In this document: in pieces, positions 1 through 32,384 of the stretch
Position numbering within the stretch: position 1 is the first letter of the stretch
Layout: every line of letters starts with the position of its first letter
Source: a virus
Direction: 5' to 3' (one strand)
Virus record (IMG/VR): IMGVR_UViG_3300032116_000832
Location: 1 to 32,384 of that record
Length of the DNA stretch: 32,384 nucleotides
Notes under the pieces: model-generated
What the model was told of the DNA's origin: nothing
The model's database searches: none
The model's input: only the letters and a program-made list of their open reading frames with translations
Translations under genes and position numbers: made by a program

Positions 1-242
1 TCGTCGCGGACGTAGTTGTTCACGGCGTAGCCCAGATCTTCAGGATCTAGGAATCGGTTGATGAATGACTCGGTTCGATTGATCTGCTCCATGTAATACT
101 TCCTCTCCCCTTCGAGCTTGTCCCACAAAGCGCGGAGACGGTTTTCGAGTTGGGTGACGTGCTGCTTAAGATCTTCATTCTCCTTCGCCATGTCTCCGAT
201 GGATTTGCACAAGCGTGCGTGCGCTTCGTATTCGGGGTTCAT
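1..242 (-). CDS. Hypothetical coiled-coil protein, partial (runs off left edge)
   Basis: An open frame starts at an ATG at 242 on the minus strand and runs out of the window without a stop, giving at least 80 residues (MNPEYEAHARLCKSIGDMAK at the start). The middle, about residues 15-50, is rich in Lys, Glu, Leu and Gln with heptad-like spacing, suggesting a coiled coil. The ATG overlaps the TGA of the upstream gene (ATGA), the same coupling used by every gene in this left-end chain, so translation is probably coupled. I do not recognise the family. The plus-strand frame over the same bases is a shadow. Confidence 0.7.
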   Translation of the reverse strand, partial: MNPEYEAHARLCKSIGDMAKENEDLKQHVTQLENRLRALWDKLEGERKYYMEQINRTESFINRFLDPEDLGYAVNNYVRD

Positions 243-487
243 CGCTTGTTCTCCTTTGCTCGCTGCCATGCATTGGCCAGCAGCCGATAGTTTGAGTCGG
301 AAATGGTACCGTCCTTCAGCCATTCAAGTAGCTCGTCACCAGTACTCTTCATCAACTTGATCCGATCTTGCAGGTACTCAACCAGTTCCTTCAGCTCGTT
401 CACATCGGATTGAAGCTCGCGGATCTTTGTGGCCTGTGGGTCGATTGTAGTCACCGTATTCGACGTTGGTATTGTGTAGTCGCTCAT
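239..487 (-). CDS. Hypothetical coiled-coil protein (82 aa)
   Basis: The start is placed at 487 (MSDYTIPTSN) rather than five codons further upstream. GGAAGGAGTGCAA sits directly before this ATG, a strong SD with good spacing, and the ATG overlaps the stop of the upstream gene as ATGA. About residues 20-50 (IRELQSDVNELKELVEYLQD) have a clear leucine/isoleucine heptad pattern typical of a short parallel coiled coil. The C-terminus is basic (KENKR). No enzymatic motif is visible. It is probably a small accessory protein of the early operon; function unknown. Confidence 0.75.
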   Translation of the reverse strand: MSDYTIPTSNTVTTIDPQATKIRELQSDVNELKELVEYLQDRIKLMKSTGDELLEWLKDGTISDSNYRLLANAWQRAKENKR

Positions 488-672
488 TTGCACTCCTTCC
501 ATTTGAACTGTGGTTTACCGCTCTTGTCGGCCACCCACTCTGCATGGCCAGCAGCGACTGCTTCACGCTGTTGTACGTCTCTTTGTGCCTCACCTCCGAT
601 GAATCCACCCAAGATGATTGATCCAATTATCAGTCCAAACATCAGCGCATATGGGAAATCTGAGTCACTCAC
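484..672 (-). CDS. Small single-pass membrane protein (62 aa, GTG start)
   Basis: The start is GTG at 672, preceded by AAGGAGG about 7 nt upstream and overlapping the stop of the preceding mini-gene as GTGA. Residues about 8-27 (YALMFGLIIGSIILGGFIGG) form one strongly hydrophobic, glycine-rich segment, predicted to span the inner membrane. It is followed by a polar region with a Gln/Arg-rich stretch and a basic C-terminus. The order (few N-terminal acidic residues, membrane segment, charged tail) fits an inner-membrane phage protein such as a holin-like or superinfection-related factor, but nothing in the sequence decides between these. Confidence 0.7.
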   Translation of the reverse strand: MSDSDFPYALMFGLIIGSIILGGFIGGEAQRDVQQREAVAAGHAEWVADKSGKPQFKWKECK

Positions 673-779
673 GGCTTCACCTCCTTCTTTCTACACTTGT
701 GCAAGAACGGGAACATGAATCGACCAATCCACCCGATCAGTTCTCCGCACTTCTGGCAGCAATAGCTTGGGTGCTTCAC
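669..779 (-). CDS. Mini-protein with zinc-binding Cys/His pattern (36 aa)
   Basis: This very short GTG-started gene sits exactly between its neighbours. Its GTG overlaps the TGA of the 776-1045 gene, and its own TGA overlaps the GTG of the 484-672 gene. An AAGGAGG SD precedes it. The peptide has a CCxxC pair near residues 7-11 and an HxxC pair near residues 27-30, separated by an aromatic/hydrophobic linker (LIGWIGRFMFPFL), which could hold one zinc ion. The flanking overlaps and the SD are the main evidence that it is expressed. No family is recognised, and the zinc binding is inferred. Confidence 0.6.
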   Translation of the reverse strand: MKHPSYCCQKCGELIGWIGRFMFPFLHKCRKKEVKP

Positions 780-1045
780 GGCTTGGCCTCCTTGGCTTTG
801 CGCCATTTCTCAATCTCCATGTGCCACCCCATAAAGGCGGCAGCAGCGCATAGCATATCCCCCGCCTCCTCCAATCGCTTGATGCGGTCAGTTAAATTGA
901 GGGTGTGAATATTCAGCTTCCTGAACATCTCATTGGCCGCGTTGAGTTCGCGTTCGAGTTGGCGGCAGAAGTCGGCATCACAAACCTGATACATTGATTC
1001 ATGCGGAAAGAATGCTTCGAGATTCGTCCTCGGTGTATCGCTCAC
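776..1045 (-). CDS. Phage hypothetical protein with SDTPRT N-terminus (89 aa)
   Basis: The GTG start at 1045 is chosen because it overlaps the upstream stop as GTGA and begins VSDTPRTNLEAFF, an N-terminus commonly seen in small phage proteins of environmental tailed phages. About residues 20-60 (CRQLERELNAANEMFRKLNI, then LTDRIKRLEEAG) are predicted helical with coiled-coil character. The C-terminal part contains MLCAAAAFMGWHMEIEKW. A longer frame upstream exists, but it overlaps the neighbouring gene extensively and has a low-complexity shadow composition. Function unknown. Confidence 0.72.
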   Translation of the reverse strand: MSDTPRTNLEAFFPHESMYQVCDADFCRQLERELNAANEMFRKLNIHTLNLTDRIKRLEEAGDMLCAAAAFMGWHMEIEKWRKAKEAKP

Positions 1046-1239
1046 GGCTCGTCCTCCACTTTCACCATCGGAACAAAGTCCAATCGGTTGCTCTCGTCGA
1101 TTGCGATGCCCCATCCGTTGCGACGACAGGACAGCTCAATTGCGTTGTAGACCTCACTCATCGTCTTTTCGGGCAGATAGATGGACAGCAGTCCTTTGAA
1201 TGTTAGGCGGTATTCCTCATTTTCGATTTGCTTGCTCAT
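1042..1239 (-). CDS. Hypothetical protein (65 aa)
   Basis: The ATG at 1239 overlaps the stop of the preceding gene (ATGA), and its own TGA overlaps the next GTG, so it sits in a tightly coupled chain. The 65-residue product (MSKQIENEEYRLTFKGLLSI) has mixed alpha/beta character, with an acidic C-terminus ending VKVEDEP. It lacks signal peptides, membrane segments or recognisable motifs. I do not recognise the family. Confidence 0.7.
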   Translation of the reverse strand: MSKQIENEEYRLTFKGLLSIYLPEKTMSEVYNAIELSCRRNGWGIAIDESNRLDFVPMVKVEDEP

Positions 1240-1397
1240 TGTTGTTCCTTTCGCTTGAGGTATTCACTGACTGCTTCGTCGGCCACAAACTGTAGCTTGT
1301 AGCCTTTGCGTTGCGCGTAGTCCTTCAGCCGCTTGTGCGTGTCGTCTGAGACGACGAATATCTTGGGTGTTGGTCGTTTGGGTTTGGTGGGGGTCAT
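1236..1397 (-). CDS. Small ribbon-helix-helix-like protein (53 aa)
   Basis: The start at 1397 (MTPTKPKRPTPKIFVVSDDT) overlaps the thyX stop as ATGA. The longer upstream frame is an Arg-rich shadow of thyX. After a basic, proline-rich N-terminus, the product has a short strand-like segment (KIFVVSDDTH) followed by two predicted helices (KRLKDYAQRKGY and QFVADEAVSEYLKRK). This is the size and layout of ribbon-helix-helix (Arc/CopG/MetJ-type) DNA-binding proteins. It could be a small transcriptional regulator or an antitoxin-like remnant; no toxin gene is adjacent. The family assignment is an inference from pattern only. Confidence 0.6.
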   Translation of the reverse strand: MTPTKPKRPTPKIFVVSDDTHKRLKDYAQRKGYKLQFVADEAVSEYLKRKEQQ

Positions 1398-2044
1398 TTG
1401 GAATCGCTTGTAATGGCTTCGTGAATGACCGCGAATTCCTTGGCGAAGATTTCGTCGCGGATCTGGATGGCGATGTCGCGATGCTCCTTCTGAGTTCCTT
1501 TCGCGCACCGCTGCTCGAAGTAATGAATCCATGAGCGGATGTTGCCGGTCATGTACAAGGTCGTCTGCGTACAGAGCGGCAAGACCATTCGCGCTGTCTC
1601 ACGACTCACGCCTTCCTGAAGCAGAGTGCGATAGGTTCTAAAGGCTAGATCGACCGACTTGGCGACACATTCAATGGCCCACTCCTGCGGAAACACTTCC
1701 CCGCTTCCCTGGCGGTTTACACGGTCCTGAGTGCGAAGTTCAACTGGCTCCGCAGTATCACTCGGCGCATAGCGTTGGCTAAACTCTTGGAAGCAGAACG
1801 AGCGATGGCGCAGGATCTGGGCAGAGATAGCGCGGCTCGTTTGAATCTCAACGGTCATGCTCGCCTGCTCGAAGATGCTCCAGTGGCCGTTTCGAATGCA
1901 GTAGGCCAGTAACTTCGGGGCGGTGAGGAGGCTCATCTGGTTCGACGGATTACTGACACGGGCGGCGAACGTGATGAAGTCGGATGCGGTTAGAGTTCCG
2001 TCGCCGACAAGGGGTTTGGTGATAGCTACAAGTCTAGTTCTCAT
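1394..2044 (-). CDS. thyX: FAD-dependent thymidylate synthase ThyX
   Basis: The 216-residue product matches the usual ThyX length. The family signature RHR-x7-S is present as RHRSFCFQEFSQRY at residues 79-92. Upstream is HWSIFEQ (54-60), corresponding to the HxSxFE substrate/FAD region. The C-terminal NIRSWIHYFEQR (168-179) corresponds to the conserved nucleotide-binding/catalytic segment. ThyX makes dTMP from dUMP using methylene-tetrahydrofolate, FAD and NADPH in the cytoplasm, supplying thymidylate for phage replication. The ATG at 2044 has no evident SD. It lies just downstream of the SSB-like and recombination genes, fitting a DNA-metabolism block. Confidence 0.95.
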   Translation of the reverse strand: MRTRLVAITKPLVGDGTLTASDFITFAARVSNPSNQMSLLTAPKLLAYCIRNGHWSIFEQASMTVEIQTSRAISAQILRHRSFCFQEFSQRYAPSDTAEPVELRTQDRVNRQGSGEVFPQEWAIECVAKSVDLAFRTYRTLLQEGVSRETARMVLPLCTQTTLYMTGNIRSWIHYFEQRCAKGTQKEHRDIAIQIRDEIFAKEFAVIHEAITSDSK

Positions 2045-2117
2045 GGATGCGAATTTGAATTCTTAGGTTGGTTTCGAGCGTTATCGCGGAATGCGCTCCC
2101 CTCCGTGTTTGGGATGC

Positions 2118-2546
2118 TTAGAACGGCTTCTCCTCAGTCTCGGCGGCAACCGGGGCGACGGCCTTCATGCCCTTAAGGCGAAGAGTCTTCTTCTTCTCGC
2201 CGTTGTACTCGTATTCTTCGCTCCGAACCGTGATTACCAACTCCAGACCGATCATCGACTTCAGGAAGTTGGCATAGCTGCCCTTCACACCAAGGAAGTC
2301 AACCTGCGTACCATCCGGCACATTGTGGTTGGTAGCGGCGACAAGCTGGTTCACGCGGAACCATGTGTTCTCCTGATTGAGGAAACGGTCGGTGATGCTG
2401 GCACCTTCGCCAGTCGTGAACGTCACCTTGCAGACCTCGCGGCCCTTCGGATCGAGATTCTCCTCAACCTTGGTGAGAGTGACGGTGTACTCGCCTTCGG
2501 CATCGATGTATCGGCCTCCGGCATCCTTACGGTTTACTTGGAACAT
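2118..2546 (-). CDS. Probable single-stranded DNA-binding protein (142 aa)
   Basis: The product begins MFQVNRKDAGGRYIDAEGEY and continues with alternating strand-rich sequence, consistent with a phage beta-rich DUF669-type fold. It ends with the acidic, aromatic tip ETEEKPF, which resembles the protein-interaction tail of ssDNA-binding proteins. Its place immediately downstream of a PD-(D/E)XK exonuclease and a RecT-like annealing protein matches phage recombination modules that carry their own SSB. The start ATG at 2546 follows an A/T-rich SD-less leader (CTAACAATT). SSB function is inferred from tail and context. Confidence 0.6.
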   Translation of the reverse strand: MFQVNRKDAGGRYIDAEGEYTVTLTKVEENLDPKGREVCKVTFTTGEGASITDRFLNQENTWFRVNQLVAATNHNVPDGTQVDFLGVKGSYANFLKSMIGLELVITVRSEEYEYNGEKKKTLRLKGMKAVAPVAAETEEKPF

Positions 2547-2570
2547 AATTGTTAGGTTTCGATTTTGGTT

Positions 2571-3365
2571 TTAGCTCTCGGACTTATTCAAGACCCACTT
2601 TGGGCAAGAAAGGGTTTGGACTGCGGTTGGATAGGCTGGCCAACTGTCCAGTGCTTTGCATTCGTGCAGCAGCGTGATGGCTTTCCTACGCAGGTTGGCA
2701 CCGGCCTGAAGCCATTCGGCGTCCAGCTTGTAGATGCCAACCGCATACGGTGCCTTACGCTCGACGGCAACGAAGATGAAATTCTCCGCGCCGGTCATCT
2801 CCAGATAATGCGCGGCCTGAATGTGGTAGCCGAACGACGCGATGGTTCGCTGGAACGCTTCGGGCGATGCGTCATCGGTCGTCTTCACATCGACCAGTGT
2901 ATGATCCTCGACCCACAGATCGGGACGAGCCTTGAGAGGTAGGCCAGTGTCCTCGTCTTCAGCGAAGACAGACGCCTCGATCTTGTGATTGAGATGGATG
3001 ATGTCCCAGAACGGATGGCGGCGGACGCTGTTCGCGACACCCTGCACATCGATGTCCTCGGCGTGGGTCATGTGGATGCGGCTCTTATGCGCTTCCTTCC
3101 ATGCCTTGCCTTCCTTGGTGCGATGATCGATATCCGGCGGAACGACCGCGACAACCTGCGAGTACAGGTGCGGTTCGAGAACGGCGGTGTGAATCGCTGT
3201 ACCCATCTGCATAGCCTTCGTCGGCTCCTGATGCTCCTCCAGCGCGGCACGATAATGCGCCGGGGACTTGAGGATCTTGGACATCATCGACTTGGAGAGA
3301 GCGTCAACGGCATGGTACTTCTCAGCAGCCATGTCGAAATTAACGTGGCGGTTTAGAATGCTCAT
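2571..3365 (-). CDS. PD-(D/E)XK exonuclease, RecE/YqaJ-like (264 aa)
   Basis: The start at 3365 (MSILNRHVNFDMAAEKYHAV) overlaps the upstream stop as ATGA. The 51-codon extension upstream is a shadow. The motifs of the phage exodeoxyribonuclease VIII-like/lambda-exo superfamily are in order: GTAIHTAVLEP (residues 55-65), a glutamate at 130 (HKIEASVF), ARPDLW (146-151, Asp149), LVDVKTT (157-163, Asp159/Lys161) and the helix FGYHIQAAHYLEM (178-190) with the conserved Gln/Tyr. It should chew back DNA ends 5' to 3' to give single strands for the annealing protein encoded at 3610-4419. The catalytic set looks complete. Confidence 0.85.
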   Translation of the reverse strand: MSILNRHVNFDMAAEKYHAVDALSKSMMSKILKSPAHYRAALEEHQEPTKAMQMGTAIHTAVLEPHLYSQVVAVVPPDIDHRTKEGKAWKEAHKSRIHMTHAEDIDVQGVANSVRRHPFWDIIHLNHKIEASVFAEDEDTGLPLKARPDLWVEDHTLVDVKTTDDASPEAFQRTIASFGYHIQAAHYLEMTGAENFIFVAVERKAPYAVGIYKLDAEWLQAGANLRRKAITLLHECKALDSWPAYPTAVQTLSCPKWVLNKSES

Positions 3366-3601
3366 TTGTTGTGGCGGTATTGAACACAATGAGGACTCAT
3401 GCAATGTCCGTTCTCGACAGGCCAATCGCAAAGAGCGCAAACAAGTTCTCGCTGATATTCCACGTTGCACCAAAACACGCCGGGAATTTTTCTGGCCTGT
3501 TCCGCAACTTCCTGACACGCCTTTTCGTTAAAAGGCCAGTCCTCTTCGGTTCCGCATCGGATGTGAACGCTGTAGTTGTGTTTCTTAATTTTAGTTTTCA
3601 T
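3362..3601 (-). CDS. Hypothetical Cys-rich protein (79 aa)
   Basis: The gene lies between the RecT-like protein and the exonuclease. Its stop overlaps the exonuclease start (ATGA), so they are probably co-translated. The N-terminus is strongly basic (MKTKIKKHNYS). The C-terminus carries four cysteines in a zinc-ribbon-like arrangement, CALCDWPVENGHCMSPHC near residues 55-72. It may be a small zinc protein of the recombination module, but no family is recognised and DNA binding is speculative. Confidence 0.65.
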   Translation of the reverse strand: MKTKIKKHNYSVHIRCGTEEDWPFNEKACQEVAEQARKIPGVFWCNVEYQRELVCALCDWPVENGHCMSPHCVQYRHNK

Positions 3602-3609
3602 TGGTTAAA

Positions 3610-4419
3610 TTATTCGACGGTCGGTTCGGAGAACGCCTTCGCCTTGATCAGGAAGCTGTCGCTGTCGGCGATGATCATGTTGGCCACCTTGGTGCTGACA
3701 TCGCGGAAGTTCTGACCTTCCTTGATCAGGTTCTTGCTGATGAGGAACGCATTGGCGATGTCGGAATGTGGCTCAAGAATCTGCTCCAGCTTCTCGACCA
3801 ACGAGAATGACGATTCCGGCGTCACATTGACCGTCTGGCGCGTCGTAGCGGTGATGGTGGGTGCTGGTGAGGGATTGGAGAAGTCGGCCACTTCCTCGGG
3901 CGTGTAACGACCTTGCGTAATGCGCGGATCGAGCATCCTTGTCGCCTTGCTGATGACACGCGCACGGAGCATCTCGGCAGGAAACTTGGCCCAACCGGAG
4001 CCGGGTTTGGCGGGGAGCAAACCTGCCTGCTTCGCATCGTCGCTTGTGAAGGCAACGCGGACCTTCTTTGCACCCTTGCTGAAGTCAGCAATGGCGGCTG
4101 CTGCGTCAAACTGAATCCAATCGACATCCCAACCGGCATTCATCAGACCGGAAAGCATGCTCTCCGATTTCATGGTGATGTTGCCATTGATCAGGTGATT
4201 CTCGCGCTTCCATGAAAGCGGAGTCATACGGCTGGCGATGCATTCGAGAGCCAGGACGTATCCTTGCTCAGGCTTGACGCAGCCGAACATGCCGGAATGC
4301 GCTATCCAATCGCCCATCGTCTTCACCGCATCCATCGGACTGTCGATGCGGTCGTAGAAGTCAGGACTGACCGGACTCAGGGGTTGCGGTGATGTCGGAA
4401 CTAGGTTGCTGCTGCTCAT
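3610..4419 (-). CDS. RecT-like single-strand annealing protein (269 aa)
   Basis: The core, about residues 30-175, matches the layout of phage RecT-family annealing proteins: an N-terminal helical region, WKRENHLINGNITMKSESML, a strand-rich middle, then WAKFPAEMLRARVISKATRM followed by DPRITQGRYTPEEVADF. The aromatic/MLRAR.ISKA...YTPEEV segment is the most diagnostic. The C-terminal part, after a Pro/Thr-rich linker near 180-200, is probably a partner-binding or regulatory tail. The product should coat and anneal ssDNA produced by the exonuclease at 2571-3365. The start at 4419 lies inside the 3' end of the HTH gene (59-bp overlap). Confidence 0.75.
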   Translation of the reverse strand: MSSSNLVPTSPQPLSPVSPDFYDRIDSPMDAVKTMGDWIAHSGMFGCVKPEQGYVLALECIASRMTPLSWKRENHLINGNITMKSESMLSGLMNAGWDVDWIQFDAAAAIADFSKGAKKVRVAFTSDDAKQAGLLPAKPGSGWAKFPAEMLRARVISKATRMLDPRITQGRYTPEEVADFSNPSPAPTITATTRQTVNVTPESSFSLVEKLEQILEPHSDIANAFLISKNLIKEGQNFRDVSTKVANMIIADSDSFLIKAKAFSEPTVE

Positions 4420-4639
4420 TTGTATTCTCGGTTTGTTGTTTTTGTTTTTTCGCTGCGTAGGGGTTCACGGCTCCGGTCATCGCTCGACTCTCAAGAATCG
4501 CGGCGATGTCGGCTTCGGTGAACAAAATGCGTCGGCCAATTCTCCGGTGCTGGATGCCGTCGACGCGAACGATACGACGAAGCGTCTCGCAGCAGATTTG
4601 CAGCATCGCGGCTGTTTGTTTGGCCGTATAAACTTTCAT
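4361..4639 (-). CDS. Excisionase/MerR-type helix-turn-helix protein (92 aa)
   Basis: Residues 1-50 (MKVYTAKQTAAMLQICCETL, then HRRIGRRILFTEADIAAIL) follow the HTH_17/excisionase pattern: strand, helix-turn-helix, then a wing with RIGRRILFTEADI. Such proteins bind DNA and act as excisionases or small regulators. The C-terminal 40 residues are Gln/Lys/Asn-rich and probably disordered. ATG at 4639 is preferred over the TTG one codon upstream. Since no integrase is seen here, a regulatory role in the early operon is more likely than excision. It overlaps the RecT-like gene by 59 bp. Confidence 0.75.
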   Translation of the reverse strand: MKVYTAKQTAAMLQICCETLRRIVRVDGIQHRRIGRRILFTEADIAAILESRAMTGAVNPYAAKKQKQQTENTNEQQQPSSDITATPESGQS

Positions 4640-4740
4640 CAAAAAGGGTTGGCAACCGGATGTTCAATCAGGGGAGAAAATCCAATACCCCGTAGCAGGC
4701 TCTCCCTGCTCTCTATTTCCAGTTGCCAAAAATTGGTCAT
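4639..4740 (-). CDS. Possible 33-aa leader peptide gene
   Basis: A short frame starts with ATG at 4740 (MTNFWQLEIESRESLLRGIG), and its TGA shares one base with the ATG of the HTH gene (TGATG). A TTGACA-N17-AACACT promoter-like sequence (4753-4781) ends 12 nt upstream of this ATG, so the transcript would be nearly leaderless. The coding evidence is only position and coupling. The peptide resembles nothing I know, and there is no SD. A 5-nt-loop hairpin (4694-4710) lies within it. Confidence 0.3.
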   Translation of the reverse strand: MTNFWQLEIESRESLLRGIGFSPLIEHPVANPF

Positions 4741-4752
4741 CGTTGCGGACGT

Positions 4753-4781
4753 AGTGTTGCAGTTGTCTGGAGTCGTGTCAA
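4753..4781 (-). promoter_or_regulatory. Putative promoter upstream of the HTH/recombination genes
   Basis: On the minus strand TTGACA (4781-4776) is followed by a 17-nt spacer and AACACT (4758-4753, three of six matches to a sigma70 -10). The perfect -35 and exact spacing are the support; the -10 is weak. It would drive the HTH, RecT-like, exonuclease, SSB and ThyX genes. Confidence 0.35.
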
Positions 4782-4801
4782 CGGCGAGTTGAAGATTTTT
4801 T

Positions 4802-5233
4802 TCAACGACCGTGCGCTGCCAGTCTGTCGTAGGTTTCCTTGAGATAGGCTTCCTGCTCCGGTGTTCCACTCGCGCCGCTTGAGTTGAGAAAACCGACACG
4901 TTGGTTCAGTAGGTGCTTCTTACGGCCAGCCCAGGTCTTATCGTCCTCGCCATCGGCTCGACGGATCGTATACGGCCCGTGGCCCAACTCCACCGTGTAG
5001 GTTTCGGCATTCGGATTGAACGCCTGCTGCTCTGGCTTTGGCCCAAAACCTTCCCATTCGGAATCGTCGCTGTTGCGTTCGCTTTGGGATGATTGCTCTA
5101 AAGCTTGCTGGATCTTGCGGTCATGCTGCTTCAGCGTTTTTTCAATCCGATCCACGCTTTCGGACACCCGTTTTACCATCGCGGCAAGCCTGAGCAGGTT
5201 GTCGGTTAATTGAACAATCTTGTCGGTTTCCAT
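4802..5233 (-). CDS. Hypothetical protein with N-terminal coiled coil (143 aa)
   Basis: Residues 1-50 (METDKIVQLTDNLLRLAAMV, then SVDRIEKTLKQHDRKIQQAL) form a long amphipathic coiled-coil-like helix. A Ser/Glu-rich linker follows, then a C-terminal domain with TYTVELGHGPYTIRRADG and WAGRKKHLLNQRVGF. No catalytic motif is evident. It follows the 5245-5721 gene after 11 bp, so the two are probably co-transcribed. The start lacks an SD (CAAACAACT before ATG). Family unknown. Confidence 0.7.
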   Translation of the reverse strand: METDKIVQLTDNLLRLAAMVKRVSESVDRIEKTLKQHDRKIQQALEQSSQSERNSDDSEWEGFGPKPEQQAFNPNAETYTVELGHGPYTIRRADGEDDKTWAGRKKHLLNQRVGFLNSSGASGTPEQEAYLKETYDRLAAHGR

Positions 5234-5244
5234 AGTTGTTTGGG

Positions 5245-5721
5245 TTAGCTGGCCTTCAGGTCGGACAAAAGTTTTTCAAACTCATCAGCCAAAGACGGTT
5301 CGCTGGATTCTTTAGCGTCCTCTAGTTCCTGCTCCAACTTTGGCTCGCTCTCCGTATTCTCCGCATTCTGCTTCCTCTTGCGCTGTCTCCCCTTGCGAAG
5401 GGCATTGATGGCCTTCCAAAGCTGGGCGATTTCACGCCGGATATCCGAGAACTTGCGCGACTCAAGATCCTTCTGCGCCTCTTCATCGGTTGGTTGCCAA
5501 TCGCACCCATGCCATACCCGCTGGATTCGATCAAACACCAGCACCTGACTCTTCACGTTCCGCATCGAGCCGAATGCTCGGTTAGCCTCAACCAATCCGC
5601 CGCCAATCGTCTGGACGATGTAGGCCAGTAACTCGGACTCCTCGGGTTTCATGTTGTGCCTCTTCGGAGGCATGTCTCGGAACGTCGCCCGGAGCGTGGA
5701 ACCATTTGGAAGGTAACTCAT
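5245..5721 (-). CDS. Hypothetical highly charged protein (158 aa)
   Basis: The N-terminal ~90 residues are mixed and include ESELLAYIVQTIGGGLVEAN and LVFDRIQRVWHGCDWQPTDE. The C-terminal part is a basic segment (LRKGRQRKRKQNAENTESEP) followed by an acidic tail, suggesting a nucleic-acid-interacting but otherwise unrecognised protein. The ATG at 5721 has no SD and is only 9 nt from a promoter-like TTGACG-N17-TATCTG, so a leaderless transcript is possible. Internal methionines at residues 17 and 24 are alternative starts. It is the first gene after the 387-bp structured gap. Confidence 0.7.
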   Translation of the reverse strand: MSYLPNGSTLRATFRDMPPKRHNMKPEESELLAYIVQTIGGGLVEANRAFGSMRNVKSQVLVFDRIQRVWHGCDWQPTDEEAQKDLESRKFSDIRREIAQLWKAINALRKGRQRKRKQNAENTESEPKLEQELEDAKESSEPSLADEFEKLLSDLKAS

Positions 5722-5730
5722 GGTGGAAAA

Positions 5731-5759
5731 CAGATAAGTCTTTTTTGTCCTCTCGTCAA
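5731..5759 (-). promoter_or_regulatory. Putative promoter for the 5245-5721 gene
   Basis: The minus strand reads TTGACG (5759-5754), a 17-nt spacer, then TATCTG (5736-5731). The -35 matches five of six consensus bases and the -10 three of six. The -10 ends 9 nt before the ATG at 5721, leaving almost no room for a leader or SD, and none is present. Confidence 0.35.
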
Positions 5760-5817
5760 CGCAAATCTACCAATGGCTATTTCTAGGTTATCCTTGGTCT
5801 ACCTAGCTCATCTAAAG

Positions 5818-5922
5818 ATAAGCCTCCCCTTTCTAAAAAAGGGGAGAGGCTTATTCCGAAATCGGAAAGCTTGCGCTCCGCCTTTGGGGGCGGTGCCGCT
5901 TCCGTTTCGGAATAAGATGTAT
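5818..5922. repeat. Palindromic element with two overlapping, mutually exclusive hairpins
   Basis: Hairpin 1 pairs ATAAGCCTC (about 5818) with GAGGCTTAT (about 5846-5854), continued by CCCCTTT against AAAGGGG with a small bulge. Hairpin 2 pairs CTTATTCCGAAA (starting about 5850) with TTTCGGAATAAG (ending about 5916) as a perfect 12-bp stem. It contains further inner pairs (CGGAA/TTCCG, CCGCC/GGCGG). The CTTAT arm is shared, so only one hairpin can form at once. The palindrome reads alike from both strands. It may be an attenuator-like switch, a bidirectional terminator or a small mobile palindromic repeat. Confidence 0.6.
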
Positions 5923-6097
5923 GATGCGTTTGTGTCGCCATGTGGACATGTATGAATGCCCTGCAATCGATCAGAAACGCCCCGTAGAGCGTTCGGAGAC
6001 GATTTGACGGCTCGATGGACGGTTTCGCGTGTCGCCGCGCTAGAATCGAATCGGTGAAATGACATCGTTTTGGATGCGCTTAATTGGCCGACGGTAT

Positions 6098-6115
6098 CGG
6101 ATAAAAAGTTATCCG
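6098..6115 (-). terminator. Weak hairpin at gene end
   Basis: The sequence CGGATAA-AAAG-TTATCCG forms a perfect 7-bp stem with a 4-nt loop. On the minus strand it includes the stop codon of the 6109-6384 gene. There is no downstream U-tract, so this is at best a weak or factor-assisted terminator or an mRNA 3'-end stabiliser. Confidence 0.35.
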
Positions 6116-6384
6116 GCGGACTTCGGATTCTCGATGCGATGGATGAAGACGGGAGTTCGCTCACCGACGTATGCTCCGAGTTGATTGAACTCATGGTACT
6201 CGACTGCTTCCTCGTAGGTCATGCCCTGCGACTCCAGATGGGCGATAACTTTGTCGTAGTCGTAGGCGACGACCGGAATGCCGCCGAACGATTCGCAGAC
6301 TCCGATGATGCAGTCGTCGAAGCCGTCCATCAGCAGAAGGTCAGGGTCGATATCGGACAGAAGTTCTCGGATAGTTCTTCTCAT
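6109..6384 (-). CDS. Hypothetical phage protein (91 aa)
   Basis: The start at 6384 (MRRTIRELLSDIDPDLLLMD) overlaps the upstream stop as ATGA. The sequence is acidic and well ordered: GFDDCIIGVCESFGGIPVVA, then YDYDKVIAHLESQGMTYEEAVEY, then EFNQLGAYVGERTPVFI. The GMTYEEAVEYHEFN and GAYVGE.TPVF segments recur in small phage proteins of unknown function that I recognise only by general resemblance. No metal site or membrane segment is clear. It is the last gene of its operon before the 387-bp gap. Confidence 0.75.
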   Translation of the reverse strand: MRRTIRELLSDIDPDLLLMDGFDDCIIGVCESFGGIPVVAYDYDKVIAHLESQGMTYEEAVEYHEFNQLGAYVGERTPVFIHRIENPKSAG

Positions 6385-6632
6385 GGGTTAGCCTTGCTCC
6401 ACTCAGGTATGGGATAAACATCATAATCCTCCGGCATCTCGACCGGCACGACGCGAAGTCTTCCCTGCGTGTACTCGCCGGGATTCAAGTCCCTGGCCGC
6501 CTGCTCCGCCTCCTTGCGTGTGCGGAATTCGACCGTTCGGAAGCTAACCACACGCTCCTTCAAGTCGCTCCAGCCAATCGCGCCGGATATTTGCACCTTG
6601 AACTTGGGCGGGGCGAAAAGATTGCGGCTCAT
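6381..6632 (-). CDS. Hypothetical protein, WSDL-type paralogue 1 (83 aa)
   Basis: The start at 6632 (MSRNLFAPPKFKVQISGAIG) overlaps the upstream stop as ATGA. The 93-codon upstream extension is an Arg/His-rich shadow of the neighbour. The body contains GWSDLKERV, FRTRKEAEQAARDL and LRVVPVEMPEDYDVYPI. The 8242-8451 gene carries the same order of motifs (GWSDLRASY, FPTRKAAIAAREEF, LRIVPAETPETENIYA), so the two are paralogues. The fold is probably a small alpha/beta domain in which a strand ends in a conserved proline. Function unknown. Confidence 0.72.
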   Translation of the reverse strand: MSRNLFAPPKFKVQISGAIGWSDLKERVVSFRTVEFRTRKEAEQAARDLNPGEYTQGRLRVVPVEMPEDYDVYPIPEWSKANP

Positions 6633-6859
6633 AGCGTCTCCGGTTCTCCCTGCTGAACGATCCTGTCTCCCTCCTCCCGCTCGATGATCAGCTCCAGAAT
6701 CTGCTCGCCGTTCGCCGCGACGATGCTGCAAATGTGCTTGTCGTCGTCGTAGATGGAGAGCGGTTGCGCGCCGTGTTCCTGTACCTCGCCCGTGACGATG
6801 GCATTGAACAGGTCGATGATCGTTTGGGCGTTGGTTTTGCTTTGGATGGTTAGTTTCAT
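6629..6859 (-). CDS. Hypothetical protein (76 aa)
   Basis: The ATG at 6859 (MKLTIQSKTNAQTIIDLFNA) overlaps the stop of the upstream gene, and its TGA overlaps the next ATG, so it lies in a coupled chain. Its predicted secondary structure is strand-helix-strand-strand-helix (LSIYDDDKHICSIVAANGEQ, then ILELIIEREEGD), typical of small globular phage proteins. No motif or family is recognised. Confidence 0.7.
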   Translation of the reverse strand: MKLTIQSKTNAQTIIDLFNAIVTGEVQEHGAQPLSIYDDDKHICSIVAANGEQILELIIEREEGDRIVQQGEPETL

Positions 6860-7065
6860 TTGGAAAGATCGTCGTTAAGTTGGAGCCGAATGACCTGCAC
6901 ACGAAGTTCAAAGATTTCCGCTTTCATGCGAAGGACCGATTTGTAAAGAGGTTCATCGCAATCTAATACCCATTCATCGGAAATTCCTGCAATCACGCTG
7001 AGAGTAAGACCGTCGGAGTCATCCTCATCATTGCGAGGTTCATTTGATGCTGATTTATGTTTCAT
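6856..7065 (-). CDS. Hypothetical protein (69 aa)
   Basis: The ATG at 7065 begins MKHKSASNEPRNDEDDSDGL, a charged and probably disordered N-terminus. A C-terminal helix follows with leucine/valine spacing (SVLRMKAEIFELRVQVIRLQ), suggestive of a short coiled coil or oligomerisation helix. The gene follows the transglycosylase-like gene after 14 bp and overlaps the next gene by 4 bp. Function unknown. Confidence 0.68.
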   Translation of the reverse strand: MKHKSASNEPRNDEDDSDGLTLSVIAGISDEWVLDCDEPLYKSVLRMKAEIFELRVQVIRLQLNDDLSK

Positions 7066-7079
7066 TGGTTTGTGCTGTT

Positions 7080-7469
7080 TTACCGTGCGGTGAAAGTTGG
7101 GTTTTCGGTGAATTGAACTGTCATGAATTCCCTGACGGTTCGCTGCCGATCTAGCTCGCGCATGACACGTTTTCCGTACGCGCGCGTGGATGGTTTTCTA
7201 AGTCCTTTTGGCCCACCTTGCCAGAGCCGAGCTAAGGATTCGTCGCTCAGGTTCTTGCCGTAATGCGAAAGGTATGCATTGGCGATGAATGTCGCGGTTG
7301 CGCGGTTCGTAACCTGCTGGTGCGTGTAGGACGTTCCCATGATCCGGTTAACGTCGCGCACGAGGATCGGTTTGATCTGAAGCGCGCCTAGCTCGCCGTG
7401 ACGACCTTTGGCATGATCGTTTCCGTTGGATTCGATTTGAATGAGGGCGGATAAGAGGAGTGGATGCAT
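7080..7469 (-). CDS. Lytic-transglycosylase-like protein (129 aa)
   Basis: The N-terminus reads LLLSALIQIESNGND (residues 4-18) with Glu13 in the position of the catalytic glutamate of SLT/goose-lysozyme-type transglycosylases, followed by GELGALQIKPILVRDVNRIM (25-44) corresponding to the G-x-x-Q-I motif. The next segment (TNRATATFIANAYLSHYG) and LARLWQGGPKGLRK resemble the A..N....Y and WNGG/YNGG motifs. It should cleave peptidoglycan between MurNAc and GlcNAc. No signal peptide is present. The location in the early minus operon, far from the holin at 17.5 kb, is unusual for an endolysin. A virion or regulatory role is possible. Confidence 0.75.
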   Translation of the reverse strand: MHPLLLSALIQIESNGNDHAKGRHGELGALQIKPILVRDVNRIMGTSYTHQQVTNRATATFIANAYLSHYGKNLSDESLARLWQGGPKGLRKPSTRAYGKRVMRELDRQRTVREFMTVQFTENPTFTAR

Positions 7470-7490
7470 GGTTTGAGGCGTGAATAAGGT

Positions 7491-7667
7491 TTATTCGTTC
7501 GATTTGAGTTCCTCGGTGAGATTGTTCCACTCGCGTACACGCTGGCGAGCCTGCTCAATCGCAAACTCCCACTCCTTCTCCTCACGCCACATTCCGCGCA
7601 CAACCTGCGGCCTGATGCCAAGATCATGCAGCCGCACCATCTCGCATAAAATCTCAATCGTACTCAT
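7491..7667 (-). CDS. Hypothetical protein (58 aa)
   Basis: This short gene starts at ATG 7667 (MSTIEILCEMVRLHDLGIRP), overlapping the upstream stop as ATGA, and ends with TAA at 7491. The product is helical and charged (GMWREEKEWEFAIEQARQRV near residues 25-44), with no membrane segment or motif. Coupling on its 5' side and a proper stop before the transglycosylase gene support it as real. Just past it lies GAATAA-GGT-TTATTC (7482-7496), a small perfect inverted repeat. Confidence 0.62.
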   Translation of the reverse strand: MSTIEILCEMVRLHDLGIRPQVVRGMWREEKEWEFAIEQARQRVREWNNLTEELKSNE

Positions 7668-7921
7668 TGCAAACCTTTCGCTTTGGCAATGACCTCGCGC
7701 GCGTAGTCTAGGTCTTCATCGTCGGCCATTGGGTGGGTCAGGCGTTGCAGAGCAAGGAGCATTTGAGGCGCGAGGGAAATCAGGCGAGCGTTGGCCATTT
7801 TCTCATGCTCCGGCGTTTCCGCGTTCGCGTGATGATTCATTGCGTAGCAAATCAGAGCGTCGCCAGCGCGGACGTTTAAGCCAGTCGTCCGCCAAGGGCC
7901 GGGAGTGAATTGGGTTTTCAT
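7664..7921 (-). CDS. Phage hypothetical protein, FTPGPW family paralogue 1 (85 aa)
   Basis: The product begins MKTQFTPGPWRTTGLNVRAG and contains ANARLISLAPQMLLALQRLT and a C-terminal helix YAREVIAKAKGL. FTPGPW at the N-terminus, followed by NARLI.LAP.LL.AL and a terminal A..I.KA helix, is a very common arrangement among small phage proteins of unknown function. The adjacent 7918-8235 gene is a paralogue. The ATG at 7921 overlaps the upstream stop by 4 bp. Confidence 0.78.
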   Translation of the reverse strand: MKTQFTPGPWRTTGLNVRAGDALICYAMNHHANAETPEHEKMANARLISLAPQMLLALQRLTHPMADDEDLDYAREVIAKAKGLQ

Positions 7922-8235
7922 TCGTTGTCTCCAGTTATCTCTTCGATGGTTTCGCGCGCGTGTTCGATTAGCCGGTCGAGTTCCATTGCCGAATCCTCGC
8001 TTTCCCGGTTTCCACGGTGCGCCAGATCGTCAAGGCGCGTCCATTCGTTGTTCGCGTGAGGCAGCAGCGCGCGGACGATGGCTAGCAACTCAGGGGCGGA
8101 GGCGATTAAGCGCGCGTTGGCTTTCCAGTGCGTCGCATCGTCGCAGACGTTCGCAATCGTGACGCCGTTGTGGATGCTGGCGTCGTGCTTGTTGTAGCCC
8201 AGATGCCATGGGGCGGGGGTGAATTGAGTTTTCAT
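7918..8235 (-). CDS. Phage hypothetical protein, FTPAPW family paralogue 2 (105 aa)
   Basis: The product starts MKTQFTPAPWHLGYNKHDAS and has KANARLIASAPELLAIVRAL plus a C-terminal helix LIEHARETIEEITGDN, the same layout as the neighbouring 7664-7921 gene. The first five residues and the start context (GAAAACTCAATTC) are identical between the two, pointing to a tandem duplication followed by divergence and insertion of an extra acidic segment. The start follows TGAGCATCC with no SD. Confidence 0.78.
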   Translation of the reverse strand: MKTQFTPAPWHLGYNKHDASIHNGVTIANVCDDATHWKANARLIASAPELLAIVRALLPHANNEWTRLDDLAHRGNRESEDSAMELDRLIEHARETIEEITGDNE

Positions 8236-8241
8236 GGATGC

Positions 8242-8451
8242 TCAGGCGTAGATGTTCTCGGTTTCGGGAGTTTCGGCGGGGACGATTCGGAGCGTTTCGA
8301 GGAATTCGGACAGTTCACCAAACTCCTCGCGCGCGGCAATGGCTGCTTTTCGCGTGGGGAATAGGCACGGTTCGTAGTTTTCGCCGTCGTATGATGCGCG
8401 GAGGTCTGACCAGCCGCCGGTTGAGGTTGAGAGTTGGATTTTGTAGCGCAT
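8242..8451 (-). CDS. Hypothetical protein, WSDL-type paralogue 2 (69 aa)
   Basis: The start at 8451 (MRYKIQLSTSTGGWSDLRAS) is chosen because it lies 5 bp after the upstream stop. The 48-codon upstream extension is an Arg-rich shadow. Motifs GWSDL, FPTRKAAIAAREEF and LRIVPAETPE align with the 6381-6632 gene, making these two paralogues separated by 1.6 kb. The start context is TGAATCCC ATG, the SD-less context recurrent in this cassette. Function unknown. Confidence 0.72.
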   Translation of the reverse strand: MRYKIQLSTSTGGWSDLRASYDGENYEPCLFPTRKAAIAAREEFGELSEFLETLRIVPAETPETENIYA

Positions 8452-8456
8452 GGGAT

Positions 8457-9056
8457 TCAGGCGTTGACGGCGTATTCCGACGCGAAACGAAGGCCTTCGG
8501 CGCGGCCTGATTCGGAGCCGCCTAGGACGATGCTTTCGCACGCGGAATCGCCTAGCTGGCGGGAAAAGGCGTTCCAGTGATTCCGCGCGTCGCAATGCGG
8601 GATTCCGCAGTCGCGGTGCAGGATATGCGCGAAGGCGGAGAAAAAGTCGTCGCGGACCTCGCTGACCTGCTCATCCATTCCAATCTCGCGCATCAGGTCA
8701 GCCTCCAGACGCGTCAGGCGCATGTTGGGGAGAATGCGTTCCACGACGAACACTTGCGCGTCGGCCCATAATTCCGGTCCGGCGTTGGTTCTGACGTACA
8801 GGGAGCCGTCGTCGAACAGATAGAAGCGGGTAGCGTCGGGGCGTGGGTCGTCCTGGAATGCTTCGCGGAGGTTGTCGGCGAATGGTTCGAATGAGATTTC
8901 AACAAGTTGTTGCTCTTCCTCCGTCAGGCGCGCGTCCATGCGGTAGTTATGGTGCAGGTAGGCGCGGACGGATTGCGGTAGGTCATGCGCGTCAAATGCG
9001 CGGACGGCAGGGTCGAAAAATTGGATTTCGCGGATGATTTGATGGATTGTTTTCAT
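8457..9056 (-). CDS. Hypothetical protein (199 aa)
   Basis: This is the largest gene of the right-hand unknown cassette, starting MKTIHQIIREIQFFDPAVRA. It has an acidic helical middle (LTEEEQQLVEISFEPFADNL) and a strand-rich part (TRFYLFDDGSLYVRTNAG). A His/Cys cluster (HILHRDCGIPHCDARNHWNA), about residues 145-165, might bind metal. The C-terminus is Gly/Ser-rich. The start at 9056 is preceded by an SD-less leader with three GGATT repeats and a 7-bp hairpin. No family is recognised. Confidence 0.68.
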   Translation of the reverse strand: MKTIHQIIREIQFFDPAVRAFDAHDLPQSVRAYLHHNYRMDARLTEEEQQLVEISFEPFADNLREAFQDDPRPDATRFYLFDDGSLYVRTNAGPELWADAQVFVVERILPNMRLTRLEADLMREIGMDEQVSEVRDDFFSAFAHILHRDCGIPHCDARNHWNAFSRQLGDSACESIVLGGSESGRAEGLRFASEYAVNA

Positions 9057-9139
9057 GGATTGGATTGGATTGATTGCGGATAGATTGGCCTACCCTTTCG
9101 CGTCACGCTTTTGGCATGGCGCGCGGAGGGTGGGCCGGA
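9057..9139 (-). repeat. Hairpin spacer F before the 8457-9056 gene
   Basis: On the minus strand GGGTAGG-CCAA-TCTATCC (9078-9095) can form a 7-bp stem with two G-U pairs. It is followed by CGCAATCAATCCAATCCAATCC and the ATG. Hairpin plus an AATC/ATCC-rich SD-less leader resembles spacers B, C and D at 10.8, 10.2 and 9.8 kb, but the second conserved hairpin is missing here. Confidence 0.5.
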
Positions 9140-9319
9140 CTATTCCGGCTGATATTCGCACAATTCAAAGAAGCAACGGCCCGTTTCCGGCTCTTTTCGG
9201 AATCGAACAGCCGTGCCGTTTTTCAAGTCGCGCGCATAATTCGGATACGGTGCAGGTGTTCCAATTTCTTCGCACAAATCGGACGCCTCTTCGAAAGACA
9301 GGGAGCGAATGAATTTCAT
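9140..9319 (-). CDS. Hypothetical protein (59 aa)
   Basis: The short frame from ATG 9319 (MKFIRSLSFEEASDLCEEIG) to TAG at 9140 encodes 59 well-balanced residues (PAPYPNYARDLKNGTAVRFR, then a Cys-containing end FELCEYQPE). It fills the space between the 8457 and 9341 genes exactly, with a 21-bp upstream spacer containing CCCCGCGCACCC before ATG. The start lacks an SD like its neighbours. Overlapping plus-strand frames look like shadows. Function unknown. Confidence 0.6.
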   Translation of the reverse strand: MKFIRSLSFEEASDLCEEIGTPAPYPNYARDLKNGTAVRFRKEPETGRCFFELCEYQPE

Positions 9320-9340
9320 GGGTGCGCGGGGAAAGGGTTT

Positions 9341-9784
9341 TCAGTTGAACCAGCGCGAGGCAATGCCGCGTCCGAACGTCTCGCGCGCGAATTTCCGAAC
9401 GTCCGGCGTCACGTTGTCCCGATAGAAACGCCAGATGGCGTTCGAAAGTGTCCGGCATACTGCGGCGCGATATTCGATGGCGAAATATTGTCCCGCGCAA
9501 TAGTCCAATTCCCCGCGCGCGGAATCGAAGGTTAGGCGTCCGGTTTCAAGCTCGCGCATGAGGAATTCAACGGGCATAGGCGAATGCTCAACGAAAACGA
9601 GAAGCGCGCGCGCGTCGCGTCCATGCTGAAGGATTCGGTTTCTGTCGGATCGAAGCGCAGACATTCCGGCATTATCGCGCCAGTCGGACGCATAATTGCG
9701 CCAGTCTAGGCCGGAGCGTTGCGCGACGAATGCGCGCAGTATGGCGCAAATTTCGGATTTTGTGATGATGGATTGAGCGGTCAT
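9341..9784 (-). CDS. Hypothetical protein (147 aa)
   Basis: The product begins MTAQSIITKSEICAILRAFV and contains SGLDWRNYASDWRDNAGMSA followed by a mainly helical body with many arginines and aromatics (YFAIEYRAAVCRTLSNAIW, RFYRDNVTPDVRKFAR). It is probably globular and helical; no catalytic motif stands out. The start follows the conserved spacer D (AATCAAAATCCAAAATCCC ATG). The codons are rich in CGC/GCG and GAATC-type strings, like the rest of this cassette. Confidence 0.68.
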   Translation of the reverse strand: MTAQSIITKSEICAILRAFVAQRSGLDWRNYASDWRDNAGMSALRSDRNRILQHGRDARALLVFVEHSPMPVEFLMRELETGRLTFDSARGELDYCAGQYFAIEYRAAVCRTLSNAIWRFYRDNVTPDVRKFARETFGRGIASRWFN

Positions 9785-9856
9785 GGGATTTTGGATTTTG
9801 ATTCGGGCGTGATTGCCCGCCAGAACCTACCGTTGCCGATAGGCTCGCGCGGGGAA
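9785..9856 (-). repeat. Conserved double-hairpin spacer D
   Basis: This 72-bp spacer opens with the stop of the upstream gene (TGATTCCCCGCGC). It then has hairpin 1, CCTATCG-GCAA-CGGTAGG (9826-9843, GNRA-type loop), and hairpin 2, CGGGC-AATCAC-GCCCG (9804-9819), and ends CGAATCAAAATCC...ATCCC before the ATG. The same order occurs in spacers B (10796-10866) and C (10199-10263), with stem bases changed but pairing kept. Confidence 0.65.
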
Positions 9857-10198
9857 TCAAAAGCTCTCGATTTTGTGAAGCGCGCTTTCAATGTCGCGCC
9901 GTAGACCGGAACGAATAGAATCGGCCAGTTTCAGCGCGTTTTCCATTATCCGTTCCGCTTCATCGCGCGCATCTTGGATGATCTTGGTTCGCTCACGCAT
10001 AGCATCGGCGCGCATTTCCGCGCAACGGCGCGCGCAATCCTGAATCGATGCGGAAGCTAGAATTCCCGGCGCGAAGTCTGAGCGGATATCGCTTTCGATA
10101 AACGGGATTTGTTCACGGAGCCACGCGCCGCAGTAGCTGTCGGAACCGAGACTATCGGCGCATTGCGTGAGGATTTGGATTTCTTCGGATTTGGTCAT
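9857..10198 (-). CDS. Hypothetical helical protein (113 aa)
   Basis: The start is placed at 10198 (MTKSEEIQILTQCADSLGSD), after spacer C. The in-frame upstream extension MIPRAASW... only translates the spacer. The N-terminal half contains SYCGAWLREQIPFIESDIRS. The C-terminal half is one long charged helix (MRERTKIIQDARDEAERIME and onward), probably a coiled coil. No motif with known activity. The start follows CGCCGAATCAAATCCC, lacking an SD. Confidence 0.7.
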   Translation of the reverse strand: MTKSEEIQILTQCADSLGSDSYCGAWLREQIPFIESDIRSDFAPGILASASIQDCARRCAEMRADAMRERTKIIQDARDEAERIMENALKLADSIRSGLRRDIESALHKIESF

Positions 10199-10263
10199 GG
10201 GATTTGATTCGGCGGGTAATTCGCCGCTACGCTCCACGGTTACCCATGAAGCGGCGCGGGGAA
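10199..10263 (-). repeat. Conserved double-hairpin spacer C
   Basis: The 65-bp spacer begins TGATTCCCCGCGC at the upstream stop. Hairpin 1 is CATGG-GTAA-CCGTG (10235-10248) within an outer GCCGCT/AGCGGC pairing (10223-10255). Hairpin 2 is CGGCG-AATTACC-CGCCG (10210-10226) and shares bases with the outer stem, so they may alternate. It ends GAATCAAATCCC ATG, as in spacer D. Confidence 0.62.
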
Positions 10264-10581
10264 TCAACGGCGGATAATTCCGGCGGCGAGCATAGCCTTG
10301 CGCCAGTACTTCGCCGCGCGCGGCGGATTCTCGCGCGCAAAATGAAGCGACTCCGTTCGTTCGCTTGCGTCGCGATAGTCGGTTTCAGGATAGGAAGAAA
10401 GCCACTCGAAAGCCTCGCCGCTTGGCGGATAACATGAAGGATTTGGATGCGCGCGCATGAGGGAAACCAATTCGCGGAACGAGACGGATTCGGATTCGAC
10501 TAGGAAACCGGATTCGGCGGATTCGCCGGATTCGGCGGATTCCGGCGTGATTACGTCAAAGGTTCGGGAAATTAAGATCAT
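10264..10581 (-). CDS. Hypothetical protein with Glu-Ser repeat (105 aa)
   Basis: The start at 10581 (MILISRTFDVITPESAESGE) lies 7 bp after the upstream stop. The longer frame upstream overlaps the neighbour and is not needed. Residues 13-30 contain a short tandem repeat (PESAESGESAESG) encoded by repeated GAATCCGCC/GGC units. The rest is VSFRELVSLMRAHPNPSC, PPSGEAFEWLSSYPETDYRD and a basic C-terminus (AAKYWRKAMLAAGIIRR). The fold is probably small and helical. Function unknown. Confidence 0.66.
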   Translation of the reverse strand: MILISRTFDVITPESAESGESAESGFLVESESVSFRELVSLMRAHPNPSCYPPSGEAFEWLSSYPETDYRDASERTESLHFARENPPRAAKYWRKAMLAAGIIRR

Positions 10582-10588
10582 GGGAATT

Positions 10589-10795
10589 TTACTTTGAGAG
10601 ATTGATGCGGGGACGGAATTCAAGGCATGGGCCGGAAACGGAAGCGGAAACATAGTAGTCTGACAGGTTGAAAGCGGCGATGCGTTCCGAATCGGGGAAC
10701 GGGAGAATGGCGTGGCATTCATGGGCTTTGCCTTCATTACGCAAGCGGGGAGTTCGATCGATTCGGCGACAGAATTCGGCGAATGTTTCTTTCAT
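10589..10795 (-). CDS. Hypothetical protein (68 aa)
   Basis: The ATG at 10795 (MKETFAEFCRRIDRTPRLRN) follows spacer B (GAAAATACC before ATG). An alternative TTG at 10870 would only translate the spacer hairpins and is rejected. The product has a helical, Arg-rich first half and a strand-rich second half (SDYYVSASVSGPCLEFRPRI). It is separated from the next gene by TAAAATTCCC. No family is recognised. Confidence 0.65.
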   Translation of the reverse strand: MKETFAEFCRRIDRTPRLRNEGKAHECHAILPFPDSERIAAFNLSDYYVSASVSGPCLEFRPRINLSK

Positions 10796-10866
10796 GGTAT
10801 TTTCTTTGGATTCGGCGTGATTGCCGATTGCTGCCCACCGATTGCCGATGGGCAGGGTATCGGGAA
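10796..10866 (-). repeat. Conserved double-hairpin spacer B
   Basis: The 71-bp spacer begins TGATTCCCGATACC at the upstream stop. Hairpin 1 is GCCCATCG-GCAAT-CGGTGGGC (10833-10853, 8 bp). Hairpin 2 is TCGGC-AATCAC-GCCGA (10812-10827), with the same AATCAC loop as spacer D but a different, still complementary stem. It ends CGAATCCAAAGAAAATACC before ATG. Confidence 0.65.
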
Positions 10867-11235
10867 TCAAACCAGTTCAGCGTAGGAATAGGACTTCAAA
10901 TCGAATCGAATCGAATCGGCGACGCCGGATTCGAATGCCTCCCAAAGCGATTCGGAATCCTCCGATTCGTTGAATTCGTGGGCGACGAATTCGAAGGGAG
11001 AATACTCACGGGAACCGGATTCGGCGGCATGGCAAAGGCATTCGTGATACTCTGCGATATTGTCGGCGGTGACTAGCTTGCCCAAGCCTACCCAATCGAT
11101 TGATGGGCAGATTCTGTCGCCGATAGTCGGGACATTATGGCAAGCGATGCCATGGCCGTGATTCCAACCCATACGATAGGCACGCTCTAAGTCGGCGGAT
11201 TGATAGGCTGCGGGGATAGTTTCGGGATAATTCAT
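10867..11235 (-). CDS. Phage hypothetical protein (122 aa)
   Basis: The product starts MNYPETIPAAYQSADLERAY and has the segment RMGWNHGHGIACHNVPTIGD, rich in His, Cys and Gly, which is a pattern I have seen in small tailed-phage proteins of unknown function. The middle holds LVTADNIAEYHECLCHAAES, and the C-terminal third is very acidic (EFNESEDSESLWEAFESG). A metal-binding site formed by the HGHGIACH cluster is possible but not established. The start is ATCAAATCCC ATG, without an SD. Confidence 0.7.
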   Translation of the reverse strand: MNYPETIPAAYQSADLERAYRMGWNHGHGIACHNVPTIGDRICPSIDWVGLGKLVTADNIAEYHECLCHAAESGSREYSPFEFVAHEFNESEDSESLWEAFESGVADSIRFDLKSYSYAELV

Positions 11236-11254
11236 GGGATTTGATTGGTGAAGG

Positions 11255-11359
11255 TTACAGTTGGGAAGCGAAGAAAAGGAAATAGAACGCGTACCCTAGG
11301 ACAGCATAGGTCAGGCAAAGGGCTAGGAAGGAAGCGAGTTTTTTGAGCGCGGATTTCAT
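11255..11359 (-). CDS. Tiny single-pass membrane protein (34 aa)
   Basis: The frame from ATG 11359 to TAA 11255 encodes MKSALKKLASFLALCLTYAV and onward to FYFLFFASQL: a basic N-terminus followed by one continuous hydrophobic segment. The arrangement is that of a small inner-membrane protein. A convincing promoter ends 10 nt upstream of the ATG, so it is the first gene of the minus-strand early operon. Function is unknown. A signal-peptide-only reading is unlikely because no mature portion follows. Confidence 0.6.
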   Translation of the reverse strand: MKSALKKLASFLALCLTYAVLGYAFYFLFFASQL

Positions 11360-11369
11360 TGGTGCGGAC

Positions 11370-11398
11370 AGACTAGGGGGGACGGGGTGGGAAGTCAA
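11370..11398 (-). promoter_or_regulatory. Putative early promoter for the minus-strand operon
   Basis: The minus strand reads TTGACT (11398-11393), a 17-nt C-rich spacer, then TAGTCT (11375-11370). Transcription would begin about 3-4 nt before the ATG at 11359, giving a nearly leaderless message, consistent with the missing SD. It is the only well-formed promoter-like sequence upstream of the leftward early genes. Confidence 0.55.
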
Positions 11399-11400
11399 AG

Positions 11401-11473
11401 GAAAAGTTTGAAAAAGTTTAGCAAGCGGTGAAAAGGGCTGATTTCATTGGGGAAAATGGGGAAAAAACTTTTC
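11401..11473. promoter_or_regulatory. Divergent control region with inverted and direct repeats
   Basis: GAAAAGTTT (11401-11409) is repeated directly as AAAAAGTTT (11411-11419) and inverted as AAACTTTTC (11465-11473). GGGGAAAA-type A-tracts lie between. The region separates the leftward early operon from the rightward genes and has the look of an operator/upstream activating area, but no binding protein can be named. Confidence 0.4.
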
Positions 11474-11527
11474 AGGCGGGCAGTCAACCGGCGGAAACTG
11501 AACGGGAAAACGGGGATTGCGAAACGG

Positions 11528-11546
11528 TACCTTGGATTGCAAGGTA
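11528..11546 (+). promoter_or_regulatory. Leader hairpin before the small-terminase-like gene
   Basis: TACCTTG-GATTG-CAAGGTA is a perfect 7-bp stem with a 5-nt loop ending 6 nt before the ATG at 11553. It overlaps the place where an SD would be and could control ribosome access or be bound by a protein. Confidence 0.45.
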
Positions 11547-11552
11547 GAGACG

Positions 11553-11996
11553 ATGAAACCAGAGCAGTGGACGAAAGCGAAAAGCCTCTACCTAGCGGGG
11601 AAGACTTGGAAAGCGATTTCAGACGATCTTGGGTTGAACCAGTCAACTCTACTTTCCAAGGCATCACGGGAAGGATTGCCCAAGGTGAGGAAGGAAATGC
11701 GAAACACTATTTCCTCTAAAGAAAACGTATCCCTAGAAAGCCTCTCCGCACTAGTCCGTTCGAAGCTAGCCGCCGACGCCGCTTCAACACTTGAACGCAT
11801 AGACAGCTATGAACTCGAAGGCATCAAAGATGAATCGACTCGCGAGCAGATACTGGGAAGCGTCGCAAAACGCAGCGCGCTTGTGTTCGGCTGGAGTGAA
11901 CAAGGTGAACAAGCTAGCGTGAGCATTAATCTTCTCGGTTCGATGCCTGACCGAACCTCGGTTGAAGTCAACGTGAGTGAACCTCAGGACAAGTGA
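11553..11996 (+). CDS. Small terminase subunit-like HTH protein (147 aa)
   Basis: The start at 11553 (MKPEQWTKAKSLYLAGKTWK) is preferred over an ATG 12 codons upstream because it follows the leader hairpin. Residues 4-35 form a homeodomain-like helix-turn-helix (WTKAKSLYLAGKTWKAISDD, LGLNQSTLLSKASREG). A long helical region, about 45-115, suitable for oligomerisation follows, then a short strand-rich C-terminus (ASVSINLLGSMPDRTSVEVN). This N-terminal DNA-binding, central oligomerising, short C-terminal layout is that of small terminase subunits that recognise packaging sites. It lies on the strand opposite to and 14 kb from the large subunit. A regulator is the alternative. Confidence 0.55.
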   Translation: MKPEQWTKAKSLYLAGKTWKAISDDLGLNQSTLLSKASREGLPKVRKEMRNTISSKENVSLESLSALVRSKLAADAASTLERIDSYELEGIKDESTREQILGSVAKRSALVFGWSEQGEQASVSINLLGSMPDRTSVEVNVSEPQDK

Positions 11997-12172
11997 ACAT
12001 AACACACATTGTGCATCGCAAGCGGACTGATGGTCAGGATAAGTTAAGCTAATGGCAGAAAAGGATTGTTTTTCCTAGGATTGGCACACTTTATGGGGCA
12101 AAGTAGGCCCACCCCTTTTGGGGACGGCTTCGTTTACGATACCCCCCTCAAAAATTTTCCACCTTTTTGACC

Positions 12173-12703
12173 ATGCTAAATAAAATCAAAATTGGTCAAA
12201 CTGTATCTTTAACAACCGCTGAGAGGAAGTTGGCCCACTTCATCGCCAAGAATCGAAACGGCAATAATCGCTCGTTCAACGTGACGAACTTGAAGATCAG
12301 CGCGGAGGACGCTGCGACTGTGGATCTGGAGGGTGTCTGCGGCGAGATAGCGTTCTGCAAGCTCTTCAATGTGTATCCTGATCTGGATACCGACCGCGAG
12401 CCTCCGCATCCGCTTTACGACGCGGTTATCCCGCCTCCGCCGGGATTCCGCATCGATGTCAAAACGACCAAGTACGATACCGGCAAGCTACTGGTTGACT
12501 CGCGCAAGGGTAAAAAGACCGAAGGTGTGGATTTCTACGCACTGATGACCGGGAGCTTCCCCGGTCCGTACACATTCAGAGGCTTCATCGCGCGGGAACA
12601 GATCATCCAGCCACATAAACTTGGCCTACTCTGCGGGTACAAGAGCTACATTGCGGAGCAGTTGGAGCTGACGGACGAGCTTCCCGATCCTCCACTATTC
12701 TGA
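12173..12703 (+). CDS. PD-(D/E)XK nuclease-like protein (176 aa)
   Basis: The ATG at 12173 (MLNKIKIGQTVSLTTAERKL) is used; a TTG two codons earlier is possible. The pattern VDLEGVCGEIAFCKLFNV (residues 50-67, Glu58) followed by GFRIDVKTTKYDTGKLLVD (91-109, Asp95 and Lys97) is the E...D-x-K signature of the PD-(D/E)XK phosphodiesterase fold seen in phage endonuclease-like proteins. It should bind a divalent metal and cut DNA. Its position just before the capsid gene suggests a role in genome packaging or processing, or host DNA degradation. Substrate unknown. Confidence 0.65.
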   Translation: MLNKIKIGQTVSLTTAERKLAHFIAKNRNGNNRSFNVTNLKISAEDAATVDLEGVCGEIAFCKLFNVYPDLDTDREPPHPLYDAVIPPPPGFRIDVKTTKYDTGKLLVDSRKGKKTEGVDFYALMTGSFPGPYTFRGFIAREQIIQPHKLGLLCGYKSYIAEQLELTDELPDPPLF

Positions 12704-12890
12704 TTGACATTACGGCCATTCGTATGCGTCAGTCCGCTCATCGACCTTAAACGTGAACGTGGATTGGTCGTCCACAGCAAACTGTCTAAGCGGAAGTGAC
12801 GACCGCAAACGGAAGGTAGGTCAATCGACCATCGTGTGATGGGGAGGATGGCCTACCGATAGCAAACGTCGGTTTAATTCATTTCATCTC
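12704..12890 (+). promoter_or_regulatory. Structured leader of the major capsid gene
   Basis: The leader starts with TTGACA (12704-12709) directly after the upstream stop; no good -10 follows at 16-18 nt, so promoter activity is uncertain. It contains several stems: GTGGA/TCCAC (12759-12775), GGTAGGTC/GGCCTACC (12815-12822 with 12850-12857, 8 bp with one G-U) enclosing CCATC-GTGT-GATGG (12829-12842). The ATG at 12891 has no SD. High expression of capsid would be expected, so the structure may serve mRNA stability or translation control. Confidence 0.5.
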
Positions 12891-14138
12891 ATGTCTTGTC
12901 CCAATGTCTTTAACGCCTTCGCGGTGGCTACCGAGTCGCTCGCGCAGGACGTTTACAAACGCGCCTCGTACCGTTCGATGTGGCTCAACCTCATTGAGCG
13001 CGGCGAGTATCCTCAGGGTACGGGTCTGACCCAGACCTCGTTCACCACGACCTCCATCGAGCCGACTGCGGCTGAAGAGTGGTCCGCCATCACCCTCGCG
13101 TCCGGCAACCCCGGTTCCGAAACCAGTGCTTGCGATGTCACCTACAATGACGTTCCGGTCGGCTACAACGCTGTCACCTGGGGGCCGGAGCGTTTCGCCC
13201 TCAAAGGTCCGCTCCTGTGTAAGGACGATCTGACCTTCGACCATCGCGTCGAGGCGTTCCTGCGTGTGTACTTGGAGAAGCTCTCCATCCGCGCTCAGCG
13301 TTCGTGGGAGACTCGCTATCAGAACATGTTCGCCAAGTACGCCATCAAGGCGGTGGCCGACTCGTCCTTCACTCAGGTTGAGACGATTCCGTCTGGTGTG
13401 AACGAGCTGCCCTGGATTCAGACCGGCTCCGTTGGTCAGGCGTTGAATCAGGCTACCTCCGAGCTGACGCAGGAGATGCTCGATGTCGCCGCCGCCACGC
13501 TGATCCGCAATGGCGCGACGAATCCTGATAGCTCTGGCTTCATCAGCTACTCTAGCGATGGTCCGGTGTTCCCGCTGTATATTGGCCTGGAGGCTTCCCA
13601 GCGTATCGCTCAGAACAATGCCGCGCTGCGTGAGGATCTGCGCTTCGCCGATATGGGTTCTGGTCCGGGTGCCGAGCTGCTCAAGCGGATTGGCGCGAAT
13701 CGGGTCATCAAGAACTTCCGCCATATTCCGAATCTGTTCCCGCCCCGCTTCAGCTACGCTGGCGGCAAGTACACGCTCATCCAGCCCTTCACCAGCTCCA
13801 GCGGTACGAAGGGTACTGTGTTCAGCGTCAACCCGAGCTGGACGACCGCCCTGTACGAGGGTGCGTTCATCCCGACTCCGTACGTCATCAAGAGCCATAT
13901 CGTTCGCCCTGTGAACCGTGTTGGCGACTTGAGCTGGATGCCGACCAACTACATGGGCGAGTGGCAGTGGGTGACTGGTGCCTACAAGCTCGATGTGGAT
14001 TGCGCCGATCCTCTGGAGAAGAAGGGTCAGCACTACGCTGAGTTCATTCATGCTGTGGAGCCGATCTTCACGAACCAGGGCATGACGATTATCTTCCGCC
14101 GCTGCACTGGCGCGCTGACTCAGATTATCTGTTCCTAA
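12891..14138 (+). CDS. Major capsid protein (415 aa)
   Basis: The 415-residue product has the usual length of an HK97-fold capsid of podovirus-type phages. It starts MSCPNVFNAFAVATESLAQD. It contains a helical N-arm, a long stretch compatible with the spine helix (VEAFLRVYLEKLSIRAQRSW, 115-134 region), a central domain with PVFPLYIGLEASQRIAQ, and a C-terminal strand-rich part (GEWQWVTGAYKLDVDCADP). Codon use is strongly biased to C-ending codons, unlike neighbours, consistent with high expression. It is preceded by a structured SD-less leader and followed by a strong terminator, so it is expressed as a near-monocistronic unit. The long antisense frame is a shadow. It lies on the strand opposite to the scaffold and portal. 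Confidence 0.85.
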   Translation: MSCPNVFNAFAVATESLAQDVYKRASYRSMWLNLIERGEYPQGTGLTQTSFTTTSIEPTAAEEWSAITLASGNPGSETSACDVTYNDVPVGYNAVTWGPERFALKGPLLCKDDLTFDHRVEAFLRVYLEKLSIRAQRSWETRYQNMFAKYAIKAVADSSFTQVETIPSGVNELPWIQTGSVGQALNQATSELTQEMLDVAAATLIRNGATNPDSSGFISYSSDGPVFPLYIGLEASQRIAQNNAALREDLRFADMGSGPGAELLKRIGANRVIKNFRHIPNLFPPRFSYAGGKYTLIQPFTSSSGTKGTVFSVNPSWTTALYEGAFIPTPYVIKSHIVRPVNRVGDLSWMPTNYMGEWQWVTGAYKLDVDCADPLEKKGQHYAEFIHAVEPIFTNQGMTIIFRRCTGALTQIICS

Positions 14139-14164
14139 TCGGAACAGCTAATAGCATCCGAAAG

Positions 14165-14195
14165 ACCCGCAGGTCCAAAAGGCTTGCGGGTTTTT
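14165..14195 (+). terminator. Intrinsic terminator after the capsid gene
   Basis: ACCCGCA (14165-14171) pairs with TGCGGGT (14185-14191), with a 13-nt loop, followed by a run of Ts (14191-14195). The stem is GC-rich and the position is 26 bp after the capsid stop. Confidence 0.8.
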
Positions 14196-14204
14196 GCTTT
14201 AGCA

Positions 14205-14233
14205 TTGACAAGGATCAGCAGGATCTGATGCTC
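14205..14233 (+). promoter_or_regulatory. Putative promoter for the 14239 gene block
   Basis: TTGACA (14205-14210) lies just after the terminator. A 17-nt spacer leads to ATGCTC (14228-14233), a poor -10, and the next ATG is only 5 nt further. There is no SD before ATG 14239. The perfect -35 and position make a leaderless promoter plausible but unproven. Confidence 0.35.
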
Positions 14234-14238
14234 CCCGT

Positions 14239-14520
14239 ATGCCGAGTTTTACTCTCCCCGAAGGCGTTGAGATTCCCGAGAATTTGAAGGAAGGCGAGGC
14301 GTTCCAGACGATGGCGACGATTGTCCTCGGTAAGAACGGTAAGGCCGAGTTCATCGAGATTGATGGCATGGCCATTCCCGGCTACGAGAAGAAGTCGAAG
14401 GGTAAGAAGCTGGCCGAGCGTGGCTATGAGGAGGAGGAGGGCGAGGAGATGGAATCCGAGGGCGGCGGCGGCGGTTTTATCGCCGAGGTGATGCAGCGCG
14501 GTGCCGGTCCGATGGCCTAA
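14239..14520 (+). CDS. Hypothetical virion-associated protein (93 aa)
   Basis: The first half (MPSFTLPEGVEIPENLKEGE, then FQTMATIVLGKNGKAEFIEI) is strand-rich. A Lys-rich segment (EKKSKGKKLAERG) follows, then a very acidic stretch (EEEEGEEMESEGGGGG) and a short helix at the C-terminus. It sits directly downstream of the capsid gene, the common place for decoration or cement proteins, but no known family is recognised. The low-complexity Glu/Gly linker is a likely flexible region. SD-less start. Confidence 0.65.
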   Translation: MPSFTLPEGVEIPENLKEGEAFQTMATIVLGKNGKAEFIEIDGMAIPGYEKKSKGKKLAERGYEEEEGEEMESEGGGGGFIAEVMQRGAGPMA

Positions 14521-14544
14521 TTCGGCAAATCATAGGAAAACGAT

Positions 14545-14970
14545 ATGGCGATTATCACATGCGATGAGGCGGAGACGCTGATCAATGAGGCGGCGTCGCT
14601 GGGATGTCGCTCTCCGTGGGAGGTCGAGTTGGCCAAGCTCGCGCTGGAGAATCGCATCGCGACGTATCTTCAGGGTGGCGGAGCGACGCGCGGAACGTAT
14701 CGGAGTGTCACGGCTACCGGCAATGTGGTGAGCGGCGATTATCTGATCATTGCCGATGCCACAGGTGGCGCGATTACGATGACATTGCCGCCTGCCGCTC
14801 TGGTTTCTGGCCGCATCTACGTTTTCAAGCGGATCAACAGCGGCGCGAATGCGGTCATTGTCGATCCGAGCGGTGCCGAAACGATTGACGGAGCGGCGAC
14901 GTACACGCTGTCTGCTCAATGGAATTCCGTGACGATCATGTCGAACGGAACGGCGTGGTTCATTATCTGA
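14545..14970 (+). CDS. Virion fibre-like protein with N-terminal anchor domain (141 aa)
   Basis: Residues 1-42 (MAIITCDEAETLINEAASLG, then EVELAKLALENRIATYL) form a helical domain also found at the start of the next gene. A Gly-rich linker leads to a beta-rich domain (YRSVTATGNVVSGDYLIIAD, then ITMTLPPAALVSGRIYVFKR, then TIDGAATYTLSAQWNSVTIM), a fold common as the distal part of head or tail fibres. It is probably a short head-fibre or decoration protein bound through its N-terminus. A weak SD-like AGGAAAA precedes ATG. Confidence 0.68.
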   Translation: MAIITCDEAETLINEAASLGCRSPWEVELAKLALENRIATYLQGGGATRGTYRSVTATGNVVSGDYLIIADATGGAITMTLPPAALVSGRIYVFKRINSGANAVIVDPSGAETIDGAATYTLSAQWNSVTIMSNGTAWFII

Positions 14971-14977
14971 GAATTCT

Positions 14978-15187
14978 ATGGCCAACATCTCCTGCGAACA
15001 AGCGGCTGAACTGATTGCGGAGGCGTATGGCGCGTCCTGCAAGAGCAACCGCGAGAAGAACCTGCTGGAGATTGGCCTACTCTGGGAGGCGGCGACGCTT
15101 GGAGGCAATGCCGATATCACGGCGGATAACACGGTGATAAGTGCGGACAGCACGATCATCACGGCTGACATGACCGAGTTTTTCTAA
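14978..15187 (+). CDS. Small virion-like protein with TAD heptad repeats (69 aa)
   Basis: Residues 1-45 (MANISCEQAAELIAEAYGAS, then SNREKNLLEIGLLWEAATLG) align with the N-terminus of the preceding gene: I-S/T-C, acidic, A..LI.EA, C-K/R-S. They share an anchor domain with a different C-terminal part. The C-terminus is a short repeat with seven-residue period (ADITADNTVISADSTIITAD), likely a beta-solenoid-like or trimeric strand segment. It begins 8 bp after the preceding stop. Probably structural. Confidence 0.65.
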   Translation: MANISCEQAAELIAEAYGASCKSNREKNLLEIGLLWEAATLGGNADITADNTVISADSTIITADMTEFF

Positions 15188-15214
15188 GACCGAAAGAAAC
15201 CCCTTACATAGATT

Positions 15215-16759
15215 ATGGCACAGCAAACGATTAACGTAGGCGCAGCTCCGAATGACGGAACGGGAACGCCGCTGCGTACGGCATTCCAGTACACGAACAG
15301 CAACTTCAGCGAGCTGTACACGGCTGTCGGGCCGAGCGGCAATAACATCGTCGTACCGGGAAACGCCACCATCACCGGCGATCTGACGGTGGATACCAGC
15401 ACCCTGAAGGTTGTCGCTGCAAGCGATGTCGTTGGAATCAATACGGCATCTCCGCTGACTGGCAACGATGCTGGTCTGACGATTGGAGCGATTGGAACGG
15501 TTAAAGCCTTAAACATTGGGCTTCAGAACACGTTTGCTCGTTTGCGCGAAAAAGACGCAATTGATGCTTTTGCAATTACCACAAACATCACTGCCTCAAA
15601 CACTCAAGACGACGCAACCAAGTCTTCTTGGAAAGTTCGTTTTGGTTTTGGAAACGGAAACGACAACTTCCTGATTGGTCGTTCTAATGTTGGCAGCACC
15701 ACGTTCCAAGATATTTATTCGGTATCGGCAACCTCCGCTGTTTGGAGCGACGGCGCAGGCGGCACTCGGATGACCCTCAACGCCTCCGGACTTGGGGTGG
15801 GGACGAGTCCGACTAGCAAGCTTACAATCAAGCCTTCCGCATCATCTAGCGGCATTTTTGAGGTATTGACCGGAAGCACAAACACAGATTCGATTCGCGT
15901 AAGCGGCGGAGGCACCGTAAATAGCTGGCTTGAATTGCGCGGATATTTGGGCGTTAAGCTTTATTCTGACGCTACCAATACGGTTACCGTAGACTCCTCC
16001 GGCAACGTCGGCATCGGAGTTACGCCGAGTGCGTGGACGCTCAAGGCCGTTCAGATTGTCAACGGTGGTATTTACGGCTCTGGAAACGAGACTGGCTATT
16101 ATGCCAATGCGTTTTACGGAAGCTCTGGATGGAGATACATCAATTCGGCTGGAGCATCTGGATATCTTCAGAATGGCGGTTCTCATCAATGGTACAGGTC
16201 CACATCCGCAAATGTCGCAAACACCGATCCTGTCTTCACGCAAGCCATGACGCTGACGAGCGGTGGGAATTTGCTGGTGGGTGATACAACGTCTCCTCTT
16301 GCAAGCAGGCTTTCTCTGTTCACCACTTTTGCTCAACCGGATGGCATTGTAATTCGCAATACCGGCGCAACCGCTGGTCTTTATTGGAGGTTTGGTGCAG
16401 TCAACAACTCCAATACGTTGTTTGTGATGAACGCAAGCTCCGTTGGTGTTACTATGGCTGACGGAGCAAGTGCTTGGTCTGCTGTTTCAGATGAGCGTTT
16501 GAAAGATATTATTGAACCGATCAGCAACGCTGTGGCGAAGGTTGGTTCTCTCCGGTCTGTCATCGGTAAGTACAAGAGTGATTCCGAAGGGACTCGACGC
16601 TCGTTCCTCATCGCTCAGGACGTAAAGTCTGTACTTCCTGAAGCTGTTGATTCGACTGATATCGAATCACTTGGCCTTCGCTACACTGAAGTGATTCCGC
16701 TGCTTGTCGCTGCTATCAAAGAACTCACCGCCGAAGTCAACGCTCTCAAGAAAGCCTAA
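15215..16759 (+). CDS. Tail fibre with S74 intramolecular chaperone (514 aa)
   Basis: The N-terminus (QQTINVGAAPNDGTGTPLRT, FQYTNSNFSELY) is the common phage fibre start. The long middle, about 50-420, is Gly/Ser/Thr/Asn-rich beta structure with repeats such as VDSSGNVGIGVTPS and TLTSGGNLLVGDTTS. The C-terminal 90 residues begin SDERLKDIIEPISNAVAKVG (from residue 425) and continue with RSFLIAQDVKSVLPEAV and LRYTEVIPLLVAAIKEL, the Peptidase_S74 chaperone. In this family the Ser before Asp-Glu-Arg is the self-cleavage residue, releasing the domain after trimer folding. Probably a receptor-binding fibre. Confidence 0.88.
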   Translation: MAQQTINVGAAPNDGTGTPLRTAFQYTNSNFSELYTAVGPSGNNIVVPGNATITGDLTVDTSTLKVVAASDVVGINTASPLTGNDAGLTIGAIGTVKALNIGLQNTFARLREKDAIDAFAITTNITASNTQDDATKSSWKVRFGFGNGNDNFLIGRSNVGSTTFQDIYSVSATSAVWSDGAGGTRMTLNASGLGVGTSPTSKLTIKPSASSSGIFEVLTGSTNTDSIRVSGGGTVNSWLELRGYLGVKLYSDATNTVTVDSSGNVGIGVTPSAWTLKAVQIVNGGIYGSGNETGYYANAFYGSSGWRYINSAGASGYLQNGGSHQWYRSTSANVANTDPVFTQAMTLTSGGNLLVGDTTSPLASRLSLFTTFAQPDGIVIRNTGATAGLYWRFGAVNNSNTLFVMNASSVGVTMADGASAWSAVSDERLKDIIEPISNAVAKVGSLRSVIGKYKSDSEGTRRSFLIAQDVKSVLPEAVDSTDIESLGLRYTEVIPLLVAAIKELTAEVNALKKA

Positions 16760-16762
16760 TTT

Positions 16763-17173
16763 ATGACCATCCTCTGGCTCATCGAACGCCTTCTCGTTAA
16801 ACCGACTGAAGGCTCCAACACGGACGTTGTGATTACCGCCGACTGGCGTTGCAACGGCTCGCAGGAATCGTTCAGCGGCACCTGCTACGGCTCCTGCTCA
16901 TTCGCTCCGCCGACTGGTAGCTTCACTCCTTATCCTGATTTGACGCAGGAACAGGTCTTGAGCTGGTGCTACGCCAACGGAGTCGATCAAGCGGCCATCG
17001 AAGCCAACGTCTCGCTCCAAATCCAGAACCAGATCAACCCGCCGGTTGTGGTGCTGCCGCTGCCGTGGGTGCCGCCTGCTCCTCCGGTGGAAATCGTCCC
17101 GCCGCTGATTCCACAAAGGGTGCCGAGTTTGGTTGCGAATGATGAGCCTGTCAGCGATGCTCCGGCGGCATGA
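16763..17173 (+). CDS. Phage structural-type protein, DUF7936-like (136 aa)
   Basis: The N-terminal half (ILWLIERLLVKPTEGSNTDV, then ADWRCNGSQESFSGTCYGSC, then FTPYPDLTQEQVLSWCYANG) has the W.IE.L..KP...DVV..ADWRC and LT.E.VL.W features of a widespread small phage protein family. After an Ile/Gln-rich helix (SLQIQNQINP) there is a long Pro/Val-rich tail (VVVLPLPWVPPAPPVEIVPP), probably extended. It follows the fibre gene after 3 bp, suggesting a fibre-associated or tail role. Confidence 0.65.
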   Translation: MTILWLIERLLVKPTEGSNTDVVITADWRCNGSQESFSGTCYGSCSFAPPTGSFTPYPDLTQEQVLSWCYANGVDQAAIEANVSLQIQNQINPPVVVLPLPWVPPAPPVEIVPPLIPQRVPSLVANDEPVSDAPAA

Positions 17174-17337
17174 TTAAAATTGAGCTGACCATCGAACAAG
17201 TTAATAGCCTCCTGCAACTCATCGATATCTCGATCAAAGCTGGCGGTTTTCAGAACGCAAAGGTTGGAGTACCTCTGGCCGACCTGATTCTGGAAGCCGC
17301 CAAGTCTTCGCAGCAGCAGATCGAAATCGCTAAGTAG
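17170..17337 (+). CDS. Hypothetical small protein (55 aa)
   Basis: The ATG at 17170 overlaps the upstream stop (ATGA). The product MIKIELTIEQVNSLLQLIDI continues SIKAGGFQNAKVGVPLADLI and ends in a Gln-rich helix (EAAKSSQQQIEIAK). The LTIEQVN.LLQLID...KAGG.....GVPLADLI arrangement resembles small conserved phage proteins found near fibre and lysis genes. Function unknown. Confidence 0.7.
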   Translation: MIKIELTIEQVNSLLQLIDISIKAGGFQNAKVGVPLADLILEAAKSSQQQIEIAK

Positions 17338-17348
17338 TAAATCATCCC

Positions 17349-17531
17349 ATGACTGAATCCCACTTCATGCGAGACATGGTTGCGGCAGCGAGTGGGCCAG
17401 CCATCGGAATACTCGGGAACGCGGTTTTCTCAGACCCGAATCTCAAGACGGCATCGCTCGCGTTCGGTGCCGTCACTGCTTTTATCGTCTGCCTGTCCAA
17501 AGCAATCGACTTGTATCGAAAGTTCAAATGA
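17349..17531 (+). CDS. Small membrane protein, possible holin partner (60 aa)
   Basis: Two hydrophobic stretches are visible: residues about 11-25 (VAAASGPAIGILGNAVF) and 36-52 (ASLAFGAVTAFIVCLSKAI). The N-terminus is short and polar, the C-terminus basic (DLYRKFK). Small size, two likely membrane passes and position directly upstream of a holin-type gene (4-bp overlap) suggest a lysis-timing role such as holin or antiholin. It could also be an unrelated membrane protein. Confidence 0.6.
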   Translation: MTESHFMRDMVAAASGPAIGILGNAVFSDPNLKTASLAFGAVTAFIVCLSKAIDLYRKFK

Positions 17532-17719
17532 ACCCCAATCTTACCTCTCTCATCCGTCATCTTCTCTCCGCCGCTGGTGGCTTCCTTGTCGCCAAAGGTC
17601 TGGCTTCAGCCGATCAAGTCGCTGAACTTGCCGGTGCTACCGTGAGCATCATCGGCGTCGCTTGGTCGATCTTCAATAACAAGAAGGCGGCGAAGTCTGA
17701 CGCTACGAAAGCTGAATGA
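17528..17719 (+). CDS. Holin, Pam3-gp28-like (63 aa)
   Basis: The product MNPNLTSLIRHLLSAAGGFL continues VAKGLASADQVAELAGATVS and IIGVAWSIFNNKKAAKS. The RHLLSA.GGFLVAKGLA...V.EL.GA..SI.G..WSI..NKK layout is that of the Pam3-gp28-type putative phage holins, with two membrane helices (8-24 and 34-50) and a basic cytoplasmic tail. Holins form inner-membrane lesions that trigger lysis. It overlaps the upstream gene and the downstream spanin-like gene by 4 bp each. Confidence 0.75.
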   Translation: MNPNLTSLIRHLLSAAGGFLVAKGLASADQVAELAGATVSIIGVAWSIFNNKKAAKSDATKAE

Positions 17720-17895
17720 ACTTCCTAGCCGACTTGGTGATGAAGCTGGTCATCTGGCTTCATGCGCTGACGAAGCAGGATGTCTCAAGTGAAGACGCCA
17801 AGAAGCAAACTGATCTTAAGCGCGGTCTGCTTGCTCGCATTGATGAGCATGAGCGTGAGCTGCGCGAGCCGGGTGATTTACGTCCCCCACGGTGA
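17716..17895 (+). CDS. Spanin-like inner-membrane protein candidate (59 aa)
   Basis: The ATG at 17716 overlaps the holin stop. The product has an N-terminal hydrophobic stretch (MNFLADLVMKLVIWLHALTK), moderately hydrophobic and probably membrane-bound, then a charged helical part (KKQTDLKRGLLARIDEHERE) and a Pro/Arg end. A lipoprotein gene starts inside it in another frame (17780). Rz/Rz1-type spanins are often arranged in this way, so it is an i-spanin candidate, though it is shorter than typical Rz. Confidence 0.5.
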   Translation: MNFLADLVMKLVIWLHALTKQDVSSEDAKKQTDLKRGLLARIDEHERELREPGDLRPPR

Positions 17896-18019
17896 GCCTG
17901 TACGCCTCGCTGAGAGCGTTGAGGCCAAGGTCTGGACTGTTGACGCCAGCGGCAAAACGGTGCGTAGTAAGAACCGCATAACCATTCACGAAGGATGGTA
18001 CGCACTTCCGAAGGAATGA
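17780..18019 (+). CDS. Phage lipoprotein, possible o-spanin (79 aa)
   Basis: A basic N-terminus (MSQVKTPRSK) is followed by a hydrophobic segment (LILSAVCLLALMSMSVSCAS) ending in a lipobox-like SVSC, so Cys28 is the probable lipidated residue after signal peptidase II. The mature part (RVIYVPHGEPVRLAESVEAK, then RITIHEGWYALPKE) matches a family of short phage proteins encoded near holins. A start at GTG 17789 is an alternative. It begins inside the preceding gene, out of frame, as in overlapping spanin pairs. Outer-membrane attachment would imply a Gram-negative host. Confidence 0.65.
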   Translation: MSQVKTPRSKLILSAVCLLALMSMSVSCASRVIYVPHGEPVRLAESVEAKVWTVDASGKTVRSKNRITIHEGWYALPKE

Positions 18020-18174
18020 AAAAGAACGTCCCAACGAATAAATCGCTCTACAGCAAGATGAAGGCGTTGGCCAAGAGCAAGTTCGACGTTTATCCGAGTG
18101 CGTACGCCAACGGCTGGCTCGTCCGCGAGTACAAGAAGCGCGGCGGCAAATACAAGGTTGCTGATGTCAGATAA
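18016..18174 (+). CDS. Small basic phage protein, VYPSAYANGW type (52 aa)
   Basis: The ATG at 18016 overlaps the stop of the lipoprotein gene, with AAGGA just before. The product MKKNVPTNKSLYSKMKALAK continues SKFDVYPSAYANGWLVREYK and KRGGKYKVADVR. The KFDVYPSAYANGW...YKKRGGKY segment is a recurrent module in phage and large-virus proteins. It is strongly basic and may bind DNA or act in the virion. Start-stop overlap couples it to its neighbour. Confidence 0.75.
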   Translation: MKKNVPTNKSLYSKMKALAKSKFDVYPSAYANGWLVREYKKRGGKYKVADVR

Positions 18175-18433
18175 ACCTAAAGGCGGTCTAGATCGTTGGT
18201 TCGCCGAGAAATGGGTGGACATCAAGACCGGCAAGCCGTGCGGTCGTCAGGAAGGCGAGGAGCGCGCCGGATATCCCGCTTGCAGACCGACAAAGCGCAT
18301 CAGCGAGAAGACTCCGAAGACTCTTGGTGAGATGAGCAGCGCGGAGAAAGCTCGGTTCAAGCGCGAGAAAACCAGCTTCCAGAAGATCGGTTACCAGCAT
18401 AGGATGCGTAAGAAGAATAAGGAAAAAACATGA
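18164..18433 (+). CDS. DUF5872-like basic protein (89 aa)
   Basis: The start at 18164 (MSDKPKGGLDRWFAEKWVDI) overlaps the preceding gene by 11 bp. An upstream in-frame ATG would lie inside that gene. The pattern GGLDRWF.EKWVDI, KPCGR, YPACRPTKR and SEKTPKTLGEM is the DUF5872 domain found in phages and giant viruses. It contains conserved Cys residues and a very basic C-terminus (KARFKREKTSFQKIGYQHRM). It is probably a small nucleic-acid-binding or virion protein. The adjacent VYPSAYANGW gene belongs to the same context elsewhere, so the two likely work together. Confidence 0.75.
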   Translation: MSDKPKGGLDRWFAEKWVDIKTGKPCGRQEGEERAGYPACRPTKRISEKTPKTLGEMSSAEKARFKREKTSFQKIGYQHRMRKKNKEKT

Positions 18434-18576
18434 GCTACAACGCACCATATCGTGGTTCGCCCTCAGTCTCACGACCTAGCGGAAGCGGACCTTACAAACA
18501 GTCGCCGCCGCCGAAGCCGCCGGTTAAGCCGGTTGCGAAGCCGGTTCCGAGCGGAAGCGGTCCTTACCGCAGGTAA
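18430..18576 (+). CDS. Proline-rich repeat mini-protein (48 aa)
   Basis: The ATG at 18430 overlaps the DUF5872 stop. The product MSYNAPYRGSPSVSRPSGSG has two copies of the motif PSGSGPY (residues 16-22 and 40-46) flanking a PPPKPPVKPVAKPVP stretch. The composition (Pro, Ser, Lys, Gly) predicts an extended, disordered chain. It ends 12 bp before the terminator. It is probably a small accessory protein; nothing similar is recognised. Confidence 0.55.
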   Translation: MSYNAPYRGSPSVSRPSGSGPYKQSPPPKPPVKPVAKPVPSGSGPYRR

Positions 18577-18587
18577 TTCAAAGCAAA

Positions 18588-18619
18588 ATCCCCCGGTGGC
18601 TTAGAAACCATCGGGGGAT
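18588..18619. terminator. Bidirectional intrinsic terminator
   Basis: ATCCCCCGGTGG (18588-18599) pairs with CCATCGGGGGAT (18608-18619), a 12-bp stem with one G-U and an 8-nt loop. T-rich tails lie on both sides (ATTTGTTT on plus, TTTTGCTTTG on minus). It separates the convergent plus (to 18576) and minus (from 18627) operons. Confidence 0.85.
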
Positions 18620-18626
18620 ATTTGTT

Positions 18627-19805
18627 TCAGCGTCCTAACGACTTCAGAACGCTCGCAACGAAGTCTTCGCTCTTGGCGTTGTTAACATTGGCCGACTTGA
18701 GGCCAGGATTCGTCGCCTTCGAGCTAACCCCCGGCTCGCTGCCACGGTACTTCGCTAGTTCGGCTTGCAGGCGTTTGTTTACCTCAACCTGAGAATAGAG
18801 AAGCTCACGGTATTTCGGCGCGGCAGCGGCCCAAAGAGCGGCCTTGGCGAGGTCTTCTTCGCTGTTCTCGCCGTTGAAGATTTGTTGCGCGAGGCTTAAA
18901 CGCTGGTTCAGCTCGCCATTCCACTCCTCATCGCCCTCACGCGGTTCGAAGATTTCGAGAGCGCGAGCGTTTTCACTTACCTTCGCCCAGGTCTTATTGG
19001 CCGACTCCAATGCAGCGCGAGTGCCCTGCTCGTTATCCTGCTGATACTTCGAGATGATGGCGTCGTAATCGGACTTAGCCTCGGACATCTCCGCAGCCTT
19101 CTCGCCGTTAATCTCGTCGTAGCGAACGATCAGCGCGCCGAGCTTGGCTTTCTTGGACGGCGAAAGACCGTCAACGATGTCGTCGATCTGCGAGTTCCGG
19201 TAGTCGCTCTCGGGCGACTTGAGTAGGCCAACAAGCCGCTCTCCATCGGTGCCGACAAGACCCTTCACCGATTCGAAGACTCCATTGATCTTACCCTCGT
19301 ACTTCTTGACGAATTCAGGGTGACGTTCGATGTCCAGCAATCGAACACGCTCAGAAAGCGCATCACGCTCCTCCTGCAAGGTCTTGAGCTGCGACTCGAA
19401 GTTCGGATTGGCAGTCTTGCCAGCCTTCAGTTCGTCCAGTTGTTTGGCCAACTGCGCCTTCTCCTCCTTGATCTTGCGGAACGCATCAGCGGCCTTCGTA
19501 GACTTGATCGTCTCGGGGATATCGGAATCAGCGTCCGTAGAAGTCGGAACTTCGGCGGCGGCGGTAGACTGCTTCTTCGAAGAACCGAACAAACGCTCGA
19601 TGTCCTTCTCGGATTTGCTTCCGGTGCTGGGCTTGGTCGTTTCGGATGCTGTCGGTGGTGCGGTTTTCTTAGGTTCCTCGGTAACCGGAGTCGATATACC
19701 CTCGTCGGCTTCGGCTCCCATGCGATTGAATGCGTCGAGAATCGAGTTGCCAAAGTCAGGCTGCGACGCCGGATTGGTCAGCGGAGAGTTCAGTGGTACG
19801 TCCAT
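18627..19805 (-). CDS. Scaffolding protein (392 aa)
   Basis: The product is highly charged, mostly helical and without enzyme motifs: a Pro/Thr-rich N-terminus (MDVPLNSPLTNPASQPDFGN), a long acidic/basic disordered part, and a coiled coil at about residues 105-160 (AADAFRKIKEEKAQLAKQLD, then LKTLQEERDALSERVRLLDI). A helical C-terminal half and a basic end (FVASVLKSLGR) follow. This composition and position near the portal are typical of capsid scaffolds, which direct procapsid assembly and then leave. The capsid gene lies on the opposite strand. It could alternatively be another internal head protein. Confidence 0.7.
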   Translation of the reverse strand: MDVPLNSPLTNPASQPDFGNSILDAFNRMGAEADEGISTPVTEEPKKTAPPTASETTKPSTGSKSEKDIERLFGSSKKQSTAAAEVPTSTDADSDIPETIKSTKAADAFRKIKEEKAQLAKQLDELKAGKTANPNFESQLKTLQEERDALSERVRLLDIERHPEFVKKYEGKINGVFESVKGLVGTDGERLVGLLKSPESDYRNSQIDDIVDGLSPSKKAKLGALIVRYDEINGEKAAEMSEAKSDYDAIISKYQQDNEQGTRAALESANKTWAKVSENARALEIFEPREGDEEWNGELNQRLSLAQQIFNGENSEEDLAKAALWAAAAPKYRELLYSQVEVNKRLQAELAKYRGSEPGVSSKATNPGLKSANVNNAKSEDFVASVLKSLGR

Positions 19806-19811
19806 AATTTG

Positions 19812-20066
19812 TTAGTATTGTTTTTCGAAGGTTGCTTCAGGTTCCTTAGTTGTTTCATTCACCGACAATTTTCGAAGGTTTTCAAGACAATGCGCGTAGC
19901 CAGCGGTTACACCGGCAGCGAAAATAATGTCCGATTCCTTCGCTCCATGAGACGGCATTGGAACCGGCATGGATTCAGCGACGATGCGGATTGCCATGCG
20001 TAAGAGCGGAGTCTGCAACAGCTTGGAGAATTCTGCACTCTCACCGCTGGTCATCCAGTCCGCCAT
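19812..20066 (-). CDS. Hypothetical protein (84 aa)
   Basis: The start is set at 20066 (MADWMTSGESAEFSKLLQTP) because TGAGGTAAAT ATG places an SD (GAGG) inside the stop codon of the upstream gene, giving clean coupling. The longer frame to 20135 would overlap the upstream gene by 62 bp. The product is helical with GVTAGYAHCLENLRKLSV near its middle, a pattern seen in small phage proteins near portals. Function unknown. It ends 6 bp before the scaffold start. Confidence 0.65.
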   Translation of the reverse strand: MADWMTSGESAEFSKLLQTPLLRMAIRIVAESMPVPMPSHGAKESDIIFAAGVTAGYAHCLENLRKLSVNETTKEPEATFEKQY

Positions 20067-20073
20067 ATTTACC

Positions 20074-21417
20074 TCAGGCAGATTCTTCAGGTCCGATTTC
20101 TGGGTCTTCGTTGAGCCTTTCAGCCAATTTATCATACTTTGTCTTCTTGTTGCGTTTCAGTTTATGCCTCTGCGGAATTGGGTCGAGAACCTCGTCTAGC
20201 TTGATCGGTTTCTCAGGCGTGACGACATCGCGCTTAGGTCGAATCACCTTCGTCACCTCAAGCATGTCGGCCAACGGCAGCTTGATGTAGCCGCAATCAA
20301 CGTCGTTGATGCCGTACGAGACGACAAAATGACTCTTCGCGCTGTCGTAAAACGCTCCGCACGGAAACACGACCGCAGGCAATCCCGGCCACCAATCCTG
20401 CTGATTCGTGCCGGTAAGAAGCGGCAGCGTGGTCATGCGGACGATGCGGAACGGTGCCTTGGCCTCGAAGGCGTACGCACCCATGTAGTAGCGACGCTTC
20501 TTGTTAATCCACGGCAATGAGCTGTGGAAGAAGGTCCAGTACAAGCCATCGACCAGAATCGGATTCGAGCCGCCGCGCACCTCGCCAAACTTCCAGAGCG
20601 GATTGAACTCGTCGGTGACGTACTCCGCTTCCTTCTCAAGACGCCCATTAAGGCGCACTACGACATGAGGATTGGCCGAATACACCATGTGTGGCGTGTT
20701 ATCGTGAACGAAGTAGAGCCAGTTCTTCTCATGGCCATCGTTCACCATCGCCTGGGCGTAGTTGTTGCCGTAGATCGGATCGAATCGGGCGACGTTCAGG
20801 AACTGCTTGTCCAAGACGAACATCGCCTGATGCGCGTAGCTCTTGAACGGCACAAATGTGCAGCAGCTTAGTCCGTATTTGTCGCCAAACTTGACCACTC
20901 GCGGATCTTCGAACTGCTCACCCGGCATGTGCGAGGTGAGGTTGATCAACGCTTTCTTGATGGCTCCAAGATCCTTGGTCAGCTCGAAGACAACGATGTC
21001 GTTCTTCTCAAGGTAAACGTCCTCATCCTTCTCGCGCTTGTTGCGGCAGCGTCGGGCGAAAAGGAGGATTTGACCGCTCGGTTCCTGAACGATTGCAGGG
21101 TTGAAGTAGTAAGTTCCGACCTCCTCAGGAAGCGTGATTTTGCCAACCTCCCAGTCGCATTGTTCGGCCAGCTTGGGTACGTCGTTTTTTGCGTAGCTCA
21201 TTAGAAACTCGGCTGCGAATTTGATTTCGTCGTAGAGAGCAAGCCAATGATCGCGCTCCTCGCGGACCTCGGTCAGATGCTCCTCATGTTCTTTGGTTCG
21301 AATCTTAAGCGTCTTGCGTAAATCCTCGATTTCATTGAGCAAATCGGCCTCCCCATCACCGCCATTTGCGAATCGTTTGAGAGCTTTAAGAGACAGACTT
21401 CGGATGATGTCTTTCAT
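20074..21417 (-). CDS. GH130-like five-bladed beta-propeller glycosidase/phosphorylase (447 aa)
   Basis: After a coiled-coil N-terminus (residues 20-70) the product carries propeller signatures in order: YYFNPAIVQEPSGQILLFAR (103-122), FEDPRVVKFGDKYGLS (169-184), FGEVRGGSNPILVDGLYWTF (277-296), FHSS (297-300), GLPAVVFPCGAFYD (345-358) and VVSYGINDVDCGYIKLPLAD (365-384). This matches the GH43/68/130-type fold, closest to GH130 mannoside phosphorylase-like proteins. The E/D residues in FEDPR and SYGxND are candidate substrate contacts, but the acid and reaction cannot be fixed from sequence. It lies in a sugar cassette between portal and scaffold. The coiled coil suggests multimer or virion attachment. 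Confidence 0.7.
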   Translation of the reverse strand: MKDIIRSLSLKALKRFANGGDGEADLLNEIEDLRKTLKIRTKEHEEHLTEVREERDHWLALYDEIKFAAEFLMSYAKNDVPKLAEQCDWEVGKITLPEEVGTYYFNPAIVQEPSGQILLFARRCRNKREKDEDVYLEKNDIVVFELTKDLGAIKKALINLTSHMPGEQFEDPRVVKFGDKYGLSCCTFVPFKSYAHQAMFVLDKQFLNVARFDPIYGNNYAQAMVNDGHEKNWLYFVHDNTPHMVYSANPHVVVRLNGRLEKEAEYVTDEFNPLWKFGEVRGGSNPILVDGLYWTFFHSSLPWINKKRRYYMGAYAFEAKAPFRIVRMTTLPLLTGTNQQDWWPGLPAVVFPCGAFYDSAKSHFVVSYGINDVDCGYIKLPLADMLEVTKVIRPKRDVVTPEKPIKLDEVLDPIPQRHKLKRNKKTKYDKLAERLNEDPEIGPEESA

Positions 21418-22053
21418 TCACGGATGCAGGTTTGCCCCATCTTGATACGCGAGCCTCGGCAAAATTCCGTAGAATTTCATGTGCGGAATCGAATCAACAA
21501 GCATCTGGATGTCGATTGGACACCAAACCTTTTGGTTGGTTTTCATCAGCATGCAAGCACCCTCGTAGGTGACGTAGTAGCAGTGCGTACACATGCCGCG
21601 AATTAGCCGGTACACGTTTCCGCCAATGTGCTTGTTCTCCTCGTACGGAGCCGCGCAGCAGCTTCCAACGTAAATGACATCCCAGTCCTCTGGGACATGC
21701 TGCAATTCTTCCGTCAGCTTCTCTTTCCAGTCGTCGGAGACAAACTTGCAGTCATCTTCAACGACAAGAAACGGCTGATCTTTCGGATATGCACCCGACT
21801 CAACAGCCCATTTAATGGCCGACCAAACAGAGAAATGGCTGAGTCCGGCGACGATGGACTTTACACCCATCCGACCCTTGTTAACCGAGCTGTAATACTC
21901 CGTTGAAATGCCGCAGTTGGACGCCCTGAAGCCGTAGATTGGAACCGCTTTGATTCCGAATCCGGCCATGTACTCGATGCATTCTTTTTCTCTTGGACCT
22001 TCTGGAAGCGAGACGATGAACGTTGGTGATTTTTCGATGTCTATTTTAATCAT
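21418..22053 (-). CDS. Glycosyltransferase family 25-like protein (211 aa)
   Basis: The product has the GT25 (LPS glycosyltransferase) pattern: VGIKAVPIYGFR-like N-terminal region, MGVKSIVAGLSHFSVWSAIK (62-81) with the conserved LSH..W, and PFLVVEDDCKFVSDDW (94-109) with the EDD metal/UDP-sugar site. WDVIYVGSC (124-132) and a C-terminal PIDIQMLVDSIPHMKFYGIL segment follow. GT25 enzymes transfer galactose-like sugars from UDP-sugars. The gene overlaps the methyltransferase stop (ATGA) and ends right at the start of the propeller gene, so all are one transcription unit. Target unknown. Confidence 0.78.
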   Translation of the reverse strand: MIKIDIEKSPTFIVSLPEGPREKECIEYMAGFGIKAVPIYGFRASNCGISTEYYSSVNKGRMGVKSIVAGLSHFSVWSAIKWAVESGAYPKDQPFLVVEDDCKFVSDDWKEKLTEELQHVPEDWDVIYVGSCCAAPYEENKHIGGNVYRLIRGMCTHCYYVTYEGACMLMKTNQKVWCPIDIQMLVDSIPHMKFYGILPRLAYQDGANLHP

Positions 22054-22625
22054 GCTGGAACGATGTAGATAATGCCGCGCATAGCTCCGCAGGCTTTTTC
22101 AGGCGTGTTGTAGTAGTGTTTGTATCCGCGATTTTTGAAGCTGTAGATTTTATCGATCTTGGGTTTGATCCACTCAAAAGTGTACTCTTGCCCGTTGTAA
22201 GCATCGAACCCAAGGCCACCACCGGGAACCTTGAAGTCGTGGATTGCTATGACCGGAAGAAGCTCGTACTTGGCAATTGTTTCAAGCTCATCCAAAAGTG
22301 GGCAGTACGAGTTCCAATGGGCATCGAGGAAGAATATCGTGTCATGCCCGATTCCTCGATGCGGAATAGCGTAGTCCAACATCTGCTCGCTTGAACCGTG
22401 AAAAAGCTCAACGTGAACTTTTTCTTCAGAGAACTTCTTCGAGCATTCTTGAACCAGATTATGATCGATTTCGCACGAAACGGTTTTCAGGAAATTTCGA
22501 GCAAGCCAAACCGTCGTGTCTCCGTGGTTTGTTCCGGTTTCGACAGCAGTTGTTAGGCTGTACTTGTCGCGTAAACGGAGGAATTCCTCCTGAATGAATG
22601 TGTCTCCATTAAATGGTGAACCCAT
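22050..22625 (-). CDS. SAM-dependent methyltransferase-like protein (191 aa)
   Basis: The class I methyltransferase pattern is visible: TAVETGTNHGDTTVWLARNF (26-45, motif I), VSCEIDHNLV (49-58, acidic residue after strand 2), TIFFLDAHWNSYCPLLDELE (96-115) and PVIAIHDFKVPGGG (124-137). The LDAHW and HD residues resemble metal-dependent sugar O-methyltransferases of the TylF/Methyltransf_24 group. It would add a methyl group, probably to a sugar built by the neighbouring transferases. Base composition is visibly AT-richer than portal and scaffold, suggesting acquisition. The start follows AAATT with no SD. Confidence 0.7.
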   Translation of the reverse strand: MGSPFNGDTFIQEEFLRLRDKYSLTTAVETGTNHGDTTVWLARNFLKTVSCEIDHNLVQECSKKFSEEKVHVELFHGSSEQMLDYAIPHRGIGHDTIFFLDAHWNSYCPLLDELETIAKYELLPVIAIHDFKVPGGGLGFDAYNGQEYTFEWIKPKIDKIYSFKNRGYKHYYNTPEKACGAMRGIIYIVPA

Positions 22626-22630
22626 AATTT

Positions 22631-23611
22631 TTAAATTTGATTCAAATTTTCACCGTCAAAATCAAAGTAATCGCAATCCCCAACTGGCTTGAATTCTCCG
22701 GTTTTTCTGTAGAGTTCTCGCTCTTGAGCTAGATTGAAATTGGTGTCGATTGTCCTGAAGTTTTTCTCTGCGTATAAATGCTTCTGCTCAATAGTCTCCA
22801 TTGTTTTACACATGAATTGACTAACTTCTTCATGCCGCTTGTAATCTGACTTCCAAACCCGTTTCGCATAGAATTCGTCTACAGGGTTTTCCGCGCACCA
22901 ATGCATCGCTTCGTCTTCTATTACGAGGCAGTTCTTGTTGTAGAAAATACGACTTCTGTAACCAGCATTTTCAAGTCGAACACCAAGATTGCAGTCTTCA
23001 CAGCCTCTGCGAGCCAGAAACTCGTCGTAACCGTTGATCTTGTCTAAGAATTCTACCGGGAAACTCACGTTCTGACCAAAAACCCACCCACCTCCAATCG
23101 ATATATTTTCATCGCCAAGTTGAGCGGTCATTCTGCCGTCAATATTCTTAGCCTTGTAACTCGCAATCTTGTTGTTCTCGATGACGATTTCCGAAACCTT
23201 ATCGTACGCACCGCATAACACGAATTTTTCTGATGCGGCTTTCCGATGGAAATCTATCCATCCACTTGTCAGTGCGCTGAGGTCGTCAACGAAAACAATG
23301 TGGTCGTTTTTGGCGACTAAAATTCCAGTGTTTCTGGTCGAGGAAACATCGAAGAAGTTTGTCTTCGTCTTGCGGTACTTTCCTCTCCAGATCGATGGCT
23401 TGGGCGGAATGTGAAGGTACTCGAATCTTCCGCCGACAATCTTTTCGAGCTTTTCCTTTCGGCCATCCTCGTGGTGCAGAAATGAGTCGATGAAGACAAT
23501 CTGATCGGTGACAACGCCTGATTCATACTGAGAAATCAGGGTTTCAACGAACCACTGAAACATCGGCTGTCGTCTGCACGTTACATAGTTGATCGATAAT
23601 TTGTTCATCAT
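22631..23611 (-). CDS. GT-A fold glycosyltransferase, family 2-like (326 aa)
   Basis: The product begins MMNKLSINYVTCRRQPMFQW. It has VSSTRNTGILVAKNDHIVFV followed by DD (89-110; Asp109-Asp110 as the nucleotide-sugar metal site). Further on are GGGWVFGQNVSFPVEFLDKI (173-192) and GYDEFLARRGCEDCNLGVRL (194-213) with the E-D pair typical of the acceptor/catalytic region of GT2/galactosyltransferase-type enzymes. The C-terminal third is helical. The ATG overlaps the portal stop. Base composition is AT-richer than neighbours. It should transfer a sugar from a nucleotide donor to a phage or host glycan; the acceptor is unknown. Confidence 0.75.
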   Translation of the reverse strand: MMNKLSINYVTCRRQPMFQWFVETLISQYESGVVTDQIVFIDSFLHHEDGRKEKLEKIVGGRFEYLHIPPKPSIWRGKYRKTKTNFFDVSSTRNTGILVAKNDHIVFVDDLSALTSGWIDFHRKAASEKFVLCGAYDKVSEIVIENNKIASYKAKNIDGRMTAQLGDENISIGGGWVFGQNVSFPVEFLDKINGYDEFLARRGCEDCNLGVRLENAGYRSRIFYNKNCLVIEDEAMHWCAENPVDEFYAKRVWKSDYKRHEEVSQFMCKTMETIEQKHLYAEKNFRTIDTNFNLAQERELYRKTGEFKPVGDCDYFDFDGENLNQI

Positions 23612-25857
23612 CCCTGACGCGCCAAGTTAGACTCGGCAGTTGCATTCGCTCGCTGAATATCAGCGGTTGTCTTCGCGTTCCGGCGAGCCAAGTCGGCCAT
23701 CGCCTTCGTGTTCTGACGCTGAATGTTGGCCATAGTCTCGGCATTCTGGCGAGCGATTTTCGCCTGAACCTCCGCGTTCATCACCGCAGTCTTCGGATCG
23801 ACACCCTGCTGGATGGCCATCGCCTGCTGCTGCTGCGCCATTGCCTGCTGCTGTTCGGCCAATAGCTGCCCAAGCTGCTCAACGGTCTGGACAAGCATCT
23901 GGAGCTGCTGCGCGTAAGCATCAACTTGAGGACGACGAGTAGGATCGGTGGAGAGACGAGCCAGATGATCCTGAACGTGCTGACCGATACCTTGCAGGAA
24001 GAGCATAATCTCCTGCGGATTGCCGCCCTGCTGAATCGAGGAAGCCGCCTCGTTCGCCGCCGCAAGATGCGTGTCGATGTGAACGATTTGGTTCTGCGTG
24101 TCCGTGACGATTGCCATGTTGCCCTGGCGCAAGGACGAATGCTCCAGAACGGCCAGCGCGGTCTGATCCTGAATTCGTGAAGATTGGATCTGAGTTGGCA
24201 GATACCGATCCACCATTTGTTGGCCAACCTGAGCGGCGATGTAGTCGCGCAAGAGGCTGACTTTGCCCCCTTCGGGGAGAGAACCGAGAAGTCCGAGTAG
24301 AGAGCCGAGGAGTTGCTGTTTCGCAAACTGAGAACCTTGGCCGACCGTGCGAGTCGCTTCCACGAAGTCGATGTCCAGCATGGCTTGAACCGGAACACCA
24401 CGTTCGGCGCAACGACGCTGGAACTCAATCGCGTCCTTGTCCGACTTGGTAATCGGATTCAGGTTGGGATTGGAGGCTCGGTTGTACCGCTCTTCGAAGA
24501 AGGAATCGAGCTGGTTGTAATACCGGCTGAGCTGCGTCTTACCGATTGCTGACTGCTGTGCCACGATGGCTTGGATTTCAGTCGCAGTTCGTGGGTTGCC
24601 AGCCGGTTTGTTGAGCGATTGGCGATACTGAGAGAGATTGCCCTGAAGAACATTCTCAAGGTCCGCGTTGACCGCCATAGGAGCGTCCAGAACGCCAGCA
24701 ATGTTCTGCTGAATGACTTCGTAGTCTGGCGGGAGAATGGCATACGGTCCTTGCTGAACGACGCTTGTCTTGCTGAGAGCGTTCGGGTTGAGGGGGCGGA
24801 AGAGGATCTGAGTGCGAGCGAATGCACTGTCCACCATCGAGCAACGAAGCCGGTTCTTCAGCTCCATCGCCTGAAGCATCTTGATGCCAAGACCCTTCAC
24901 ACCGTGATGCTCGCCATCACCACGGTCGTAATACATCGGATGAATGATCTGCTCCCACCGCTTGTAGCGGCGCAGCTTCCGATACATGAAGTTCTCGCTG
25001 TCCCGCTCATCGATGATGGCATGGCTGATCTGGCCATCGAACTCCTTGTAGAAGATGTGCGACATCAGCACGACCTCGGACCGCGCGCTAAAGGTGATGT
25101 CGTTCGAGCGGAGCTGACGTTGGAAGAACTCCCAATCGTACTGAACGCCGGAACGGTACGGCTCGGGCATCGCAGCGCGGATACGCTGGCGAACGTAGTC
25201 CACGTTCCAACCGGCAGCAGTCGCAGCTTTCTCGTCTTGGATCTTCTCGAACAGATCATCGACACCCATGCGAGTGCGGACGCAAGCCACCTTCCAATCG
25301 CTGACGTTGGACTTGGTGCCATCGGGGACGAGAAGATCCGTCGCCATGATGGCTTTGCATCGCCAGTTGGAGCTGTCTTCGAAGATTAGCGGACCATTGC
25401 CAATAAGGACCATCTCACGCTGCGAGAGCTGCATGATGTAGTCGAAGTCCTTGTCCAGCTTCTGGAGACGGTCGAACTCCTCGGTGATAATCTTCGACCA
25501 CTCCTCCCGCTTATCCATGTCGTTGCCGTAAGCGGTGCGAATGTTGGCGTAGGTCGGAACCTCGGCGAACACATCGTAGAAGGCTGACATGGCCAACGTG
25601 AGGAACGCTTCCGACTCGCGGAAGTTGACGTTGGTACGGAACGCTTGGTTATTGCGACGAAGCTCCGCCGGATTGTACGGAGGATTGCCGTCAACAAGAC
25701 CACGGAGCTTTGCGCGGGTGCTGTTCCGAAGCTCGTCGGCCATGATGAGCTTCTGAAATATCTCGCGAGCCGATGCCGCGTCGGCAATACGAGTTTCGGG
25801 AGCTTTACCCTCCTCGTTAATGGTTTCGAGCGGCAGTTGGGCTAGGTTTCCGTACAT
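23608..25857 (-). CDS. Portal protein (749 aa)
   Basis: The 749-residue length and order fit podovirus portals: a helical N-terminus (SAREIFQKLIMADELRNSTR), a wing/stem region with NVNFRESEAFLTLAMSAFYD and MVLIGNGPLIFEDSSNWRCK, a central GVKGLGIKMLQAMELKNRLR, and QSLNKPAGNPRTATEIQAIV. The C-terminal ~150 residues are Gln/Ala-rich and helical, ending in about four and a half 11-residue repeats (699-749; e.g. ARQNAETMANIQRQ), likely a barrel extending into the capsid as in P22-like portals. The portal forms the dodecameric DNA channel and docks the terminase. The start overlaps the upstream gene by 16 bp. Confidence 0.85.
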   Translation of the reverse strand: MYGNLAQLPLETINEEGKAPETRIADAASAREIFQKLIMADELRNSTRAKLRGLVDGNPPYNPAELRRNNQAFRTNVNFRESEAFLTLAMSAFYDVFAEVPTYANIRTAYGNDMDKREEWSKIITEEFDRLQKLDKDFDYIMQLSQREMVLIGNGPLIFEDSSNWRCKAIMATDLLVPDGTKSNVSDWKVACVRTRMGVDDLFEKIQDEKAATAAGWNVDYVRQRIRAAMPEPYRSGVQYDWEFFQRQLRSNDITFSARSEVVLMSHIFYKEFDGQISHAIIDERDSENFMYRKLRRYKRWEQIIHPMYYDRGDGEHHGVKGLGIKMLQAMELKNRLRCSMVDSAFARTQILFRPLNPNALSKTSVVQQGPYAILPPDYEVIQQNIAGVLDAPMAVNADLENVLQGNLSQYRQSLNKPAGNPRTATEIQAIVAQQSAIGKTQLSRYYNQLDSFFEERYNRASNPNLNPITKSDKDAIEFQRRCAERGVPVQAMLDIDFVEATRTVGQGSQFAKQQLLGSLLGLLGSLPEGGKVSLLRDYIAAQVGQQMVDRYLPTQIQSSRIQDQTALAVLEHSSLRQGNMAIVTDTQNQIVHIDTHLAAANEAASSIQQGGNPQEIMLFLQGIGQHVQDHLARLSTDPTRRPQVDAYAQQLQMLVQTVEQLGQLLAEQQQAMAQQQQAMAIQQGVDPKTAVMNAEVQAKIARQNAETMANIQRQNTKAMADLARRNAKTTADIQRANATAESNLARQG

Positions 25858-26462
25858 GGTCGTTTTTTCCAGCAGTGAGCTGGCAAGTTTGCGTTCTCTG
25901 TAGCGTCCGTAAATTTATGGAGTGTTTCAATGGGAAACCACACCATGCTTCTAATGAAGCAACCACAAAATTCACAGCTTTGAAGCTGCTCGTCTAGTGG
26001 TGTTGTTCCGTGTTGAGAAAGTGTCCTGACAGCTTCTTTGAGGACGCGAGCGTTGCATCCGGTGCATCCGAGTGGCTTCCGATTGAATTGACATCCAGCG
26101 CAAATGCTCGCCCTTCGAATAGCTTCCGCCTGATCAACCTTGCCGCCACCAACGGTCAGCCCATGAATCAGGCTCATGCTGAAGCGGATAACGTCTCCGA
26201 TCTGAAGAGATTTCAAACCTGCTGGTTTAGGAATCTCAACTTCGTCGTAGGAGCAGTCGGCACCGTTACGACACTGATATTCGGTGATTAAGATGTCGAG
26301 GTTGTCAGGAACCTTGACCGCGTTGGCAGCGTAATGGTTGCGGACGAACTCGCGGAGCTGCGGTAATGAACCTGCGGGTATCTCGATGCCGGTTTCAGGA
26401 ACTCGGTAGTTCCATCCGCCAGGAATGACATTGTGTTCATTGAGGATCTTGTAGCCGCTCAT
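25842..26462 (-). CDS. Zinc-ribbon-like protein between terminase and portal (206 aa)
   Basis: The start at 26462 (MSGYKILNEHNVIPGGWNYR) overlaps the terminase stop as ATGA. The first half is strand-rich (VPETGIEIPAGSLPQLREFV). The second half holds cysteine pairs in zinc-ribbon spacing, ASICAGCQFNRKPLGCTGCN and QSCEFCGCF, plus a final PAHCWKK. This Cys-rich protein sits between terminase and portal in the packaging operon, suggesting a packaging or head-completion role, but I do not know the family by name. Two zinc sites are possible. Confidence 0.7.
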   Translation of the reverse strand: MSGYKILNEHNVIPGGWNYRVPETGIEIPAGSLPQLREFVRNHYAANAVKVPDNLDILITEYQCRNGADCSYDEVEIPKPAGLKSLQIGDVIRFSMSLIHGLTVGGGKVDQAEAIRRASICAGCQFNRKPLGCTGCNARVLKEAVRTLSQHGTTPLDEQLQSCEFCGCFIRSMVWFPIETLHKFTDATENANLPAHCWKKRPCTET

Positions 26463-28138
26463 ACGTCCCCGTCGTAGTAAATGGAGTCTGCGTCCCTCAC
26501 CAGCTTTTCCCATACCTTGTCCATCTTTGTTGCTCGCGGTTCAAAGGAGGCGGTTTTACGCACCAGATCAAGCAAGACTACAGCAGCGTCGGCTAAGTCA
26601 GGCGATTTGCCGGTTCTTTGCTTCATCACAGTCTTTGATTCGACGGATATCTTCCGCTTCCCATCGTCGAACATTCGCGCACAGAACTCCTGCAATGTCT
26701 CGATGTCCATGCCGCCGACCCGCTCCTCGACGACCCATTTACGCATCGAGAACCAGAGTTCCGTCACCTTGCGGTCGTATGCCTCATTGCATGGCCTACT
26801 ATCCTCGTCGCTGACCGGAATGGTCGATGGAGAGCCGCCGAACTCGACGCGATGAACTACACCCCATTCTCTAGTCAGGATGTCTGCCAGACCGCCACCC
26901 TCACCGCTTGAATCGAGAGCGAACTTGTCCGGTGAAACGCCGCGCTTGTTGCATTCCTCTTTAACTCGATTGGCTATCTGGTAATGGACCGGCTCGGTGA
27001 GCTGCGCGTTGGGCGATATCTGGATGATATCCTGAAAGAGGATGCTCAGCTTATCGTTAGCGGTGCCGACTTTGGCAAAGCGAAGGATACATCTATCACC
27101 TCCGAAGCCAGGGTCGAGAGCTGCGACGATTTGGACGTTGGTCGTAAACGTGAGCTTCTTGTTCGGTGAATGCGTGTCGATGAGCGACTCGGACAACACC
27201 GTCTTGACCATGCCGTCAGGACTCCAGAATCCGCGTGTGTACTTCCAGAACGTAGGACTCTGCTCGCCCTCATGGCGCATCGCCGACAAGACTTGATCTT
27301 GGGTGATGAGGTATGGGTATTTCGTTCGCCCCTCGGTGATGTTCGGCGACTTCATGCCGTCGAAGCGTCGGCACATGCCGCGTTCAGTCAGCCAGTGCTG
27401 ATCTTCAATCGTGACGCTGCGCCATCCTTTTGCTGGGGTGCAGAATCTGCCGTGCGGATCAAACTTTGATGCCGGATTCCCAATAACCAGCATCTTGAAC
27501 TCGCGGCAACCCTTGGAGAGGTTCGTGCAAGCCTCGAACGCTGCTTCAGGCGTATCCGTCGCCTCGTCGATGATGACCATCACGCGCTCGGCGTGAATAC
27601 CCTGAATGTTGGCCACTGCCTTCGAGGTGTTACCTTCGGCGACGGCGATAGCTGAAATGGAGTGCCGGTCGTCACCTTTGACAGCCTGCAATGCCATCTT
27701 CGAATCGACCATGTTGCCGGGGAATCCACGCGATTTGCGAACAAGATCCTGAAGATTGGCCCACATACGCTTTCGGATCATCTTCGCGGTCGTCGATGTC
27801 AGAACGACCGTTGACTTGGCAGGGTTGGCTAACCACCAGACTGTCGCGAAAAGCGTTGCGCCGAAGGTCTTTCCGCTCGCTCCGCATCCCGCCCATCCAA
27901 CGTAGTCATGCTCACAGAGGCTTTCGACTTGAGCTTCTAACCACGGGTTCCAACTCATCTTCGGCCAGAGCATTTTCGTCGCATTTTGAAAATGTTCGAA
28001 AGTGCCTAGTCCACCCTCGTTTGGTTGGAGTCGATTTCGGAAAGCGTACAGCTCTAGTTCAAGATCGGGAATCTTGACGGGCGAGCGTATTCCGTACTTG
28101 TGGTCGATCAATGGATTCTCAGACACTTGCTCTGCCAT
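26459..28138 (-). CDS. Terminase large subunit (559 aa)
   Basis: Start 28138 (MAEQVSENPL) is preferred: AAGGCCAAACT precedes it and it does not overlap the plus-strand gene. M at 28153 is an alternative. The ATPase shows Walker A GWAGCGASGKT (81-91) and Walker B VMVIIDEAT (186-194, Asp191-Glu192). The RNase-H-like nuclease shows AALDPGFGGDR (339-349, Asp342), FALDSSGEGGGLAD (407-419, Asp409) and SPDLADAAVV (512-521, Asp514/Asp517). It pumps DNA through the portal and cuts concatemers. All key residues are present. The portal and zinc-ribbon genes follow as one operon. Confidence 0.93.
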   Translation of the reverse strand: MAEQVSENPLIDHKYGIRSPVKIPDLELELYAFRNRLQPNEGGLGTFEHFQNATKMLWPKMSWNPWLEAQVESLCEHDYVGWAGCGASGKTFGATLFATVWWLANPAKSTVVLTSTTAKMIRKRMWANLQDLVRKSRGFPGNMVDSKMALQAVKGDDRHSISAIAVAEGNTSKAVANIQGIHAERVMVIIDEATDTPEAAFEACTNLSKGCREFKMLVIGNPASKFDPHGRFCTPAKGWRSVTIEDQHWLTERGMCRRFDGMKSPNITEGRTKYPYLITQDQVLSAMRHEGEQSPTFWKYTRGFWSPDGMVKTVLSESLIDTHSPNKKLTFTTNVQIVAALDPGFGGDRCILRFAKVGTANDKLSILFQDIIQISPNAQLTEPVHYQIANRVKEECNKRGVSPDKFALDSSGEGGGLADILTREWGVVHRVEFGGSPSTIPVSDEDSRPCNEAYDRKVTELWFSMRKWVVEERVGGMDIETLQEFCARMFDDGKRKISVESKTVMKQRTGKSPDLADAAVVLLDLVRKTASFEPRATKMDKVWEKLVRDADSIYYDGDV

Positions 28139-28192
28139 AGTTTGGCCTTGCATTAGTTGTCGTTGGACTTGAGGTTCTGCGAAAGGAAAATT

Positions 28193-29380
28193 ATGCCGTC
28201 GCAACTTGTTTCTTCATCCGGCTGTTGCCAGCCTTGCGACTCCGAGCCGGTAGTCGTGAATATCCCCGGTCCTCAAGGGGCAGCGGGGGCAAACGGCACC
28301 AATGGCACGAACGGGATTGATTCGTTCTCCTACACGACCGCTCAGTTTTTTGTTCCTGCACTAGGGTCATCGGTCGTCGTTCCGTTGAGCGGCACGAGCT
28401 TTCTCCCCGAGTCAGTCGCCGGACAGTTCTTTGTCTCGATTCAGGGTGTTGGATACATGCAGGTGACAGATGTCACCGGACTCAATGTTACGCTTAAGAA
28501 TCCTTCTTCTGGAGTTCTTGGAATTGCCAATGCGGTTCCTACGACCTCCATTCCATCAGGTTCTCTTGTAACGCTTGCTGGTGGCGTTGGGCCGCAAGGT
28601 GCTGCCGGTGTTTCGGGCGGTGCGCCGGTTGGAGCTTCTTATATCTGCCGCACAGCCGATGGAACTCTGACGAACGAGACAGCCCTCGATTCGCTTGCCG
28701 CCGGTTACATGAAGACCGCCGGATCGGGCGGTTCTGGCGTCGTCTCGACCGTTGCGACGGTTCCAGTTGGCGACATCAGCGGCACGTTGCCGATTGCTAA
28801 GGGCGGAACGAATCTGACCACAGTTCCTTCCAATGGCCAACTTCTGATCGGAAACGGAACCGGATACACAGTAGCCGGATTGACGGCAGGATCTGGAATC
28901 ACGATTACGCCGGGAGCCGGAACCATTTCAATCGCATCGACAGCCGCAACAGCATTTAGCTACGTCACGTTTACGCGGAGGGTGACATCTGCTCCTCCGA
29001 CTATTTCGACGGCTGCAAATCCTTTTAATTCCACCACATACCCGTCAACTACCTATTCAGGAATTGATACGGCTTCTGGTTTTACTGCTGCAAACGGTAG
29101 ATTTACCGCATCAAATGCTGGCTACTATCGTTTAAGCGCGCTGATACATAATGGATTTGTCTCAGGTGTTTACGATATAACTTTGCAAATTAGAAAGAAC
29201 GGAACGCCTATTTACAGTGTTGGATACCGGATTTCAGCGGTGGATGACCCTCCCGTTGCAGTTGAGTTTTTAGATCAGGCGTCAGCGTCTGATTTCTACG
29301 AACTGTTTATTGCGTCAGCGACAAATAGTTCTCTTTTTAATACAGGCTCTTCATTTTCTATCCAGCGGATTCAGGCTTAA
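28193..29380 (+). CDS. Collagen-like/C1q-like fibre protein (395 aa)
   Basis: The ATG at 28193 (MPSQLVSSSGCCQPCDSEPV) follows AAAGGAAAATT. Residues 22-38 have a collagen-like GPQGAAGANGTNGTNG stretch. A beta-rich domain follows, then a second GPQGAAG and the fibre motif PIAKGGTNLTTVPSNGQLLI with GLTAGSGITITPGAGTISI. The C-terminal ~130 residues resemble a C1q/TNF-like jelly roll (GIDTASGFTAANGRFTASNA, then YYRLSALIHNGF). This is a trimeric adhesin or fibre, probably a receptor-binding appendage. The three Cys residues near the N-terminus are unusual for a fibre and may hold the trimer or attach it. Confidence 0.8.
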   Translation: MPSQLVSSSGCCQPCDSEPVVVNIPGPQGAAGANGTNGTNGIDSFSYTTAQFFVPALGSSVVVPLSGTSFLPESVAGQFFVSIQGVGYMQVTDVTGLNVTLKNPSSGVLGIANAVPTTSIPSGSLVTLAGGVGPQGAAGVSGGAPVGASYICRTADGTLTNETALDSLAAGYMKTAGSGGSGVVSTVATVPVGDISGTLPIAKGGTNLTTVPSNGQLLIGNGTGYTVAGLTAGSGITITPGAGTISIASTAATAFSYVTFTRRVTSAPPTISTAANPFNSTTYPSTTYSGIDTASGFTAANGRFTASNAGYYRLSALIHNGFVSGVYDITLQIRKNGTPIYSVGYRISAVDDPPVAVEFLDQASASDFYELFIASATNSSLFNTGSSFSIQRIQA

Positions 29381-29383
29381 ACC

Positions 29384-31237
29384 ATGAGCGAACGCGCACC
29401 ACGCAGGTACACGGACGGATCTGTCACCTTCGAGGGTGGCATTGATGCTGGCGTGATGCCTTCTGAGGTGGACAGAAATCAGGTTTCATTCGCCGTTAAT
29501 GCCAACTTTCGCGAGGGGTTCATAGCTCCTCGTCCTGGTTTTACCCAGAAAGACTACGACCTCTGCGTCACAGTCACCGCTGATAACGCCGAGATTACCG
29601 CTGACCAAACGAATGTGACGGCGGATGGGTGGTCAGAGGAGTGCTACGGCCCTCAGGGTCTGACCGGCACGTTCCAATGCGCGATGCCATACATCTCGGA
29701 CGATGGACACACGTTCATTCTGCTGATGATCAGTGGTAAAGTGTGGCTTTACGACTGCCTTCAGAATAAGGCGCAAAACCTCACGCTGTCCGCTGATCTA
29801 GAGAATCCGTCCAACTTGCTCGATGGCTGGATGGTTCAAGCTGAGAACTTTGCTGTCATTCAAGACGGGTTCAGCAAGCCGCTGATCTTCAATGGGACAA
29901 GTCTGCGTCGAGCTAAGGACGACGAGATTAAGACCGGCAGGGTTATGGCCTATGTCAATGGCCGTATCTGGTACGCGCTTCCGAACGGATTTTCATTCCG
30001 AGCCACCGACATCGTTTATGGAGACGGTACGCGAGCCAGTGTTCTCAAAGAAACCGAGAACACCTTCCTTAATGAAGGCGGAGACTTTTCGGTTCCGTCG
30101 GATTCAGGAGGCATCACAGCAATGGCCGTCCCCGGCGATCCAGATACGTCGCTTGGTCAAGGACCGCTTCTTGTCTTCACGCCTCGATACGTTTTCAGCG
30201 TCCAAGCACCTGTAGACCGCGATGTTTGGAAGAACCTGAACTATCCCATTCAGGCTATCAGCTTGCTGACCAGCGGCGCGTTAGGCGCACGGTCGGCCAT
30301 CACCGTCAATGGCGATGTCTTCTACCGAGCTATCGACGGTATTCGCTCGTTCATCATCGCTCGTCGGTCGTTTAGCGACTGGGGCAACACGCCCATCAGC
30401 GGCGAGATGACGCCTATCGTCGAGAACGATCAAACAAGTCTTTTGTGGGCCAGTTCTGCCGTTGTCTTTGACAATCGGGTGCTGATGACTTCTCAGCCTC
30501 GCTTCAATTCAGAAGGCGTGATTCATAAGGCCATATCCGTGCTGGATATGGAGCTTGTCACATCGATGCGGAAGAAGGCCCCTCCAGCATGGTCTGGTAT
30601 CTGGACTGGTCTGAACGTGTTGCAGCTCGTCAAGACCGAGAACGCTTACGGAGACGCTTGTTTCGCAATCGCTCGCGGATCGGATGACACGATTCAGATT
30701 TGGGAAATTACCAAGCACGACAAGTTCGACATGAACTTGAGTGCGACGCCCAAGAAGGAAATCGAGTGGCAGGTGCAGACTCGCGCCTACAACTTCGAGG
30801 TTCCTTTCGGTTTGAAGCGTCTCGATTCTGGCGACTTGTTCATCGACAGGTTGGAAGGCGATGTCTCGTTCAGCGTTACCTATCGACCGGACCAGTATCC
30901 CGGTTGGATCGAGTGGGCTGATTTTTCCGAATGCGCGACTGTTACACAGTGCTTGGATCTTTGTCCGCTCACGAACTTCAAGCCGCAGTACCGGCCTAAG
31001 ATGCGCTTTCCAACTCCATCGGATGCGCCGTGTAACGCGACGATTAGCACTCCCGCTCGGAATCTTTACGAGGTTCAGGTGTCGCTGAACATCATCGGAT
31101 ATTGCCGGATCAAGAGTCTTCGAGTTCACGCCTACGACATCCAAGAATCGAGTGTTGGAGAGTGCCGGACGGTCTTCCCCGCCTGCACACCGCTTGATGT
31201 CTGCGATATCAACCCGCTGACCTACACATCGGAATAG
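29384..31237 (+). CDS. Large tail/virion structural protein (617 aa)
   Basis: The product begins MSERAPRRYTDGSVTFEGGI, and the N-terminus contains VSFAVNANFREGFIAPRPGF, a common phage hub-type start. It is followed by TADNAEITADQTNVTADGW, a repeat like that of the 14978-15187 gene. The rest is beta-rich with repeated strand blocks (ILLMISGKVWLYDCLQNKAQ, AYVNGRIWYALPNGFSF), suggesting a beta-propeller or similar. The C-terminal part has many cysteines (CATVTQCLDLCPL, CTPLDVCDINP). It is long enough for a tail nozzle or hub protein, but no family is certain. It starts 3 bp after the fibre stop. Confidence 0.65.
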   Translation: MSERAPRRYTDGSVTFEGGIDAGVMPSEVDRNQVSFAVNANFREGFIAPRPGFTQKDYDLCVTVTADNAEITADQTNVTADGWSEECYGPQGLTGTFQCAMPYISDDGHTFILLMISGKVWLYDCLQNKAQNLTLSADLENPSNLLDGWMVQAENFAVIQDGFSKPLIFNGTSLRRAKDDEIKTGRVMAYVNGRIWYALPNGFSFRATDIVYGDGTRASVLKETENTFLNEGGDFSVPSDSGGITAMAVPGDPDTSLGQGPLLVFTPRYVFSVQAPVDRDVWKNLNYPIQAISLLTSGALGARSAITVNGDVFYRAIDGIRSFIIARRSFSDWGNTPISGEMTPIVENDQTSLLWASSAVVFDNRVLMTSQPRFNSEGVIHKAISVLDMELVTSMRKKAPPAWSGIWTGLNVLQLVKTENAYGDACFAIARGSDDTIQIWEITKHDKFDMNLSATPKKEIEWQVQTRAYNFEVPFGLKRLDSGDLFIDRLEGDVSFSVTYRPDQYPGWIEWADFSECATVTQCLDLCPLTNFKPQYRPKMRFPTPSDAPCNATISTPARNLYEVQVSLNIIGYCRIKSLRVHAYDIQESSVGECRTVFPACTPLDVCDINPLTYTSE

Positions 31238-31247
31238 TCTAACAACC

Positions 31248-32048
31248 ATGCCAAACCTTACGCTCATCACGCTTACTCCGCCGAGTCTTCCGGTTGGATA
31301 TTGTCCGCTGAATTACCAGACGTTGGCCAACGATATCATCAGCGGCACTCAGGCGACGTTCAACAGCTCGATTGGAAACTCGTTCTTCAACTTTGGATCG
31401 ACCACTCCTGCGCTGAACAATCAGGTTTATCCGTGGCTGGACGAGAAGGGTAATTGGTGGGTGCGCGTCAATGGATACTGGGCAAGACAGCATCCGGTTT
31501 CCATCAATAGCTCCGAGCGTCGCATCTTTGCTGGCCCTGCCGCAGATATCTTGAGCTACGACGGTGGTGACGGAACCGCTACCGCTACCCTAATGACTGG
31601 CCCAATGTGGGAGATTGACACGAATTTTGACGCTCGATTCCCAGTTGGCGTTGGAGCGTTTGCGGCGAGCGGAACTGTGAACGTCAATGGAACCTCAACG
31701 ACCACATCTGTTGTCGGAGAGGACAAGCACACGCTTATCGTTGCGGAAACTCCGTTCAACGAACACACGCACGGCGTTGCTCAGTTGGCCATCCCCAACA
31801 ACGACGACTACTACCTTGTTGGAAAAACTTGGTCCGGCCTTGGATCTTATCCCTCCAAGATTATTCAGGGTGCCGCTGGAACGGGTGGCGGAGGAGCAGG
31901 TCCAAGCATTACGACTGGTGAAGTTGGAACGACCAACGCGGACAAGACTGGCAACGACAGCCAGAACGCCATCGGTCATAATAACCTTCCGCCGTTCTAC
32001 GGTGTGTACTTCATCAAGCGAACCATCCGAGAATACTACACCAAATGA
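31248..32048 (+). CDS. Tail collar-type structural protein (266 aa)
   Basis: The N-terminus MPNLTLITLTPPSLPVGYCP and WLDEKGNWWVRVNGYWARQH form a strand-rich part. The C-terminus has the collar pattern: ETPFNEHTHGVAQLAI (His cluster), a Gly-rich loop (GTGGGGAGPSITTGEVGTT) and NAIGHNNLPPFYGVYFIKRT. N.LPP.Y.V.FIKR near the end is the hallmark of Collar/microcystin-type receptor-binding tail proteins. The His residues may bind a metal, as in trimeric fibre collars. It overlaps the next gene by 4 bp. Confidence 0.75.
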   Translation: MPNLTLITLTPPSLPVGYCPLNYQTLANDIISGTQATFNSSIGNSFFNFGSTTPALNNQVYPWLDEKGNWWVRVNGYWARQHPVSINSSERRIFAGPAADILSYDGGDGTATATLMTGPMWEIDTNFDARFPVGVGAFAASGTVNVNGTSTTTSVVGEDKHTLIVAETPFNEHTHGVAQLAIPNNDDYYLVGKTWSGLGSYPSKIIQGAAGTGGGGAGPSITTGEVGTTNADKTGNDSQNAIGHNNLPPFYGVYFIKRTIREYYTK

Positions 32049-32384
32049 AGCTGATTGTTCAGGACATCCGCTCGACTATCGCTCGGGTCATCGGCGTATG
32101 TGTCGATGATCAGCGCGTTTACGACTACATCAACCAAGCGTGTCGAAGGCTTCTACACAAGGGGTTGTGGGCCGGTGCGTACGGGCGATTCACGATTCAT
32201 ACGGTCGGCGGTTGCATCACTTGGCCGCGTCAGATCGAAACCATCGAGGCTGTAGCTGATTGCTGCGGAGTTGGAACCGTTCGCAATCAATGGTTCGAGT
32301 TTCAGGAAACCGGCTATGGACTGCTCAACTCAGGAGACGCTTGCGTCGGTAAGCAGCTTATTGACCGTGGGACTGTCGTCTCTT
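32045..32384 (+). CDS. Connector/tail-type protein, partial (runs off right edge)
   Basis: The ATG at 32045 overlaps the collar stop (ATGA). The frame stays open to the end, at least 113 residues. The visible part MKLIVQDIRSTIARVIGVCV continues DDQRVYDYINQACRRLLHKG, LWAGAYGRFTIHTVGGCITW and PRQIETIEAVADCCG. A helical N-terminus followed by strand-rich sequence and this neighbourhood (collar, hub, fibre) suggest a head-tail connector or tail tube component. The C-terminus is not seen. Confidence 0.62.
   Translation, partial: MKLIVQDIRSTIARVIGVCVDDQRVYDYINQACRRLLHKGLWAGAYGRFTIHTVGGCITWPRQIETIEAVADCCGVGTVRNQWFEFQETGYGLLNSGDACVGKQLIDRGTVVS

Follow-up and report, generated by a model that had tools for sequence, protein, structure and literature searches.

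In lambdoid phages, the exchanged genes meet at short conserved joints, the boundary (linker) sequences. The attC site of integrons, an imperfect palindrome with a variable centre, stands at the 3' end of each single-gene cassette, and lambda boxB and HK022 put provide the comparison for RNA-protein docking and antitermination. The promoter-early stem-loop cassettes (PeSLs) of T4-type phages (Arbiol et al. 2010; Comeau et al. 2014; cited in PMC4503421) are described in the citing paper as intergenic stem-loops that are dense in shuffled regions and mediate the exchange of small genes (PMC4503421). Cluster K mycobacteriophages carry SAS and ESAS, repeated inverted-repeat elements that lie directly upstream of start codons and adjoin small non-structural genes of different families; SAS is a 13-bp start-associated sequence containing a Shine-Dalgarno core 3-7 nt before the start, and the changes seen in ESAS do not, according to its authors, support base pairing (PMC3203893). 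In phage T7, R1.1 is a 60-nt intergenic hairpin with a 4/5 internal loop that is cut by RNase III (PMC6121014).

The window analysed here (the whole stretch of DNA, 32,384 bases) is a tailed-phage record, with a gene for the large subunit of terminase at 26459-28204 on the minus strand (PHROG 2), and contains a block of small genes with hairpins in the spacers between them. Like the lambdoid linkers these hairpins are conserved joints, with the difference that they are structured RNA with compensating changes. They differ from attC in that no recombinase was found in 21 records of the phage group, a host integrase being possible, and in a wobble asymmetry that argues for selection on RNA. They share with the PeSLs the marking of regions of gene shuffling; a PeSL, however, consists of an early promoter and a terminator stem-loop, whereas neither a sigma-70-like promoter nor a T-run terminator was found here in 8900-11600, and the present hairpin is anchored in a stop codon and conserved by covariation. 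The SAS and ESAS elements are also inverted repeats upstream of the start codons of small genes, but here the pairs covary, 0 of 47 tails contain a Shine-Dalgarno sequence, and the anchor is the upstream stop rather than the start. The RNase III sites of T7 are, similarly, 50-60-nt intergenic hairpins with internal loops among small early genes (R1.1: PMC6121014); the present hairpins, in contrast, have a fixed stop codon, GNRA loop and U-G wobble, and are a repeated family that reassorts with the genes.

Results

The window and its phage group

The left arm of the window encodes ThyX, a DUF3799/PDDEXK nuclease and a protein with a weak match to RecT. The protein encoded at 12891-14138 on the plus strand, which had no match in a PHROG search, is presumed, on account of where it lies and how conserved it is, to be the major capsid protein. 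Relatives of it are encoded in at least 330 stretches of IMG/VR. The carriers of the hairpins are a large group of freshwater phages, and 14 of the 16 carriers belong to the same phage group by the capsid gene. A distant blastn search of the GenBank phage set with a 2.9-kb region found no similar DNA. When genome contigs were scanned with the pattern of one type A subtype, there was a single match, in an alphaproteobacterial MAG, and no host or prophage link was found; the match was rejected as type A because on reading it lacked the hairpin and resembled coding sequence.

Most genes of the window have starts without a Shine-Dalgarno sequence, and in the cassette block many have ATCCC directly before the ATG; the predominance of such starts suggests a host in which initiation would be of a non-Shine-Dalgarno kind. 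Just 3' of the presumed major capsid gene, at about 14160-14195 on the plus strand, there is a strong terminator-like hairpin followed by a T run, and the version of this hairpin in relatives has the form ATCCGCAGATCCGAAAGGGTTTGCGGATTTTT with a GNRA loop.

Hairpins of the cassette block

The features of the block are as follows.

10867-11235, minus strand: cassette gene, 122 aa, without a confident family
10818-10869, minus strand: type A hairpin S1 (CCGAU subtype), 14-nt 5' arm, 10-bp upper stem, GCAAU loop
10812-10827, minus strand: alternative hairpin 2 of S1, UCGGC AAUCAC GCCGA, competing with the S1 lower stem
10796-10817, minus strand: tail equivalent to 9785-9809
10589-10795, minus strand: cassette gene, 68 aa, without a confident family
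10264-10581, minus strand: cassette gene, 105 aa, without a family match
10217-10266, minus strand: type A hairpin S2, 13-nt arm, 10-bp stem, GUAA loop
10210-10226, minus strand: alternative hairpin 2 of S2, CGGCG AAUUACC CGCCG
10199-10216, minus strand: tail equivalent to 9785-9809
9857-10198, minus strand: cassette gene, 113 aa, without a confident family
9810-9859, minus strand: type A hairpin S3, 13-nt arm, 10-bp stem, GCAA loop
9804-9819, minus strand: alternative hairpin 2 of S3, CGGGC AAUCAC GCCCG
9785-9809, minus strand: initiation tail of the S3 spacer, mostly unstructured, A/C-rich, without Shine-Dalgarno, with AAAATCCC and then the ATG at 9784
9341-9784, minus strand: cassette gene, 147 aa, without a family match
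9140-9319, minus strand: cassette gene, 59 aa, without a family match
9086-9137, minus strand: type B hairpin, architecture as in type A with a different sequence, stop codon (UAG) 5 nt upstream

A first-pass annotation of this DNA had described three spacers of common architecture on the minus strand, and their positions and loops were borne out by a check of the sequence. It had further read each spacer as two independent hairpins, which did not survive folding: the dominant fold is a single long hairpin, and hairpin 2 is a weaker alternative sharing its 3' strand. The main fold comprises a UGA in the 5' base, 5 bp, a 1x1 mismatch, 5 bp, an internal loop, 10 bp and a GNRA loop. The first bases of S1, S2 and S3 are the UGA stop codons of the genes 11235-10867, 10581-10264 and 10198-9857, respectively. 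For S1 and S3 the fold of lowest energy is a single long hairpin with UGAUU paired to AAUCA, and for S2 it is a three-way fold competing closely with the long hairpin. The tail proposed for all three spacers, GAATC-AAA-ATCCC ATG, is present in two of them, and S1 has GAATCCAAAGAAAATACC ATG instead.

Against dinucleotide shuffles the S1, S2 and S3 spacers have z values of -4.6, -4.2 and -4.4, with 0 of 200 shuffles as stable, and no other GNRA-capped stem of 8 bp or more occurs anywhere on the window's minus strand. A covariance model whose training set left out S1 found exactly three strong minus-strand copies in the window (E 5.5e-21, 1.3e-18 and 5.5e-11). Rfam release 15 gave no match in the window at the gathering threshold, and a permissive search (E up to 5) gave chance-level matches only. 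No Pfam family scored above cut-off for the cassette genes of the window or for 10 representatives from relatives.

Stable GC-rich hairpins at the ends of genes might be intrinsic terminators or attenuators. No T run follows them, however, and a scan of the region 8900-11600 found neither a terminator-like site nor a sigma-70-like promoter site, so that we regard this explanation as highly improbable.

Covariation and strand

Related phages in IMG/VR contain about 50 distinct copies of the type A hairpin, collected by a pattern scan and through relatives of the capsid gene; the pattern scan of viral contigs alone gave 35 stretches. In 54 distinct contexts the hairpin directly follows an ORF of 60 to 193 aa, the stop codon being the first codon of the hairpin. 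The shape is nearly fixed. An arm of 13 to 14 nt, counted from the first stop-codon base, leads to the upper stem, which usually has 10 bp and a GNRA loop; the distance from that base to the start of the loop is 23 to 25 nt in all 49 distinct type A copies, and an ORF of at least 60 aa precedes every one of the 49.

Among the 30 gapless type A copies, 96.2% of the cells are paired and 11 of 20 pairs show two-sided changes, with 90 double-change cells vs 30±4 in shuffled and 7 to 23 in slid controls. The copies are related, and the shuffle counts are therefore not probabilities; the slid controls, however, retain the relatedness and fall far short. The second subtype (UGAUUC CCGAU..., which includes S1 and consists mostly of separate copies) is 99.2% paired, with 5 two-sided pairs and 23 double changes vs 8.5±2.1 shuffled. 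In all, the covariation is very strong and strand-specific across about 50 copies.

Chance, or the local composition of a region that is rich in GAATC and CCG repeats, is scarcely credible as the source of the hairpins: the shuffles, the slid controls and dozens of relatives with compensating changes are all contrary to it, and an unrelated lineage, L118/L120, keeps the same arm. Neither condition that would have refuted the original observation, a lack of further copies in related phages or a similarity owed only to GAATC composition, was borne out.

The cells that are not Watson-Crick paired consist of 55 G-U in 10 columns vs 3 A-C in 2 columns. In a DNA palindrome G-T and A-C should be equally acceptable, and the asymmetry therefore indicates selection at the RNA level. 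Of the 30 copies, 27 keep a U-G wobble three pairs below the loop, and the GNRA loop is found on the coding strand. These properties argue for selection acting on the transcribed RNA and not on a DNA palindrome, as judged from the pattern of substitutions. The earlier suggestion of an RNA element is in this respect upheld by the strand-specific covariation; its other part, a control of translation or processing, is a putative role that we infer from the sequence.

Other hairpin types and other lineages

What had been annotated as a partial copy at 9057-9139 is actually a second, equally conserved type of hairpin (9137-9086), present in at least 120 viral contigs. The type B hairpin has 5 bp, a 1x1 mismatch, 5 bp, a 3x2 internal loop, 10 bp and a tetraloop. 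Its pattern occurs in at least 120 stretches of IMG/VR, and 88 distinct copies were read. The covariation count for type B is 20 double-change cells vs 6.7 shuffled. The lower stem is nearly invariant, with an A-C as third pair in most copies, and its covariation is silent because it hardly varies. The stop codon lies at the first base of the hairpin in 36 of the 88 copies and otherwise mostly 4 to 9 nt upstream. The A-C mismatch was considered as a consequence solely of the stop codon, and this was rejected, many TGACC copies having their stop elsewhere. Type B is far commoner in IMG/VR than type A, and some contigs (L143, L166, L193) have two copies. The gene 9056-8457 belongs to a block (8449-9134, minus strand) that is present or absent between relatives, often at about 87% identity, with type B on one side.

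A different junction in relatives carries types C and D. The lower arm of type D is entirely different (UAAAGCAACGUGU), and there are still 13 nt from the first base of the stop to a 10-bp stem; the lower stem of type C is weak. The anchoring in the stop codon is similar in both to that of type A. Types C and D, with their unlike lower arms, alternate at one junction, before the MTNRYPGQCVQCHEY protein (L012, L020 and others), as if one hairpin may have replaced the other.

The element recurs in two other phage lineages. L094 and L095 are without the capsid gene of the group and their terminase is only about 25% identical, yet a type A hairpin stands between members of the same cassette gene families, at about 41-75% protein identity. 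L118 and L120 have no detectable DNA similarity to the other loci compared and contain a short form with an 8-bp upper stem, in which the lower stem and the 13-nt arm from the UGA are as elsewhere and hairpin 2 forms under occlusion. The short-form hairpins, two of them in L120, are the following.

L118, 10579-10625: short-form hairpin
L120, 2081-2126: short-form hairpin
L120, 2385-2430: short-form hairpin

The upper stem of type B has an A-U and a U-G at pairs 7 and 8, the same place as in type A. The fixed apical A-U and U-G under a GNRA-type loop suggest a motif that may be recognised, and an antitermination or other RNA-protein docking site repeated along the operon, comparable to lambda boxB or HK022 put, would have such a loop with fixed pairs at one place in both types. 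The copies, however, follow single genes or gene pairs instead of being promoter-proximal, the loop-proximal pairs otherwise vary, and an N-like gene did not come to light; we consider a docking site improbable.

The strongest rival is a processing or mRNA-stability site, cut by host RNase III or a similar enzyme, with hairpin ends left behind that stabilise the mRNA, because T7 R1.1 is a similar intergenic hairpin. The geometry is nearly constant while the sequence is free, with about 23 paired layers if mismatches are counted; this, the length of some two helical turns interrupted by a mismatch and an internal loop, and the position between small genes are all as such a site would have them. 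It would, however, need no stop codon as its first base, no conserved U-G wobble and no GNRA loop, and the 8-bp upper stems of L118 and L120 shorten the helix. Processing by RNase III is accordingly a real possibility to us, if not one that we favour.

Reassortment of genes at the hairpins

The hairpins sit between co-directional genes. In blastn comparisons of the window with its relatives, the spacers match as islands and the intervening genes differ. The genes between copies had been called unrelated, which does not stand as it was put, since the same families recur in relatives in other orders; the families on either side do reassort at the spacers in related phages. Each of six upstream gene families is found with 2 to 7 different downstream families behind it, and eight downstream families are each preceded by 2 to 5 upstream ones. 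In pairs with a common upstream gene the similarity mostly stops 20 to 40 nt past the hairpin, at about the next start codon, which is 12 to 34 nt from the hairpin, and in pairs with a common downstream gene it mostly starts at the stop codon or in the tail. The similarity of the hairpins tracks the upstream gene (0.51) more than the downstream gene (0.42), against a background of 0.34. In L067, two genes of the window are in the opposite order. The proposal of a recombination boundary that allows exchange of cassettes is thus strengthened by both the reassorting families and the ends of similarity around the start and stop codons that border the spacer.

Single genes that reassort like cassettes around a conserved palindromic joint, and a gene order that differs between the window and L067, could also arise from a DNA-level recombination site, either an attC-type folded single strand or a protein-bound palindrome, moved by a site-specific recombinase. 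The 55 to 3 ratio of G-U to A-C and the GNRA loops on the coding strand fit RNA instead, and tyrosine recombinase (PF00589) was absent from the 21 records of the group, whereas the control search found it in 14 of 14 genomes. We hold a DNA site to be very improbable. In the absence of a tyrosine recombinase from these records, ordinary homologous recombination would be the simplest route of shuffling, and it may have been carried out by genes of the RecT/PDDEXK type.

The alternative hairpin and a possible role of the terminating ribosome

Hairpin 2 and the long hairpin's lower stem draw on one and the same 3' strand, and the two therefore exclude each other. In folding calculations none of 48 copies forms hairpin 2 natively; occlusion of the first 13 nt brings it out in 39 of the 48 with the upper stem intact. 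Most of the flip is reached with 8 to 9 nt blocked, and blocking more than 13 nt starts to melt the upper stem. The mean energy of hairpin 2 is -7.3 vs -5.9±0.2 kcal/mol with permuted tails, beyond all 500 permutations, in a comparison that ignores relatedness. Six copies have no hairpin 2 at all, and tails permuted among copies still give it in 35±2 of 48 under occlusion, so that support for the switch in the main group is only modest.

The accessibility of the start codon is 0.83 vs 0.82 in the two folds, and the idea that hairpin 2 is an on/off gate of the next start was rejected on the grounds of this near-constancy. No Shine-Dalgarno-like word was found in any of the 47 distinct tails, and few genes of the window have one. 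Translational bypass between the genes was also rejected, as the distances from stop to start fall into all three frames (23/15/14) and each downstream gene has an ATG of its own.

Toeprints give about 13 nt, with the first base of the stop as the starting point, for the stretch that a terminating ribosome covers. The 13-nt 5' arm of the hairpin equals this stretch, which raises the prospect that the element is a gauge for the terminating ribosome: occupancy would flip the long hairpin to hairpin 2 and place the upper stem at the ribosome entrance. The unchanged accessibility of the start, the formation of hairpin 2 with permuted tails and the six copies without it weaken this reading, whose core is the coincidence of the two lengths and which we think unlikely, though not remotely so. 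We have found no description of a stop-codon-anchored regulatory RNA of such a kind.

Discussion

Our best explanation, to which we would give an even chance, is a family of hairpins selected as RNA that marks the joints in a shuffling block of small genes, each hairpin being a putative connector and recombination boundary. The joint would insulate or process the neighbouring cassette genes and would double as a boundary for homologous recombination, this being the best reading of the comparative evidence.

In such a mechanism, the hairpin would act in the mRNA, after transcription and most probably in translation, to separate each gene from its neighbour. During termination at the stop codon the ribosome would sit over the 5' arm of about 13 nt, the upper stem would remain as a roadblock and the freed 3' arm would form hairpin 2; after departure of the ribosome the long hairpin would close again. 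The downstream gene would keep its own open, Shine-Dalgarno-free start, and each gene would carry a connector independent of its context. The RecT/PDDEXK-type recombination genes of the phages could then swap genes at the spacers with expression unbroken, since the connector at the end of each gene is of one kind. Counting against the anchoring in the stop codon is that type B hairpins often start 4 to 9 nt after it.

The element has no match in Rfam and is set apart both from ESAS and from the PeSLs. It would therefore represent a new family of structured punctuation between exchangeable phage genes, with an anchor in the stop codon. If the gauge reading is true, it would be a portable RNA connector, anchored in the stop codon, through which phage genes become interchangeable within an operon.

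Most of the unknown accessory genes of phages lie in hypervariable blocks, and it is poorly understood how these genes slot into an operon and are immediately expressed. An element at the joints between cassettes can be counted and aligned, and its compensating changes allow it to be tested by ordinary mutagenesis. The covariance model is a handle for finding cassette genes in freshwater phages, and the geometry tied to the stop codon suggests a link between the termination of translation and the next gene.
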